From positions 1-53,331 of IMG/VR virus record IMGVR_UViG_3300036828_001070: a DNA stretch of 53,331 nucleotides; one strand, written 5' to 3'. Under the pieces are notes generated by a model. It ran no database searches, had not been told where the DNA came from, and was given only the letters and a program-made list of their open reading frames with translations. Source of the stretch: a virus. Shown here in pieces: positions 1 to 53,331 of the stretch. The position numbers were made by a program, and so were the translations under genes. Position 1 is the first letter of the stretch. Every line of letters begins with the position of its first letter.

Positions 1-3000
1 GTTGGTCCAGGGCTGGATCGCAATTGCATTTACCGTAACTCTAGCCCGGATAAACAGGTCACCCAGTTTCTTGTTAGCGCGTGCGTCTCCACTATTCTGT
101 ACCGCAGTCAGCAGAACGCAGCTGGTTACTTCGGCGCCACCATTCAACAGCCGCCGCACACTTCCGTTGGCACAACCCAGCAAGACATCGTTGGCGTTCG
201 GCCCTTCTTCGAGAGCATGGATGGTAACCGGATCTTCGTACACATCCACCACCCAGCCGCCACCAGCCACGTCCAACACCAGGGTGCGCGGTGTGCCGAT
301 TGTATCTACATAGTCGTAGTAAAGATATCCGGTGGCGAAACTCAGCTTCTGCTTTTCCGGCTGGGTATCGTCAGGTGGATAGACGGTATAACCCGCCCGC
401 GACACCGGCTGGGGCACAAAACCCTCATGAGGAAACAGGTTATACAAATCGGCGTCGGTCAGCGACTGCTGCCGTGCTCCTCCTGCCGACATCTCAATGC
501 CATCCCTGGAACGATAGAAGAAGGTTCCCGAACCATCATGGGTAATGCAGGGTCGGATATAAAGCCCGCGAGTCACGCCGGACCGGATCAGGCTAAACGC
601 CGACCCCTGCACTCCGGTCACCGTGGCCAGCGCTGAGGTGAAGTTAGGATATATCGTCCATCCGTTCTCCGCCGAGAACACCATGCCAATGCCGTTAACC
701 ATGGTGCCATTGATGAGCGCTTCGGATGGACTGGTTACGTCCTGCTGATTGGTATCAGGTGCGGAATCAAGGTTGTTGCCCTTGCACCAGTAAAGCGTTC
801 CTGGCCGCAACGGATCCCCGCAGGCGAAGCTGAAGATAGTGTTGTCGCTGTCGCCCCACATCGAGACCAGCGGCTGCGCCGCCAGAATCGGCTCCGCAAT
901 CTCATAAGCCAGGTTGGTTCCGTCCGCCGTGTTGACCGCTACCAGCGCGGTGGGGGAAGAAGGCCGATTGTAGAGCGCGTAAGCAATGCCACCGATATTG
1001 ATGATGGTTCCCGGCAACCAGCGGGTATTGAACTGGTCGCCGCTGACCCACTCCACCACTCCGCCCACTACATTCACCACTCCGCCCTTGGGTAGGTCGA
1101 TCGATGGAAATGGCTCGTAGTTGTCGAACTGCAGCAGAGGATTTCCAGTCACCGCGGTATCCAGCAACTGATCGGTGAAGTCGGTGGGAGGATTGGTATT
1201 CGGTCCCGTCCCCACGTAAGTGAAGTTGTCCAACGCCGCATCCATGCGGTAGTAGTCGATCTTGTCTACCTGCGGATCATTCGACCACACCGGCGTGATC
1301 GTGTTCGAGATCGAAGGCACGGTCTGCGAGGGCGAGGCCGGCGAAGGGTTTGAGGTCGCGCCCGTTGCCGACGAACGGTAAACATAGCGGTAGGTGACCG
1401 CCTCCCGCACCGTGCCGGCAATCGGCGGAATGACCGCGCCGTTCGAGGTCACCACCAGGGTGCGGCCGGGGTGATACCAGTAGACGTAATCCAGCTCCAG
1501 GGGATAGATGCCGGCTCCGGGAAAGCTTACTGTCACCGAGATGCTGGTTGCCGCCCCGGCGCCGTCGATCGGCGGCGACGGCAGCAGCGGACATCGGCTC
1601 ACCACCGTCTCGGTCTGCGCTGCCGCTCCGGTAATGGTGTGGATCCCCGGCCAACTGGCGTTGCCTCCGATCCCCCACATCACGTTGTCTTTTGATGTGA
1701 CAGAAAAGGTGTAGTTTCCGGCATGAGGGATATATAGGTTGCCCACCACGCACATGTTGAAGTCCTGAAAGCCTTCGGTCTCCAGTGCGGTAAGAAAAAC
1801 CTCTTTCGATCCAATGCTGGCGCCGGTTGCATCGAGAATCGTCCATTCCATCGGTGTCGCCTGGGTTGCAGGCGTCTGATCAAAGATCAGTGAGTTATTG
1901 GTAGTCAAACCCGCAGCATCACCGATGTCCCGCACTGGACCGGATCCGGCGGTATCTCCGGCGTTCTTCCAGATGTACGTCGCCACCGAACCGGAGTGCG
2001 GCGAATCGCCCCAGTAGTAGGCGGTAATGTTACCCAGCATGGAGGGTACGGTAGTGACGGCACTCGTGGTGCGTGAGTAGTTGACGATAAACTGCCCGGT
2101 ATTGCCGGCGAAGTTGCCTCCAATCCCATTAATCCCCAGTTGAAACGCGGCCGCTCCAATGGGTACGGACAGAGATATGCTGTTGCCTACGCTAACGACT
2201 GCGCCGGTAATGCCGGTCAGCACATTGCCGCTGCCATCGGTCCAGGCGCCGCACAGAATGTCGCAGCCTCCGGGCACAAACTGGCCAGGATTAGAAGCTC
2301 CGGTTGGCCCCTCGTCGTCCGGCCCATGCGTTACTCCATTGATGGTTGCCGATCCGGATGCCGATAAGGTCAGCGTAGCTCCGGCAATCGGAGTGGCGAT
2401 AACCACGCTGCCGGTGCCGTTGCCGTTGTCGTTGTAATTAAAGGAAGTGTTCTGCCCATCGACGTTGGACCACGGCCTGGCCGAACCCAGTACAATCACC
2501 GTTCCGGTCACCGTGGTAGTTTCGGTAGCGACTTTTGGAGAGTTTTGCGGCTCCTTGATCCCCATCTTGTAGGTCAGTCCATCGGAACGAACCTTCAGCA
2601 TTCCCGCACAGGCGAAGCTGCTGGCCGCAATCTCCACCGCCTGTGAGGAATCGCCGACATACATCCACGGTTGCGGACTGGTATTGGGACGAAACGGCAC
2701 CATGGCCAGAGGATTTCCACTCAGGCCGGACGCTACCGCGACCGCATTGCAATACAGCGACCCATCGGCACCACCGATCAGGGCATAACCCGACGCCGGT
2801 CCTGCCGGCGTGGTGTCGTTCAACCGACGCAGACTATGGACTGTAGCACCCAGGTACTCCACCGCATCCCCCTGGGTTGTGCGCTCGGTGGTTCGTGCCT
2901 GCAGATAGGCACGAACATTCTGCGCGTAAACGCATTTGCCATCGGGTAGAGCGTCCGGCGGCAGAACCAGATTCATGCCTCCCATCTGGAAGCGCTGACC

Positions 3001-3036
3001 ATTCGGACTGCGTTGATACTGCTGTTCCGTACTCAT
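1..3036 (-). CDS. Large tail/virion protein, 5' part (runs off the left edge)
   Basis: Open reading frame from ATG at 3036 to base 1 with no stop, at least 1012 residues. The N-terminus (MSTEQQYQRSPNGQR) leads into a beta-rich protein with Gly/Ser/Thr-rich, Ig-like stretches. A PA14-like patch with the sequence HAGNYTFSVTSKDN lies near the middle, which would suit carbohydrate binding. Size and place in the late minus-strand cluster suggest a tail, hub or stabilisation protein. No Shine-Dalgarno is visible; instead a TGTAG-N8-CTACA palindrome overlaps the start codon. The C-terminal part is probably the open frame entering at the right edge (52464-53331), so the molecule was apparently opened inside this gene. 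The exact function is not recognised. Confidence 0.75.
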   Translation of the reverse strand, partial: MSTEQQYQRSPNGQRFQMGGMNLVLPPDALPDGKCVYAQNVRAYLQARTTERTTQGDAVEYLGATVHSLRRLNDTTPAGPASGYALIGGADGSLYCNAVAVASGLSGNPLAMVPFRPNTSPQPWMYVGDSSQAVEIAASSFACAGMLKVRSDGLTYKMGIKEPQNSPKVATETTTVTGTVIVLGSARPWSNVDGQNTSFNYNDNGNGTGSVVIATPIAGATLTLSASGSATINGVTHGPDDEGPTGASNPGQFVPGGCDILCGAWTDGSGNVLTGITGAVVSVGNSISLSVPIGAAAFQLGINGIGGNFAGNTGQFIVNYSRTTSAVTTVPSMLGNITAYYWGDSPHSGSVATYIWKNAGDTAGSGPVRDIGDAAGLTTNNSLIFDQTPATQATPMEWTILDATGASIGSKEVFLTALETEGFQDFNMCVVGNLYIPHAGNYTFSVTSKDNVMWGIGGNASWPGIHTITGAAAQTETVVSRCPLLPSPPIDGAGAATSISVTVSFPGAGIYPLELDYVYWYHPGRTLVVTSNGAVIPPIAGTVREAVTYRYVYRSSATGATSNPSPASPSQTVPSISNTITPVWSNDPQVDKIDYYRMDAALDNFTYVGTGPNTNPPTDFTDQLLDTAVTGNPLLQFDNYEPFPSIDLPKGGVVNVVGGVVEWVSGDQFNTRWLPGTIINIGGIAYALYNRPSSPTALVAVNTADGTNLAYEIAEPILAAQPLVSMWGDSDNTIFSFACGDPLRPGTLYWCKGNNLDSAPDTNQQDVTSPSEALINGTMVNGIGMVFSAENGWTIYPNFTSALATVTGVQGSAFSLIRSGVTRGLYIRPCITHDGSGTFFYRSRDGIEMSAGGARQQSLTDADLYNLFPHEGFVPQPVSRAGYTVYPPDDTQPEKQKLSFATGYLYYDYVDTIGTPRTLVLDVAGGGWVVDVYEDPVTIHALEEGPNANDVLLGCANGSVRRLLNGGAEVTSCVLLTAVQNSGDARANKKLGDLFIRARVTVNAIAIQPWTN

Positions 3037-3053
3037 GTAGGCTACCGTCTACA
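3036..3053. promoter_or_regulatory. Operator-like palindrome O1 (TGTAG-N8-CTACA)
   Basis: TGTAG at 3036-3040 and CTACA at 3049-3053 flank an 8-nt spacer, GCTACCGT. The left base pair falls on the ATG of the minus-strand tail gene, so a bound protein would sit exactly over its translation or transcription start. It is one of seven full matches in the window. Confidence 0.55.
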
Positions 3054-3070
3054 TCATCAGGCAAAAATTT

Positions 3071-3205
3071 TTATTTCTTTCTCGTGGCAACAATCGCCTT
3101 GCACGTTTCACATAAGGTGTAGCCCGCCGCAGTCGGATCTTTTCTGGTCAGATTCGCTGGTTCGCCACAGCGCTTGCAACGCACAATCAGATTCGGTACC
3201 GGCAT
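3071..3205 (-). CDS. Small zinc-ribbon protein (44 aa)
   Basis: A 44-residue protein (MPVPNLIVRCKRCGEP...) with two CxxC knuckles, CKRC near residue 10 and CETC near residue 33, spaced as in a zinc ribbon. ATG 3205 is preferred because GAGGAG lies 7 nt upstream. ATG 3211 would overlap the previous stop as ATGA but leaves almost no spacing. It sits between a connector-like gene and the large tail gene. The role is unknown; phages often carry such mini-ribbons among virion genes. Confidence 0.7.
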   Translation of the reverse strand: MPVPNLIVRCKRCGEPANLTRKDPTAAGYTLCETCKAIVATRKK

Positions 3206-3207
3206 CT

Positions 3208-4524
3208 TCATTCTCCTCGGAATCTCTCCTGCGCCCTTCCCTGTCGCCCGCCCTCCTGCACAAACAGATCGGCAAATAATCCCAGCTTCATCAGGCGTCC
3301 ATTGGTGGCAACCGCAGTCGCCAGGAATCCTTTCTCCAGATCCTGTGCCGCCGTAAACTCTGCTCCACCCTGCTTGAAAGCCGCCAAAAACTGGCAGTAG
3401 TCGAGTATGGCATCCCACACGTCGCGGCTGCACTGTATGAAGTCAGTATCTGCGACCGGCACCGGAGCGTTGCCCAGCATGGTAAGGCTCACACTCATGG
3501 GAAAGCCGGGATCAGGCACAACGGTAAACGTGTCGGTTCCCGCAATCACCACAGTTTGAAAATCCGGTCCCTGAGAATCCCAATCCGGCCTGTATCGGTC
3601 CATCTCTATTACGCTCACCAGATCCGCAGCCACGCCATTGATCTCTGCCTGCATCACCCAAGGGGTGTTCTGCAACACCTTCAAGCCATCGGTATATCTC
3701 TGCCGGCAGTAGGCTGCGCGCAGGCGATCCGTAGCCTCAGACTCCCGGTCCAGCAGATCCGCCAATACTCCCCACTTCAGTGTCCAAGCGTTGTCATTGG
3801 GAACCTGCAGCAACGTGTCGGTTGGCGGTGCCAAAGGTCCTCCGGAAGACAGCACCAGCAGATCATATGATCCCGGATCCGCCGGAGGCACATCCACCTC
3901 CAGCACCAGCGGCGGCAACGAGGCTAGGTTGTACTGCGAAGGCGTACCGGAAGGTGTCTGCAGATAGCCCGATTGGTAGTAGTTCAGCGCAGTATCATCG
4001 GTTCGCACCAGCGCCACCACTGATCCCTCCACCGGTATCCAGAGCGCTCGCGCCACATCCAGCCAGGTATCATCCAAAACTGCACTACGCTGATTGGGTA
4101 TGCTGGGCACTGGCGGTGCCTGGATCTGATTGCAGTTGGCTGCCTGGATAGCTTCATCAAGGCAACGTCGCAATGCGAACGCAAGATCATCAATTGAGAA
4201 CTGCGAGGTTCCCGTCCAGGTTCCGCCGGTTGGAGGTTCCAGCAGATGATACTGCAGGTAGGTATACAGGTTGGTATCGAGAGTCAGCCGCAGCCGCGGA
4301 GATCCGGTCAAGGCTCCCAGGGAATACCACTGCGTCGGTGCAGCCGCCGGAATGGTGAAGGTGAACTGCGTCTTCCAGGTAAAGGTCAGGGCATTCCATA
4401 CTCGCAGCCCCTCGCGAATATAATGCGCCAGCTCGTCGTCAATCCAGAAGACGTTCCCCGGATCGGCCAAGCGTGCCGCCAGTTGCTTCTTCGCATCGGC
4501 AAGTGTGAGCCATGAATATGCCAT
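3208..4524 (-). CDS. Virion structural protein, possible connector/adaptor (438 aa)
   Basis: The N-terminus (MAYSWLTLADAKKQLAARLADP) and the following segment (WIDDELAHYIREGLRVWNALTF) recall helical adaptor or head-completion proteins that begin by counting samples of residues as 'LAARL.D....W.D.EL..YI.E.LR'. The rest is mixed alpha/beta with Pro/Gly-rich turns. It abuts the basic peptide gene upstream (TAA directly followed by ATG) and overlaps the zinc-ribbon gene region downstream. Its place among head-tail genes supports a structural role. The specific adaptor function is inferred. Confidence 0.6.
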   Translation of the reverse strand: MAYSWLTLADAKKQLAARLADPGNVFWIDDELAHYIREGLRVWNALTFTWKTQFTFTIPAAAPTQWYSLGALTGSPRLRLTLDTNLYTYLQYHLLEPPTGGTWTGTSQFSIDDLAFALRRCLDEAIQAANCNQIQAPPVPSIPNQRSAVLDDTWLDVARALWIPVEGSVVALVRTDDTALNYYQSGYLQTPSGTPSQYNLASLPPLVLEVDVPPADPGSYDLLVLSSGGPLAPPTDTLLQVPNDNAWTLKWGVLADLLDRESEATDRLRAAYCRQRYTDGLKVLQNTPWVMQAEINGVAADLVSVIEMDRYRPDWDSQGPDFQTVVIAGTDTFTVVPDPGFPMSVSLTMLGNAPVPVADTDFIQCSRDVWDAILDYCQFLAAFKQGGAEFTAAQDLEKGFLATAVATNGRLMKLGLFADLFVQEGGRQGRAQERFRGE

Positions 4525-4713
4525 TTAGCGCTTCATCCTGTTCCGGGCGATGCGTTTCATATTGGCTGCGAATACTGCTCGTTTCGCTGCCAATCCGCCG
4601 CGTTTCTTGGCGCCGGTAATCTTCTTTGTGGTGGCCTTGCCGAAGCTGCCCAATGTTCCTTTTCGTTTCATCCTGGCGGTTGCTGCTTGTATCCATCTCT
4701 TTTTGGTCGCCAT
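4525..4713 (-). CDS. Highly basic small protein (62 aa)
   Basis: About a third of the 62 residues are Lys or Arg (MATKKRWIQAATARMKRKGTLG...), with no acidic residues to speak of. It ends directly at the start of the 438-aa structural gene and follows the fibre gene, so it is expressed with the virion genes. A nucleic-acid-binding or DNA-condensing virion component is plausible. No family is recognised. Confidence 0.65.
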   Translation of the reverse strand: MATKKRWIQAATARMKRKGTLGSFGKATTKKITGAKKRGGLAAKRAVFAANMKRIARNRMKR

Positions 4714-4729
4714 CGTTCTCCACCTCGAT

Positions 4730-7510
4730 CTATTTGGAAGTGCTTATGTTTTCATTGTCTTTGTTCTTCTCCGTGATAACTTCCAGGGCATCCACGTCGG
4801 CGCGGACGGCCTTCACTTCCCAATAAAACTTCTGTGAGGCAAACTCGGAACGAACGCGAAACTGTCCATCCTTCACACGCGATGCTGCAAGCTTGCCTAG
4901 TTCGGTATCGTCGTCCTCGAAGATTTCTGTGAGTAGAACGGAGCGGCCCGTAGGCAAGGTCAAGGCTTCGAAATAATCGGGTAGCGTGATCGTCGCTAAA
5001 CCGTTGGCGTCGGTCTGTCCCTCGCCACGATAGTAGACGGCGATTTCCGGGCCTTCGATACAAGAGTGGGTTAGGTGCTTGGTCGAGTCGAGCGGATGAG
5101 TGATCTTAAAACTCTTGGTGATGGCAGTGAGAACTCCCGCAGCAGTAACTCCGCCGACGCTTCCACCAGCCCCATTGCCAAAGCTAATTCCGGCACCGTT
5201 GCCAGTCCAGTTTAACAGTACATTGCCACCAGTTGCAGCGTTTATTTGAATATTGCCATCAGAAAAAATGTTACATGGCCCTAAATTAACTTGGCCGTGA
5301 TTTGCCGCGGTAGTTACTGATAGCGAGCCACTGAGATAGCCATTCACTGCGGCAACATTACCTGAGAGTTGAAGAGTGCCAGCGTTGTTTATGCTGCCTA
5401 CTGAGCCGCTCGCCCCGTTACCGAAGACGACTCCTCCTGTAGCTCCCCCGTTCCAATTGAGCCGAACGGCTCCGGCTCCCGTCGGGTTTACCAATACGTT
5501 GCCCCCACTATCTCCGACAACGTTGGCTCCCTGCCCACCTAATCTTACGAATCCGCTATTGGTGGTTAGATCGCCGGTGATGACCCAATTTCCCGCACTG
5601 TCGAATGTTGCCACAGTGTTTCCACCTGCCCATCCGAAGATTCCTCGATTAGCAGCAGGTGAACCACCATATTGGAATCCGTAATACACCATGTTGTTGG
5701 TGGTGTTTGACTGACCTACAAAGAGGCTGGTAGTCGAACCTACTGCTAAGTTGGGCTGTTCGGATAGAAATGGTGAGGTAGTACCTGTGACGGGGGAATT
5801 CACAGTCACCGCACTGTTGATTGAAACCGGAACATTAAAGTTAATGGCCCCCGGTGTGTTGCCGCTACGCGTTACCTGCATCCAAACATTCGAGGCATCG
5901 TAAGCGTCATCAATGGCGCGAGCCAAGAGATTGCCAGCGGAATCCGTCGTGAAATCCCATATCTTTGCGTTCGCTGCTGCTCCCTGATTCTCCATCACGA
6001 TAGCTGGTAGGCCACCGCTAAACGTGCCTATCGTTACCTGCGAAGTGCCGTTGTTTAGGCTGCTACTCATTGGTCCGAACGCCCGGATGCCTCCGGGTAC
6101 GTGCAGATTGGTGCCGGTATCTAGGTACATCGCTCTGGGTGTCGCCGGCGTGATCGTTCCCCCGCCTATTACGCTGTACCAGCTGAATCCCCCACCTGTC
6201 GGTGTGTGGTTAATAAAATCTACTTCGCCAGTCGCATTTGATATGTTCCACGTTAGCGATATCCCTCCCGCTGAAGGAGTGGTAAAAGAGCCAAGACTGT
6301 TGTGCATTAGGCTTTGCGCGTCCGTGAACATATTATTTATATTCGTTCGCGCTAGTATGGCCGGATCAATGGACGGCGATTGCCAGGTATCACCTTGCGA
6401 AACAGCAATTCCAATATCAGGCCATACCATCCCTTGTCCAGGACCGCCGGGAGTATTAGCAAAGGTTCGCACGGGTGATTGGTCAACAAGGCAGTCCGTA
6501 AAATTCGCGGTCGGTGCGGTGATATCGCCAGTAAAATTCACGTCTCCGGTAATGCCTTGTACAAACGTCAGTGGCTGATTGACAGTAATAAGTCCCGCGT
6601 TGCAATCAAGGTAATTAATGCCGATGGAGTAGTCACTGGATTCCCCATCGAGCCTCATCCCTCCCACTGTCGCCGGGTCTGGCCCGGTCGCCACCACCCG
6701 CGCCTGATTCAAGGGATGAACAAATTCAAGATAGGCGATCTGCGGCTGCGCCTCTGCGATTCCGCTCTTCGTAGCCCGAACCACGCCTCCGGTAATTTCG
6801 CCGGTGCTGGTGATATCTGCATTGACCGCAAGCGGAACCGGCATGGTGTTACCGGTTGGTTCGCATATAAGGTAGTTAATGGATTCTGAATGGTCACTAT
6901 TCCATCCGGTGAGCAAGACTCCTGCTACGGTGGCGACATCTGGACCTGTACCTTCAAAGGTTACGTTATTGCTTGTGTGGTTATAGACAATCTGGGCTGA
7001 GTCTGGTGGTCCCGGTCCAACATCCTGAGTGACTCGGACCGTGCCAGTGGTCAGTGTGCCGGGCACATTGGCATCGTTGCCAATGAATGTGCTGTATGCC
7101 GCGCCCAGGAAACCACCGTTGTTGATCTGCACCTCGTTCTGGGTTCCTGCGGCACCACCTCCGGTTCCTCCACTGACCCTACCTCCGGGAATAATGCCGG
7201 TCAAAGTAAAAGGCTGTGACATCGGCACCGGAATCCCTCCGTCCATCACCACATCGATGGGAACGCCGTTGCCGGCATAAAACAGCCAGGACCCATCGGT
7301 ATTGGCGGTAAACGGGTTAGGTAAGGGATTTCCCAGGGCATCAAAGATCGGTGACAATCCTGTGGTTCCGCTGGCATAGACCCGCACCCGACATTGGGGA
7401 TAACTGCCTTGCACGCGGGTGATGGAACTCGCTCCCTGAGTCACTACCCGGATTCCCCCCACCATACCGAAGCCCTGGACTGCATCCAATGTCACTGGTG
7501 GTGTCGCCAT
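4730..7510 (-). CDS. Tail fibre/spike protein (926 aa)
   Basis: A long, repetitive, Gly/Asn/Thr/Val-rich beta protein. It contains recurring segments such as GNVLLNWTGNGAGISFGNG and NVLVNPTGAGAVRLNWNG, typical of fibrous trimeric stalks. The last ~110 residues start with SFKITHPLDSTKHLTHSCIEGPE, a C-terminal module seen at the ends of phage and bacterial fibre-like proteins that probably aids trimerisation or folding. Start at ATG 7510: GGAGGAGAAG lies just upstream, and an earlier in-frame ATG is itself part of that ribosome binding site. Likely host-recognition protein. Confidence 0.75.
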   Translation of the reverse strand: MATPPVTLDAVQGFGMVGGIRVVTQGASSITRVQGSYPQCRVRVYASGTTGLSPIFDALGNPLPNPFTANTDGSWLFYAGNGVPIDVVMDGGIPVPMSQPFTLTGIIPGGRVSGGTGGGAAGTQNEVQINNGGFLGAAYSTFIGNDANVPGTLTTGTVRVTQDVGPGPPDSAQIVYNHTSNNVTFEGTGPDVATVAGVLLTGWNSDHSESINYLICEPTGNTMPVPLAVNADITSTGEITGGVVRATKSGIAEAQPQIAYLEFVHPLNQARVVATGPDPATVGGMRLDGESSDYSIGINYLDCNAGLITVNQPLTFVQGITGDVNFTGDITAPTANFTDCLVDQSPVRTFANTPGGPGQGMVWPDIGIAVSQGDTWQSPSIDPAILARTNINNMFTDAQSLMHNSLGSFTTPSAGGISLTWNISNATGEVDFINHTPTGGGFSWYSVIGGGTITPATPRAMYLDTGTNLHVPGGIRAFGPMSSSLNNGTSQVTIGTFSGGLPAIVMENQGAAANAKIWDFTTDSAGNLLARAIDDAYDASNVWMQVTRSGNTPGAINFNVPVSINSAVTVNSPVTGTTSPFLSEQPNLAVGSTTSLFVGQSNTTNNMVYYGFQYGGSPAANRGIFGWAGGNTVATFDSAGNWVITGDLTTNSGFVRLGGQGANVVGDSGGNVLVNPTGAGAVRLNWNGGATGGVVFGNGASGSVGSINNAGTLQLSGNVAAVNGYLSGSLSVTTAANHGQVNLGPCNIFSDGNIQINAATGGNVLLNWTGNGAGISFGNGAGGSVGGVTAAGVLTAITKSFKITHPLDSTKHLTHSCIEGPEIAVYYRGEGQTDANGLATITLPDYFEALTLPTGRSVLLTEIFEDDDTELGKLAASRVKDGQFRVRSEFASQKFYWEVKAVRADVDALEVITEKNKDNENISTSK

Positions 7511-7537
7511 CTTCTTCTCCTCCATCAGTCTCTTTTT

Positions 7538-7903
7538 CTAGCGTGTCACCATCAGGGTCGCACTGACTGCGTTGCCCAGCGAACCCACCGAAGCCCGCAC
7601 AAACCTGGGGAAGATAGTCATCATGTCGTAGCGCGACTCTCCCGTATCGCTGAGCTGTGCCACCGAAACGTAGTTGGCATCCTCATCCGCATCGGCTACT
7701 TCGATATCAAAGGTGAAAGCTCCGGGAGGACCGGAAAACTTCACTGCAAACGAAGCCCCCCAGGGATAGAAGTTCCCCCGCGTGCGCCGCAACTGAAAAG
7801 CTACGCTGCGTTCGCCTGCGTTTACCGTCTCGTTCTGAAACAGAAATGCCTGCCGATTCTCATACAGCAAAGTCGCTAGATTGTTTCCTGGATATCCCGG
7901 CAT
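7538..7903 (-). CDS. Virion protein of unknown fold (121 aa)
   Basis: Starts MPGYPGNNLATLLYENRQAFLF with GGAGGGAGAAG directly upstream. The middle contains an acidic stretch (DIEVADADEDANYVSV) in a beta-rich context, and the protein ends VSATLMVTR. It sits between the 344-aa structural gene and the fibre gene, with 10-28 nt gaps. A small tail-completion or fibre-attachment part is plausible. The family is not recognised. Confidence 0.6.
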   Translation of the reverse strand: MPGYPGNNLATLLYENRQAFLFQNETVNAGERSVAFQLRRTRGNFYPWGASFAVKFSGPPGAFTFDIEVADADEDANYVSVAQLSDTGESRYDMMTIFPRFVRASVGSLGNAVSATLMVTR

Positions 7904-7913
7904 CTTCTCCCTC

Positions 7914-8948
7914 CTACATCCTTCCGATATTCAAAGTTCCGATTACGGTCTGATAACCATCAGAAGTCAGCGGTATGCGGTTGAACTTGGTCCAGTAGAG
8001 ATCGCCCAGCCCGGCGTCGAGCAGCTTCACCGTCTTCAGTCGCTCCCCATACGCCTCATGCTTCTCCTGCGCCAGAAATCTCCAGTCGGCTCCCGATCCT
8101 CGATCCAGACCATCGCCCTTCTGCGACTCCTTCCATAGGAACCCTTCTTCCTTGGCGCGCAGTTTCACCAACTCCTCGTTCAGCGGCCAGGGCACGGTAT
8201 CGGTGGGCAGCTTCAGCAGCGGTCCCTGATGCAGATAGGTGTAGGTGTAAGGCAACTTGCTCAGAGGATGCGGCCATAGCTCATACAGCATCTGGTTGAA
8301 GGTCGCTGAACCCAACCGATGGTCCCGCTGCCAGGGAACCGCAAATCTGGGAATATCGAAGATGGTGCGTTGGGGATCGCTCACGCTCAGCCATGCCTGA
8401 TCTTTCTCCCAATAATTTACCCAGGCATTGTTGGTGGTATCGCGAATCGTTCCGAACTTGCGAAAAGTCTCCGAACCGGTCGCAAAGTACGCCTGATAGA
8501 TCATGTACACCGCATTGGTCTGCGCCGGCTCCAGCCACAGCCGGTCCAGAATCAGGGTGGCAAACTCCGTATCCGGATCCTCCGGATTATCTCCTGGCGC
8601 GAAGTACGAAATAATGTTGTACAGCGAGTACGCCGGCACCCGGATCTGCTGTTCGGTTATAAACGGTCGGCCTATCTGCGTTGCCCACACCGCCGTGGCC
8701 ACCGCATCGCCATAGACGGTATTGGAAAATGGGACAACCGTAATCCGGCCCGGACTCTGGTAGCTCAGATCCGGCGATAGACCTCCCAGCAGTCCCGGTG
8801 TCAGCCAGCCATTCTGCGCTACCTGAAACGACCAGCGCTGCTCGTCATAGATCAGCAACAGAGCTTCATTGAGGATGATCTGGGCTTTGGGTAAAGGCAG
8901 ACCGGGAATGTCGCCCTGCAGCTCTTTCGCCATGGAGATATACGACAT
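7914..8948 (-). CDS. Virion structural protein (344 aa)
   Basis: Starts MSYISMAKELQGDIPGLPLPKAQIILNEAL at ATG 8948. A longer frame begins at GTG 9044 but would run across a clear terminator (8971-9005), so the shorter start is chosen; it has GGGCAGGG upstream. The opening helix resembles the first segment of phage connector/adaptor proteins. It contains many Trp/Tyr residues and a central PGDNPEDPDTEFATLILDRLW block. Role inferred from position after the capsid block; no named family. Confidence 0.65.
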   Translation of the reverse strand: MSYISMAKELQGDIPGLPLPKAQIILNEALLLIYDEQRWSFQVAQNGWLTPGLLGGLSPDLSYQSPGRITVVPFSNTVYGDAVATAVWATQIGRPFITEQQIRVPAYSLYNIISYFAPGDNPEDPDTEFATLILDRLWLEPAQTNAVYMIYQAYFATGSETFRKFGTIRDTTNNAWVNYWEKDQAWLSVSDPQRTIFDIPRFAVPWQRDHRLGSATFNQMLYELWPHPLSKLPYTYTYLHQGPLLKLPTDTVPWPLNEELVKLRAKEEGFLWKESQKGDGLDRGSGADWRFLAQEKHEAYGERLKTVKLLDAGLGDLYWTKFNRIPLTSDGYQTVIGTLNIGRM

Positions 8949-8970
8949 GCCCTGCCCTTTCGCTAAACCT

Positions 8971-9005
8971 AAAAATAAAGGGTTTCGCCATTGCGACGAA
9001 ACCCC
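8971..9005 (-). terminator. Rho-independent terminator
   Basis: Stem GGGTTTCG (8980-8987) pairs with CGAAACCC (8997-9004) around a 9-nt loop. On the minus strand the stem is followed by CTTTATTTTTA. It lies between the stop of the 186-aa gene (9059) and the start of the 344-aa gene (8948), so it would attenuate transcription from the capsid genes into the tail genes. Confidence 0.75.
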
Positions 9006-9058
9006 GTTGGCAAGGAAAGCAGCCTCGTCGTGGAGTTGAGGCACTTCTGAAAACCCGT

Positions 9059-9619
9059 TCAGTAAACCCCGCCAAACCCGCCGATCTGAACCGTCTCCTG
9101 AGACAGGTCGGTTCCCTGCGCAACTGGACCAGGCGTGGTCAACGTAGCGGTAAGCACCGCCGGAGTTCCCCCTGCAGCTGCCAGATCAAATGTCGGTACC
9201 GTGCCATAGCCTTGCCCTGCATTCAAGATCGTGATTGTGCCCAACGTCTCCGGATCTGCCACCGCCACCGAGATCTGTGCTCCTACACCACCACCGCCGG
9301 TACCGTCGATGATGTAGGTGCCCGGCGTCATGTCGGTACCCGGCGTGGTTTCGGCAACGCTGGCAATCGTGCCGGCGATACCTGACCATAGCAGCCGCCA
9401 TATTGCACGCGGTCCGTGGGACGAAGGAAACGCTGTGATCGCATAAGCTCCGCCTACGGAAAGCACGGAAAACACGATATCGATGTAGTTGGCAAAGCGC
9501 GGCAAAGGCGAGATGGGATCCCCGTTAATGTCATACGAAGAAGGGCCATTGCCAAACCCGCAGAAGATGAACCGCCTGCCAACGTAATCGGGATAGCCGT
9601 TCAAAAAGGTAAGCTGCAT
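9059..9619 (-). CDS. Capsid/tail-associated beta protein with G-Y repeat (186 aa)
   Basis: Begins MQLTFLNGYPDYVGRRFIF. The C-terminal half carries a Gly-rich module (TYIIDGTGGGGVGAQISV, then GQGYGTVPTFDLAAAGG). The same module appears in the neighbouring 272-aa protein (GSGYTSAPTFTLSAGG), suggesting a shared domain by duplication. Such GxGY..PT repeats are common in phage decoration and tail proteins. A terminator follows the gene. Confidence 0.6.
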   Translation of the reverse strand: MQLTFLNGYPDYVGRRFIFCGFGNGPSSYDINGDPISPLPRFANYIDIVFSVLSVGGAYAITAFPSSHGPRAIWRLLWSGIAGTIASVAETTPGTDMTPGTYIIDGTGGGGVGAQISVAVADPETLGTITILNAGQGYGTVPTFDLAAAGGTPAVLTATLTTPGPVAQGTDLSQETVQIGGFGGVY

Positions 9620-9629
9620 CCTTGGCTCC

Positions 9630-10448
9630 TTATCCGTTCCACACCGGCAGCGTCATCAGACCGCGAATAAGCGTGTTCGCAATCGAGGCATCAATACTTG
9701 TCCCAAAGACCGTAGGAGCGAAAGTTGTAGGCGCTGACATGCTGAACAGGCCAGTCGCATTCGGAGTCAGTAGCGATCCGGCGGCGCCGCCGCTAACCAC
9801 ACTTAAGAACGATGCAATTCCGTTCTCCTGTATCCAGCCGAAGTTGCCGGGCGTAATGGAGTTGAGGAAGACGCCGCGACCCTGCGAAAGATTGATTCCA
9901 GCCGTTGCCGCGTCAGTCACGATATAACTGTCTACTGCCATCTGCGCCTGGAAAGTCGCTGCAGTTCCGCCAGCCGAAAGAGTAAAGGTGGGCGCTGAGG
10001 TATAGCCGCTGCCTGACGCCTTCACTGTAGGCTGCGCCGTCACGGTTCCTCCCGTTCCCACAATCACCTCAATGATGGCACCAGAACCATTGCCACCAGT
10101 ACCTACAACCTGATACACCCCCGGCGTCTGTCCACTTCCCGGAGTAAGAATCAGCGCCCCAATCACCGTGGTTCCTGGATTCACAAAGGCTGCTTTGCCC
10201 ACTCCGACGTTGGCCGCAGTTGCAGTGGCTGCCACCTGCACCCGGCGATACCGGCCCTCGAACAACAAACCCAACGTAGGCGAAGAGAGTCCGGCAGCTT
10301 CGAAGTTGGTAAGGTCGATGGCATCGCCCAGCACCAGACCGCCGGCGTAGGTTGGCTGCAATGTCCGGACATTGGCAAACCCGCTGGCCGAAGTGTCGTT
10401 GGCGGTGTTCAGCGGCGTAGGCAAAAAATTGAAGACTTTTACTGGCAT
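9630..10448 (-). CDS. Possible capsid decoration protein (272 aa)
   Basis: Starts MPVKVFNFLPTPLNTAND at ATG 10448 with GGGAG upstream, 11 nt after the major capsid stop. The N-terminal region contains LGDAIDLTNFEAAGLSSPTLG. The central region carries the Gly-rich GSGYTSAPTFTLSAGG repeat shared with the next gene. Immediate position after the capsid gene, composition and size suggest a head decoration or head-fibre protein. This is inference from context. Confidence 0.6.
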   Translation of the reverse strand: MPVKVFNFLPTPLNTANDTSASGFANVRTLQPTYAGGLVLGDAIDLTNFEAAGLSSPTLGLLFEGRYRRVQVAATATAANVGVGKAAFVNPGTTVIGALILTPGSGQTPGVYQVVGTGGNGSGAIIEVIVGTGGTVTAQPTVKASGSGYTSAPTFTLSAGGTAATFQAQMAVDSYIVTDAATAGINLSQGRGVFLNSITPGNFGWIQENGIASFLSVVSGGAAGSLLTPNATGLFSMSAPTTFAPTVFGTSIDASIANTLIRGLMTLPVWNG

Positions 10449-10459
10449 TGCGGTCTCCC

Positions 10460-11698
10460 TTACTTCGAGAATCCAAACGCGAGCGCGCCGTGGCGGGGCA
10501 TTGGGTGATATAGGTTCGTACCCAGCCGGACCATCACGGCATCGAGCGATACATTGTTCGGCATCTGCGTCTTGCGGATACCGAAGTCCCATCCCGGCTT
10601 GTCGGTGGGACGCAGATGAAATTCATTGGCCTGACAGAACAGCAGATACTCACCCGGCTGGATCAACGTGTTCGACGGTATCCCGGATCCGGTGGGCGAC
10701 ATCGGTACCGGAACTCCGTTGTGAGTGAACTGCGGTGAGGTAAACGGAAACAGCTGCGTACTTAGTCCGGCGCCATCCACCAGGGTATTGTTGCCGGCAG
10801 TACCGTTCTTGCCTGCCAGGGGAATATAGTCCTGGGCCTGCGAAGACGGTGCCAGCGGGCTGGCATAAATGTCCACACCATTGAAGTTCAACCCGTCAAA
10901 GCGGATATCGTGCTTGGTGTTGGAGATGTTGCGCCGCTGTGCATCCAGCGCATTGGCAATCGCCACAAATCCGAAGACATTGGTAATGCCCAGATCGGGT
11001 TCGCCTCCGGTCACCTTGCATTGTGCCCACAACTGCATCAGCGCATTGAAGTCAATCTGTCCAGTCCCCCCGGTAGGTGTCCCCAGATACAGCGGGGTAG
11101 AATTCAGCGCTTTGCCCGTAACTCCGTTGCGCGTGGATCCGCCGTAGTAGGTGTAAGTGTTCCCGTAAGGCGACGGGTCAATCCCATTGTTAAAAGCCTC
11201 GTCGACACCATTCGAATTCAGAATGCGATTGTCAGTTACTCCGGCCGTCGGCGCCTGACCATGGCGATAGGAGTCCATCTCCAGCATGGTCTCAATCACC
11301 TCGGTCGAATTTTCCATGATGAGCTGATAGAGATTGATAATGCGGGCTTCCCCGGAGTTGATAACTCCGCCTTGTCCGGTACCATCGTCCAGTTCCCAAT
11401 CGTCAAACGGGAACCAGGCCACATAGGCTTTGGCCTGGAAGTTCATGGCGGAGTTGATGGGGTTGCGCACGATGGTCACGGACTGGCCGGGACGCACCGC
11501 CTGACCCTGAACGCGCCCATACACAAACGTCTCCATCATGGCGGAGCCACCGAGAAATGGATCCAGTGCCCCGGCGGCACGAAGCTTTTGCTGGAAGGCA
11601 GTGCTGACGAAGAAATTATTGAACGTTACGTTCTTCCGCACTGACTCTAAAGTGGATCCGTCTATTTCGTTGTAGAGCGGGTCGAAAGGGGCTGGCAT
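10460..11698 (-). CDS. Major capsid protein (412 aa)
   Basis: The sequence includes ALDPFLGGSAMMETFVYGRV, a P-domain-like MLEMDSYRHGQAPTAG helix and a long C-terminal region with LNFNGVDIYASPLAP. It ends YHPMPRHGALAFGFSK. Length, the scaffold-like gene upstream, and abundant Gly/Asn/aromatic content match HK97-fold capsid proteins of podovirus-like phages. A homing endonuclease gene has inserted 15 nt upstream of its start. SD: TAGGAGAAACTG upstream of ATG 11698. Confidence 0.8.
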   Translation of the reverse strand: MPAPFDPLYNEIDGSTLESVRKNVTFNNFFVSTAFQQKLRAAGALDPFLGGSAMMETFVYGRVQGQAVRPGQSVTIVRNPINSAMNFQAKAYVAWFPFDDWELDDGTGQGGVINSGEARIINLYQLIMENSTEVIETMLEMDSYRHGQAPTAGVTDNRILNSNGVDEAFNNGIDPSPYGNTYTYYGGSTRNGVTGKALNSTPLYLGTPTGGTGQIDFNALMQLWAQCKVTGGEPDLGITNVFGFVAIANALDAQRRNISNTKHDIRFDGLNFNGVDIYASPLAPSSQAQDYIPLAGKNGTAGNNTLVDGAGLSTQLFPFTSPQFTHNGVPVPMSPTGSGIPSNTLIQPGEYLLFCQANEFHLRPTDKPGWDFGIRKTQMPNNVSLDAVMVRLGTNLYHPMPRHGALAFGFSK

Positions 11699-11713
11699 CA
11701 GTTTCTCCTACCG

Positions 11714-12226
11714 CTATGCAATAGCGACAACCTTCTGTTCCGCTGATACCTGCGCAGCGGCCTTCATACGAAGCTCAGCTTTACCTCTACGAGTCGTAGC
11801 GTGATGACGCGCATAGTATTCGCCAAGAATTTCTTGCAGACGTTCCTGCGTCACACCATCTAGATTCTGCCCACCCATAAACGCCAACGCATCGATGTGT
11901 TCGACTTGGGCACGTCTTCGTGCACTCAAAAACGAATAAACAAGGGCGAGAAAAATCCGTGCACGATCACCGCAGGCATTCCAGGTATGACATCCGTTAG
12001 CAGCGCCCATAAACTGGATGCTGCCGCCAAACCAATCCCGCAACCTGTAAAGAATCTCTGCATCCTTCTGGACAACCTGAACCATAAGGCCACGCTTCGA
12101 TTTACCCGCATTCCTACAAGTTCCTTCGCCCTCGTAGATTCCCGCCGTCCAGGCAATATCAATCGCAGTCGGAATCTTCGTAGCATCGAGCTTCGGATTT
12201 CTAGGACGCATCCATATGGCGCGCAT
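11714..12226 (-). CDS. Free-standing LAGIDADG-type homing endonuclease (170 aa)
   Basis: The helix IDIAWTAGIYEGEGTCRN matches the LAGIDADG motif, with Glu in the metal position. It is followed by LRDWFGGSIQFMG and W.ACGDRARIFLALVYSFLSARRRAQ, the usual single-motif pattern of a homodimeric enzyme. Start ATG 12226 has AAGGA upstream. The gene lies between scaffold and major capsid genes, 13 and 15 nt from its neighbours, so it is a mobile gene inserted in a conserved block without breaking either coding region. Confidence 0.8.
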   Translation of the reverse strand: MRAIWMRPRNPKLDATKIPTAIDIAWTAGIYEGEGTCRNAGKSKRGLMVQVVQKDAEILYRLRDWFGGSIQFMGAANGCHTWNACGDRARIFLALVYSFLSARRRAQVEHIDALAFMGGQNLDGVTQERLQEILGEYYARHHATTRRGKAELRMKAAAQVSAEQKVVAIA

Positions 12227-12239
12227 GTCTCGTCCTTCC

Positions 12240-13052
12240 CTACTGAACTGTCTTGGTCGCAAGATCCTCTCGAATCGCTGCGGCAGTTGCGGCGTGACGC
12301 TGTTCACGAGTCAACTTCAGCGGATCTTCCCGCTTACCCTCGGTCACCGCCTTCTTAATCTCGGTAAACTGTGAAGTCTGCGCCATGCGCACATTGGGAT
12401 TCGATCCGGTACGCTCCGCCCAATACTTGTCGCGCTCCTCCACCGCTTCCTTGCGGATAGTCTCGCGCTCCCGGTCCTTGACTTCCTTGTCGAGGGCGGC
12501 CTGACGGCCGGCGAAGTCGTACTTTTTGGCGACATAATCCACCAGCGGCATCCGCTGCGCATCCGCTTCGGCTGAAAGCGCAGTAGGCGAATCCGGCATC
12601 TCCTTGCCACCATGCAGCGAGCGATACTTCCACTGCAGATCGGCCAACACCCCGAAGGCGCTGCCCAGCTTGCGTTCGAACTCCTGCAGATTGGGGCTGC
12701 CGGGAACCGGATTGGCATTGGCCACAAAGCGGCCGGCATCATCCCGCTGCGGCCCCCCCTGGAAGGGCGGAGCCTCCAGCAGAAATCCGCCAGTCTTTGC
12801 CTTCTCGGCCAACGTCTTCCAGTAGTCACGCTCCGCGGAGAGAGTCGCTTCCTTTTGTCCCCAGGCGTTGAGTGCCGGAGTAATCTCGTTTTCGAACATC
12901 TGGGTGGCTGCACGCTGCGCCAGTTCGGCTTGTTGCCGCTCCTGCTCCGCTGTCGTCAGCACCGTAGTAAAACCTGCGATGGCCTTGGCATCGAGAGCGG
13001 TAATCTGCTCATCCGTCATTCCCGCCTGTTTCAAAGCTTCGGCTACGGTCAT
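12240..13052 (-). CDS. Probable capsid scaffold protein (270 aa)
   Basis: An acidic-basic, Ala/Glu/Lys-rich protein with long predicted coiled coil (ITALDAKAIAGFTTVLTTAEQERQQAELAQRAATQ; split here into shorter known stretches AEQERQQAELAQ and DKEVKDRERETIRKE). The C-terminus is charged helical (KLTREQRHAATAAAIRE), as in scaffold-capsid contact segments. It lies directly before the capsid gene apart from the homing endonuclease insertion. No protease motif is visible. Confidence 0.7.
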   Translation of the reverse strand: MTVAEALKQAGMTDEQITALDAKAIAGFTTVLTTAEQERQQAELAQRAATQMFENEITPALNAWGQKEATLSAERDYWKTLAEKAKTGGFLLEAPPFQGGPQRDDAGRFVANANPVPGSPNLQEFERKLGSAFGVLADLQWKYRSLHGGKEMPDSPTALSAEADAQRMPLVDYVAKKYDFAGRQAALDKEVKDRERETIRKEAVEERDKYWAERTGSNPNVRMAQTSQFTEIKKAVTEGKREDPLKLTREQRHAATAAAIREDLATKTVQ

Positions 13053-13067
13053 CGCATGATCTCCCTA

Positions 13068-13373
13068 TCAGTAAGGCGGACTCTGCTGCGGAGTCTGCTG
13101 CTGCGGTTGCGAGACAATGGCACTCATCGCCTCGTTGACGCCTTGTTTGGCCTTGGCCAGGCCAGCGGAGGCGGCAGGAACCTGTTGCGCTAATTGGTCG
13201 AGAGCCTGAGAGAACCTTGCCAGTAACATCAGCTCCGGAGGTGCCGGAGCCTGCGAAGGCGCACCCTGATCGGGAGTAGTTGGCGGAGTTGGCTGGGGAG
13301 TCTGGTCGGGAGGAGGAGCCGGAGCGGGAGTCGGCGTCGGCTGATTTGGATCCGGAGTCGGTGTTGTTGCCAT
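13068..13373 (-). CDS. Pro-rich N-terminal, helical C-terminal protein (101 aa)
   Basis: The first ~47 residues are almost only Pro, Thr, Gln, Asp and Ala (MATTPTPDPNQPTPTPAP...). A helix follows (ELMLLARFSQALDQLAQQVP), then a Gln/Pro tail. It is 15 nt upstream of the scaffold gene. Disordered-plus-helix architecture suggests a small scaffold accessory or head-internal protein; the function is unknown. Confidence 0.6.
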   Translation of the reverse strand: MATTPTPDPNQPTPTPAPAPPPDQTPQPTPPTTPDQGAPSQAPAPPELMLLARFSQALDQLAQQVPAASAGLAKAKQGVNEAMSAIVSQPQQQTPQQSPPY

Positions 13374-13445
13374 CGCTTTGCCTCGCGATCAGATTGCCGA
13401 ACAAATGACAACTGGCGGAGACCGTTATGGCCTCCGCCAGAGTGA

Positions 13446-13568
13446 TTACCGCTTGCGCACCGACAGCCGTACCGACTTGCGGCGGCCCCGGCGACCGCGC
13501 CGGCGCATGTGGGATGGGCGGGTGCCGCCCACTACCTTGGTGACTCGTGCACTTGTACGTCTTGCCAT
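13446..13568 (-). CDS. Arginine-rich protamine-like peptide (40 aa)
   Basis: A 40-residue peptide starting MARRTSARVTKVVGG and ending in a dense Arg/Lys block (MRRRGRRGRRKSVRLSVRKR). ATG 13568 has a strong AAGGAGGGG 2-3 nt upstream, which argues for real expression. A longer in-frame start is poorer. It follows a terminator/attenuator region and precedes the Pro-rich gene. Probably binds nucleic acid within the head; inferred from composition only. Confidence 0.6.
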   Translation of the reverse strand: MARRTSARVTKVVGGTRPSHMRRRGRRGRRKSVRLSVRKR

Positions 13569-13591
13569 AACCCCTCCTTGGACCCAAAATG

Positions 13592-13621
13592 GAAAAGCCC
13601 CAAAAGGCTTTTCGCCTTTTG
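13592..13621 (-). terminator. Overlapping alternative hairpins (terminator/attenuator)
   Basis: Two stems cannot form together. GAAAAGCC 13592-13599 pairs with GGCTTTTC 13606-13613; CAAAAGGC 13601-13608 pairs with GCCTTTTG 13614-13621. On the minus strand each is followed by T-rich sequence. The element lies between operator O2 and the Arg-rich peptide gene, so it may be a simple terminator or a switchable one. Confidence 0.55.
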
Positions 13622-13704
13622 AGGCAGTCACAAATCGCTAAGAAGCGGGTGGCTGAAATCTCAAGACATAAACCGCATGTCGTAAATAAATGAATCACAA
13701 CGGT

Positions 13705-13722
13705 TGTAGGCTGTCAACTACA
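13705..13722. promoter_or_regulatory. Operator-like palindrome O2 with an embedded -35
   Basis: TGTAG-GCTGTCAA-CTACA. On the minus strand the spacer reads TTGACAGC, so a perfect TTGACA -35 hexamer sits inside the palindrome. The -10 17 nt downstream (TTCATT) is poor. It lies just after the stop of the 94-aa gene and could repress or position a promoter for the capsid genes. Confidence 0.5.
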
Positions 13723-13727
13723 GACTT

Positions 13728-14012
13728 TCAATCTTCGCCGTCTACCTCGCCATTAACTTCCACTTCAACCTCGTAATCCATGCCCAGGATGCGGCGAATC
13801 TCGTTAGCTTCGGCATCGGTAGCCTTTCTGCGCTCAACCACAATGGCACCGCGCAGGCCGCCACCATTCAGAGTGTAAGTAATGTGGCCTTTGGTTTTGA
13901 ACTGACGCACAAAAGCTTCAATCTCCACCAAAGTAGCCTTCGGATTCAGCCGGTTTTCTGTTACAAAATAGTCGGTCGTGCTCAGAATCATGTCCTCTTC
14001 CGGAATCGGCAT
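13728..14012 (-). CDS. Unknown small acidic protein (94 aa)
   Basis: MPIPEEDMILSTTDYFVTENRLNP... ends with an acidic tail (VEVEVNGEVDGED). GAGGAGG lies 8 nt upstream of ATG 14012. It sits in the portal-to-scaffold interval with a membrane peptide gene 34 nt upstream. No family is recognised; a head-assembly or regulatory accessory is possible. Confidence 0.6.
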   Translation of the reverse strand: MPIPEEDMILSTTDYFVTENRLNPKATLVEIEAFVRQFKTKGHITYTLNGGGLRGAIVVERRKATDAEANEIRRILGMDYEVEVEVNGEVDGED

Positions 14013-14046
14013 CGATATTAATCCTCCTCATCTTCATCGCAATTGT

Positions 14047-14211
14047 TCATCGCAGACGCACTCCGCCAAACACGTAAACCAACACCAGAATAAGCAGGAT
14101 CAGTCCCAAGATGCCGATGCCACCGCTTGGCCCCCATCTCTGATATCCGTAATAGCCGCCTCCGCCACCGAACAGCAACAGCAGAATAATAATCAGCAGG
14201 ATCAGTGACAT
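14047..14211 (-). CDS. DUF3309-like membrane peptide (54 aa)
   Basis: Two hydrophobic helices (SLILLIIILLLLFGGGG and GILGLILLILVLVYVFGG) joined by a loop with QRWGPSGGIGI. This is the layout of DUF3309-family bacterial membrane peptides. Start ATG 14211 has TGAGAG/GAGGTGAG upstream and begins 8 nt after the portal stop. A membrane protein inside the head-gene block is unusual and could be a moron or act in lysis or exclusion. Confidence 0.7.
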   Translation of the reverse strand: MSLILLIIILLLLFGGGGGYYGYQRWGPSGGIGILGLILLILVLVYVFGGVRLR

Positions 14212-14219
14212 CTCTCACC

Positions 14220-16280
14220 TCATCTCGACTCCACCACCGTGGTTCTGCCATCACCCTTCTGCCTTAGCCTGGGCGGAGTAGCTCCGGTGGGTGGCCGCCC
14301 CGGCCCCGGATGTTTGCCACCACTCGAACCCTTATGCTTACCCGCCGGCTGCTGGGGCTGACCCAAGCCCAGCTGCTGCGCTGCCATCGCCGCCATGGCC
14401 TGCATCTTCAGATCTTCCATCTTCTCGTTGAACCAGCGTTCGCGCAGCGTTGTTCCCGGTACCTCGCCATAGTTGTCGATATCCATCTTCTTGGCTACAT
14501 CGGCAAAGGCAATCGGAGCCTGGCCGCGCCACAGCTGCAACCACTTCAGCTGCTCCTGCATTTGGGTAATACGCAGCATGGTGCTGGGCACCGAGATCAG
14601 GCGAATGTTCTTGGCAAACCTCCGCGCCCGATCCAACTGCGAGTAATAGGACGGACTCTGGGGAATCTGTCCCGCAACATACTCATCTTCCATGTGGCTG
14701 GGGATGAGCGAGTGAGGATCGAAGTCAAAGACCTCCGGCACCACATTGCCCGGTCCCAGAATGGAGACCACCCGCCGGGTGTCATACCACTGCGGCACCA
14801 GAAACTTCAGTAAATAAGCAATTTTGGCGTTGGCGCGCTCGATGTTGCTGGCAATTCCCTGCCCCACCGGCCCGATGCTCTCCAGAATCTTGTCCGCCTG
14901 CTCCGAAGCCAGATTCATCTTCAGACTGGTCAGATTGCCTACATCCTCCAGACCCAGCTGCTTGCCGCGCTTGGCACTGAGATATTCCAGCCACTTGAAA
15001 TGGGTGCCATCCACCCTGACCGATTCGGGCAGCAGCGAATGCAGCACATCTGAAGGTTTGCCGTCCATGCCCGCGCGCACATCCTCTTCAAAGAGATCGA
15101 AATTCTCGATCTTCGGCCCACCGGTAGCGGTGCGGTCGTAGCCCATAGGAGGATTCAGGCTGGTAGTGATTACCTGGTCCATCTTGCGTTCGGTCTTGCG
15201 GATCGTCATCTCAATCGAACCCACATCGCCCACCAGAGAACGCCCGATACCCTCCCACGGCCAGTCATCCACGTCATACTGCACAATAGGAATCTCGCCA
15301 TGCCAGTCGAACGCCGGCCCGTCATACATGGGCTTCGACATCCCTTTGTTGCTGATGATGAGGCGTAGATAGGGATAGATCAGACAGTCCTGCGGGGTGG
15401 CCTTGCGAATAAATGGCTGGGTGTTACGAATCCCGCCAAAGATGTCCTGACCCACCGTAGGCACGGTATAGAACCAGCTGGTTCCCGGCTCCCCCATGGG
15501 CAGTTCCTTGCCATAGTTGTTGACCGAGATATCCCGAATGAAGGTGTAACGAATCTCCACATACAGGCTGCCGAAGTTACGCTGCTCCTGGCCGTAGCGG
15601 AAGCGCTCGGCATAGTCCACCCGCCGCCCCGCCATGCGGCTGCCAAAGTTCATCCGCTCCACCGGCTGCAGATCCGCCTGAAACACCGGGAAGCGCCCAT
15701 GCGCCTCCGCAATGGGCATGTACTCGTACACCGTAACCGCGTAGGCGTCTTGCACATCGTTGGTCTTGGGCACCTGCACCGGGACAACATCCAGCAGGCC
15801 CAGATCCTCAAAGACGATCTCGCGTTCGCCAAAACCGTAGTTCCGTGTTTTGCACTTCGGCCAGTTATAGCCTCGTCCCATCACGCCGGCATACTGGATG
15901 GTCTTGCGCAGCTGAATGGGAAAATGCGATTCCAGGTAAACGCTTCTGACCAGCTTGTTCTGCATCTCGGCAAAGGCTTTGTACTGCGGCGCATCGGAGC
16001 CGTAAGTCCCGATCTCGCGCATGTCCGAAAGCGTCTCCACAAACTTGCGGATGTCGTACTTCAGTTCATTGGTAATCAGGGTGGACTTGGTTTTGTCGTT
16101 AAAGATGGCATCGAAGATGCGCAGATTCTGACTCAGGTTCTTATAGGATTTCTGTCCTCCCAGCCAGCCTTCCCCCTCTTCAATCTGTTCTTCCACCCAG
16201 GCCATGCGATCTTCCGGAGACGCAGTAAACGCCGGTGCTTGCCAACTGCTGGTCTTCCCAAACCGTGAACTAATGGCCAT
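14220..16280 (-). CDS. Portal protein (686 aa)
   Basis: Size and position directly after the large terminase match the ~700-residue portals of P22-like podoviruses. Visible features: an N-terminal capsid-side region, a TERKMDQVITTSLNPPMG segment, a helical RANAKIAYLLKFLVPQWYD stretch in the crown/stem area, and a low-complexity tail (QQLGLGQPQQPAGKHKG). ATG 16280 has GGAGGG about 10 nt upstream and overlaps the end of the 140-aa gene by 11 nt. It forms the DNA channel of the procapsid. Confidence 0.8.
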   Translation of the reverse strand: MAISSRFGKTSSWQAPAFTASPEDRMAWVEEQIEEGEGWLGGQKSYKNLSQNLRIFDAIFNDKTKSTLITNELKYDIRKFVETLSDMREIGTYGSDAPQYKAFAEMQNKLVRSVYLESHFPIQLRKTIQYAGVMGRGYNWPKCKTRNYGFGEREIVFEDLGLLDVVPVQVPKTNDVQDAYAVTVYEYMPIAEAHGRFPVFQADLQPVERMNFGSRMAGRRVDYAERFRYGQEQRNFGSLYVEIRYTFIRDISVNNYGKELPMGEPGTSWFYTVPTVGQDIFGGIRNTQPFIRKATPQDCLIYPYLRLIISNKGMSKPMYDGPAFDWHGEIPIVQYDVDDWPWEGIGRSLVGDVGSIEMTIRKTERKMDQVITTSLNPPMGYDRTATGGPKIENFDLFEEDVRAGMDGKPSDVLHSLLPESVRVDGTHFKWLEYLSAKRGKQLGLEDVGNLTSLKMNLASEQADKILESIGPVGQGIASNIERANAKIAYLLKFLVPQWYDTRRVVSILGPGNVVPEVFDFDPHSLIPSHMEDEYVAGQIPQSPSYYSQLDRARRFAKNIRLISVPSTMLRITQMQEQLKWLQLWRGQAPIAFADVAKKMDIDNYGEVPGTTLRERWFNEKMEDLKMQAMAAMAAQQLGLGQPQQPAGKHKGSSGGKHPGPGRPPTGATPPRLRQKGDGRTTVVESR

Positions 16281-16692
16281 GCTCGTAACCCTCCACATGC
16301 AGCCAACTCTCGCGAATGGTCTTGCCCCTGGCTTCGGCCGCGTCCAGTTGCGCTAAAGCGTGTTCCAGCATCCGGCGGTTGATGCCGTTGCGCGCCTTAT
16401 GAATCTTGTCGCGCAACTCGCGGCGCAGATCGGCACGCATCGGACCTTCAAACAGTTCCCTCTGGTAGTCATTCATCTCCGCAATACGCTTGTCCTGCGC
16501 ATCCAGACGCACACTCCACGCCTCTGCCTCGTAGGTATGGCTGCAGGTGATGCGCTCGTAGCCCAGCGGCATCATGCAGTCATACTCCGGCCCTGCACCC
16601 TGCAAAATATGATCAGTGCGGGGATTGTGCCAAAAGTAGATCTTGGTCTCTATCCGGGCATGTCGCGGTCGGATTCGAATGACTTCGCCCAT
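16270..16692 (-). CDS. Unknown protein between terminase and portal (140 aa)
   Basis: MGEVIRIRPRHARIETKIYFWHN... with a helical, charged C-terminal half (RRELRDKIHKARNGINRRML). It overlaps the portal start, suggesting translational coupling. An upstream in-frame TTG is possible, but ATG 16692 with AAAGG is preferred. A GTAGGCTATTGACGAC element lies just upstream (16700-16716). The position suggests a packaging or portal accessory; the family is unknown. Confidence 0.6.
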   Translation of the reverse strand: MGEVIRIRPRHARIETKIYFWHNPRTDHILQGAGPEYDCMMPLGYERITCSHTYEAEAWSVRLDAQDKRIAEMNDYQRELFEGPMRADLRRELRDKIHKARNGINRRMLEHALAQLDAAEARGKTIRESWLHVEGYEHGH

Positions 16693-16699
16693 GGCCTTT

Positions 16700-16717
16700 G
16701 TCGTCAATAGCCTACCA
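16700..16717 (-). promoter_or_regulatory. Operator half-match GGTAGGCTATTGACGAC
   Basis: Minus-strand GTAG-GCTATTGA-CGAC is three-quarters of the genome-wide palindrome. Its 15-bp core TAGGCTATTGACGAC is identical to the early control region at 27155-27169. TTGACG would be a -35, but no -10 follows at the right distance. Confidence 0.4.
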
Positions 16718-16719
16718 CT

Positions 16720-18900
16720 TCAGCGCAAGTTGGAATCGGAAATTGCCCAGTCATCCACCGCTAACTGGCAGGTAGGAGTGTGGCTGTAGTCCACCGCCGG
16801 CAGCTTTCCTGTCGGCAGCGCATAACGCTTGGTAGAACGGTCTGCCATCACATCGAAGGCATGGCGAGTGAGGTAACTCTGCGCCGCCGCAATAATGCGG
16901 TCATCCTTCTGCCCGGCACGATGATCCATTCTGGTCTTACCGCTAAGCAGAGTACGCCGTTCCCAGTCTCTGCACTCCGCGATCAGCCATTTGGAGTTGG
17001 CTTTGTACCAGCCGTTGGTGATGGCATCCACAAACCGTCCGGTCAGAATCGGCCGAGTCACCGTATTGGTGCGGAAGCCTTCAATATGGCCAACGTTCTC
17101 GCGGATCTTTCTGGCGTCGTAGCCGGGCTGGTGAATGTGATGGTAGCTGAAGCCCATCAGCTTCAACTGCAGCTGGCAATCATCTCCGGACCGCTCTCTC
17201 TGCTCGATGCAGAACTTGACTCCACGCGGATCCCTGGTCCAGATCCGGTCACCCTCTTCGCCCTGCGAGTACCACGCTGCCAGACACGCAGCAAAACCCA
17301 CCATCTGCGGCGAATTCACCCGGTTGTGAACAAACTCGCATACCTGCTCATCACAGCCCTCTCCGGTAACGCTGTGCGCAATCGAGAGTACGCTGCGGTC
17401 CTCGTCCTCGTTGCCCAGACCGTCAGCGGTATCGATGCCAAAGCTGTAATCGCAGTCCGGCTTTGGCTCATACCACACCCGGATCCGGCCCAGCGTAGCC
17501 TTCTCATCGTCATCGTCACAAGGTCTGAGCGGCACCATGATCCATTCGTACTTCTGCCCGCGATGCGACTGCCAAGTAATATGTTTGCGTGGCGGTGCCG
17601 TACTGCTGTAGTCGATCAACAGCTCGTCCGGCTCCAGGCCATCGTCAATGGAATCGCCCTTAATCCCCCAGTCCTGATACTCACGTTTCCGCCCCATCTC
17701 CGCCTGCACGATAATGGCATCCTCAAAGACCGGATCATTCTTGCCCTGCAGGGCCTCAAAGTCGTCCGCCGGCATGTGCGACAGCCACACTCTCTGGGTA
17801 TGGGTCTTTACCGCTTCGTCGTAGTTGAACTCCCAGTACCACTGTTGTTCCCGCGACATCTCCCAATGCCTACCCATCACCCTGGCCAGATAGTCGGTAT
17901 GGCGGATATACAATTCGCAGCGCTGCACATGCTTGCGGGTGAAGGCGTGCGGCGTCCAGCCAGCAGGAATGGGAAACTTGCGGATCCAGTCCGGCTCCGG
18001 ATACTGGTCGGGAGCGCAGGGCCAGGAAAGGAAGATAGGACACAGGCGGGAACGTCCCAGCGGCCAGCCTTCCTTGCAGGCTCTCCACTTGTCGGCCTGC
18101 CATCCGGTATTGCCGTTGCCGGTGCCTTCATAGACGGCAAACAGCTTGCGCGTAGGATGAGTCGCCTTGAACAGACCCTCTTCCAGCACCTTCTTAGGAT
18201 TGGGTATGTCCCCAATCTCGGAGATATGCACCAGGGTCGGGGTCCAGCCCTGGGCGATGCCGGTAGCCTGCGATCCTGACTGCACCGCCAGAATCGAGCC
18301 ATTATCGAACTCGGTCAGACGAATGCGGTTGGTAGTCACCCGCGGCACCAGCCACCAGGGCAGATAGTTCAGGCAAACTTCGATCATCCGCCCCAGCAGC
18401 TCCGACTTATCAGCATTGATGGAAGCCATGACCGCCTGAGTATTGGCGAGAAAGAGCAGGCGATGCAGAAACTTCAATGCCACCTTGGTCGACACCCCCA
18501 GCTGTCGCGCCTTCAAGATCAACAACTCGATAGCCACCTCTTCCAGATCAAACTGGGCAATGATGGAATCGAAGACCTCCTGCGACTTGCGATTCGAGAA
18601 TTTGTAAATGTTGGAGGCATTGTCGGTGATGTAGGCGTAGCGCGTCTCCCAGTAGTCGGCATCGATGGTACACAACGCCTGCTCATTCTCGATCCAGCGT
18701 TGTACCCAGTTAAAACGCTTGTCCGACAATTTTGTAGTCAGTTCGATATAGGTATTGCGCGAGTTGGCATCGCGTTTGGTGATGGAATCGATATACGCCT
18801 TGAACTCTTCTACCTCAGCCAGGGAATGGTAACTGAGCGACCACCCGTTCTTACGCTCAAACTCAGCCAGCTTACCCAGAATGACGCTTGGCGCATACAT
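16720..18900 (-). CDS. terL: Terminase large subunit (726 aa)
   Basis: ATP-driven DNA packaging motor and headful/cos nuclease. Walker A-like ARQLGVST lies at residues 131-138 and Walker B-like VHISEIGD at about 224-231. The C-terminal nuclease shows FGIDTADG (487-494) with further acidic residues GNEDEDRS, and a late DDRII motif. ATG 18900 is taken; there is no clear SD, and a TGTAGGCC element lies 10-17 nt upstream. It follows a strong terminator and precedes the portal block. Confidence 0.9.
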   Translation of the reverse strand: MYAPSVILGKLAEFERKNGWSLSYHSLAEVEEFKAYIDSITKRDANSRNTYIELTTKLSDKRFNWVQRWIENEQALCTIDADYWETRYAYITDNASNIYKFSNRKSQEVFDSIIAQFDLEEVAIELLILKARQLGVSTKVALKFLHRLLFLANTQAVMASINADKSELLGRMIEVCLNYLPWWLVPRVTTNRIRLTEFDNGSILAVQSGSQATGIAQGWTPTLVHISEIGDIPNPKKVLEEGLFKATHPTRKLFAVYEGTGNGNTGWQADKWRACKEGWPLGRSRLCPIFLSWPCAPDQYPEPDWIRKFPIPAGWTPHAFTRKHVQRCELYIRHTDYLARVMGRHWEMSREQQWYWEFNYDEAVKTHTQRVWLSHMPADDFEALQGKNDPVFEDAIIVQAEMGRKREYQDWGIKGDSIDDGLEPDELLIDYSSTAPPRKHITWQSHRGQKYEWIMVPLRPCDDDDEKATLGRIRVWYEPKPDCDYSFGIDTADGLGNEDEDRSVLSIAHSVTGEGCDEQVCEFVHNRVNSPQMVGFAACLAAWYSQGEEGDRIWTRDPRGVKFCIEQRERSGDDCQLQLKLMGFSYHHIHQPGYDARKIRENVGHIEGFRTNTVTRPILTGRFVDAITNGWYKANSKWLIAECRDWERRTLLSGKTRMDHRAGQKDDRIIAAAQSYLTRHAFDVMADRSTKRYALPTGKLPAVDYSHTPTCQLAVDDWAISDSNLR

Positions 18901-18909
18901 ACAGGTCAG

Positions 18910-18926
18910 TGTAGGCCATAGCCGCA
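18910..18926. promoter_or_regulatory. Operator half-match in front of terL
   Basis: TGTAG-GCCATAGC-CGCA: the left half-site is perfect, the right arm is poor. It is located 10 nt upstream of the terL start in a region without a visible ribosome binding site, similar to O1 at the tail gene. Confidence 0.35.
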
Positions 18927-18986
18927 ATCGATGTTAAACTGGCTGCGGCCCACCAGGCCATCCGGGAGTAATTCGAGCTTGCTCCC

Positions 18987-19029
18987 AAACAGAAAAGCCC
19001 CTCCGGGGCGAGAGGGGCTTTTCCTGTTT
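18987..19029. terminator. Strong bidirectional terminator
   Basis: AAACAGAAAAGCCCCT (18987-19002) pairs with AGGGGCTTTTCCTGTTT (19013-19029), a ~16-bp stem with one bulged C and flanking A/T runs. It separates the small-gene block (19124-26410) from the terminase-capsid block and implies a distinct promoter or antitermination for the late genes. Confidence 0.85.
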
Positions 19030-19108
19030 AACGGAAGAGTTTATGCCTGTTCTTCCGAATTACCATACCGATAACAAAACCTACAACGAGAACAACCGCG
19101 AGCAGCAT
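19028..19108 (-). CDS. Possible micro membrane peptide (26 aa)
   Basis: MLLAVVLVVGFVIGMVIRKNRHKLFR would be one transmembrane helix with a basic cytoplasmic tail. There is no ribosome binding site, and its stop touches the terminator stem. Reported because the hydrophobic-then-basic pattern is typical of real phage micropeptides; it may be chance. Confidence 0.25.
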   Translation of the reverse strand: MLLAVVLVVGFVIGMVIRKNRHKLFR

Positions 19109-19123
19109 GAAGATGATGCTAAC

Positions 19124-19849
19124 TTACGAACCTGATTCCAGGGTTCGTGCCCGCAACGGCAGTAGTTTGGCCTGAGTTTCAGAGAGCCGGGGAAACAGGC
19201 GGTTCAGGTCTGCCTCACGCTCCTCTTCGGAATCCGGTTCCACCTCCGGCCGCTCCGGCTGATTCAGGGGATTGATGATAAAGGTGCTGCCCTTGACCGT
19301 AGGCAGGAAGCCAAGTCCGGTCTGGATAGCGGTACGGTCGCGCTCTCCGGCAAAGCGGCGGGCAAACTCGATGCGCTTCTTCATCACTTCAGGATGATGC
19401 GACAGGGCAATGATCTTGACCGCGTTGGCGCTATGCGCCTGAATCGCCATCACCGCTCCGCCCAGCAGGTAGATTGGGGAAACCCCGGCCGCCAGGGCAA
19501 TCGCCTCCCAGCGCAGATACTTGCGATCACCAGCCGGAATCGAATCATGCTTCTCCACGAAGGCCACCACATGCGGGTCTTCGGAGAAGCGCATCGCCTC
19601 CAGCGCCGCCTTCAACCCACCTTGTCCGCTTTTCAACAGAGTGGAAATATCCGGCGTCGTCCCCAGCGCCAACTTAGTTACTCCCAGACGAGCCAGTGCC
19701 CCGCTTTTGCGGTCGCGGGGTGGCCTTGGCGTGATCTTCGACAAACTTCTTTTCCCTCCAGCCGGTCCACTCCTGGTCGCTCTCGTCTGAGGCTCCCTGG
19801 GCTTCGCGGAGCCTTTCTTCTTCGGTTTGACGATGCGTAACGATGGCAT
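19124..19849 (-). CDS. terS: Probable terminase small subunit (241 aa)
   Basis: Just upstream of the large subunit. It has a very basic N-terminal tail (MPSLRIVKPKKKGSAKPREP), a helical core (EDPHVVAFVEKHDSIPAG, then LRWEAIALAAGVSPIYLLGG, HTH-like) and an acidic C-terminal segment. ATG 19849 has a textbook AAGGAGG 6 nt upstream. That SD and the first 58 codons lie inside the 110-aa gene in another frame. DNA recognition for packaging is inferred. Confidence 0.6.
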   Translation of the reverse strand: MPSLRIVKPKKKGSAKPREPQTRATRSGPAGGKRSLSKITPRPPRDRKSGALARLGVTKLALGTTPDISTLLKSGQGGLKAALEAMRFSEDPHVVAFVEKHDSIPAGDRKYLRWEAIALAAGVSPIYLLGGAVMAIQAHSANAVKIIALSHHPEVMKKRIEFARRFAGERDRTAIQTGLGFLPTVKGSTFIINPLNQPERPEVEPDSEEEREADLNRLFPRLSETQAKLLPLRARTLESGS

Positions 19850-20006
19850 CGCGTACCTCCTTTTTTCCCGGATACTGCCGCTCAAAACGCTCTCGCTCCA
19901 GCTGATTGCTGACATGCAAGGCTATCCCGATATCGCGCAACGCAGTCGCAATTGAACCCAGATTATAGGCGGCCACTTCCAGCGCATTAGTCTCTTCGTC
20001 GGTCAT
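19674..20006 (-). CDS. Helical charged protein overlapping the terS start (110 aa)
   Basis: MTDEETNALEVAAYNLGSIA starts at ATG 20006, overlapping the previous stop as ATGA. It is rich in Glu/Arg/Gln, probably helical (ERERFERQYPGKKEVRDAIV). Its last 176 nt overlap the terS frame; the residues KKEVRDA encode the terS ribosome binding site. Unknown function, probably co-translated with its neighbours. Confidence 0.6.
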   Translation of the reverse strand: MTDEETNALEVAAYNLGSIATALRDIGIALHVSNQLERERFERQYPGKKEVRDAIVTHRQTEEERLREAQGASDESDQEWTGWREKKFVEDHAKATPRPQKRGTGSSGSN

Positions 20007-20401
20007 TTCACCGCCACCCCTCTGGCCACATCCTTGCGGCTGTAGCGCACGTTGCGGATCACGTCCTTGCCCTGCTCATCTTTGGTCAGGGTGGGCACCG
20101 GCTGCCCCGTCTCTACCCGCACCTCATTGGGTGGTGCCGGATCAATGTGGAAGTCGGCTTCCACGTGCTGCGGCGTCTCCGCCGGCTTTACCCCCTCCGC
20201 AAGCTGTACCCGGTAATCGCCCTTGATATGGGAGCCGGCATCATGCATGTCCAGGTGAATCTCGATCTCCGCCGAAAACCAGTCATAAGCGCTGTTGGGG
20301 TTCAGGTAGCAGTCGGTCTGCAGCTTCGCGCGCACCTTGTCCAGCACCGCTTCCACAACTTCGGTGCCACTCAGGGGATTATTCAATGTTCGCTCCGCCA
20401 T
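20003..20401 (-). CDS. Unknown protein (132 aa)
   Basis: MAERTLNNPLSGTEVVEAVLDKVRAKLQ followed by a beta-rich region with SAEIEIHLDMHDAGSHIKGDYRV. ATG 20401 has GCGGAGG 6 nt upstream. It overlaps the zinc-binding gene at its start and the 110-aa gene at its end (ATGA). The layout implies one polycistronic message. No family is recognised. Confidence 0.6.
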   Translation of the reverse strand: MAERTLNNPLSGTEVVEAVLDKVRAKLQTDCYLNPNSAYDWFSAEIEIHLDMHDAGSHIKGDYRVQLAEGVKPAETPQHVEADFHIDPAPPNEVRVETGQPVPTLTKDEQGKDVIRNVRYSRKDVARGVAVK

Positions 20402-20603
20402 CATCATCCTCCGCACATACCACGTTAAAACAGATTTCACACAACCCCGAAATAGCGAACTCCCGCCGTCCAGCTGCGCTGTAATAGCGTGCCAGCGCCG
20501 GCTTGCGACAGCGAATGCACTCGCCATCCTGCAGTAAACCTCCACCCTGCTCCGCAATCAGCTGGCGCAGATGGTCTTTGAGCCGCTGCAGGTCATCAGC
20601 CAT
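20379..20603 (-). CDS. Small zinc-binding protein (74 aa)
   Basis: Two cysteine pairs, ECIRCRKPALARYYSAAGR and GLCEICFNVVC, form a treble-clef or ribbon-like site. This CxxCxKPALARYYS...GLCxxCF pattern is common in phage small proteins. ATG 20603 with GGAGAAAG upstream overlaps the XRE gene by 8 nt. Function unknown; nucleic-acid binding is likely. Confidence 0.65.
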   Translation of the reverse strand: MADDLQRLKDHLRQLIAEQGGGLLQDGECIRCRKPALARYYSAAGRREFAISGLCEICFNVVCAEDDDGGANIE

Positions 20604-20961
20604 GGGCTTTCTCCTCCAGGGCATTAAACATGCGGTGCGGCAGGATCTGCCGCAACTGCTCTATCTGCTGGTCAGTCAAGCCAAGAAGATCGATCAGTAT
20701 CCTGCGATTGCGCGGGTCGGTCTGGCCGTTGCGCTCATGCCGCGCCTTCAACTCCGCAAACTTAATCAGGGTTCTGCGCGAAGGGATGCAGGGCCACCGC
20801 GGGTTCCGGGCGTTGCCGGACTCGGTATATTGCACCGTACGCCGCGAGATGCCCAGCTCCGCAGCCAGCATCACCTGGGTAAAGCCGTGCCTGCGGCGAA
20901 AGCGCGTCCACTCCCTGGCCACGGCTTTATGCTGGATCTGTTCGGCCCTGGTTGGCGACAT
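20596..20961 (-). CDS. XRE/Cro-type HTH regulator (121 aa)
   Basis: Helix-turn-helix at about residues 25-50: RRRHGFTQVMLAAELGISRR then TVQYTESGN, the standard XRE spacing with a Q at the first recognition turn. ATG 20961 has AAGGGGAAG upstream. Operator O3 lies 46-63 nt upstream, so this gene may belong to or govern the TGTAG regulon. It precedes the packaging genes and may regulate them. Confidence 0.7.
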   Translation of the reverse strand: MSPTRAEQIQHKAVAREWTRFRRRHGFTQVMLAAELGISRRTVQYTESGNARNPRWPCIPSRRTLIKFAELKARHERNGQTDPRNRRILIDLLGLTDQQIEQLRQILPHRMFNALEEKAHG

Positions 20962-21005
20962 ACCCGCTTCCCCTTGCGCCCAAAGCTTGCGCTGAATCAC
21001 TATAG

Positions 21006-21023
21006 CGTAGGCCACAGCCTACA
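21006..21023. promoter_or_regulatory. Operator-like palindrome O3
   Basis: Plus strand CGTAG-GCCACAGC-CTACA, one mismatch from TGTAG-N8-CTACA. It overlaps the stop codon of the 75-aa gene and lies upstream of the XRE regulator gene. It also forms the inner palindrome GTAGGCCACAGCCTAC. Confidence 0.5.
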
Positions 21024-21246
21024 GTGCAGAGTTTTGTCTTTGCAATAGCTTCGCCAAATCAGCAATTGCATCAGAAAATCGATTATTTTCCTTATCGGCC
21101 AAATTTTGCCAAGCTTCCTCTTCCGTGTCTCCCACCGTCTCAAAGTATGGCCCACGACCCACGGTTATCCCAAACATTCCAGTTGGATCTACTCCGCATC
21201 TTGCATGAGGATATATCTGCAAAACTTGATCTTTAGCGGTCATCAT
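21019..21246 (-). CDS. Unknown protein (75 aa)
   Basis: MMTAKDQVLQIYPHARCGVD... with a central GMFGITVGRGPYFETVGDTEEEAWQNL pattern that looks like a small alpha/beta fold. GGAG lies 7 nt upstream of ATG. The stop TAG is part of O3. Such short proteins with an 'xxAW..L' end are common in phages; function unknown. Confidence 0.55.
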   Translation of the reverse strand: MMTAKDQVLQIYPHARCGVDPTGMFGITVGRGPYFETVGDTEEEAWQNLADKENNRFSDAIADLAKLLQRQNSAL

Positions 21247-21249
21247 TTT

Positions 21250-21507
21250 CTACTCCTTCAAAGCTTCACGCACACAATCACACAGCACCCGCGTCGTGGG
21301 TTCGCGATGCTGAGTGAGACGGTTCCACTTCGCAGCTTTAACTTCGTCCCACTCGCCCCCTGAATGAAAGAGCAGCACCAGCTCCAGCGCATTGCGCATC
21401 CTGGCGACGGATTCGCTAGTCACTGCAGCACGGTCGCGTGGCACTATCTCATCTACCGCCTGTTGTGCCGCAGTTGCCCTGCGCGCGAACTCCTTCAACC
21501 TGTCCAT
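21250..21507 (-). CDS. Unknown helical protein (85 aa)
   Basis: MDRLKEFARRATAAQQAVDEIVP... with an Arg-rich, helical N-terminal half and CVREALKE at the end. GTG 21513 is an alternative start that would overlap the upstream stop as GTGA; ATG 21507 with GAGGTGG is chosen. Part of the overlapping small-gene run. Confidence 0.55.
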   Translation of the reverse strand: MDRLKEFARRATAAQQAVDEIVPRDRAAVTSESVARMRNALELVLLFHSGGEWDEVKAAKWNRLTQHREPTTRVLCDCVREALKE

Positions 21508-21509
21508 AC

Positions 21510-21692
21510 TCACACCACCTCTTCGACTGCGTAGGGCGTCCAGTGCGGGTTGTCCGCGTTAATCGTGTTCGCCAATCGCAACAGATGATTCGCCAGCGCC
21601 GAATTGCCATCACGCATGGCTGTCCCGGTGGCCATACCGAGAGCGATAAGCAATAAATCGTGGTCATCCCCGTTCAACTCCGGCAGTTTCAT
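21510..21692 (-). CDS. Unknown small protein (60 aa)
   Basis: MKLPELNGDDHDLLLIALGMATGTAMRDGN..., an acidic helix-forming protein with a central LANHLLRLANTINADNP. An in-frame ATG at 21701 overlaps the previous stop; ATG 21692 is taken. Stop and next start overlap or are 3 nt apart. Family not recognised. Confidence 0.5.
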   Translation of the reverse strand: MKLPELNGDDHDLLLIALGMATGTAMRDGNSALANHLLRLANTINADNPHWTPYAVEEVV

Positions 21693-21694
21693 CG

Positions 21695-21925
21695 CTACCA
21701 TCCCAGATCGGTATCAAACACGTCGTCAATCACCAGTTTCCTGGTTTTGTCCAGGTGCACCGCAGCAAACAATTTTGCTTTCCCGTACTGTTCCAAGCCG
21801 AAGACCGCGAAAAGATTCTCCATCAGCCCATCCATAACAAACTGGGTTTCAAAGCTGCGGTCCTGGCTATACATCAGGCCCGGACCATCGGGACGATTCA
21901 GCGGGCGCTGCATCTTGACGATCAC
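21695..21925 (-). CDS. Unknown protein (76 aa)
   Basis: GTG start at 21925 (GTGA overlap with the previous stop, GGGAG upstream). MIVKMQRPLNRPDGPGLMYSQ leads to a region (RSFETQFVMDGLMENLFAVF) with alternating hydrophobics. The PLNRPDGPGLMYSQDR segment is a pattern I have seen in soil-phage small proteins. Function unknown. Confidence 0.6.
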   Translation of the reverse strand: MIVKMQRPLNRPDGPGLMYSQDRSFETQFVMDGLMENLFAVFGLEQYGKAKLFAAVHLDKTRKLVIDDVFDTDLGW

Positions 21926-22281
21926 TGTGGCTCCCTGGCCAGAGCGTTCAAAGCCCTCGCCTCTTCCCGCTCCAGCATTCGGCCGATCTGGAGGCCCCAG
22001 TAAAAGAATTCCATTCCCGCTTCATAGAAGATCGGTTCAGCACTAACCATGTTGCTAGGCCCCTTGCTCTCCTTCTCATCGTTCTGGAGTGCTTCATAAA
22101 TCTTTGATCCTGACAGCGAGATCCTGATCGCATTCATAAATAACTTCAGCGCAACGCGCTCGTCAGCAAGACATTCCCGGACAATCTCCGGATAAGCGCT
22201 TCCGACAGCCAACCCAAAATTCTTCTTAGTGAAATCCTGCGATGCCTCCATTTGCTGCACCAGCATCTCTGCAATCTTCAT
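21922..22281 (-). CDS. Unknown helical protein downstream of the lysis genes (119 aa)
   Basis: MKIAEMLVQQMEASQDFTKK... is Glu/Lys/Met-rich and helical, with SGSKIYEALQNDEKESKG and a C-terminal GLQIGRMLEREEARAL. ATG 22281 has GAGGAAA upstream and begins 12 nt after the 45-aa membrane protein gene. The role is unclear; it may be a regulatory or lysis accessory protein. Confidence 0.55.
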   Translation of the reverse strand: MKIAEMLVQQMEASQDFTKKNFGLAVGSAYPEIVRECLADERVALKLFMNAIRISLSGSKIYEALQNDEKESKGPSNMVSAEPIFYEAGMEFFYWGLQIGRMLEREEARALNALAREPQ

Positions 22282-22292
22282 TATTGTTTTCC

Positions 22293-22430
22293 TCACTTCA
22301 GAGTTTTCTTGAACTCTTCCTGTCGCTTGATAACTTCTGATATCTTCTTCAGCACCAAGGCCAGAACAATGGCCATCTCAACACCCACAGCGGCTATCAG
22401 AGCATCGGTGATTAAGGCTTCGTGGCTCAT
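22293..22430 (-). CDS. Small membrane protein, possible holin or spanin (45 aa)
   Basis: MSHEALITDALIAAVGVEMAIVLALVLKK: a short N-terminus, one transmembrane helix, then a basic/acidic helical tail (ISEVIKRQEEFKKTLK). The ATG overlaps the endolysin stop (ATGA) with GGAGGAGAG upstream, so the two are translated together. Position and topology fit a pinholin-like holin or an i-spanin remnant that would release or time the muramidase. Confidence 0.6.
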   Translation of the reverse strand: MSHEALITDALIAAVGVEMAIVLALVLKKISEVIKRQEEFKKTLK

Positions 22431-23053
22431 AGGTTTCTCTCCTCCGTCACTTCTATCTGCTTCCATTTTTGCCAGGCATCACGCAACCGGATATGGTACT
22501 GATGCACGGCAAAACCTGGTCCATTGTAGCCACGCGCAAACCTCGCCCAATCATGCTGGCGCAACGCCGAATCCAGCTTTTTACTCTTCACAAAGGCCAC
22601 AAAGGCATCCAGATGCGCTGCCGCACCCGCACCCATGGCCTCCACAAACCCCACAATCGAGGGGTGACCAACTGCGGCATGATTGCTGCCCAGTACCTGG
22701 AACATGCCCCAGGAACAAGCCTGATGGGCTGCATTCCAGTCATGTGCGGCGGCATCCTGCAGACGCTCATGCTGGCCGGCACCGGCGCGGCCATAGAGAT
22801 TGCGATTCCACTTGGGCGAAGACAGCGCCATGCCGTTGCGATCCAGCTTGTCCGCATGACGCCCATCGGTCAGGCGATGGAAGATATGTGCCTCATAGAG
22901 TATCTGGGGACGGCCATCGGGCAGGAATCCCTCCCCCCTGGCTTCGACTTCAGCCACCGCACGCACTGCGGCCACATCACAATCAAGCGCAGCGGCAGCA
23001 CGAGCAAAATCAGCGTCGGTCAAACAAGAGATGATTGATTCAGGAACGCTCAT
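22427..23053 (-). CDS. Endolysin: N-acetylmuramidase (DUF3380-like, 208 aa)
   Basis: Cuts the peptidoglycan glycan strand for host lysis. The catalytic-side motif VAEVEARGEGFLPDGRPQIL, then YEAHIFHRLTDG, YGRAGAGQHERL, ACSWGMFQVLGSNHAAVG and FARGYNGPG are the hallmarks of the N-acetylmuramidase family (Pfam DUF3380). The Glu of VEARGEGF is the likely acid. It has no signal peptide, so it needs a holin. Start ATG 23053 overlaps the previous stop and has AAGGAAAAGG upstream. Confidence 0.85.
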   Translation of the reverse strand: MSVPESIISCLTDADFARAAAALDCDVAAVRAVAEVEARGEGFLPDGRPQILYEAHIFHRLTDGRHADKLDRNGMALSSPKWNRNLYGRAGAGQHERLQDAAAHDWNAAHQACSWGMFQVLGSNHAAVGHPSIVGFVEAMGAGAAAHLDAFVAFVKSKKLDSALRQHDWARFARGYNGPGFAVHQYHIRLRDAWQKWKQIEVTEERNL

Positions 23054-23598
23054 ACCTTTTCCTTCAGCCATTCATTCATTGATGCCGGCAGCTTGGTATG
23101 CCCATTGCGCAGCGCATCCAACCGATCGCTCTCCGGCCACTCCAACGAGTAATCCTCACCTGTCCAGCGTTTCTGAAAGATCGGATAGCCGCGGTACTCG
23201 TCATTCAACACATGAGCATCTCCGTTCCAGGTCGCGTCATCGCCACGTTCCACCGAGAACTCTACCCCAAAGTAGGCAAGACCTGTATTCGCCCAACTCG
23301 AATCCACCAGATCCCCGGTCTCAGTGGCATTCCAGGCGTGCAGAATAATCTCTCCGGTAGGTGCCAGCGCGAAACCTTCGATGTACCTGAGACTGTGCCT
23401 TCCTGCAAGATTGATAGCGTTCCCGTAGCACATCTTCTGCACTCCGATCGGATAACGTCCCTCCCAGTGCCCGACATATTCCCTGCCATGCTCCAATACG
23501 AAGTCATAGGCCGACCGATAGACCAGCCCCGGCAGAAGCGGGTGTCTGTCAACCACCTCGCGCATCGCCTCCAGCATTGCCTCGCACGCCTCGCTCAT
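23050..23598 (-). CDS. Papain/transglutaminase-like unknown (182 aa)
   Basis: QKMCYGNAINLAGRHSLRYIEGFAL, HAWNATETGDLVDSSW and NTGLAYFGVEF give an ordered Cys (KMCYGN), His (HAWN), Asp (DSSW) set. These are the signature positions of NlpC/papain-like or transglutaminase-like folds and of a conserved phage 'CxxNA...HAW...D.TW' family. It overlaps the endolysin start and the zinc-ribbon stop. Activity on peptidoglycan or a host protein is inferred, not shown. Confidence 0.6.
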   Translation of the reverse strand: MSEACEAMLEAMREVVDRHPLLPGLVYRSAYDFVLEHGREYVGHWEGRYPIGVQKMCYGNAINLAGRHSLRYIEGFALAPTGEIILHAWNATETGDLVDSSWANTGLAYFGVEFSVERGDDATWNGDAHVLNDEYRGYPIFQKRWTGEDYSLEWPESDRLDALRNGHTKLPASMNEWLKEKV

Positions 23599-23792
23599 TG
23601 CGTCAACCCTTCCTGCAACAGTTGGTGCAGATAGCGCTCCAGTCCCGCGGGATGCTCATGGGCACAGTCCCAGCACACCTCTTCGCCCCCTGGCCCGGCA
23701 GGATGACAGGTGGTGACGACACCGCAAAACGTGCATCGACTCTCTTCCCCATCCCCCAAAACCAGAAGAACAATACGAACCTGTCGGGTCAT
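23595..23792 (-). CDS. Small zinc-finger protein (65 aa)
   Basis: RCTFCGVVTTCHPAGPGGEEVCWDCAHEH has two cysteine pairs (CTFC and CWDC) plus a Cys/His, a treble-clef-like zinc site. Starts at ATG 23792 with ATGA overlap to its neighbour, and its stop overlaps the next start too. Unknown partner, likely nucleic acid. Confidence 0.6.
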   Translation of the reverse strand: MTRQVRIVLLVLGDGEESRCTFCGVVTTCHPAGPGGEEVCWDCAHEHPAGLERYLHQLLQEGLTQ

Positions 23793-24106
23793 CGAATCGC
23801 CTCTCCGCTCTCCGGATCCACGATGGTCTGTTCCACCGGCTTCTCGTCCTGCAGTTGGCGGAAGTAGCGGAAGTCGCGCATCAGCATCGCCGTCGCATCC
23901 TCCGGCAACCGGTTCACCGCAAAAAAGCGCACCACCATAGCATCAGCCTCAGTACGCGCGGCAGTCACGATAAGGTCTTTGGCGATCTTGTGCGCCTCGG
24001 CAATAGTGAGCTGGGCCTTCTCGCCGTTCACCGACAGGCGCACATAAGGCTCCTTATTGCGTACCGCCACAATGCCGTCCACAAAAATGTGAGTATCATT
24101 GCTCAT
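23789..24106 (-). CDS. Unknown protein (105 aa)
   Basis: MSNDTHIFVDGIVAVRNKEPYVRLSVNGEKAQLTIAEAHKIA: a beta-hairpin start, then helical LIVTAARTEADAMVVRFFAV. Length and the opening recall small single-domain phage proteins with an 'aHxIAxDLI' helix. GGGGAG lies 6 nt upstream of ATG. Function unknown. Confidence 0.55.
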   Translation of the reverse strand: MSNDTHIFVDGIVAVRNKEPYVRLSVNGEKAQLTIAEAHKIAKDLIVTAARTEADAMVVRFFAVNRLPEDATAMLMRDFRYFRQLQDEKPVEQTIVDPESGEAIR

Positions 24107-24118
24107 ACGTTCTCCCCT

Positions 24119-24346
24119 TTACGGCGCAGGCTTCCTTCTTTTGCGAAACTCCTTTGCCAGAGGGCAGGTAGCAAAGTGGCTAATCGCCGGCGACTCTGGT
24201 TCTGCCATCACATCCATGGGTATGCTCTTGCCCTCCGGCGTGGTCCAGAACTCCATCGCCTGGTTGCAGCCCAGACAGTAAGTGCCGGATCTCCGCCGGT
24301 ATCCCGCCGCTTCCAGAGCCGCGCGTGTAGCCGGAAAGGTCATCAT
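24119..24346 (-). CDS. Zinc-binding small protein (75 aa)
   Basis: MMTFPATRAALEAAGYRRRSGTYCLGCNQAMEFWTTPEGKSIPMDV... with CLGC near residue 22 and a His/Cys pair (SHFATCP) near residue 58, a Cys3His-type zinc site. GTG 24352 is an alternative start. It lies in the run of overlapping genes upstream of the lysis cassette; function unknown. Confidence 0.55.
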   Translation of the reverse strand: MMTFPATRAALEAAGYRRRSGTYCLGCNQAMEFWTTPEGKSIPMDVMAEPESPAISHFATCPLAKEFRKRRKPAP

Positions 24347-24371
24347 CGCCACCAGTCAGGGACGGTTACAG

Positions 24372-24830
24372 TCATGACCTGACCTCTACGTTTTTCTTCA
24401 AAAGTTCCACGGTGTTATCAAAGGCTAGCCGTAATATTTCGGTGTCGATATTCAGTGGATAGACCTCGCCGGATCTGGCCATACCCGCCATTACGCAGTC
24501 GCAAATCATATCCAGCACGTCGATCAGGTTTACATCCGCCGGCACACCATCGGAATTGAGTAGATGATGACGATTTACCTTTCGGTGATTGTCCCACCAG
24601 GTTGTCTGTTTGAACCCAGTAATAAAATCTCTATGGAACCCATCGATATCGCTGATCTTGTCATGATCATGAACTTCAGCCGCTTCGTCTAACTTCCTGA
24701 TCATGAACCGAAGGGCTTCCTGCACGTCGCCTATATGCTGGCGACTGCTTGCCAGTAACGTCTCTTTCGACGTGTTGGTGAAATCGCATGTCCGTGTATC
24801 TGCCGTTGCGCTTTTCTCTATTTGAATCAT
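24372..24830 (-). CDS. DUF5662-like protein (152 aa)
   Basis: RQHIGDVQEALRFMIRKLDE, then VHDHDKISDIDGFHRDF and NRHHLLNSDGVPADVNLIDVLDMI match the common phage family DUF5662, with H..DV, HD..K and an HH pair that may bind metal. The function of the family is not established. It starts by ATGA overlap with the 57-aa zinc-finger gene. Confidence 0.65.
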   Translation of the reverse strand: MIQIEKSATADTRTCDFTNTSKETLLASSRQHIGDVQEALRFMIRKLDEAAEVHDHDKISDIDGFHRDFITGFKQTTWWDNHRKVNRHHLLNSDGVPADVNLIDVLDMICDCVMAGMARSGEVYPLNIDTEILRLAFDNTVELLKKNVEVRS

Positions 24831-25000
24831 TTCCCTCTACCCTTTCTCTCCCGCTCCCAGGAGCGCCACTTGCCCGCACACACCTTGCCACAAAACTGGC
24901 TCACAAACTGTAGTCCGCTCCCATACCGATACGCGCCCTTCACCTTGCACCATCTACACAACGGCAGCGGGCCTTCCCAGGTCTTAGTGCGATATGCCAT
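24827..25000 (-). CDS. Zinc-finger micro-protein (57 aa)
   Basis: LCRWCKVKGAYRYGSGLQFV followed by QFCGKVCAGKW: two CxxC-type pairs about 19 residues apart and a basic C-terminus (RERKGRGK). ATG 25000 overlaps the preceding gene by 17 nt; its stop overlaps the DUF5662 start as ATGA. A nucleic-acid binder is likely. Confidence 0.6.
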   Translation of the reverse strand: MAYRTKTWEGPLPLCRWCKVKGAYRYGSGLQFVSQFCGKVCAGKWRSWERERKGRGK

Positions 25001-25451
25001 CTAACTGTTCCGCCAACTGCTCACACTCGCGCTCTACCTCGGCCTGGGTCCAGTAATGGTCGCGCTCCACAAAAGCTGTGCCGTACACCTCGGTATAGGT
25101 CTGGCGGTGAATACGATCCACAACTATCCACTCCGCACGACCTTTCTCGCTCAGCGCTGCCAGATCAGGCGATGGATCGTACATGGCGTCATCGCAGTGA
25201 GCGCAGTCGAAGCCGAACCACCAGCCCTGCCCGTCCTCGTGCTCGGTGCAGGGTTCCATTTGAGCAAAGGTGAGTCCACCGTGCACCCCCACCTCGATGT
25301 CGTCGTAACCTTTGCCGTGGGTGGGATGAGTGGGTGGAACACGTACATAGCCGCAGCGGTGCATTCCCTCCCGCGCCTGCACCACGGCACAGCTCAAACC
25401 CTTATGCTTCCACTCGCGCTCAATCCGAAATGGCTTTAATGGTAAGCACAT
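24984..25451 (-). CDS. Conserved phage protein of unknown function (155 aa)
   Basis: GYVRVPPTHPTHGKGYDDIEV, EVGVHGGLTFAQMEP and WWFGFDCAHCDDAMYD form a motif set I recognise from many phage genomes without a known role. The C-terminal part is helical and acidic (QAEVERECEQLAEQL). AAAGGAGAAAAGCTG precedes ATG 25451. Cys and His residues in FDCAHCDD may bind metal. Confidence 0.65.
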   Translation of the reverse strand: MCLPLKPFRIEREWKHKGLSCAVVQAREGMHRCGYVRVPPTHPTHGKGYDDIEVGVHGGLTFAQMEPCTEHEDGQGWWFGFDCAHCDDAMYDPSPDLAALSEKGRAEWIVVDRIHRQTYTEVYGTAFVERDHYWTQAEVERECEQLAEQLDGISH

Positions 25452-25915
25452 CAGCTTTTCTCCTTTTCCTGCTTAGCCTCTTCCTTGCCAAGATCCGGCC
25501 TGCTCCATAGCCTCGACGCAGGCGGAGCCAAACACTCCAACCGCAACCACTCATGCCCCGCCTCGGCCTCCGCTTCGGTCGCATAAAACATCCGGAACTC
25601 TTCGCCGCTTTCTCCCCGCGGCTTAAAAAGTATGGTCTCGAAGATCAGTGGCTTGCCTTCGTTCCAGCCATGCTCGATTCCTATCCATTTCGTTGCTATC
25701 AACTCAGCAAACGGCGTGCAGGTCTCCCTGATGACGCAATACTCCGAATCCCGTAAAAGTTCCCACTTCTTGAAGACGGGCAGAATATCGTTGTCCGCAA
25801 TAACCTTGCCGTCGCGATCCCAATACCGGGGATCACAGTCAGGACGACCTATCGCTTCCCGCAACGTCTGACCCAGCTCTGCCGCTTCACGCCACTCGCG
25901 CTCTCGATCATTCAT
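25451..25915 (-). CDS. Unknown acidic protein (154 aa)
   Basis: MNDREREWREAAELGQTLREAIG... is charged, with a beta-rich middle (KWIGIEHGWNEGKPLIFETILF) and a Lys/Glu tail (LGKEEAKQEKEKS). ATG 25915 overlaps the membrane-protein stop as ATGA. Function unknown; the tail suggests a soluble protein. Confidence 0.55.
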   Translation of the reverse strand: MNDREREWREAAELGQTLREAIGRPDCDPRYWDRDGKVIADNDILPVFKKWELLRDSEYCVIRETCTPFAELIATKWIGIEHGWNEGKPLIFETILFKPRGESGEEFRMFYATEAEAEAGHEWLRLECLAPPASRLWSRPDLGKEEAKQEKEKS

Positions 25916-26076
25916 CCCAGCACCAGCCGTCCCACCAACAGCGTCCACAGCACCCACATGAGCGCCACCACGTACACCACCAACTTCACCGCATAGCGCA
26001 CCCGCTCGTTCAGACTCAAATCAAGCAGCGGCACCACAATGTATGCCACCAGCAGAATCACGACGATCTGAACCAT
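25912..26076 (-). CDS. Two-helix membrane peptide (54 aa)
   Basis: MVQIVVILLVAYIVVPLLDL, then a short charged loop (SLNERVRYAVK), then LVVYVVALMWVLWTLLVGRL: two transmembrane helices with both ends on the same side. It is 10 nt after the first gene of the operon. It could be a second holin, an exclusion factor or an antiholin. No family match is recognised. Confidence 0.6.
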   Translation of the reverse strand: MVQIVVILLVAYIVVPLLDLSLNERVRYAVKLVVYVVALMWVLWTLLVGRLVLG

Positions 26077-26086
26077 GACTCCCCCT

Positions 26087-26410
26087 TCAGCCTTCTTCCT
26101 TCAACTTAATGACGCTGACTTTGTCTACCCCATCCACAGATGGATCGAACCTGCGATTGCGTTCCAGCCAACCCAAGAACTTACTACCGCCCTCGCGCGC
26201 CTTCTCGTACAACTCCTTCTGGTTTTCTTCGTAGGCGATCAATACCGAGAAATCAAACGGGAATAAGGGCGGTGTAAGGATGCCTCCTTCAGGGATCGAT
26301 TCGAGTGTGATAGGGTCCGCCTGTTGCATACGCTCAAAATTTTCCTTCTCGATCACTACCAGAAGAACCGACTTCTTCTCTTCGCTGATATTCACCATCG
26401 CTGCTAACAT
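26087..26410 (-). CDS. First gene of the minus-strand small-gene operon (107 aa)
   Basis: MLAAMVNISEEKKSVLLVVI... is an alpha/beta protein with a hydrophobic core (SVLLVVIEK), a proline-rich middle (GGILTPPLFPFDF) and a helical end. GGGAG lies 9 nt upstream of ATG 26410. A GCCTACA half-site lies 41 nt upstream of the start. Family unknown; its first position suggests a regulator or early factor. Confidence 0.55.
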   Translation of the reverse strand: MLAAMVNISEEKKSVLLVVIEKENFERMQQADPITLESIPEGGILTPPLFPFDFSVLIAYEENQKELYEKAREGGSKFLGWLERNRRFDPSVDGVDKVSVIKLKEEG

Positions 26411-26442
26411 TTGGCGTTCTCCCTGTCGCTTGCAGCCCACAT

Positions 26443-26458
26443 CGCCTGTCGCCTACAC
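26443..26458 (-). promoter_or_regulatory. Operator half-match upstream of the small-gene operon
   Basis: Minus-strand TGTAG-GCGACAGG-CGAT: a perfect left half-site and weak right arm. It is within the leader of the 26410 gene, where a repressor could act. Confidence 0.35.
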
Positions 26459-26464
26459 TCTACC

Positions 26465-26750
26465 ACTTGCGCTTATCCCTTGCGCCTAAAATCTCCCCAC
26501 TTTCTACTGTCGCCCCCAGCCTACCTTATCCTCCAATACTTACTACTCTTACTAACTTAATTACCTTTGTTTCCCTATTCCCAACTTTATTTTTACCTCT
26601 ACCCCAATTGTGAAACTTTTTACCCACCTCGTCCCGTCCTTACCTCTTTCAGCCTTTTCCTCGCGCTCGCCTTACCTCGCTTTCCAGCAAAACCCTTTCC
26701 CCCTATTTTTTTCTTCTCTATTCCACTTTTCGTTTTCATTCGAAAAAGGT
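26465..26750. other. Polypyrimidine/polypurine tract
   Basis: About 285 nt in which the plus strand is mostly C and T (for example TTTCCCTATTCCCAAC and CCCCCTATTTTTTTCTTCTC) and purine runs are rare. An open frame in it (26567-26752) is Pro/Phe-rich and lacks a ribosome binding site, so it is not called. The tract separates the two divergent early operons and may be an origin, a triplex-prone unwinding element or a leader RNA. Confidence 0.6.
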
Positions 26751-27153
26751 AGGATGCGTCAGTGACATCGCGCCCCCGCCTGGAGCGGACAAATAAAGCG
26801 CGAAATTCAGGCCATCCGGGCCATCATAGAACCTCCACAGCGCATCTGTGACGGCACGTAGATGCCGGCAGAGTCCCTATCTTTAGATAGAGTGTCGTAG
26901 GATGCTGCAGCCCGGCAGAATCCCGTCCTACAACTAGTCAATTAGCGTTTGCGGCCGAATCCCTGACAATACCGCCGGCAGCCTGCAGCCTGATCGTGTT
27001 TAGTCAGATGCGCCTTGATAAGCGCCTAAGAACATCTGGAATTGGTTCTTAGAGCATCCCCTGCGCGCATTATGCCGGCAGGAAACCTGCGCGCGAAACA
27101 GGGTAAGTGGAAGACACAGAGGTGACAAAGAAAATATTTACGATAAGAGTAAA
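26751..27153. other. Non-coding early control region with hairpins
   Basis: No gene seen. Contains CTATCT-TT-AGATAG, GTAGGA (26897-26902) with TCCTAC (26926-26931), GCGC-CTTGATAA-GCGC (27010-27025), CTAAGAAC (27026-27033) with GTTCTTAG (27045-27052), and a GCAGG-AAA-CCTGC stem. The phrase CCGGCAGA followed by TCCC is repeated. Such density suits an origin or untranslated regulatory RNA. Confidence 0.5.
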
Positions 27154-27189
27154 ATAGGCTATTGACGACACATTAGAAGCATGTAATTC
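27154..27189 (+). promoter_or_regulatory. Early promoter with embedded operator-like -35
   Basis: TAGGCTATTGACGAC (27155-27169) contains a -35 TTGACG (27162-27167), a 16-nt spacer and TAATTC (27184-27189) as -10. Operator O4 follows at about +5 to +25. Together they form a compact repressible promoter for the rightward early genes. Confidence 0.6.
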
Positions 27190-27200
27190 TATAGATCCGT

Positions 27201-27218
27201 TGTAGGCGATTAGCTACA
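27201..27218. promoter_or_regulatory. Operator-like palindrome O4
   Basis: TGTAG-GCGATTAG-CTACA, a full match, positioned just downstream of the early promoter -10, as expected for a site that blocks initiation or elongation. Confidence 0.55.
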
Positions 27219-27227
27219 GCGGTAAGA

Positions 27228-27306
27228 CCGAAACCCGCGTTTTGTGGGTCGTAGTGTAAAGCACTACCTGACGAAGGTCAGATAAAGCGCATACCACGCT
27301 TAGGAG
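27228..27306 (+). promoter_or_regulatory. Structured 5' leader of the first early gene
   Basis: Consecutive RNA hairpins: ACCCGCGTTTTGTGGGT, GTAGTG-TAAAG-CACTAC (27251-27267), CTGAC-GAAG-GTCAG (27268-27281), and AAGCG-CATACCA-CGCTT (27285-27301). The last runs straight into AGGAG. The final hairpin is the first of four with a UACCA-ending loop. Confidence 0.6.
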
Positions 27307-27315
27307 AGAAACGAA

Positions 27316-28194
27316 ATGAATTTACACCACTTTACCCATGGTGCACGTGCTAACCGGCAGCTGGAACCGATGACCATTGCGGAGCTGCAGTTAGCGGTTC
27401 CATCGGCATTTGCGACTACGGCGCATTCTTCGCGGTCTGAGCGTTACGCCTATATTCCTACGGCCAATGTGATTCAGGCGATGATGAAGGAAGGTTTCCA
27501 GCCTTTTAAGGCGACGCAGTCCGGATCCCGGATTGAAGGCAAGGCGGAATTTACCAAGCACTTGATACGCTTTCGCCATATTTCTGCCGGCAGTGATATT
27601 TGTGTAGGGGATAGCGTGCCTGAAGTTGTTTTGATTAACTCCCATGATGGCACCTCAGCTTACAAGCTGATTGCTGGGATGTATCGTTTGATTTGTTCGA
27701 ATGGGTTAATGGTGGCGGAGTCTACCACCGGATCTCTGAGCGTGCATCATACTGGCGACATTGTTAACCGGGTTATTGAAGGTTCGTTTGAAATTGTTGG
27801 CCAGGCATCGAAGGCGCTAGAGACTTCGAAGGTCTGGTCACATCTGGAATTGTCTGCAGGGGAGCGAGAAGTATTTGCTGAAGCTGCGCACACAGTACGG
27901 TTTGCTGAATCGGATGGCAAGGTAGACACGCCCATCACCGCAGCAATGCTTTTGACTCCGCGGCGCCGTGATGATGCTGGCAACAACCTTTGGCAAACGT
28001 TTAACCGGGTGCAGGAGAACGCGGTTAAAGGTGGATTGGCTGCGCGTGCCGAACGTAAACCTGGCCAGCGTATGGGACGTTTGGTTAGGACTCGCGAAGT
28101 TAAGGGTATCGACCAGGATGTAAAGCTTAACCGCGCGCTATGGCAGTTGGCAGAGCGGATGGCGGAGCTGAAGGGAGTTAAAACCGCAGCCTAG
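27316..28194 (+). CDS. DUF932 (phage/plasmid-like) protein (292 aa)
   Basis: First early gene. SERYAYIPTANVIQAMMKEGFQP, AGMYRLICSNGLMV and GSLSVHHTG match the DUF932 phage/plasmid-related family (LGT-type TIGR03299). These proteins are common in phage early regions with unknown activity. ATG 27316 has AGGAGAG 9 nt upstream, preceded by a UACCA-loop hairpin. Probably made soon after infection, under O4 control. Confidence 0.75.
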   Translation: MNLHHFTHGARANRQLEPMTIAELQLAVPSAFATTAHSSRSERYAYIPTANVIQAMMKEGFQPFKATQSGSRIEGKAEFTKHLIRFRHISAGSDICVGDSVPEVVLINSHDGTSAYKLIAGMYRLICSNGLMVAESTTGSLSVHHTGDIVNRVIEGSFEIVGQASKALETSKVWSHLELSAGEREVFAEAAHTVRFAESDGKVDTPITAAMLLTPRRRDDAGNNLWQTFNRVQENAVKGGLAARAERKPGQRMGRLVRTREVKGIDQDVKLNRALWQLAERMAELKGVKTAA

Positions 28195-28203
28195 CAGATG
28201 GCG

Positions 28204-28261
28204 AGGTGGGAGAGATCCCACCTTGTAATGCGCCGGCGGTCAGTCCAAAGTCTGACGCATT
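28204..28261 (+). promoter_or_regulatory. Intergenic hairpins after the DUF932 gene
   Basis: AGGTGGGA-GAGA-TCCCACCTT (28204-28224) looks like a terminator-strength stem with few U residues. A second AATGCG (28227-28232)/CGCATT (28256-28261) stem contains TCAG/CTGA inside. They precede the next UACCA-loop hairpin. Confidence 0.5.
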
Positions 28262-28268
28262 AAACCAA

Positions 28269-28288
28269 GTGCCTTACCAGCACAGGAG
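28269..28288 (+). promoter_or_regulatory. UACCA-loop hairpin before the 251-aa gene
   Basis: GTGC (28269-28272), loop CTTACCA, GCAC (28280-28283), then AGGAG (28284-28288). Same geometry as three other early genes, so the SD is directly flanked by the stem. Confidence 0.6.
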
Positions 28289-28296
28289 AAAACCGA

Positions 28297-29052
28297 ATGA
28301 AGCATCTTATTTCGCTATCTGCAGCCATTAAGGCGAAGGCGCCGATCGTGGCGCTACCCATAGAAGGACACGCACCTGTATGCGTAGCGCGCGCGCGCCT
28401 GGCTAAGTGGTCTAAAGGCGTGACCATTACCAGCGTCAAGGTTACCGGTGGCGAAGCCTATATCACGATCGAATTCGAACGGCCGAAAGGCTATCAGGTA
28501 GAAGGTCCGATTAACCGCGTCGAAGTCCATCACCTCACTCCTCGGCGCCTGGAGATCGAAGGCACTGCCGGCAGAGTTAAAACCCGCTGCTCTTTTATTC
28601 CCATTGATAGACGTACGGCGGTTAAGACGCTGGCCGCTTGGAGCGAAAAGGAACGCGCGCGCCTCACTAAAAAGACGCTGTTAGGTGCGTTGGGAACCAA
28701 GGAAAGACGCGCGCTAAAGCTGGCCAAGCATGAGACTGAAGGCGAAGGTATGATCTCCGCCACGATCGCCTATCCCAACGGCAAACGTGCCGACGTCATG
28801 GGGCTGCCGGTAACTATTCCCCAGCTGGCGGAGCTGACGTTTGTAGTGCATCGCGCGCTATCCGCCGAAGGCGATTACGTAGACGACCAATGGACAGTAT
28901 CGGAGATCGTTAGCGGCCAGGCTGGCGGCTTCGGTGCGACTGCAGAGGATGCGATCGTAGACGCGCGCCAGCGCTGCGCTAAAACTTCGGCCGAAAAACT
29001 GCAGTCCATACGCGATCTAGTGGCTTCGATGTCGGAAGCGATCGCAGCTTAA
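28297..29052 (+). CDS. Unknown early protein (251 aa)
   Basis: MKHLISLSAAIKAKAPIVAL... is basic and alpha/beta, with VTGGEAYITIEFERPKGYQV and a late EIVSGQAGGFGATAEDAIVDARQR segment. AGGAG directly after a UACCA-loop hairpin is 8 nt from ATG. An early gene by position; no domain is recognised. Confidence 0.6.
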   Translation: MKHLISLSAAIKAKAPIVALPIEGHAPVCVARARLAKWSKGVTITSVKVTGGEAYITIEFERPKGYQVEGPINRVEVHHLTPRRLEIEGTAGRVKTRCSFIPIDRRTAVKTLAAWSEKERARLTKKTLLGALGTKERRALKLAKHETEGEGMISATIAYPNGKRADVMGLPVTIPQLAELTFVVHRALSAEGDYVDDQWTVSEIVSGQAGGFGATAEDAIVDARQRCAKTSAEKLQSIRDLVASMSEAIAA

Positions 29053-29054
29053 CC

Positions 29055-29085
29055 GCGCCTTGATAGCGCACCCAAAATTTACCCG
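29055..29085 (+). promoter_or_regulatory. Intergenic UUGAUA-loop hairpin E1
   Basis: GCGC (29055-29058), loop CTTGATA, GCGC (29066-29069), then ACCCAAAATTTACCC. The same loop and downstream text recur after other genes in this operon. Confidence 0.5.
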
Positions 29086-29101
29086 AAGAGAGAAGACAAA
29101 G

Positions 29102-29461
29102 ATGAACAGTAAAGACATGGTTACCGACTTCAAGCTGCAGGAGAACGGAGAAAACTGCACTATTAAGGCGCTGCTCAAGGCGATTAACGCGTTCTGCGGA
29201 TCCCTGGCCGAAGAGTATGACTTTGGGCTGCCATTCGATACGCCTAAAGATGCGCGCCTGCCGGAGAAGTATTGGCGCCTGATTGCATTCGCCGTCGAAG
29301 GCTCCAATGAAGGCTATTACGTGCACCTGGGTGCACTGGTACGCGACCGCCACACTACCAACTATGTCTCATTCAGTCTGGCTAAAACCTATAGCGCGGA
29401 GAGTGCTTACGAACTCGCCAAACAAACATCACGCTTCCTGGCTGCAGCCTGCTGGAACTAA
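29102..29461 (+). CDS. Unknown early protein (119 aa)
   Basis: MNSKDMVTDFKLQENGENCT... is a soluble alpha/beta protein with a central EKYWRLIAFAVEGSNEGYYVHL block. It begins 17 nt after the E1 element; GAGAGAAG upstream serves as SD. No family is recognised. Confidence 0.55.
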   Translation: MNSKDMVTDFKLQENGENCTIKALLKAINAFCGSLAEEYDFGLPFDTPKDARLPEKYWRLIAFAVEGSNEGYYVHLGALVRDRHTTNYVSFSLAKTYSAESAYELAKQTSRFLAAACWN

Positions 29462-29503
29462 TCGCCGGCCCGGAGCGTTTCCGGTCAGAAAGGCTTTACC
29501 CCT

Positions 29504-29719
29504 ATGCAATGCGCCATGCGCGACGAATGCAGGCAGCCAGTAACCCACATCGGAGAGAAAGGATACGTCTACTGTGCCGAAGACGCTGAGCGTCGTCGGC
29601 AATCAGGCTATGAGAGAACGCGCAGAATGCGTGTCTGGGAATTGCAACTGATTGCCAACGGACAGCCTCTGCCCTCTTACACTCCCCAGAGAAAACCACA
29701 AGGAGAGAACAATGGCTAA
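29504..29719 (+). CDS. Small Cys-containing protein (71 aa)
   Basis: MQCAMRDECRQPVTHIGEKGYVYCAEDAERRRQSG has a Cys/His set that could bind zinc (CxxxxxC...H...C). AAAGG lies about 8 nt upstream of ATG 29504. It overlaps the next gene by 8 nt, suggesting coupling. Unknown function. Confidence 0.55.
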   Translation: MQCAMRDECRQPVTHIGEKGYVYCAEDAERRRQSGYERTRRMRVWELQLIANGQPLPSYTPQRKPQGENNG

Positions 29720-30050
29720 GCTTACGCGCGGGTCCGATCTCATGGGAGATCGCTATCGCTACGACTTCAAACTATGCACGCCGGCCAATGGATGGGCGCA
29801 ATTGGATACCAAGCAGGATGCGCCGTACTTCGGCAACTGGATTAATCCGATCGAATTCAAGCTGATGAGTTACTGCGAGGGCGATACCTGTCTGACCGAG
29901 TGTGAGGATATCGCCGACTTCGCTGCTGAGTTACAGGTGTGCATCGACTGGCACAAAGAGCGCGAGTACTTCATTGGCATCGACTGTGCCGGCAACGAAG
30001 AAATCAAAGCGGCATTAGTGCAAATGGGATTTGCAGAAGTTCTGCATTGA
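29712..30050 (+). CDS. Unknown early protein (112 aa)
   Basis: MAKLTRGSDLMGDRYRYDFK starts at ATG 29712 with AAGGAGAG upstream. The core is acidic (FNSYCEGDTCLTECEDIADF-like, CEGDTC and TECED visible) and the end is FAEVLH. The TGA stop lies inside the loop of hairpin E2, so this RNA element could couple termination with RNA folding. Function unknown. Confidence 0.6.
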   Translation: MAKLTRGSDLMGDRYRYDFKLCTPANGWAQLDTKQDAPYFGNWINPIEFKLMSYCEGDTCLTECEDIADFAAELQVCIDWHKEREYFIGIDCAGNEEIKAALVQMGFAEVLH

Positions 30051-30071
30051 TAGGCAGTCCAAAATTTACCC
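30042..30071 (+). promoter_or_regulatory. Intergenic UUGAUA-loop hairpin E2
   Basis: CTGC-ATTGATAG-GCAG (30042-30057), then TCCAAAATTTACCC. The stop codon of the 112-aa gene falls in the loop. Confidence 0.5.
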
Positions 30072-30182
30072 AGTACGCGACGGCTTTGGAATTGTTCGCG
30101 ATGGATTTACCCCCCCCACCACCTTCTAACCGCGCGCGCCGGCGCAAGATCCGGCGCAGAAAGAACTTACTCCATGCGTTTC

Positions 30183-30488
30183 ATGAAATTCACTTCCGCC
30201 GTTGTACTCTGCGCCGGCTCCATTGCCCTGCACGCGCAAACCACGACCACTTGCACTCCCACCTGGGGAGGCGGCCAAACCTGCACCACGCAAGAAAGCC
30301 CATTACAGAAGCTGCAAGAGCAGCAGCGCGAACAACAGGAGCAGTGGCACCGTCAACAGCAAGAGCAGCAGCAAGCCTTCCAGAACCAGAGGCAGCAGGA
30401 ACAGGCGAACCGCCCGCAGTGCACCACTTACTCGCGCGACCCGTTTAGCGGCCAGGTCAAGGCCCGCACCGCTCCCTGCGCCTTCTAA
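30183..30488 (+). CDS. Secreted Gln-rich protein (101 aa)
   Basis: MKFTSAVVLCAGSIALHAQ is a clear signal peptide with a likely cut after LHA. The mature part has two Cys pairs at its ends (CTPTWGGGQTC and PQCTTYS...APC) around a Gln/Arg/Glu helical coil (EQQREQQEQWHRQQ). It may act in the periplasm during lysogeny or superinfection exclusion. Role unknown. Confidence 0.6.
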   Translation: MKFTSAVVLCAGSIALHAQTTTTCTPTWGGGQTCTTQESPLQKLQEQQREQQEQWHRQQQEQQQAFQNQRQQEQANRPQCTTYSRDPFSGQVKARTAPCAF

Positions 30489-30493
30489 ATCTG

Positions 30494-30529
30494 TGGGCGC
30501 GCTATTGATAGGCGCCCAAAACTTTTACC
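30494..30529 (+). promoter_or_regulatory. Intergenic UUGAUA-loop hairpin E3
   Basis: TGGGCGC (30494-30500) pairs with GCGCCCA (30512-30518) around GCTATTGATAG, followed by AAACTTTTACC. The strongest of the series. Confidence 0.55.
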
Positions 30530-30544
30530 AAACCGAACCCCGAA

Positions 30545-30564
30545 ACGCTCTACCAGCGTAGGAG
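30545..30564 (+). promoter_or_regulatory. UACCA-loop hairpin before the 104-aa gene
   Basis: ACGC (30545-30548), loop TCTACCA, GCGT (30556-30559), AGGAG (30560-30564). Confidence 0.6.
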
Positions 30565-30573
30565 AACAAAGCC

Positions 30574-30888
30574 ATGGCTCAGCCTATCCGCACCAGGATT
30601 AATATCCCCGAACTCGACAAAGCCGACGGCCGCGCCGTTCTGATCTTCGAAACCTTCAAACCCCTGTCTGGCGGAATTACCTCGTATGCCCGCGTGGAAT
30701 TCGTTGGTGACAACTTCTCGACCTTCGCACCCTTTGGCGACTTCTCCACCCGTCTGGAACACAACCGCAACGCCCGCGCCACCCAAGCTGCCATGCAGGC
30801 CCAGCATGACCGCATCTTTGCCCCCGCCGTGGCCGATGCCCTGCGCGGCCGCGCCCTGTTCCACTACCAAGGCCCGCAGACGCTCTGA
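30574..30888 (+). CDS. Unknown early protein (104 aa)
   Basis: MAQPIRTRINIPELDKADGR followed by IFETFKPLSGGITSYARVEF, a mixed alpha/beta protein ending YQGPQTL. AGGAG lies 9 nt from ATG and is preceded by a UACCA-loop hairpin. Its TGA is in a weaker E-type element (CTGATCGACACCCAAAATTTT). Function unknown. Confidence 0.6.
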   Translation: MAQPIRTRINIPELDKADGRAVLIFETFKPLSGGITSYARVEFVGDNFSTFAPFGDFSTRLEHNRNARATQAAMQAQHDRIFAPAVADALRGRALFHYQGPQTL

Positions 30889-30919
30889 TCGACACCCAAA
30901 ATTTTCTGCAAGCACCACC

Positions 30920-30948
30920 GTGAAAACGTTTTACAACCGCAATATAAG
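30920..30948 (+). promoter_or_regulatory. Possible promoter
   Basis: GTGAAA (30920-30925), 17-nt spacer, TATAAG (30943-30948). Overlapped at the -10 end by the palindrome at 30946-30964, which could act as its operator. Confidence 0.4.
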
Positions 30949-30964
30949 TCCAACCGTTGGACTT
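30946..30964. promoter_or_regulatory. Perfect palindrome AAGTCCAA-CCG-TTGGACTT
   Basis: An 8-bp perfect inverted repeat with 3-nt spacer at the expected +1 of the promoter above. It precedes a small ribbon-helix-helix-like gene that may bind it. Confidence 0.45.
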
Positions 30965-31002
30965 TTACCCAAATCGCACCAACTATAAAAGGAGATCCAC
31001 CC

Positions 31003-31200
31003 ATGGCCATACTGAGCATTAAAGACTTCCCAGAAGAGTTGCTGGTCTTTCTCAAAGTAAAAGCGGCACAAGAGCGCGCCACCCTGAAAGACATTGTGAT
31101 TGGCATGGTCAGCGCCATGGATGGAGCACCCAACGAAGCCAAAGCCAAAATTCCGAAGCCCAGGGGCAGACGACCGCGCAACTTCCCCGTCAAACCTTAA
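31003..31200 (+). CDS. Ribbon-helix-helix-like protein (65 aa)
   Basis: AILSIKDFPEELLVFLKVKAAQERATLKDIV: a short beta strand and two helices as in Arc/FitA-type DNA-binding domains, then a basic tail (PKPRGRRPRNFPVKP). AAAGGAGA lies 8 nt upstream of ATG. The stop TAA is followed in the same frame by the immunity gene with no other stop, so a readthrough fusion is possible. Confidence 0.6.
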   Translation: MAILSIKDFPEELLVFLKVKAAQERATLKDIVIGMVSAMDGAPNEAKAKIPKPRGRRPRNFPVKP

Positions 31201-31236
31201 CCCCGGTTTCCCACCGCAACCCTGAAAGGTCGTGCT

Positions 31237-31428
31237 ATCTTCTTTTTCTTATTCTTCCTGCTCTTCCCCTTTATCGCCGTGATGTACTTCGTACCCGCAG
31301 CCGTCGCTATGCTTCGCAGACACAACAATGTGGCTCCTATCGCCATCGTTAACCTGTGCTTCGGGTGGACGTTCCTGGGATGGGTCGTCGCTCTGGTCTG
31401 GTCGCTCACCGATAACACTCGCATTTAA
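31237..31428 (+). CDS. Superinfection immunity protein (about 63 aa)
   Basis: FFFLFFLLFPFIAVMYFVPA, then AMLRRHNNVAPIAIVNLCFG and WTFLGWVVALVWSLT match the Imm_superinfect family (T4 Imm-like). These two-helix inner-membrane proteins block DNA entry of related phages. The hydrophobic first helix starts upstream of the only ATG (31282). GAAAGG at 31224-31229 points to a non-standard start near ATC 31237; GTG 31279 or ATG 31282 would truncate the helix. It shares frame with the RHH gene, separated by one TAA. Confidence 0.7.
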   Translation: MFFFLFFLLFPFIAVMYFVPAAVAMLRRHNNVAPIAIVNLCFGWTFLGWVVALVWSLTDNTRI

Positions 31429-31830
31429 CTCCGCTGCCCGGTCTCCGAAAATCGGGCAGCACCAACCCCAGCACACCTTGCACCTTGATAGCAGCATAAA
31501 ACTTTGTGATACTGGCGAAAGGTATTACAAAGGTATCGTTATTAGTATAGGTAATATATATAGATAAAGTGTACCTGCAACCTTTTAGGTATCACCCCAT
31601 ACTTTTCCAAGTGGACGGTACTAACAAACCACTAATACTATGGACACAGCCCACCCTGGACTTTTGCCGGCCACTTTTGCCGGACCACAACATGCGCGGC
31701 GCTCGTATAGCTCGGGTATAAGCGACCGCGAAAGGCATTCCCCGCGCCCGTTCTCCGGGCAAGGGAATCCTGGGGACTGGTAATCCCCCGCCGGGGTAGG
31801 CAAGCCCCGGCTGTAGTGAAAGGAATATGC
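31429..31830 (+). promoter_or_regulatory. Control region and structured leader of the XRE gene
   Basis: No gene seen. Holds an E-type loop (ACCTTGATA near 31487), tandem 11-bp repeats AAAGGTATTAC and AAAGGTATCGT (31518-31539), AT-rich GTAATATATATAGATAAAG, and the reverse text GGTATCACC. It also has tandem ACTTTTGCCGG (31660-31670, 31673-31683) and hairpins GCCCG/CGGGC and GCCGGGG (31790-31796)/CCCCGGC (31805-31811). The GGTAT repeats are likely sites for the XRE protein that follows. Confidence 0.5.
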
Positions 31831-32082
31831 ATGGCGCGCCTGGTGGTCAAAAAAGGAACGAAGGCAAAATCTCGCGATATCATCTCTCTGTTCGGATGTC
31901 ATATCCGTGAATTGCGCCTGACCAGGCAGATGTCGCAGGGAGAAATGGCAGAAAAATTCGGCATGGATCGCAGCTTTATCTCCGACCTCGAACGCGGCCG
32001 CAAGTCTCCTCGCCTGCCCATGATTAAAGTAATCGCAGAAGGTTTTGGTATCAGCGTCGGCGAACTGATGAAGGATCTATGA
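31831..32082 (+). CDS. XRE-family HTH regulator (83 aa)
   Basis: RELRLTRQMSQGEMAEKFGM then DRSFISDLERGRKSPRLPMI is a complete XRE helix-turn-helix with the usual E-x-G-x-x-x-P end. AAAGGAAT precedes ATG 31831. The upstream control region is long and repetitive (GGTAT), typical of autoregulated repressors of the C-protein type. It overlaps the zinc-ribbon gene by ATGA. Could be the lysogeny repressor or a local regulator. Confidence 0.8.
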   Translation: MARLVVKKGTKAKSRDIISLFGCHIRELRLTRQMSQGEMAEKFGMDRSFISDLERGRKSPRLPMIKVIAEGFGISVGELMKDL

Positions 32083-32294
32083 TGATCGCCAGCATCCGCA
32101 TTGCCGCCAGCCGCTGCACCTGCGAACTCTGTGGCTGGGAGTGGATATCCATCGCCCAGGCCGTTCCCCCCATCGCCTGCCCCCACTGCAAGTGCCGCGT
32201 TTGGAATGGACCCAAGCGCAATGGCCGCCCCCCCGTTCCCCGCGACACCTCCCACATCGGCCTACCCAAACCCCACCGCGTACGCTTGACCTAA
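32079..32294 (+). CDS. Zinc-ribbon protein coupled to the XRE regulator (71 aa)
   Basis: CTCELCGWEWISIAQAVPPI followed by ACPHCKCRVWNGPK: a two-knuckle zinc ribbon of the rubredoxin-like type seen with XRE or phage regulators. Starts at ATGATG overlapping the regulator stop. The Arg/Pro-rich tail is basic. It may aid the regulator; function not shown. Confidence 0.65.
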   Translation: MMIASIRIAASRCTCELCGWEWISIAQAVPPIACPHCKCRVWNGPKRNGRPPVPRDTSHIGLPKPHRVRLT

Positions 32295-32364
32295 AAACGT
32301 ATATACATATCTGATGAAGACATCCAGTGAACGCATCCGGCAACGGCTTCGAAAAGATCGCCCC

Positions 32365-32508
32365 ATGACAACGATTAGCATCCGCATCCCCGAAGATGTA
32401 ATCGAGAATCTGAAAGAGATCGCGCCTACTCTAGGATTCTCCGGATATCAACCACTCATCCGCGCCTATATCGGTCAGGGACTGCGAAAAGATCAATCCC
32501 CATTGTAA
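32365..32508 (+). CDS. CopG/RHH-like antitoxin-type protein (47 aa)
   Basis: MTTISIRIPEDVIENLKEIAPTLGFSGYQ: a beta strand (TISIRIP) followed by two helices (VIENLKEIAP, YQPLIRAYIGQGL) as in ribbon-helix-helix DNA binders. An upstream in-frame ATG at 32314 is possible. It is 24 nt before the BrnT promoter region and may control the toxin-antitoxin pair or be an independent antitoxin. Confidence 0.5.
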   Translation: MTTISIRIPEDVIENLKEIAPTLGFSGYQPLIRAYIGQGLRKDQSPL

Positions 32509-32526
32509 CTACAAACGTAGTATAAT
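32508..32526 (+). promoter_or_regulatory. brnT promoter and operator
   Basis: Perfect TATAAT (32521-32526) with the inverted repeat ACTAC-AAAC-GTAGT (32508-32521) against it. The -35 is poor, as expected for a site controlled by the BrnA antitoxin. The arms are CTAC/GTAG in the opposite order to the genome-wide operator. Confidence 0.5.
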
Positions 32527-32532
32527 CCAATT

Positions 32533-32817
32533 ATGCAGTATGAGTGGGATCCCAACAAGGCAGCTACAAATCTGCACAAACATGGCATCGACTTCGAAGA
32601 TGCTGTTCGTGTATTTTCCGACCCGCAACGTGTCGAGATTCTCGATAATCGCAGAGATTATGGGGAAGATCGCTGGATGACTATCGGTCTTGTTGAACCT
32701 ACCGTACTCGCTGTCATCTATACGCTTCGCGGCAAAGACGGCGAGATCACTCGACTTATTTCTGCAAGAAAGGCAGATGCTAATGAGAAAGCAAAATATC
32801 GTGAAGTACGAGTTTGA
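32533..32817 (+). CDS. brnT: BrnT-type toxin (94 aa)
   Basis: MQYEWDPNKAATNLHKHGIDFEDAVRVFSDPQ is the diagnostic start of BrnT, a RelE-fold RNase toxin. The WDPxKAxxNxxKHGI..E.A..VF signature and the RLISARKA end are present. Its gene precedes and overlaps the antitoxin by 35 nt, the usual brnTA order. Placed under an autoregulated promoter. Confidence 0.85.
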   Translation: MQYEWDPNKAATNLHKHGIDFEDAVRVFSDPQRVEILDNRRDYGEDRWMTIGLVEPTVLAVIYTLRGKDGEITRLISARKADANEKAKYREVRV

Positions 32818-33100
32818 TCCAAAAAATCCGCCACCGCTGACTGCACAACAGCGCAAACGGCTTAACCGTCTCGCTACTATGCCCGACAGCGAAATCGACT
32901 ACAGCGACATTCCACCTCTTACAGGCAAGGAGGTCTGGACCCGCCCCGGCCTTCTGGTTTCGACGGAAAACAAACAGATGGTAACCCTGCGTCTCGATGC
33001 CGATGTCCTACAGTTCTTCAAGAAGACCGGCAAACGTTACCAAAGCCGCATCAATGCAGCTCTGCGCGAGTACATCCAGATCCACAAAAAATCTGCCTAA
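32783..33100 (+). CDS. brnA: BrnA-type antitoxin (105 aa)
   Basis: Starts MRKQNIVKYEFDPKNPPPLT. The C-terminal TLRLDADVLQFFKKTGKRYQ then SRINAALREYIQ is the BrnA RHH dimerisation/DNA-binding domain. Its N-terminal arm should wrap and block BrnT. ATG 32783 has AAAGG 9 nt upstream; ATG 32777 is also possible. The pair probably stabilises the prophage or aborts infection. Confidence 0.8.
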   Translation: MRKQNIVKYEFDPKNPPPLTAQQRKRLNRLATMPDSEIDYSDIPPLTGKEVWTRPGLLVSTENKQMVTLRLDADVLQFFKKTGKRYQSRINAALREYIQIHKKSA

Positions 33101-33117
33101 CCCCTAAACCGCACTAA

Positions 33118-33139
33118 GTCGGCATACCACCGACAGGAG
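33118..33139 (+). promoter_or_regulatory. UACCA-loop hairpin before the serine recombinase
   Basis: GTCGG (33118-33122), loop CATACCA, CCGAC (33130-33134), AGGAG (33135-33139). Identical loop to the first early gene. Confidence 0.6.
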
Positions 33140-33148
33140 AATCGTTCG

Positions 33149-33823
33149 ATGCAGAATGCAGTCGCTTACTTAAGAGTCTCCGGACAATCCCAGCTGGAAG
33201 GCACCGGCTTTGATCGCCAACTGGAAGCCTGCACCAGCTTCGCCGCCGGCAAAGACTTCGCCCTGGTCAAAATCTTCGAAGAGAAGGCCATCGCCGGCTG
33301 GAAGGATGAGGATGAGCGTCCCGCCTTCCAAGAGATGATCGCCTACATGCTGGACAACAACACCAGCATCATCCTGGTAGAAGGTCTGGACCGCCTGGCT
33401 CGCGCCATGCGCGTGCAGGAACAGCTGCTGCTCTACCTCGCCGCCAAGGATCTCACCCTCTACGCCGCTAACACTGGCGAGAACATCACCGAAGCGGTTA
33501 CCTCGGATCCCATGAAAAAGGCTTTGGTCCAGATTCAGGGAGTATTCGCGGAACTGGACAAAAGCATGATCGTGGCCAAACTGCGCAAGGGACGCGAACG
33601 CACCAAAGCCCGACACGGCCGCTGCGAAGGCCAGAAGCCCTATGGCCACTACCCCGGCGAAGCCCCGGTACTGGCGCGTATCCGCCACCTGCGCGCCCAG
33701 GGAATGCAATACCACCACATCGCCGAACGCCTTTCTGTCGAAGGCCACCGTTCGCGCTCCGGCGGTCCCTGGCGCGGTCCCGTCATCGCCAAGATCATAC
33801 GCCGGGAAGCGATAGCACCCTGA
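33149..33823 (+). CDS. Small serine recombinase/resolvase (224 aa)
   Basis: YLRVSGQSQLEGTGFDRQ with catalytic Ser 11 and later DRLARAMRVQEQLLLYLAAK define the resolvase/invertase domain. A helical linker and a short C-terminal region (IRHLRAQGMQYHHIAERLSV and SRSGGPWRGPVIAKIIRR) correspond to a recombinase HTH-like module. It lacks the zinc ribbon of large integrases. It may act as a resolvase or inversion enzyme. Confidence 0.8.
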   Translation: MQNAVAYLRVSGQSQLEGTGFDRQLEACTSFAAGKDFALVKIFEEKAIAGWKDEDERPAFQEMIAYMLDNNTSIILVEGLDRLARAMRVQEQLLLYLAAKDLTLYAANTGENITEAVTSDPMKKALVQIQGVFAELDKSMIVAKLRKGRERTKARHGRCEGQKPYGHYPGEAPVLARIRHLRAQGMQYHHIAERLSVEGHRSRSGGPWRGPVIAKIIRREAIAP

Positions 33824-33946
33824 TTGCGCCTCGCTTGCGCAAAATCGATTCTCGCTTTCGCATTCCCAATGTACTTCCGGTTTTTCTCTTTAATCCAACG
33901 CAAACACCGTAAAATAATCGATTAGCGTGCCGTGGGGGATTTGAGC

Positions 33947-34147
33947 ATGAAAGACTGGAAAAAGGGTTTATCCGCCAGTGACCTCAAAAAATATGCCCGC
34001 GTGCAGAAGATGGCGCACCAGGCGGTCTGCATCGAACTGCGCGACTACGAAGGCTGGATGCAGCTGGACGCTAAAACAGCATGGAAGATTCTGGCACTCC
34101 TGCCGCGCGAACGCCTGGCGGATCCACCGTCCGTGCTGAAATCCTGA
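33947..34147 (+). CDS. Unknown small protein (66 aa)
   Basis: MKDWKKGLSASDLKKYARVQ is basic and helical, with a Trp-rich core (CIELRDYEGWMQLDAKTAWK). GGGGGATTT precedes ATG 33947. The end overlaps the opposite-strand RusA-like gene by 77 nt (convergent). Probably co-expressed with the resolvase; function unknown. Confidence 0.5.
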   Translation: MKDWKKGLSASDLKKYARVQKMAHQAVCIELRDYEGWMQLDAKTAWKILALLPRERLADPPSVLKS

Positions 34148-34541
34148 CCTGTTCCATGGGACCGTATACCTTCGACTTCTGCACCGTCACCACCTGCGCA
34201 TCATCGACAAACAGCACCCCGGTCAGCGCGTCCAAAGTGGCACGCTCCAGCTTATCGATGTCCGGCGGCACCACCGGCCACAATCGACGTTTGGGCACAC
34301 TCGCCGGCTTCACGAATATGAACTCCAAATCCAGCTCCACCGGCACATGCTTGCCCGCCAGCGGTCGGGGCAGATCCAGCTCACTCAGAGTCACAATCGC
34401 CTCCCGCGTCGTCTCCGCCCGATAGGAGCGCAGCGTCTTCGGATTGTCGTCCACCAGAACGGCACGCCCGTTCTTGACGAAACCCTTCTTACTACCCTGC
34501 GGCTCCGGCCTGGCGTAGACCGTGAAGGTAACCTGACTCAA
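34071..34541 (-). CDS. rusA: RusA-like Holliday junction resolvase (156 aa)
   Basis: ARPEPQGSKKGFVKNGRAVL and PPDIDKLERATLDALTGVLFVDDAQVV match RusA, whose Asp triad and basic PDIDKL helix cut four-way junctions during recombination or late replication. TTG start at 34541 (TTGA overlap) with GGGGAG upstream. Last gene of the replication operon. Confidence 0.85.
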   Translation of the reverse strand: MSQVTFTVYARPEPQGSKKGFVKNGRAVLVDDNPKTLRSYRAETTREAIVTLSELDLPRPLAGKHVPVELDLEFIFVKPASVPKRRLWPVVPPDIDKLERATLDALTGVLFVDDAQVVTVQKSKVYGPMEQVRISARTVDPPGVRAAGVPESSMLF

Positions 34542-34720
34542 AGCACCAGCTCCCCATCCCGTCCACAGTAGGCACCTTTAATCTCCTCTTTCGACTGGGG
34601 ATAAACCGGCTTTGACCCTTCACATATCGAAGTGGAGTCTTCGCAATGAATCCATCCTGCCGGCAACTGATGCACCTCGCGCCTGCAGTCTGCGCATACC
34701 ATGATTCCGTAGCTCGTCAT
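34538..34720 (-). CDS. Small zinc-ribbon protein (60 aa)
   Basis: MVCADCRREVHQLPAGWIHC then EDSTSICEGSKPVYPQ: CxxC, a central His/Cys and a later Cys form a zinc site. ATGA overlap upstream and TTGA overlap downstream with RusA. A common partner gene in phage replication operons, function unknown. Confidence 0.6.
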   Translation of the reverse strand: MTSYGIMVCADCRREVHQLPAGWIHCEDSTSICEGSKPVYPQSKEEIKGAYCGRDGELVL

Positions 34721-34989
34721 CGCCTCGCCTTTCTGGGTACGGCCTTGGGGTTATGCTCCTGCCAATGGTGTCCCGGACACTTCGCCTGCACGTTGTCCAG
34801 GGTGTCGCCGTTATTGCGCTTAGTACGAACATGCGCCATGTGCATCGAATCCCAGTATCCCGGCTCCCAGCGCAACTTCACCCCACACACCACGCACTTC
34901 CCCTGGTCTCGCTCATAGCACTGCCGGCGCAACTGTTCCAGATCCTCCTCGGTCAGACGCACAATACCCAACTTGCCCACGCGAATCAC
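34717..34989 (-). CDS. HNH endonuclease (90 aa)
   Basis: CVVCGVKLRWEPGYWDSMHM and AHVRTKRNNGDTLDNVQAKC with PGHHWQEHNP make the HNH beta-beta-alpha metal motif (two CxxC-like pairs, H...N...H). GTG start (GTGA). It may be a replication-linked nicking enzyme or a mobile endonuclease. Confidence 0.75.
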   Translation of the reverse strand: MIRVGKLGIVRLTEEDLEQLRRQCYERDQGKCVVCGVKLRWEPGYWDSMHMAHVRTKRNNGDTLDNVQAKCPGHHWQEHNPKAVPRKARR

Positions 34990-35696
34990 GCCACTCCCCT
35001 CTGCTTCGCCAGCTCGTATGCCTCGCGGTTGCTGTAATCGTTGAAGCCTTCGCGCTCACACCGGCTATCCATAAAGTAGGCGAACAGCAGTTCGAACACC
35101 TCCTCGCGCTGTTCCACGTCATAGACCCAACGCACCACCTGAAAACACTCCTCCATAGCCAAACGCGAACTGTCACTCAGGGTCGCCAGCACCGCTCGCC
35201 GGGGTTCGACGTGCTCATCGGGATAACGCTCCTGCACCGTCGCCACCAGCTCTCGCTCCGATCCGTTCTTGGCCGCCGCAATCACCACCGGATCGCGATG
35301 CACCTCCGCCGACCACTCCACCAGATGCTGCGCATTGCGCCTGGGCATCTCCAACAGATCCTTTACGGCAACATCCTTGAGCTGCAGCAGCTTCATGGCG
35401 CTGTAGGCGGAGGAGCGCGAAACCTTCAGCGCCGAATAAATCCAGGCATCGAAACTGACGAAATAGTTACTGTCGCCAGGAACCGTCAGACGGCGCCATA
35501 GCTCACGCCGCGAGACTTCCAGACAGATCATGCCCAGCTCTACAAAGGCACGCCGTGTCGCCCCTTCTATCGCACGGGTACGGGCATCGTAGATATCGGC
35601 CGCATCGCTATCGTCCACCTCGCGCAGCCGTACAATGTCGGCTTCCGAAAGCTCACAAGCTGGATTCCAGCGCTGCAGCGTCTTCCTGGGTGGCAT
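34986..35696 (-). CDS. HTH-containing replication-region protein (236 aa)
   Basis: The central stretch WIYSALKVSRSSAYSAMKLL looks like a helix-turn-helix recognition pair (KVSRSSAYSAM). The rest is acidic/helical, with a Glu-rich C-terminus. ATG 35696 overlaps the previous stop as TGATG with GGAAGG upstream. Regulatory or replication-accessory role inferred. Confidence 0.55.
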   Translation of the reverse strand: MPPRKTLQRWNPACELSEADIVRLREVDDSDAADIYDARTRAIEGATRRAFVELGMICLEVSRRELWRRLTVPGDSNYFVSFDAWIYSALKVSRSSAYSAMKLLQLKDVAVKDLLEMPRRNAQHLVEWSAEVHRDPVVIAAAKNGSERELVATVQERYPDEHVEPRRAVLATLSDSSRLAMEECFQVVRWVYDVEQREEVFELLFAYFMDSRCEREGFNDYSNREAYELAKQRGVA

Positions 35697-35884
35697 CACC
35701 TCACCTTCCTCTCTGCCATCGGTTCACTCCGGTGCAGCGGACAATTCTCCGCGTACCAGAACACCGGACCGCCAAAACTCGCTGCCTCGCAATCAGTGAA
35801 AATACCTTTACCCTGCCGGTTGTCCTTTACCGGACAAGTGCAGCCGGCCAGAATAGCTTCCTGACTGCCGGGATTCAGCCTCAC
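35696..35884 (-). CDS. Small conserved phage protein (62 aa)
   Basis: MRLNPGSQEAILAGCTCPVKDN and FWYAENCPLHRSEP show the N-P-G-S...GCTCPV...W..ENCPLH motif of a widespread phage micro-protein with three conserved Cys and a His. GTG start with GAGGTGAGG upstream. Function unknown. Confidence 0.65.
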   Translation of the reverse strand: MRLNPGSQEAILAGCTCPVKDNRQGKGIFTDCEAASFGGPVFWYAENCPLHRSEPMAERKVR

Positions 35885-35893
35885 AACCTCACC

Positions 35894-37585
35894 TCAACTT
35901 GCCACCAGCCCAATGACACTCTGCCGCGCCACAGAGCGCTTGCGCGGCGGTTCATACTCCACCCGGTCCAGCACTACGCCCGTAGCCATATCGCGGATCT
36001 TCCAATAGAGCGACGGCAGCGGCTGCGAACTCTTGGTCTCAAACTTCATCTGCCGCGTCTGCGTAGCCTCATCCACCATGCGGATGCCGATGATGAACTC
36101 CGCGAAGCCGGCGATAGCGCTGGAGCCGCGCGCCAGCTGCGAAAGTGTCTTGTTGTCGTCCCAGTCCTTCACCGAATGGTGGACCAGACATATCTGACAA
36201 CCCACCTCCTTGCGAATCTGGTTCACCCGCGTCAGGATCCGGCGCATCTCGCTGTTGTCGTTCTCGTCAGCATCGTGCAGCACATTCAAAACGTCCAGGA
36301 TGCAGAACTCGGTCTGTTTCTCCTGCATGGCGCGAATCAGGCTGGCCAGCTGTTCATCGTCGTCCAGCATCAGGTTTCTGCTTTGTTCGCGGGTGTTAAT
36401 CAGCAGGTTGCTCTCCCAGATAGCGTCATCCGGATCCCGGCCAATGCCGGTAATCACCCTGCGCACCCTACGCTTGGTCAGGTCCGGAGCGTCTTCCCGA
36501 CTTACCAGCGCCACTCGCGTGGGATTCGAGACCTCGCATTCCATCCAGGCACTGCCGCAGGCCAGAGCCACCGCCATAGCCACCGTGGCAAAGCTCTTTC
36601 CACTCTTAGGCAGAGCTATCACGAAACCGCTGGTTCCCTTCTCAATCACCCGGTCAATGCGCCAATCAATCTGCTCCGGCACATGCCGGATAAACTCAGC
36701 GGCCGGAATCAGCAGACGAGAATCCACTTTGGGCTGCCACAGCCGCGCCGTCCTCACCAGCTCCTGCAGCTCGCCAAAGTTGTGTCCGGCAAGGTAGTCG
36801 GCAACATCATCGCCTTCCTCGTCCAGCGGTAGATCGAGCCACTTCACTCCCAAAGCAAAACGCCCCACCGATGCCGCCACCGTCTCCATGTGCATTCGCC
36901 CAGTAGGATCGTTGTCCGGCACCACCACTACTTTCTTTCCGGTAAAGTAAGCCGCAAACTCCTCTCTCCACTTGCCGGCGCCATGCGGGTTGGTGGTCGC
37001 CGTTATCCCATCCACCAAGCAGGCATCACCTTCGCCCTTCATCTCCGAATAAGCCTGGCGCACCGCATCGGCGCACTTCTCGCCTTCCACGATGAAGACC
37101 TCAGTAGCGCGCAACACCTCGCCCAACCGGTACAGCACCCGCCGCGTGCCTTCGATGCTGTACTCCCAGCCCGACGTTCCCACCGGCCGGCGGTTGCTGA
37201 TGCGTTTCTTCCCGTTCTCCGGATGCGAAGAACGCAGCACCTGATACAAAAGCCGTCCCTGCTCATCGCGGTAGTCGTACACCGCCTCCAGCTTCAGGCT
37301 GAACTGAAAACCGCCCTGGGCTATGCCAATGATCTCCTTCACCGCCATCATGGCATCGCCAGGCGATTGCCCATTCAGGCGCCGTTCGAAGTCCACCATG
37401 CCGCCGCCAACATTCTCCGCATGACAACGCCATACCCCTTTGCTGAAGTTGAAAGACAGAGACGCAGTACGATCATCGTGAAATGGGCACTTCGCCATGT
37501 AGCCCACGCCCACCCGGCGGATCTCCTTGCCGATGCGGGTCTCGTAGTATTTGCGCGCCTGCTCCGCCGTGAAAGTGAACTCCAT
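35894..37585 (-). CDS. Primase-helicase (563 aa)
   Basis: An N-terminal CHC2-type zinc finger (CPFHDD at 34-39 with CH at 55-56, numbered from the GTG one codon earlier), a Toprim domain (FIVEGEK near 165-171, VPDNDP near 223-228), then a RecA/AAA-like P-loop (ALPKSGKSF near 325-333) and an ILDVLNVLHD Walker B. This combination makes RNA primers and unwinds DNA at the fork, as T7 gp4-like or RepA-like enzymes do. Start ATG overlaps the previous stop (TGATG). Confidence 0.85.
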   Translation of the reverse strand: MEFTFTAEQARKYYETRIGKEIRRVGVGYMAKCPFHDDRTASLSFNFSKGVWRCHAENVGGGMVDFERRLNGQSPGDAMMAVKEIIGIAQGGFQFSLKLEAVYDYRDEQGRLLYQVLRSSHPENGKKRISNRRPVGTSGWEYSIEGTRRVLYRLGEVLRATEVFIVEGEKCADAVRQAYSEMKGEGDACLVDGITATTNPHGAGKWREEFAAYFTGKKVVVVPDNDPTGRMHMETVAASVGRFALGVKWLDLPLDEEGDDVADYLAGHNFGELQELVRTARLWQPKVDSRLLIPAAEFIRHVPEQIDWRIDRVIEKGTSGFVIALPKSGKSFATVAMAVALACGSAWMECEVSNPTRVALVSREDAPDLTKRRVRRVITGIGRDPDDAIWESNLLINTREQSRNLMLDDDEQLASLIRAMQEKQTEFCILDVLNVLHDADENDNSEMRRILTRVNQIRKEVGCQICLVHHSVKDWDDNKTLSQLARGSSAIAGFAEFIIGIRMVDEATQTRQMKFETKSSQPLPSLYWKIRDMATGVVLDRVEYEPPRKRSVARQSVIGLVAS

Positions 37586-37836
37586 CACACCACCTCAGCC
37601 AGCTTCTTCTGTAGCCGCTTCAATCGCTTCCACGCCACATCCAGATCTCGACGCAGATTGATTACCCCGCTCTCCGCGCGCGAGACGCAGAACTGAATCG
37701 CCTGCTGACGGCTGTGAAACACATGAAAGTTATGCGGCCACAGACTGTTTTGGTCACGCTTTACTTCAACAGAACGGCGCAAACGTATGCGGTCACAATA
37801 CTTATCCACCGTCCACACTATTTCCTGGCCACTCAT
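37585..37836 (-). CDS. Unknown small protein (83 aa)
   Basis: MSGQEIVWTVDKYCDRIRLR..., basic with LDVAWKRLKRLQKKLAEVV at the C-terminus (coiled coil). ATG 37836 overlaps the previous stop as ATGA and its TGA overlaps the primase start. Probably a helper of the replication proteins. Confidence 0.55.
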   Translation of the reverse strand: MSGQEIVWTVDKYCDRIRLRRSVEVKRDQNSLWPHNFHVFHSRQQAIQFCVSRAESGVINLRRDLDVAWKRLKRLQKKLAEVV

Positions 37837-38555
37837 CGCGCCAGCCACCATTCCAATTTTTCCGTACTTTTGAAGAGATGATCGTTCCAGTCGATGTACT
37901 GCTTCTTCTGCTCGTTCTTGCCCATATGAAAATCGCTCTCACACAGCCCATCAATGGCAAGCTTCATCAGTTGCTCAGCCTTGCCCAGGTCGCCATTACA
38001 CTTTCGCTGGCAGTCCGCCAGTCGCGCCAATCCTTTTTTCATGCGCTGATCGGTCAACTCGTATAGCCGGGGATGCCGATCCGTACGTTCGATGTAGTAC
38101 TTAAATAGTCGATGAACGATGCTTGTAGAGTTAAGTTTCTTATCAGCGGTTAATGCAGTTTTCTCCCCCTCTGCAGGAAACGGAGAGGACGGTTTTTTGT
38201 CCTCTCCGTTTAAAGGTTCTTTAACTTCCTGGTTTAAGTGACTGTCAGTCACTACCCCCTGGTGACTGTCAGACACTACCCCTACCAAAACCTGCATATT
38301 GAGGGTGTAGGAATTGCTGGTATTTGCCGTGTCAACCTTGCGATGAATGACGGTTATCAACCCAGCTTTTGCCAGTTCCTGAATGATGCGTATGACTGAC
38401 CTGCGGGACATTCCGCAATCCTTCGCCACCAACTCCAGAGAAGGGTCGCAGCGGTTGCTATCGTTGTTGTGACGATCAGCAAGAATGATGAGGACAAGTT
38501 TCTGCAGGGAAGGCAGTTGCTGATCGATGGCCCATACAGTTGCACGATGACTCAT
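37833..38555 (-). CDS. HTH replication-initiator-like protein (240 aa)
   Basis: QKLVLIILADRHNNDSNRCD, then LELVAKDCGMSRRSVIRIIQEL is a winged HTH (HTH_36) like those at the front of phage replication initiators. The second half includes HRLFKYYIERTDRHPRLYEL and ends WNDHLFKSTEKLEWWLAR. ATG 38555 has AAGGAG 7-8 nt upstream. A 14-bp palindrome lies in its leader. Likely origin binding. Confidence 0.7.
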   Translation of the reverse strand: MSHRATVWAIDQQLPSLQKLVLIILADRHNNDSNRCDPSLELVAKDCGMSRRSVIRIIQELAKAGLITVIHRKVDTANTSNSYTLNMQVLVGVVSDSHQGVVTDSHLNQEVKEPLNGEDKKPSSPFPAEGEKTALTADKKLNSTSIVHRLFKYYIERTDRHPRLYELTDQRMKKGLARLADCQRKCNGDLGKAEQLMKLAIDGLCESDFHMGKNEQKKQYIDWNDHLFKSTEKLEWWLAR

Positions 38556-38580
38556 GGGGGATCTCCTTTCTTTCCGCAGA

Positions 38581-38617
38581 GCATTCGAGGGGAGCAGGAA
38601 ACACTCCCCTCGAATGC
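38581..38617. promoter_or_regulatory. Perfect 14-bp inverted repeat
   Basis: GCATTCGAGGGGAG (38581-38594) and CTCCCCTCGAATGC (38604-38617) around a 9-nt loop, in the leader of the HTH initiator-like gene. There is no U tract, so termination is unlikely; an operator, an initiator-binding site or a translational hairpin is more plausible. Confidence 0.55.
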
Positions 38618-38711
38618 GTCTCAACCTCAATCTCAGGCACCTGGAAAGGGAGATTGGGCAAGACGCATTGGCGCAGACACTTGAAGTCAGAGACTTGAGC
38701 GATAGTTACAG

Positions 38712-39029
38712 TTAAGGCTGAGGTGGCGCCTCAGCGGTAATGACAATAAGGTTCTTACGGTCAGTAGTATTGTTTTTCGCAGCGTAGTCGTACTGGATCT
38801 CGACCGCATCCAGGAGATTGCCGGCAGCCTCACAGATGGCATCGCTGGTCTCCGGTGCTACCGTGCCTTCAATCAAATCGACAATCAGCGCACCCATCAG
38901 GCCGGCCAGATCGTTGGCCGTCCTGATGCCACGTTTCGCGATCTCCAGCGATTGCGGCGGCTTTTCCGGCTCAGAGATAACTTCTTCGTACTCTTCGGCA
39001 ACCTTGCTGTTTTTCTTCTGCGCGGCCAT
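38712..39029 (-). CDS. Unknown protein (105 aa)
   Basis: IRTANDLAGLMGALIVDLIE then APETSDAICEAAGNLLDAVE is a helical pair I recognise from phage replication regions (the 'ND...LIxD...G...P' family, no known activity). The N-terminus is Lys/Glu-rich. No structured control signal beyond its 50-nt leader. Confidence 0.55.
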   Translation of the reverse strand: MAAQKKNSKVAEEYEEVISEPEKPPQSLEIAKRGIRTANDLAGLMGALIVDLIEGTVAPETSDAICEAAGNLLDAVEIQYDYAAKNNTTDRKNLIVITAEAPPQP

Positions 39030-39079
39030 AGCAATAATCCTTCCTTAGTGACATTAAGAAATTGCTTCAAACTTCTCAC

Positions 39080-39622
39080 TCAAAAAGGGATATCGTCGTC
39101 AGTAATACCCACTTCCTGATACTCTTCATCCTCGTTGACAGGTGGTTTCGCCGGCTTCACTTTACCGCCCGATAGCGCCCTGCCGAACAGTGCATCCAGT
39201 TCGCGGGTCTCCTTCGCATTCAGCGGAGCTACCTCGCGCGCCAGGCCGCTGTTGCTGATGTCCCAGCGTTCGCGCATCTCGCCATCTTGGCCCGGCTCAT
39301 GCTTGCACCACAGATCCACCTGCTGGCCTTTCATGCTGATGTGGTCGGGGTGGGCAGGATCCAGCTGGGAGAACTGCGTTCCCTGAAAGCCCAGCGTCTG
39401 CAGCTTCTCCACGATGAAGGGCACAGTCTTTTCCGTGATGGTCCAAAAAATCGTTCGCTCGTACTGGTAGCGGTGCGGCGCATAGCTGTCGCCGTCAGGA
39501 ATACCCAGAATCTTCACCCGCATCACCAGCTGCTTATTGCCGGTACTGGCCTTGGTCAGGCTATGGGAAACAATCTCCGCCACATGCACGCCAACCTCGT
39601 AGAAGGGTCCGTTGCTAGGCAT
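39080..39622 (-). CDS. ssb: Single-strand DNA-binding protein-like (180 aa)
   Basis: The C-terminus ends TDDDIPF, the acidic tip of SSB proteins that binds partners such as RecO or primase. The body is OB-like with YERTIFWTITEKTVPFIVEK. GGAGG precedes ATG 39622, which overlaps the ATPase stop. Assignment is from the tail, position and size. Confidence 0.7.
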   Translation of the reverse strand: MPSNGPFYEVGVHVAEIVSHSLTKASTGNKQLVMRVKILGIPDGDSYAPHRYQYERTIFWTITEKTVPFIVEKLQTLGFQGTQFSQLDPAHPDHISMKGQQVDLWCKHEPGQDGEMRERWDISNSGLAREVAPLNAKETRELDALFGRALSGGKVKPAKPPVNEDEEYQEVGITDDDIPF

Positions 39623-40544
39623 TGACGGCCTCCATCTTCTCCGGCTCTGCCGCCACTTTGCCTACCGGCTTGCGACTGCTCCTGACCGCCTCGCTAAGGT
39701 TCTTCCAGCCCTCGGCCGCATCCGCGCCCATGTCGATCTCATCCGGCAGCCCCAGCCGGTTCTTGGCGTCGAAGGTGGGATTGTCGGAGTTGGTGTATGC
39801 GATACGCTGACTCACCTCGGCGGCCTTACCCTTTTTGCCTGGCTCCGCGATCTTGGTTCCCTGCTTTACCAGCACTTCGAAGTTGCCGAAGATGATGTTG
39901 TCCAGCCAGCCCTTGGTCAGCCCCCAGGTCTTCTCATGCATCTCCGGCATGTAGCGGTCGTAGTCGGCGCCGCCGGGATTCTTGAAGGTCCGGATGCGGG
40001 TGTGGACCAGGAAAAAGATGGTCATGCCTTTCTCTTTGCGCAACTCATCCAGCGCATTCAAAAACATGCGCCAGTCCGCCAGCGCCACCTCGTAGCCGCG
40101 CTGATAACCCATAAACCCGCGCTCTCCCCAGTCGCCTTCGAAGTCACGCTGACAGACGTACTCGTGCATCATGCGTTCGGCGCCGTTGGCGGTATCGAGT
40201 ATCAGCGTCTTGTAAGGATGATCTTCCGTGCGGAGAAACTTCACCGCCGCCAGCAGATCAGCCCAGGTAGTGGCTTCAGGGAAATGCGGTGTGGGCGGAA
40301 GCTGGCCGGAATCGATAAGCGTTACCAGACCGGTCTCGCCGCGTGTCATCAGGAAGATCGGCGCCCGCGAGTAAGCCAGGATGCTGGTCTTGCCAAAGCC
40401 TACGCCGGCGTGAAAGGCCCAGCGGCTGGGGAGGGCGATGCCCTTGCTGGTGATATCCGCCACGGTGAAGACTTTGGTGGTAACCGTTGTGGCGACTGGT
40501 CCCGACAGCGGTTGCCGGGGAGTACGCATAGTAGTTGGACTCAT
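39615..40544 (-). CDS. RecA-like P-loop ATPase (309 aa)
   Basis: GVGFGKTS (residues 47-54) is a Walker A; KTLILDTANG near 110 is Walker B; TIFFLVHTRIR follows as a sensor-like strand. This AAA_24-type phage ATPase usually partners SSB and an exonuclease in recombination. ATG 40544 with CAGGAG upstream. Ends inside the SSB start. Confidence 0.75.
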   Translation of the reverse strand: MSPTTMRTPRQPLSGPVATTVTTKVFTVADITSKGIALPSRWAFHAGVGFGKTSILAYSRAPIFLMTRGETGLVTLIDSGQLPPTPHFPEATTWADLLAAVKFLRTEDHPYKTLILDTANGAERMMHEYVCQRDFEGDWGERGFMGYQRGYEVALADWRMFLNALDELRKEKGMTIFFLVHTRIRTFKNPGGADYDRYMPEMHEKTWGLTKGWLDNIIFGNFEVLVKQGTKIAEPGKKGKAAEVSQRIAYTNSDNPTFDAKNRLGLPDEIDMGADAAEGWKNLSEAVRSSRKPVGKVAAEPEKMEAVNA

Positions 40545-40584
40545 GGTATTGCTCCTGTGAATTTCAAGTTGTGTGGGAAAATCC

Positions 40585-41172
40585 TTAGTTGACTCCAATC
40601 CGTACAGCCAGAGCTGCACGTTCGACCTCCGTCAAATCCCATGCAGCACAAACGATCCATAAATCGCCCTGCCCCGCACGGCGCAGTAGCATCGGGTCTT
40701 TCGGCGGAACTAAATTCCACTCAGCCTCGAAAAGAATGTGATAGTTTTCGAGGCCACGCTTGGGGCGCAAGGGCAAGGGGATTTGTGGCACGATGGCGCG
40801 TTGCCGCCGCTCCAGCTTGATGCCGGGAAAGCGGTTCAAGGGAAGCTCGATGCGCTGGCGGGTCAGGTGGGAGGAGTGCAACGCCGCCGCTGTCGTGGCG
40901 AAGACGAGGTTGGATTTCGGCCACCTGTTCGTGTCCAGCCAGCAATGCTTGGCATCCGCCCGCACGATAGCCAAGCGGGGGAGACCGTCCACTCCCACTC
41001 CTGCTTTAACGATGCTCTCTAGGGCTTGAATCACGACCTTACCTTGGCTGAGAGCGTGGTACGTGCGCATTACCTCACGATCAATCGGCTGTGACCAGTG
41101 TTGATGCTTGCGATAATCCCGCCATAATTGATTAGCCTTATCGCGCTCTAAAACGATTTGCTGGGTCTCCAT
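40585..41172 (-). CDS. Conserved phage protein (195 aa)
   Basis: LWRDYRKHQHWSQPIDREVM then RTYHALSQGKVVIQALESIV is a pattern I recognise from phage recombination operons without a known role. The C-terminal half has short beta motifs (RQRAIVPQIPLPLRPKRG). It sits between the nuclease and the ATPase. Weak ribosome binding site (GGTGA). Confidence 0.6.
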   Translation of the reverse strand: METQQIVLERDKANQLWRDYRKHQHWSQPIDREVMRTYHALSQGKVVIQALESIVKAGVGVDGLPRLAIVRADAKHCWLDTNRWPKSNLVFATTAAALHSSHLTRQRIELPLNRFPGIKLERRQRAIVPQIPLPLRPKRGLENYHILFEAEWNLVPPKDPMLLRRAGQGDLWIVCAAWDLTEVERAALAVRIGVN

Positions 41173-41185
41173 GATTCACCGTCCC

Positions 41186-42286
41186 TCAAGTCAGAACTGT
41201 TTGCTGTTGCTGTTGCTGTTGCTGTTGTTTCTGCAACGCCAGGAAATACTGCTCCAGCGCATCGTGCATCATGGTCCCAAAAAAAATGCTTTCCTTCTCC
41301 TCTTCGTCCAGCTTCTCTACCCCCAGTTCGTACTGGAAGTAATGCTTCTGCCGGCAAGTCTGAAAGCAGCGCACCCGGCTGTTGGTCAACACATCGGTGC
41401 CGCGCGCGGGAGCGAGTGTCTCCGGATAACTGTTCAGCACCGGCAATTCGTTGTGCACCCAATCTTTCTGGATCCATTTCTCGCTATCGATGGTGTCGTA
41501 GCCGCTGCACACCCCCAGAAACTTGCAGGGTGAGTTATAGGTGAAACAGGCGCCGGAGTTGCGGGGATGGCGTCCGCTGTTGCGCGCCAGCAGGATGTCC
41601 TGTGCATGTCCCCACAGTTCGATCCCGTACTCGCGGATCTCCGCGTCCAGGCGGGGCACCTTGCGCCGCTGGAAGTACCACTCCGACCGCTCAAAGCAGC
41701 AGTCGTAAGCCAGCCGCGCCGCATACATTAACGGAGTCTCACGCTCACTCTCTCTGAATAGCTGCGCCTCGGCATCGTCCAGTTCGAAGTCGTAGTACAT
41801 GCTCGAATCCAGGATGACGGTCGTATCCTTTTTGGAGAGCGCCTTGGGCGAGATTCCCGGCTTGCGAATCACATCCCAGATCCCGCAGTCCACCTTATTG
41901 CCGTTCAGCCACTCCAGCAGCATGTAGTGGCTTACCTGGCCCTCGATGGCCAGTTGCTTCCAGTACGGCGCCAGCGGATCGGTAATGTCCTGCGATGCGG
42001 TCTTGTGATCGAAGACTACTTTGGCTCCGGTAGCAATCTCGGTCGCGCGCACATCGATCTTGCCCGCTTCGATAAAACTCCTGCTCTTGCGTCCGGTCTC
42101 CGGATTAAAAAGATCGCTGGTCAGCACACACTCCACATCATCGATGCGGTAAGGCGCATCCTTCCAGCGATGGTCGTAGCCGATCAGCAGACCGTAGCAC
42201 TTGGCCGCCACCAGGATGTCACCTGCCTCGCCGGCCGTCAGGTACGGTTGCAGTACCTCATGGGCCGCCTGCAGGGCGTAGCTCAC
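41186..42286 (-). CDS. PD-(D/E)XK exonuclease, apparently circularly permuted (366 aa)
   Basis: RecB-family nuclease. GRKSRSFIEAGKIDVR then FDHKTAS (92-98, metal and catalytic D-x-K) lie near the N-terminus, and a Cys-rich ACFTYNSPCKFLGVC Fe-S-like cluster at about 253-268. The domain that normally opens this family, SRVRCFQTCRQKHYF with FFGTMMH, is instead at residues 303-341, at the C-terminus. A poly-Gln run follows. GTG start (GTGA overlap). Probably pairs with the RecA-like ATPase for strand resection. Confidence 0.75.
   Translation of the reverse strand: MSYALQAAHEVLQPYLTAGEAGDILVAAKCYGLLIGYDHRWKDAPYRIDDVECVLTSDLFNPETGRKSRSFIEAGKIDVRATEIATGAKVVFDHKTASQDITDPLAPYWKQLAIEGQVSHYMLLEWLNGNKVDCGIWDVIRKPGISPKALSKKDTTVILDSSMYYDFELDDAEAQLFRESERETPLMYAARLAYDCCFERSEWYFQRRKVPRLDAEIREYGIELWGHAQDILLARNSGRHPRNSGACFTYNSPCKFLGVCSGYDTIDSEKWIQKDWVHNELPVLNSYPETLAPARGTDVLTNSRVRCFQTCRQKHYFQYELGVEKLDEEEKESIFFGTMMHDALEQYFLALQKQQQQQQQQQTVLT
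41203..41234. repeat. GTTGCT/CAGCAA repeat (poly-Gln coding)
   Basis: Tandem trinucleotide tract encoding nine or more Gln at the nuclease C-terminus. Such runs slip during replication, so copy number may vary. Confidence 0.6.
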
Positions 42287-42531
42287 TCCTCTACCCCCGC
42301 CGGCTCCCGGTTGCCAATCGGCAGATAGGTGATTATGGTTTCCACCCTCTTCTCCAGCTTCAGATAATCGAGAATGGATGGTCCGGGATTGCGTCTGCCC
42401 TCCAGCACGTCATACACATGGGCCTGAGACACCTTCAGCTGCGCGGCCATCTCTTCGATGGTGCATCCGCTGAAGCGTAGCCGGAGCAGCGTGATAACGT
42501 CTGATGGTTGGAGATGTTTGGGCGGTCTCAT
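42283..42531 (-). CDS. Cro/C1-type HTH regulator (82 aa)
   Basis: FSGCTIEEMAAQLKVSQAHVY then DVLEGRRNPGPSI is a canonical XRE helix-turn-helix ending in an RNPGP turn. No SD is visible before ATG 42531; operator O5 touches the start codon instead, so it may repress itself. It lies at the head of the recombination operon, next to the integrase. Best candidate for the protein bound by the TGTAG network. Confidence 0.7.
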   Translation of the reverse strand: MRPPKHLQPSDVITLLRLRFSGCTIEEMAAQLKVSQAHVYDVLEGRRNPGPSILDYLKLEKRVETIITYLPIGNREPAGVEE

Positions 42532-42549
42532 AATAGGCTGCTGGCTACA
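42532..42549. promoter_or_regulatory. Operator-like palindrome O5
   Basis: AATAG-GCTGCTGG-CTACA, one mismatch from the consensus. The minus-strand text TTGTAGCCAGCAGCCTA is identical over 17 bp to O6 at 43907-43923 in the other orientation. It abuts the ATG of the Cro-like gene. Confidence 0.55.
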
Positions 42550-42730
42550 ATGAAACTTCGCTGAAGCGTTGTCAAGGGTTTCGGCAACCACGATCTGCTC
42601 AAATTTGCAAGCGTAAATGTCAGGTAAAAGCACTCTATGGTCAGCAATGGGCAATAAATGTTGTGGAAAATCCTGTGGAAATCTCCCGCACTGCCGCAAA
42701 AATAAATTTAGGTCTCGGCGGATACGTTGT

Positions 42731-42762
42731 TGTAGGCTTTTGCCGATGTAGGCTATTGCCGG
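42731..42762 (+). promoter_or_regulatory. Tandem operator-like 16-bp units
   Basis: TGTAGGCTTTTGCCGA followed directly by TGTAGGCTATTGCCGG. Both carry the left half-site and the GCT-TTG core. It ends 11 nt before the GTG of the 119-aa gene, so binding could control leftover or lysogeny genes. Confidence 0.45.
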
Positions 42763-42772
42763 AAGGAATTCT

Positions 42773-43132
42773 GTGATTAAGAAACGTGTCAACTCGTCCC
42801 GCAATACCTTTGCCGTAGCCCTCAAGCACGCCGAAAAGGAACTGGCCAGCAAGCTCAAGGAACGCATGGAAGCTCAGAACGTAGTGGCCCGCCTCAACTA
42901 CGAGATTCCCAATCTGCAGAACATGGTCCGCGTGCTAGAGCGGCAACTGACTCCGGAAGCCATCCCACCGCAGCTACAGGAGTCCGTCGCTTTGCCACCC
43001 TTTGCTCTCGATGGTCTGCCTCCAGTCAAAGAGGTGGAGCCGGGCATGGGATCCATCCCCTTCAGTGGTGAGCTGCCGGCACTCGATATCGAAAGCGTTA
43101 TTCCCGAGATCGCGAAGGATGGGTGGAAGTAA
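42773..43132 (+). CDS. Coiled-coil protein (119 aa)
   Basis: GTG start at 42773 with AAGGAATTCT upstream. KHAEKELASKLKERMEAQNV and RLNYEIPNLQNMVRVLERQL give a long heptad pattern, then a Pro/Glu-rich tail (VPPIPF-type segment KEVEPGMGSIPF). Placed before the DUF7694-like gene in a short rightward operon under the tandem sites. Function unknown. Confidence 0.55.
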   Translation: MIKKRVNSSRNTFAVALKHAEKELASKLKERMEAQNVVARLNYEIPNLQNMVRVLERQLTPEAIPPQLQESVALPPFALDGLPPVKEVEPGMGSIPFSGELPALDIESVIPEIAKDGWK

Positions 43133-43474
43133 ATGGCGATTGCGTTGATCCAGCCCAAACCGAAGTGGAAAGAGATCGCTTGCCCCATGCGCTACTGTCG
43201 CGCTTATCGCTGGGGCTATGTCACTGTCTTTGTCGGACAGGAACCGCAGATTGGCTGGCACCTCAGCATCTCACAGCCATACCGCTATCCCACCTGGGAC
43301 GAGATTAAGGCAGCAAGATACGATCTATTGCCGCATGATGTGACCATGGCCATGATTCTCCCACCTACCGGGGAGTACGTTAACCTTCACCCAAACTGTT
43401 TCCATCTGCACCAGATCCCCGGCGAATTTGAGCGTTCCGTTCCAGCAGAGCAAGCGCATCAGCTGCATCGTTGA
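43133..43474 (+). CDS. DUF7694-like protein (113 aa)
   Basis: RYDLLPHDVTMAMILPPTGE, then YVNLHPNCFHLHQIPGEF is a motif I recognise from the DUF7694 phage family. It starts one base after the coiled-coil stop with GGAAG upstream. Its 3' end overlaps the opposite-strand 94-aa gene by 95 nt. Activity unknown. Confidence 0.6.
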   Translation: MAIALIQPKPKWKEIACPMRYCRAYRWGYVTVFVGQEPQIGWHLSISQPYRYPTWDEIKAARYDLLPHDVTMAMILPPTGEYVNLHPNCFHLHQIPGEFERSVPAEQAHQLHR

Positions 43475-43664
43475 CGCCCTGCATGTAACAGGAACGCACT
43501 AGTATGCCGAGATCGTGCGCGCGCGCCCCATTCCACAGATAAGCACCCATCATGCCCGCCGTACGGTCAGCAGCGATCTCAACCATCTTCGCCGGCGGAA
43601 TATAGCCACGCACCTCGAACCGGTCGCCTAGACGCTTGTGCTCGTATTTGCGATAGCGCTTCAA
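43380..43664 (-). CDS. Unknown protein downstream of the excisionase (94 aa)
   Basis: MKRYRKYEHKRLGDRFEVRG... (TTG start, TTGA overlap with the excisionase stop). The core AARAHDLGILVRSCYMQGVN-like region contains DLGILVRSCYMQGVNDAAD. Convergently overlaps the DUF7694-like gene. Co-expressed with the excisionase; function unknown. Confidence 0.5.
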   Translation of the reverse strand: MKRYRKYEHKRLGDRFEVRGYIPPAKMVEIAADRTAGMMGAYLWNGARAHDLGILVRSCYMQGVNDAADALALLERNAQIRRGSGADGNSLGEG

Positions 43665-43891
43665 GCAACAATCTTTTTCTGAAACGGCCGCTGAGAACGT
43701 ATTGGCTTATTCAAATCCACCGTATGCACGGTACGGGATGCAACCAAGTCATCGATGGTGCTTTGTTTAATCATGGGCGTCTTGCCCATCCTCACGTATT
43801 CAATCTCTTTCCGCCCCATCCAACTGCGGAGTCGCCGGATCGAGATATTCAGTTGCTGGGCAGCTTTCTCTACAGTAAGAAGAGTTACCAT
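43661..43891 (-). CDS. Excisionase / HTH_17-type DNA-binding protein (76 aa)
   Basis: LTVEKAAQQLNISIRRLRSW then MGRKEIEYVRMGKTPMIKQS is a MerR/excisionase-type winged helix. It diverges from the integrase, sharing a 115-nt control region with O6 and a TTGACA-type promoter. GGGAGGAATC lies 6 nt before ATG 43891. Probably the recombination directionality factor. Confidence 0.7.
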   Translation of the reverse strand: MVTLLTVEKAAQQLNISIRRLRSWMGRKEIEYVRMGKTPMIKQSTIDDLVASRTVHTVDLNKPIRSQRPFQKKIVA

Positions 43892-43907
43892 TTTGATTCC
43901 TCCCAGT

Positions 43908-43925
43908 TGTAGCCAGCAGCCTACT
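43908..43925. promoter_or_regulatory. Operator-like palindrome O6
   Basis: TGTAG-CCAGCAGC-CTACT. It overlaps the -10 and +1 of the excisionase promoter. Confidence 0.55.
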
Positions 43926-43956
43926 GCCCCTTCTCTTTGTTGTCAAGAGCCTACAA
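43920..43956 (-). promoter_or_regulatory. Excisionase promoter with operator-like -35
   Basis: Minus-strand TTGTAGGCTCTTGACAACA (43938-43956) contains TTGACA; 17 nt downstream is TAGGCT (weak -10), where O6 begins. Same design as the early promoter at 27154. Confidence 0.5.
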
Positions 43957-44006
43957 TTCCTGCATTCTATATACAGCTTTCGCCATTTGCTCGAAGAGGA
44001 ATTCTT

Positions 44007-45206
44007 ATGTCTGTCTATCTGAAAAAAGGCTCGCTTGTTTACACCATGGACTTTGAATTTCAAGGTCAGCGCATCAAGGAATCAACCGGCGTTCGTACCA
44101 AAGAGATGGCCCGGAAGGTGGAACGTCTCCGTAAATCTGCACTGGAAGAGGGTAGAGCCGGGGTCGTCAAACCCAAATCACCCCAACTCTTCGCCGCAGT
44201 TGCGGAGGAGTATCTGAATCTGGAAAAAGCCCAGCTCACTCCGGACCAGCAAAAGGGTCATGCGAGTACAGTTCGAATCGACATCTTCAACCTCAAACAT
44301 CTTCTCCCCGTCTTCGGCAAAAAACTGCTCTGCGATATCACCCCGATGGATATAGCGAAGTACCAACAGGACCGGATTCGGAAAGGTGCCGCTCCCAAAA
44401 CCATCAATTTGGAGCTTGGCACCTTCCGCTCTATCACGACTGAGGGTGGTCACTGGGCACGGCTCATTCCCAAAATCAAGATGCTGGATGTGGATGATGA
44501 TATCGGCATCAACCTGACCGATAAAGAAATTGCCGCCCTCCTGGAGTCATGCACTCTCTCAGAATCGCGCATCCTGTATCCGTTCATCGTCATGCTGCTG
44601 GAGACCGGTTCGCGGTCAGGCACGGTAAAGAGTCTCACCTGGGATCGCATCGACTTCCAGGGTGGAGGTCTGCGTTTTGGTGACGACAAGACCAAAGCCG
44701 GATCCGGACGCACGGTACCGATCAGCAAACGGGCGATGGTTGCCCTGGAGTTTTGGGCTGAGAATTTCCCCAAACGGAAGCCTCACCATTTTGTCTTTGC
44801 TCGTGAGATCTATCGCCAGCAGAAAAATGGGGGGGAGGGGGTCCCCCCCATTGGCAGCTACACCACCTATCCCGAAGTCCCGATTACGAGTCTGCAGCGA
44901 TCCTGGGAGACGGCATTGGAACGTACTGGCAGGATTCTGACTGGAAACGCAGATGCGGAACCATTGCAATGCCGTTTCCATGATCTCCGGCACACTGCGG
45001 TCTCGCGCATGATCGCCGCTAAAGTGCCTATTCCCATCATTGCGCAGCTTGTAGGCTGGAGCGCTTCCACGATGATTACGATGGCGGCCCGTTATGGTCA
45101 CTACAGCATGGACACCCTGCGCGGAGCGGTAGAAACCATCTCCGGTTCAGGGTCCCCCCCAAATCCCCACCCATTGGCTCCGTCTAGTGGTGCAAGTTTC
45201 TTGTAA
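44007..45206 (+). CDS. int: Tyrosine integrase (399 aa)
   Basis: The Arg of ETGSRSGTVKSL (residue 203), the HDLRHT box (325-330), W351 in place of the second His, and Tyr 363 in ARYGHYS form the tyrosine recombinase site. The N-terminal ~60 residues form the arm-binding domain. ATG 44007 has GAGGAATTCTT upstream. A G-rich palindrome adds a QQKNGGEGVPPIGS insert (271-284), and the C-terminus is encoded by one copy of a 26-bp repeat. It recombines at the adjacent attP. Confidence 0.85.
   Translation: MSVYLKKGSLVYTMDFEFQGQRIKESTGVRTKEMARKVERLRKSALEEGRAGVVKPKSPQLFAAVAEEYLNLEKAQLTPDQQKGHASTVRIDIFNLKHLLPVFGKKLLCDITPMDIAKYQQDRIRKGAAPKTINLELGTFRSITTEGGHWARLIPKIKMLDVDDDIGINLTDKEIAALLESCTLSESRILYPFIVMLLETGSRSGTVKSLTWDRIDFQGGGLRFGDDKTKAGSGRTVPISKRAMVALEFWAENFPKRKPHHFVFAREIYRQQKNGGEGVPPIGSYTTYPEVPITSLQRSWETALERTGRILTGNADAEPLQCRFHDLRHTAVSRMIAAKVPIPIIAQLVGWSASTMITMAARYGHYSMDTLRGAVETISGSGSPPNPHPLAPSSGASFL
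44826..44852. repeat. G-rich palindrome inside the integrase gene
   Basis: AATGGGGGGG (44826-44835) and CCCCCCCATT (44843-44852), perfect 10-bp arms. It adds Gly/Pro codons to the enzyme and contains the same GTCCCCCCCA text as the two direct repeats near attP. Confidence 0.6.
45150..45175. repeat. 26-bp direct repeat, copy 1
   Basis: GGGT, seven C, then AAATCCCCACCCATT. It lies in the integrase 3' end. An exact second copy is at 45394-45419. Confidence 0.75.
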
Positions 45207-45221
45207 GTTGTTGATTATAAA

Positions 45222-45269
45222 TGGTTGCCCCCCAGGGATTCGAACCCCGATTGATCGGTTCAGAGCCGA
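45222..45269. other. attP: attP candidate: 3' part of a tRNA-Gln(CUG) gene
   Basis: On the minus strand this reads as anticodon loop CTCTGAA (anticodon CUG), variable region, T arm CGGGG-TTCGAAT-CCCTG, acceptor GGGGGCA, discriminator A and CCA. It is 16 nt downstream of the integrase stop, where attP is expected. A phage carrying the tRNA 3' end restores the host gene after integration, so the host site is predicted to be tRNA-Gln. Confidence 0.8.
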
Positions 45270-45314
45270 AAAACAGTCATTTGCTGTATGTAACAACTAC
45301 TAACACTAACTAAC

Positions 45315-45345
45315 AAATCCCCGCATGTTTAGCGGGGATTTATCA
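45315..45345. terminator. Bidirectional terminator
   Basis: AAATCCCCGC (45315-45324) pairs with GCGGGGATTT (45332-45341), 10 bp with A/T tails. It stops transcription between the integrase and the ClpP-like gene. Confidence 0.75.
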
Positions 45346-45393
45346 TTTTCGTCACTACCACTGCTGACAGCAGATAACAGCTAAAACCATTAG

Positions 45394-45419
45394 GGGTCCC
45401 CCCCAAATCCCCACCCATT
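45394..45419. repeat. 26-bp direct repeat, copy 2
   Basis: Same 26 bases as 45150-45175, in a non-coding spacer, 219 bp from the first copy. Together they bracket attP and the terminator. Confidence 0.75.
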
Positions 45420-45510
45420 TTTGTTGAAATTTCTCAGCAAAATGACGACGGCAAAAGCCGCTGCAAACGTAGTTCGATTCGTTACGCAGCTGGCTTGCCT
45501 AAAAGGTGTA

Positions 45511-46077
45511 CTATCCGAGTGCATTCAGCACTTTTGTTCCGACAGGTGGGGAAAACTCCGCTATTTCGTCCGCCATTCTATATTTCACAGCATCCGAGCC
45601 AGAGAAGAAAACATCATGGTAATCAAACTGAGTCCACAATTCTTCGGGCAACCTCAAATGATCGCGGAGGATGATTTCAATCCTGGAATCCTCTATGGAC
45701 AAGTTGGTGGCGAGAGCTTTCAGCTTTCCAGCGCCCGACGTATTGGGATTGTTGGATCCCTTGTGGATCATGAAAAGGGCATTAGCTGTGGTCTTTCTTC
45801 CGTGGGCACCGAGGAAAACTAGAGTGGCGGCAGAAGAGACTTGTCCAGCGTTGTAAAGAATTACTTCAATCCCCAGTTTTTTTAGAGCGTTGTATAAAAA
45901 TACCCCATCGCCAACAAAGCCACCCCAAGATTGAAAGAGAATATGGATCCGCTTTGTTCCTTGCATGGCCACGCTGGTCAAACCATTTACCAACTTTGCG
46001 GAATTGACAGCATTTATATCGCCACAAAATGTGGCCCAAACTTCTTCGGGAGGTGCTGGTTTTTGCTCATCTGACAT
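45511..46077 (-). CDS. ClpP-like serine protease (188 aa)
   Basis: The ClpP/SDH fold: IHILFQSWGGFVGDGVFLYN (oxyanion loop), YNAGQVSSAATLVFLGAHGR with catalytic Ser 82, and MIHKG with catalytic His 105. There is no ClpX partner nearby, so it may be self-acting or pair with a host ATPase. Weak SD (GAGAAT). In the attP-proximal cargo region it is probably a lysogenic-conversion or anti-defence gene. Confidence 0.7.
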   Translation of the reverse strand: MSDEQKPAPPEEVWATFCGDINAVNSAKLVNGLTSVAMQGTKRIHILFQSWGGFVGDGVFLYNALKKLGIEVILYNAGQVSSAATLVFLGAHGRKTTANALFMIHKGSNNPNTSGAGKLKALATNLSIEDSRIEIILRDHLRLPEELWTQFDYHDVFFSGSDAVKYRMADEIAEFSPPVGTKVLNALG

Positions 46078-46134
46078 GGAATGATTCTCTCGCACAGAGA
46101 ACTAATAAATCACTAACAATTCACTGGTAAACGG

Positions 46135-46149
46135 TTGTAGAACCTACAA
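46135..46149. promoter_or_regulatory. Compact palindrome TTGTAG-AAC-CTACAA
   Basis: The same half-sites as the operators but with a 3-nt spacer instead of 8. It overlaps the stop of the Cas4-like gene and lies 58 nt upstream of the ClpP-like start. It could be an operator for a dimer of the same repressor. Confidence 0.4.
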
Positions 46150-47097
46150 TTCAACGAATCCGGTCTTCTCGCTCGGCTCATACTCCTGCACCGACCAGCA
46201 ACAACCTTTAAACTGGCACGGCGGTCGATCACAAACACTCATCGAAGCCTCCGGCAGTTTCGTGATCTTGGCCAGTCGCTCCAGCTTCCGCTCCGCCATC
46301 TCCAGGATGCGCTCTCGCAGAACCTTCTCCGGCGCCGGCACCTCCACGGTGAAACAGACATCGCGCAGGATGTCGTCTTCCAGCATGGCCTGCAGCCAGG
46401 TAGCGGTAGAGATCTCGTCGCGGTCTTCCCGCCACACCTGTTCCCAGCGGTCAGAAAAGACCTCGAATTTGCGTTCCCACTTCCGTCCGGACGGGTCGGT
46501 ACGGGAACGCTTGCGAAAGCGCAGCTTGTGATTCTGGGAATGCAGAAACCCCTTGGTCCAGGGTCCACTGCGCTTGCCCTGGCGATGCTGCCCCAGAATC
46601 AGCACCACCAGGGTTACCGGTAGTCGGTAAACCGCTGCCTCACCCAGGGCATACCAGCTGCGCACTTCCGACCAGTGGCGCTCATCATTCCACACTGAGG
46701 GCATCACCAGCTGTCTAAGCTTTGCACCGGATGGCTCCAGAAACGCGCTGGAAGCCCACTGTAGGCTTCCGACGACCATGGATGGGGGAAAACCCCATGC
46801 AGGTGTCTGCGGACGCCTCAGTGCCGTGGTAAGCACGTCAGCGAGGGCAGCGTGATGGATTACCGACTGATGCAGGTAGTGGCTGGAGGGTAATTCCATG
46901 CCTGGATCCCTGGCCAGGTCCATGATGGTCTCGCCAGCTACCTCGCCAAAGTCTTCCCGAACCGCTTCGGTAACTCCGGCCTGAATGGCCTGACGCAGCA
47001 TTTGGGTGGGATCCAGCCGGCGGCGCTGCCAGTGTTGTGCCCAGAATCCCTTTCTGGGGCAGATCTCGTAGCTGGTCAAAAGGCTGGCAGTATGCAA
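46144..47097 (-). CDS. Cas4/RecB-like PD-(D/E)XK-fold protein, possibly degenerate (317 aa)
   Basis: The N-terminus TASLLTSYEICPRKGFWAQH is the RecB/Cas4 motif with one Cys. The C-terminus CDRPPCQFKGCCWSVQEYEP has the three Cys of the Fe-S cluster, and a long Glu/Arg-rich helix precedes it. A clear D...(D/E)xK triad is not visible, so the enzyme may be inactive or divergent. TTG 47097 with AGAGGTAGGG 7 nt upstream is preferred; ATG 47211 would overlap the divergent gene's start. Confidence 0.55.
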   Translation of the reverse strand: MHTASLLTSYEICPRKGFWAQHWQRRRLDPTQMLRQAIQAGVTEAVREDFGEVAGETIMDLARDPGMELPSSHYLHQSVIHHAALADVLTTALRRPQTPAWGFPPSMVVGSLQWASSAFLEPSGAKLRQLVMPSVWNDERHWSEVRSWYALGEAAVYRLPVTLVVLILGQHRQGKRSGPWTKGFLHSQNHKLRFRKRSRTDPSGRKWERKFEVFSDRWEQVWREDRDEISTATWLQAMLEDDILRDVCFTVEVPAPEKVLRERILEMAERKLERLAKITKLPEASMSVCDRPPCQFKGCCWSVQEYEPSEKTGFVEL

Positions 47098-47105
47098 AAC
47101 CCTAC

Positions 47106-47187
47106 CTCTTGCGCTTTTGGATGAATCTATTACACTTAAGAATGACCCTGATACCTGATTTAGATTGTGCTCACTCTTGCGCTTTTG
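47106..47187. repeat. Direct repeats in the divergent promoter region
   Basis: CTCTTGCGCTTTTG occurs at 47106-47119 and 47174-47187, each followed within ~13 nt by ATCTAT. Likely sites for a regulator shared by the two divergent genes. Confidence 0.45.
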
Positions 47188-47202
47188 AAGAGTCGAATCT
47201 AT

Positions 47203-47703
47203 ATGTTCCATCCAAAGTTTTCTGCTTTTTTTCTCTCACTATTTCTATGTCCAACGCTCCTCCTTGCTGCCTCCAAAGAGCACTCTTGGCAGACTGGCAT
47301 AACTCTCGACACAGGACATAACCGCTATTTCACCGGTATCATTCACGACAGTTCGACCTCTGGAACCGTGAATGCATCCGGCACGAGCATGACCAGCGGA
47401 AATTCTACCTACTCCCACGCGAACGGCACCTATTCTGATTCAACCTCAAGTTCCGATACCGCAATGTATCGCGTCTACGAAAACTATGTGATTGATTCTG
47501 GGACGATGGTCTACCTAGCAGAAGAAAGGCTTACCTGGCGTTGGTCGAAACCTGCGCTTCTTACCGTGAATGGTCCCGTGAAGTTCTATACTGGTGGCAG
47601 AAAGATCCATATTCTGGACGAAGCCGGTAAGGAGCATGAAGCTACTATTATGAAACAGATCCTGAAGCCAGCAACACCGCCGTCATCGAATGCTATTCAG
47701 TAG
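47203..47703 (+). CDS. Secreted protein, Acidobacteria-like cargo (166 aa)
   Basis: MFHPKFSAFFLSLFLCPTLLLA is a signal peptide. It is followed by a Ser/Thr/Gly-rich, probably extracellular region and a globular end (YLAEERLTWRWSKPALLTVN then GPVKFYTGGRKIHILDE). This 'YLxExRxxWRW.KPA...VN.PVKFY' motif is one I associate with Acidobacteriota secreted proteins. Likely a lysogenic-conversion gene. No known enzymatic motif. Confidence 0.6.
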   Translation: MFHPKFSAFFLSLFLCPTLLLAASKEHSWQTGITLDTGHNRYFTGIIHDSSTSGTVNASGTSMTSGNSTYSHANGTYSDSTSSSDTAMYRVYENYVIDSGTMVYLAEERLTWRWSKPALLTVNGPVKFYTGGRKIHILDEAGKEHEATIMKQILKPATPPSSNAIQ

Positions 47704-47712
47704 AACCCCAAT

Positions 47713-47796
47713 ATGCATATCGGATTCTTCACATCGTTGTTCATTCTCTACATTATTGACTGCCTGATCCACCCGCAGAAAGTGAAATCAGAATGA
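47713..47796 (+). CDS. Micro membrane peptide (27 aa)
   Basis: MHIGFFTSLFILYIIDCLIHPQKVKSE: one short transmembrane helix with a charged tail. Its TGA overlaps the next ATG (ATGA), which supports translation though no SD is visible. May modify the membrane or partner with the next peptide. Confidence 0.35.
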   Translation: MHIGFFTSLFILYIIDCLIHPQKVKSE

Positions 47797-47900
47797 TCCA
47801 TCTAGCACTATCGATCGCAGCCGTTATCTTTATCATGCTTGCGGTTCTCTTTGTCGCCGGCTTAATAAAGATGTTTTTCGAAGGGGAACTCTTTCACTAG
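47793..47900 (+). CDS. Second micro membrane peptide (35 aa)
   Basis: MIHLALSIAAVIFIMLAVLF then VAGLIKMFFEGELFH: a single transmembrane helix with a short tail. Coupled by ATGA to the previous peptide; AAAGTGA upstream is a weak SD. Ends 4 nt before the opposite-strand stop of the internal virion protein. Confidence 0.4.
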   Translation: MIHLALSIAAVIFIMLAVLFVAGLIKMFFEGELFH

Positions 47901-47903
47901 GTC

Positions 47904-49619
47904 TCACTGAGGTGTTTGAGCCGCCTGGACTCGCGCCTTGGCCTCTCCAGCAGTTCGCGGAACTCCAGTGGCCGCCGCAATCGCACCCAGATGTGTAACT
48001 GCAGCAATCGCCTCCGTCCCCGACTTCGCGCTTTCCATAGCCCGCAGTGCCGCCAATCCATCCGTCGTCGTCATAGCATTGACCAGAGGCACAGCCGGAT
48101 AGCGCATGATGGCCCGCCAGACCAGGCTGCGCGGAGAGTAGCTATGCCGTAATCCCACTCCACCCCTTCCCGCTGGCCCAGATGCGCGATCCAGAATATC
48201 TACAGCCTGTCTTAGATTTGCCGTCTCCTGGGGAGTGAATGCCTTGCGCAGAGTCCCGTTTCTCTGTAGTTCATTCAACCGTTTTACCAGTGCAGCTCCT
48301 TGTACTCGCGTGGGCACCGGACTGATGCCCGGTGCCTGCTCTGCGGCAGGCGTACCCGTAGTTCTTTTAATGATGGCATCAGCCACATCGCGCAAAGCGT
48401 ATCCCTTGGTCCACAGTCGGTTCGCTTCTGTCCAGTTGTCATGGAGAGGCGTTCCCTTCAGGGCTGCATCCATGTTGTCATTCATCACGCGGATTTGGTC
48501 TCCGATGGCGTTCCGCATCGCCGGATCCGCTGTGGCGCGCTGCATTTTGAGCAACTGCGAACGCACTTTGATGTAGGTGGTGATCGGCTGTCCCGCAGGC
48601 ACGTCCGAAGCCAGTCCCTGAGCCTTTAGATTCTCCCAGGCCACCGGGTCCGTGCCTGGCGTGAACGTTCTTCCATTGATGGTGACCGATCCCCCGGCGC
48701 CTTCAGTATCGACTGTTACCCCAAGTTTGCGGGCGCGCGAGATCGCCTGCTCCGTAATCTTCGACGCTTCCGACAACGAATCGGGAATATGGGCTGCAGA
48801 GGCATCCAGCGCCTCAAACATCGGCCGTGCCTGAGCGAAGGTAGCCTGACTCGCATCTGCTACCGCAACTCCAGGTTCCGCTGCCATCGGTCCAATCATG
48901 CCTGTGGTTCGCTGCGCCACATTGCGGATCACCTGCTTTACTGCTTCCTGCTGAATCCGCGAAACCTGATCAAACTTTTTACCTCCAATTCCCGCTTTCT
49001 TCAGATCAACCTGGAACCTGCCCGCCGACGTCTCTGGAGCTGCTTCCCCGACCAGCACCGGAACCTTCTGCCCGGCAATCGGCACAATCTTTGGTCCAAA
49101 CCTCTCCGCCACCGTTCTACGCAACTCACCTACACCTTTGACCGGCAGCTTGGTTACCTCGCCCGCACCTTCGGTGAGCAGTGCCGGGCCGGTCAGCTGA
49201 CCGAGAACGTACAGCGGATCTTCCTTAAATTGCTGCTTCATGCCGGAAGCTTGTTGGCCTATCCTTTCCATTGCCCGCTGCTGGAATGGAAGAGGCTTGT
49301 TGGTACCGGGAAACGGAAATGGACCCGAAGCAAGATCAATGGCCTGCTGTACCGTTCCTTTTAGTGACTCGTAGGGATGCAGCAACATGCTTCCTACTCC
49401 ACTGGCTGCGCCCATGGCATAACGGGTAAAAGCACGCGCCCTTGGATCCAGTTCCTTCAACTGTTCCGGCGTAGGCCGTGCCAGCTTCGCCATGATGCGA
49501 TCCCTGAAGTCTGCCGGAGTTGCCGTGCTACTAGCTGTTGCGGCCTCCGGCAGGCTGGCATAAGGATCCGCCGCGACCTCCGGCAACCCGGCGTAGGGGT
49601 CAGTCTTTTGCGGAGCCAT
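47904..49619 (-). CDS. Internal virion / DNA ejection protein (571 aa)
   Basis: Ala/Gly/Thr-rich with repeated DPYAGLPEVAADPYASLPE at the start and long helical segments (QQRAMERIGQQASGMKQQF). Its C-terminal part repeats PRTAGEAKARVQAA, a phrase also found in the next protein (PRTAGEAKQRVAS). The size and the run of three such genes behind the tail gene resemble podovirus internal core proteins. Start overlaps the 595-aa stop (TGATG). Confidence 0.65.
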   Translation of the reverse strand: MAPQKTDPYAGLPEVAADPYASLPEAATASSTATPADFRDRIMAKLARPTPEQLKELDPRARAFTRYAMGAASGVGSMLLHPYESLKGTVQQAIDLASGPFPFPGTNKPLPFQQRAMERIGQQASGMKQQFKEDPLYVLGQLTGPALLTEGAGEVTKLPVKGVGELRRTVAERFGPKIVPIAGQKVPVLVGEAAPETSAGRFQVDLKKAGIGGKKFDQVSRIQQEAVKQVIRNVAQRTTGMIGPMAAEPGVAVADASQATFAQARPMFEALDASAAHIPDSLSEASKITEQAISRARKLGVTVDTEGAGGSVTINGRTFTPGTDPVAWENLKAQGLASDVPAGQPITTYIKVRSQLLKMQRATADPAMRNAIGDQIRVMNDNMDAALKGTPLHDNWTEANRLWTKGYALRDVADAIIKRTTGTPAAEQAPGISPVPTRVQGAALVKRLNELQRNGTLRKAFTPQETANLRQAVDILDRASGPAGRGGVGLRHSYSPRSLVWRAIMRYPAVPLVNAMTTTDGLAALRAMESAKSGTEAIAAVTHLGAIAAATGVPRTAGEAKARVQAAQTPQ

Positions 49620-51406
49620 CAGGGAGCCACCTCATAGCCATGAGTCTGCAGATCCTGGGTGACCTCAGCCTCCGACTTGCCTTTATTGAATGGAAGTGCC
49701 ATCGCTGTTTTCAGACTTCTGCGACCCTTAGACGGAGCACCACCTCCCTGATCCGCACTTCCGTCCGTCTCATACTTCGAAGCCACGGTGCGCGCATTAT
49801 CGTAGTTATCTTTCGCTGAGCGCAGAAACCACTGCCGCTGCTGATCGGTCATCTTGCCGCTGACGATGCGCGCGATGTTGCCCTCCAGCCGCAACTGCGC
49901 TCCGCCAAGATTATTAACCGCCTGAATCTCTGTTGCAGTGACTCGATTAACCCGTCCCCGAAGCCAAGCCAGCACGATGCCCTGATCCCCTACCGGAGTC
50001 GGATCCTGCGATGCCTTCTGCACATCCAGATATGCGGCCTGAGCTGTATCCCGTGCCTTTTTAGCTACCGCTGCGGCTGGGGTCGCTTTGCGAAAGTCTA
50101 GTTGTGACGCTACCCTCTGTTTGGCCTCGCCGGCAGTTCTCGGCACGGGCTGCGTTGGAATTGGGGTAACTCTTCCGGGCAGTTGATGGATATTGCCAAC
50201 AGATGCGCCTGTTATAGAGTTAACCGCATTACCCGCTGCATCGATACTTACAGGCTGCCCCTGAAATGTTCCGGTAGTTACGCCTCCGGGTCGGGCTGGC
50301 GCAATCGGAGCAGGTATCTCTGTCTCTTCTGTAGGCGATATCTCAGGCGATACCGTACCCGATGGAGATGGAGCAGCCCCAAAACGCTTTGTAGAGGTGG
50401 AGGTCAGATCAACGATGTGCGGCTTGCCATCTGCGTCGTACTGAAGCGATTGACGAATGCCAACCGTGGTACCCGTAGCCCTCGCCTTGAAGTAAGCGAT
50501 CATGTCCCCCTCTTCTTCCGGGGTTAGCTCACTGGGTTCTTTGCCCAGGGCACGCGCCCATTCCGTACGCTGGACAGCAGGATTCGAAAGATGAGGTGCA
50601 ATCGCCGCAGGCGGAGTGTAACCCAGAGGCTGCAGGCGAAATTCGCCGGCCCGATTCCTCTCCGGCATCATAAAGGTTCCACCAACCTGTACGGGCTGCT
50701 TGCCCATAGGCGTCCAGGTCTCAGGCTTCTCCGCCACCGGCTTGGCCTCAGCACCGGCAGCAATCATTACAGCCTTCTCCACATCCGCATCAGGCAGGTT
50801 GGGAAAGGCGTCCTTCAACTGTTGTCGCATCTCTGAATAGGGGTTTACCGGAGCCGCTGGCGCGCCTGCAGCCAGATCCTGCACTGCCCGCGTCTCCGCA
50901 GTTTGTGCCTTCAACTGCGCCGGCGTTGCTCGCGGATTCACGGTTACACCTGGAGTGGCCGGCAGTTGCACGCTCCCAGGCATGGGAGGAAGTGTTGTTG
51001 CAGGAGCACCGGCTATTGGAGCAATCGTAATCCCAGCCGCACTGGGCAAGGTTGCAGCAGGCGTCGCAGCCAGTTGCGTTGGTTGCGGTTTGCCGTGGAC
51101 GTGCTCCCATACCATGCGGCCCAGATGTGCCATCGCTCCCGGCCCCTGATCGGGATGAAACAGCGCAGTGCGATCGGCGTGCACCTGAGCTAACTGATCG
51201 CGCAGCGCACCCCATTCCGGTGTATTGGGATTCAACGTAGACATCTTCTGCTGGATGTTGGTGATGGAAGTGTTGTGGTCATCCAATGCCTGCTGCCGCT
51301 CCTCATCGGAGAGAATCTTCTTCTCCTGACGCTGTTCTGCTTTGCGTTCGCCATAACCTTCAGCCAGGCCGCCCATCAAGCCACCGAGAAACGCTGCACC
51401 GCCCAT
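49619..51406 (-). CDS. Internal virion protein (595 aa)
   Basis: Starts MGGAAFLGGLMGGLAEGYGERK, an amphipathic Gly-rich N-terminus usual in ejection proteins. It is followed by Pro/Ala/Thr-rich disordered stretches and a helical C-terminal half (AQAAYLDVQKASQDPTPVGD). The shared PRTAGEAK phrase links it to the 571-aa protein. GAGG lies upstream of ATG 51406. Confidence 0.65.
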   Translation of the reverse strand: MGGAAFLGGLMGGLAEGYGERKAEQRQEKKILSDEERQQALDDHNTSITNIQQKMSTLNPNTPEWGALRDQLAQVHADRTALFHPDQGPGAMAHLGRMVWEHVHGKPQPTQLAATPAATLPSAAGITIAPIAGAPATTLPPMPGSVQLPATPGVTVNPRATPAQLKAQTAETRAVQDLAAGAPAAPVNPYSEMRQQLKDAFPNLPDADVEKAVMIAAGAEAKPVAEKPETWTPMGKQPVQVGGTFMMPERNRAGEFRLQPLGYTPPAAIAPHLSNPAVQRTEWARALGKEPSELTPEEEGDMIAYFKARATGTTVGIRQSLQYDADGKPHIVDLTSTSTKRFGAAPSPSGTVSPEISPTEETEIPAPIAPARPGGVTTGTFQGQPVSIDAAGNAVNSITGASVGNIHQLPGRVTPIPTQPVPRTAGEAKQRVASQLDFRKATPAAAVAKKARDTAQAAYLDVQKASQDPTPVGDQGIVLAWLRGRVNRVTATEIQAVNNLGGAQLRLEGNIARIVSGKMTDQQRQWFLRSAKDNYDNARTVASKYETDGSADQGGGAPSKGRRSLKTAMALPFNKGKSEAEVTQDLQTHGYEVAP

Positions 51407-51418
51407 GGGCCTATCCTC

Positions 51419-51910
51419 CTAAAACTTAATCAGACCGCCAATCCCCTTGCCCACGCCCTGACCTACCGAATTAAGCAGATTCGCGAACAGCGACTTGTTC
51501 TGCAGCGAAATATCCGCTCCTGCAGTGGTTGCCCCCGTACCCGTACTCAGCAGATTCGAACCGATACTGCCAAGATTGGTCGCCGCTGAACCGGTCAGTG
51601 AAGCAATCAAATCATTGATGCTGGCACGAGTGGTATCTGCTGTGGTCGCCGCCTCTGCGGCAGTGCCTCCGCTGCGATTGCCAAACTGATCCAGTGTCTG
51701 CAGCTTCTGCTGTCCCTGCTGCTGGATCCCGCTGATCTGCGGCGCCAGAGCCTTGGTGCCGCCGCCCGACAGAATGTTTTGCCAGAATGCGGCTGCGCTG
51801 CCCACATCCCCCAATCCCTGCCCGGTCGCCTGCGATCCCGTCTTGAGCAGCGAACTGCTCGCTTGGGTCGCCGTTTTATCGCCGCTAAACAAACTCGATA
51901 GCCAGCTCAT
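51419..51910 (-). CDS. Small internal/ejection protein (163 aa)
   Basis: MSWLSSLFSGDKTATQASSS... with LGDVGSAAAFWQNILSGGGT, Ala/Thr-rich helices and a Gly-rich end (NSVGQGVGKGIGGLIKF), similar in style to T7 gp14-like proteins that form the ejection channel. AGGAG 8 nt before ATG 51910. O7 lies 17-34 nt upstream of its start. Confidence 0.6.
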   Translation of the reverse strand: MSWLSSLFSGDKTATQASSSLLKTGSQATGQGLGDVGSAAAFWQNILSGGGTKALAPQISGIQQQGQQKLQTLDQFGNRSGGTAAEAATTADTTRASINDLIASLTGSAATNLGSIGSNLLSTGTGATTAGADISLQNKSLFANLLNSVGQGVGKGIGGLIKF

Positions 51911-51926
51911 AAAGAGACTCCTGCGC

Positions 51927-51944
51927 TGTAGTCTACGGCCTACG
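51927..51944. promoter_or_regulatory. Operator-like palindrome O7
   Basis: TGTAG-TCTACGGC-CTACG, one mismatch from consensus. It overlaps the stop of the 175-aa gene and lies before the 163-aa gene. Confidence 0.5.
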
Positions 51945-52467
51945 GTTTTCCAAAGACAATCCACTCAACATTGTTGGTCGCCGTAACCAACGATGCATTG
52001 ACGGTGAAGAAGGTCGGATCCGACTCAACCACCCAGATGCTGGGGACTATTGCTGAACCTGGCGCCTCATTGCTGATGACCGTAGCCACGACATATACCG
52101 GTCCTGTAGGAAACGGCGGATCAAAGGTCACAGTAAAACTTCCATTCACCAGTGCGGTCACCCCGGTAATGATCTTCGCGAGAGATGCAGAAGTTGTATT
52201 ACCCAGAAAAGCGATGACTCCGGCCTGGCTGCTGGTCTTACGTAGCGCCGAAGCTGATGCGGCAGACGCCGTAGCTGCCGATGCCGTGCCGGAGGAACTC
52301 GATGAACTCGAACTCAGCGCGTCTACCTGACTCTTCAGTTTTATCAAAGCTTCATCGTGCTGCTGAATCGCGTTCTGCGCAATGGTCAGCGCAAAGTGAG
52401 TCTTCGGTCCAGCCTCGCTGGTTACATCTGGCCAAAAGGGATTGCGCGTAACTGTGGTTGTACTCAT
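51940..52467 (-). CDS. Virion protein with Ser-rich linker (175 aa)
   Basis: An N-terminal helix (FALTIAQNAIQQHDEALIKL), a run of Ser/Thr/Ala (SSSSSSSSGTASAATAS) and a beta domain (GSFTVTFDPPFPTGPVYVV). The arrangement of helix, flexible linker and beta head suits a tail-fibre attachment or short fibre protein. ATGA overlap with the large tail gene. Confidence 0.6.
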   Translation of the reverse strand: MSTTTVTRNPFWPDVTSEAGPKTHFALTIAQNAIQQHDEALIKLKSQVDALSSSSSSSSGTASAATASAASASALRKTSSQAGVIAFLGNTTSASLAKIITGVTALVNGSFTVTFDPPFPTGPVYVVATVISNEAPGSAIVPSIWVVESDPTFFTVNASLVTATNNVEWIVFGKP

Positions 52468-53331
52468 ATCGTCGCTGTCTCCGCAGCCGATGATCCGCCC
52501 AATGGTTTCAGGATGTTGTAGCTGTCACTCCGGCCCCAGATGCCGCGCTTCACCTCCACATCCACACCGAAGATCCGGAAAGGCGCCGAAGAACTCAGCC
52601 GGAAGCTTACCAGCTTGAACTTGTTGCGCGGCAGGGTCACCTTGGTCTTAGCCTGCAGACCGCCGGAGTTAGGCACGGTAAGCGCAATCGTCTGCGGACT
52701 GGCTCCGGTATCGAAGACCAGGGTAAGGGTGAGATCAGCAGTCGAGATATGCGCAACGTTCATCTCGCGCAAATGCTGCCAGCCGATTCCACCCAAGGCT
52801 CCCATCTCGGTCTGCCACTCCGCAGCCGACATGGGAAAGGGCTGCTGAATCCACGCACTCGCCGGCGTAGGCCACAGCCGCCACGGAACATTGTCAGTGG
52901 AGACGATCCTGATCAGGTGAGATATAAACGGTGGCGTAAAGGTCAGATCCTGTTTCGACTGGCTATTGAAGGTCACAGGATTCTGATCGGGATAGTGCAA
53001 CACGCCATCTTCACTCGACTCGACCGCTATAGTCTTGGGTTGGCCAAAGGTATTGGCTTCCAGAGTAACTCCCTGAATAAACATTGGTCCGCTCGATCCC
53101 GCATCGGTCCAGTCGGTAGGTCGGTTCTGGGTATTCTCCGGCAACGATGTCCAGTTGGGCTGCCACAGATCGAGCCAGTTGCCGTATCCGATCTGCCAGC
53201 TAAACACCACGCCAATATCGTTGGCGTCATAACCATCCCCATTGGCGAAATCGATGACATACGTCTTCAATGCGGATGCACCTGGAGCAGCGGGTGCAAG
53301 TGAGGTCGGTATATAACCGACCTCACTTGCA
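52464..53331 (-). CDS. Large tail/virion protein, 3' part (enters from the right edge)
   Basis: Open to the right edge with no stop, at least 288 residues. It contains IGYGNWLDLWQPNWTSLPEN, PPFISHLIRIVSTDNVPWRL and a beta-rich end with an IFGVDVEVKRGIWGRSD motif. The frame can start at TTG 53270 (AGGTG upstream) but continues upstream to the edge. Style and content agree with it being the C-terminal part of the protein that starts at 3036. Naive joining of the ends would give a stop, so a few bases may be missing. Confidence 0.65.
   Translation of the reverse strand, partial: ASEVGYIPTSLAPAAPGASALKTYVIDFANGDGYDANDIGVVFSWQIGYGNWLDLWQPNWTSLPENTQNRPTDWTDAGSSGPMFIQGVTLEANTFGQPKTIAVESSEDGVLHYPDQNPVTFNSQSKQDLTFTPPFISHLIRIVSTDNVPWRLWPTPASAWIQQPFPMSAAEWQTEMGALGGIGWQHLREMNVAHISTADLTLTLVFDTGASPQTIALTVPNSGGLQAKTKVTLPRNKFKLVSFRLSSSAPFRIFGVDVEVKRGIWGRSDSYNILKPLGGSSAAETATI
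53295..53331. repeat. Perfect 16-bp inverted repeat at the window end
   Basis: TGCAAGTGAGGTCGGT (53295-53310), loop ATATA, and its exact reverse complement to 53331. A strong hairpin exactly at the edge, inside an open frame. It may be an assembly fold-back, the real cause of the break, or a biological terminus. Confidence 0.7.

What the first reader, a model, noticed from the sequence alone, without database searches (positions are those of the whole stretch)
41186..42286. Natural circular permutation of a RecB-like nuclease
In PD-(D/E)XK nucleases of this type the S-x-R-x-x-C and GxxxH segment precedes the D-x-K core and the Fe-S cysteines. Here it follows them, near residues 303-341, after a linker and before a poly-Gln tail, while no copy is at the N-terminus. 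The upstream region is occupied by another gene, so the segment is not simply mis-annotated.
Basis: partly seen in the sequence, partly recalled or inferred. Interest (0 to 1): 0.68.

Follow-up and report, generated by a model that had tools for sequence, protein, structure and literature searches.

The report
Repeatedly rewired phage DNA-trimming enzyme
The 366-residue phage protein is a DNA exonuclease whose start has moved to its end while every catalytic and metal-binding residue is kept, and relatives show that this kind of reshuffling happened several times, in at least two different ways, in one viral enzyme family.

Summary
The finding is confirmed and larger than described. The protein at 41186-42286(-) is a RecB/AddB-like PD-(D/E)XK exonuclease in a phage recombination operon (exonuclease, Sak4-like annealase, SSB). 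Against PHROG 1218 and against canonical relatives, its two blocks align in swapped order. I call the segments N (S...C, GxxxH), A (GKxD) and B ((D/E)xK, three Cys). Canonical order is N-A-B; here it is A-B-N. It is not unique: 66 distinct proteins have A-B-N, including those of two cultured lytic phages, Tunturi_1 and Tunturi_2; 61 have N-A-B; and 15 have a second permutation, B-N-A, with the two catalytic motifs at opposite chain ends. Catalytic residues and four cysteines are invariant in A-B-N and near-invariant in the other orders. The tree needs at least three changes for A-B-N and one for B-N-A. One recent case, L068 versus L071, is 68% identical over A-B and 54% over N, order swapped. 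AlphaFold2 gives one compact domain (pLDDT 95.5, pTM 0.91). A likely reason: the iron-sulphur staple holds the original termini together. Activity and route of origin remain inferred. No published report found in the partial library held.

The parts
41186..42286 (-). Circularly permuted (A-B-N) RecB/AddB-like PD-(D/E)XK exonuclease, 366 aa, GTG start
42050..42205 (-). Segment A (residues 28-79): LLxGYxxRW helix to the GKxD strand; catalytic D78
   Evidence: segment HMM
41501..42016 (-). Segment B (residues 91-262): D93-x-K95, Q117-x3-Y121, and C247, C254, C260
   Evidence: segment HMM
41390..41500 (-). Junction (residues 263-299): canonical C-terminal tail (W..VHxEL) plus a short linker to the canonical N-terminus
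   Evidence: A-B-N linkers 25-37 aa
41243..41389 (-). Segment N (residues 300-348): S303, C311, G337-x3-H341; at the N-terminus in canonical relatives
41201..41227 (-). Poly-Gln run (residues 354-362), a TTGCTG hexamer repeat; lineage-specific, not in L004 or the Tunturi phages
39615..40619 (-). Sak4-like ssDNA annealing protein (AAA_24), 57% identical to Tunturi_2 Sak4; same operon
39080..39622 (-). Single-strand DNA binding protein, 45% identical to Tunturi_2 SSB, DDDIPF tail
40585..41172 (-). 195-aa ORF between exonuclease and Sak4, no family match
42283..42867 (-). Upstream HTH gene (only the C-terminal HTH part, about residues 113-194, is conserved); overlaps the exonuclease start by 4 bases; contains no N segment

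Best explanation
This is a circularly permuted exonuclease of the RecB/AddB/Cas4 'iron-staple' type that serves the phage's recombination and replication module together with a Sak4-like annealase and an SSB. Shown: one set of all segments in the order A-B-N; conservation of all catalytic and cysteine positions; the same order in 66 distinct proteins; a second order, B-N-A, in 15 others; at least three separate placements of A-B-N in the tree. Inferred: it folds into the canonical domain (predicted with high confidence, not solved); C311, now in the C-terminal part, completes with C247/C254/C260 the same metal cluster that in canonical members staples N- to C-terminus; it degrades DNA ends to give ssDNA for the annealase. 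The proposed reason for repeated permutation is that the cluster already holds the old termini side by side, so joining them with a short linker and opening the chain in a surface loop costs little. The likely genetic route is tandem duplication with in-frame fusion and loss of the outer parts, for which no intermediate was found.
For: PHROG 1218 halves swapped. Two swapped blastp blocks against canonical L005, L034, L028 and L026. Collinear homologues Tunturi_1/2, L004 and others. Invariant D78, K95, Q117, H341, C247, C254, C260 and C311 in 66/66 A-B-N proteins. N and A-B evolve together (distance correlation 0.82; permutation maximum 0.10). AlphaFold2 pLDDT 95.5, pTM 0.91. PDB fold hits are the RecB-like nucleases MGME1, AddAB and RecE. 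A viral model aligns over nearly the full length (TM 0.76/0.81, 22% identity). Trees and AU test. L068 versus L071. Same operon. Termini stapled by Fe-S in AddB/Dna2 (PMC4716839); adjacent termini favour permutation (PMC3710099).
Against: No biochemical data. No atomic coordinates to measure the distance of N from the active site. PDB fold hits are weak (best E 5e-3), as expected for an order-dependent aligner but not independent proof. The AU rejection of a single A-B-N clade is moderate (p 0.028), and three changes could be one gain and two reversions. The B-N-A clade has only 70/44 support. No duplication intermediate (N-A-B-N, A-B-N-A) was found.
Confidence: 0.9

Rival explanations
1. The C-terminal N segment is not part of this chain's own domain: it completes the A-B core of a neighbouring subunit, so the enzyme works as a head-to-tail, domain-swapped oligomer.
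For: Sequence alone cannot tell intra- from inter-chain packing; the B-N linker (25-42 aa) could allow a swap.
Against: The monomer model is confident throughout (pLDDT 95.5, pTM 0.91), and the linker is kept to a narrow length.
Confidence: 0.05
2. Decaying remnant: a tandem duplicate in which the C-terminal segment is the left-over start of a lost second nuclease and the A-B part is an inactive fragment.
For: Duplication is the expected route to a permutation; the poly-Gln tail shows a labile end.
Against: All key residues are invariant in 66 proteins of widely different sequence; the N segment co-evolves with A-B; no other copy of N or A is left in ten permuted loci checked, the window among them; two lytic isolates carry it.
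Confidence: 0.02
3. Single ancient A-B-N permutation with later reversions to N-A-B, rather than several independent permutations.
For: Unrooted counts cannot tell gain from loss; AU p 0.028 is not extreme.
Against: Starred branches force three changes, and 0% of 200 bootstrap trees have one A-B-N clade; L068 is nested among canonical proteins at 68% identity; the outgroup profiles and the most distant members are N-A-B. A reversion would itself be another permutation.
Confidence: 0.15
4. Metagenome mis-assembly or a gene-start annotation error.
For: Most members are uncultured contigs.
Against: Same order in two complete isolate genomes of cultured phages and in many independent contigs; a single uninterrupted frame; no N segment upstream.
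Confidence: 0.01

Closest known systems
PHROG 1218 / Pfam PF12705 PDDEXK_1 phage exonucleases, called 'Cas4 family' or 'RecB-like' exonuclease in actinophages
   Same: Same segments, catalytic residues, four cysteines; canonical relatives in viral contigs have the same operon partners (exonuclease, Sak4, SSB)
   Different: Order is N-A-B; here A-B-N. The profiles match only in two swapped pieces
Exonucleases of Tunturiibacter phages Tunturi_1 (XJP11549.1) and Tunturi_2 (XOB77130.1)
   Same: Same permuted order, about 57% identity, same operon
   Different: No poly-Gln tail; annotated only as 'exonuclease', permutation not noted
AddB, Cas4 and Dna2 iron-staple nucleases
   Same: RecB-type nuclease core with one Cys from the N-terminal part and three from the C-terminal part; termini stapled by an Fe-S cluster (PMC3466216, PMC4716839)
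   Different: Canonical order; AddB and Dna2 are helicase-linked; here the lone Cys lies C-terminal to the triplet
BFVD model A0A6J5NSY1 (uncultured Caudovirales phage, PD-(D/E)XK nuclease superfamily)
   Same: Aligns nearly full length with the window model, TM 0.76/0.81, so probably the same permuted order
   Different: 22% identity; its segment order was not read directly here
Circular permutants in DNA-modification enzymes: adenine methylases of jumbo phages (PMC7824862), Type I S subunits (PMC3874165)
   Same: Natural circular permutation of proteins acting on DNA, in more than one order
   Different: Unrelated folds

Membership tests
RecB/AddB/Cas4-like PD-(D/E)XK exonuclease (PHROG 1218, PF12705) | Profile match to the family | tested here: met
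   PF12705 E 5.9e-10, above cut-off, on the N segment only; PHROG 1218 E 8.1e-20 in two stretches
RecB/AddB/Cas4-like PD-(D/E)XK exonuclease (PHROG 1218, PF12705) | Catalytic D, (D/E)-x-K, Q-x3-Y and GxxxH | tested here: met
   D78, D93/K95, Q117/Y121, G337/H341; D78, K95, Q117, Y121, G337 and H341 invariant in 66 A-B-N proteins, position 93 always D or E
RecB/AddB/Cas4-like PD-(D/E)XK exonuclease (PHROG 1218, PF12705) | Canonical segment order N-A-B | tested here: not met
   A-B-N. Order is not needed for homology, but this makes it a permuted variant, not an ordinary member
RecB/AddB/Cas4-like PD-(D/E)XK exonuclease (PHROG 1218, PF12705) | Fold of RecB-type nuclease | tested here: met
   AlphaFold2 pLDDT 95.5; PDB hits MGME1, AddAB, RecE, with modest E-values
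RecB/AddB/Cas4-like PD-(D/E)XK exonuclease (PHROG 1218, PF12705) | Exonuclease activity | not testable with these tools
   Needs an assay
Iron-staple (Fe-S) nucleases | Four conserved cysteines, one plus three | tested here: met
   C311 plus C247, C254, C260, all 66/66
Iron-staple (Fe-S) nucleases | Bound Fe-S cluster | not testable with these tools
   Needs spectroscopy; zinc is possible (PMC3466216)
Circular permutant | All segments once, in a rotated order, in one open frame | tested here: met

The most novel reading that the evidence does not exclude
One family of phage iron-staple exonucleases is a hot spot of natural circular permutation: it exists in all three rotations of its three segments (N-A-B, A-B-N, B-N-A), with at least three A-B-N and at least one B-N-A events, because a metal cluster holds the original chain ends together and makes rotation nearly neutral.
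Probability: 0.7. Interest if true: 0.78.

Novelty: new variant of a known kind. Interest (0 to 1): 0.72.

Why it matters
To my knowledge natural circular permutations are usually seen once per family and at great evolutionary distance. Here one enzyme family holds all three rotations, and one event is recent enough (68% identity) to compare permuted and unpermuted siblings directly. That makes testable how permutations arise in nature and whether a metal staple that joins the termini predisposes a protein to them. It also explains why order-based domain searches see only fragments of these nucleases (Pfam matches 60 residues of 366).

Tried and rejected
Single-protein scans of viral and genome collections found nothing; alignments were needed. 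The genome-contig scan with an alignment also found nothing, and the genome search draws no relatives for a virus record, so occurrence in bacterial or prophage genomes was not properly tested. Plasmids: no match. PDB by sequence: no hit. Remnant N or A copies next to permuted genes: none in ten loci. Split gene or frameshift: only L122, a canonical protein with one in-frame TAG. Literature: seven searches on circular permutation with nuclease-related terms gave no report on this family; the main review of the PD-(D/E)XK superfamily (NAR gks382) is not held, so permutations reported there for other PD-(D/E)XK families cannot be excluded.

Full report
Observation. The ORF at 41186-42286 on the minus strand encodes 366 aa from a GTG start. 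Pfam PDDEXK_1 matches only residues 301-360, at profile positions 3-62 of 247, that is, the beginning of the profile at the end of the protein. PHROG 1218 (phage exonuclease) matches in two stretches. Scanned apart, residues 27-260 match profile 97-329 (E 2.5e-8), and the last 70 residues match profile 9-65 (E 1.5e-10). The same split is seen on the DNA in one open frame. Pairwise BLASTP with canonical relatives L005, L034, L028 and L026 gives two blocks in swapped order; 200 shuffles of the N segment gave no such block with L028. The motif spelling needs correction (S-x2-R-x4-C, with a variable R).

Anatomy. I divided the domain into N (S303, C311, G337-x3-H341), A (GYxxRW to GKxD, D78) and B (D93-x-K95, Q117-x3-Y121, C247, C254, C260). 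In the window the order is A-B-N. The canonical C-terminal tail (W..VHxEL) runs into a short linker and then the canonical N-terminus (DVLTNSR). The new termini fall in the loop after the GxxxH helix, so no segment is lost or doubled. No further N or A copy was found in the window or in nine other permuted loci. The poly-Gln tail is a hexamer microsatellite absent from close relatives.

Relatives. Tunturiibacter phages Tunturi_1 and Tunturi_2 carry full-length collinear homologues annotated 'exonuclease'. They are isolates with lytic cycles (PMC11924767), which excludes assembly error. They are the only hits in 50,697 phage records when queried with the window protein or with representatives of the other permuted groups L042, L087 and L164. 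Viral contigs gave many more. Three segment HMMs applied to all held loci give 66 distinct A-B-N, 61 N-A-B and 15 B-N-A proteins. In B-N-A the chain begins with the (D/E)xK strand and ends with the GKxD strand; for example L186 aligns with canonical L005 in two swapped blocks at 49% and 44% identity. In A-B-N, C247, C254, C260, C311, D78, K95, Q117, Y121, G337, H341 and S303 are 66/66, and position 93 is always D or E. The same positions are conserved, with rare exceptions, in the other two orders.

How often. A quick tree of 142 proteins needs five changes of order. A careful tree of 87 needs four; A-B-N requires three changes, forced by starred branches, with 0 of 200 bootstrap trees showing one clade. 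Forcing one A-B-N clade costs 61 log units, AU p 0.028. B-N-A is one clade in 72% of bootstrap trees, with weak support. The clearest case is L068/L069: against canonical L071 the A-B block is 68% and the N block 54% identical, in swapped order; both N and A-B of L068 have canonical proteins as nearest kin apart from its near-copy L069, and its ATG follows a plausible ribosome site. The family profiles and the most distant members are N-A-B, so N-A-B is most likely ancestral. Reversions cannot be excluded, but they would be permutations too.

Structure. AlphaFold2 with 60 A-B-N sequences gives pLDDT 95.5 and pTM 0.91, with the N segment at 92-98. Foldseek finds MGME1, AddAB and RecE in the PDB with modest E-values, as expected for an order-dependent comparison, and a viral model that aligns nearly full length at 22% identity. 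The B-N-A protein L042 gives pLDDT 85.9, pTM 0.80 from 15 sequences, with weak AddAB hits.

Mechanism. [quoted passage not shown] PMC3466216). It has been argued for another fold that adjacent termini favour permutation (PMC3710099). The four cysteines are kept here, so the most likely account is that the cluster already holds the old termini together, and joining them and opening the chain elsewhere is nearly neutral. The enzyme sits in the same exonuclease, Sak4, SSB module, so its role is most likely end resection for single-strand annealing. Activity, cluster and route of origin are inferred.

Novelty. The enzyme kind is known; the permuted orders and their recurrence appear unreported in the library held, with the caveat that the main superfamily review is not held. 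I rate it a new variant of a known kind, with recurrence as the most interesting part.

Noticed in passing
L042:6022-7068, L044:193-1239, L053, L054, L055, L057, L058, L059, L061, L063, L065, L186, L189, L192: A second circular permutation (B-N-A) of the same nuclease family, with the two catalytic motifs at opposite ends of the chain.
   Followed up: yes
L068:335-1414 and L069:5989-7068 versus L071 and L026: Recent independent A-B-N permutation next to canonical siblings at 64-68% identity; its C-terminal tail overlaps the ribosome site and ATG of the next gene, apparently Sak4-like by reading of its start.
   Followed up: partly
L122:5674-6987: A canonical-order member is interrupted by one in-frame TAG; could be a nonsense mutation, amber readthrough or a recoded phage.
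   Followed up: no
L001:10001-11038 versus L002:9995-11029: Tunturi_1 and Tunturi_2 exonucleases are near-identical in the core but diverge sharply at the first 60 bases and the C-terminal N segment (38-46 of 60 bases), which suggests mosaic exchange.
   Followed up: partly
window 41201-41227: In-frame hexamer microsatellite (4.5 copies of TTGCTG) giving nine glutamines at the C-terminus.
   Followed up: partly
window 43755-45206: Tyrosine integrase close upstream of the recombination operon, so the window phage is probably temperate, unlike the lytic Tunturi_1 and Tunturi_2 with the same exonuclease order.
   Followed up: no
window 40585-41172: A 195-aa ORF of unknown family sits between exonuclease and Sak4; in the Tunturi phages a 66-aa ORF is at this place, and in L004 the Sak4-like gene follows almost directly.
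   Followed up: no
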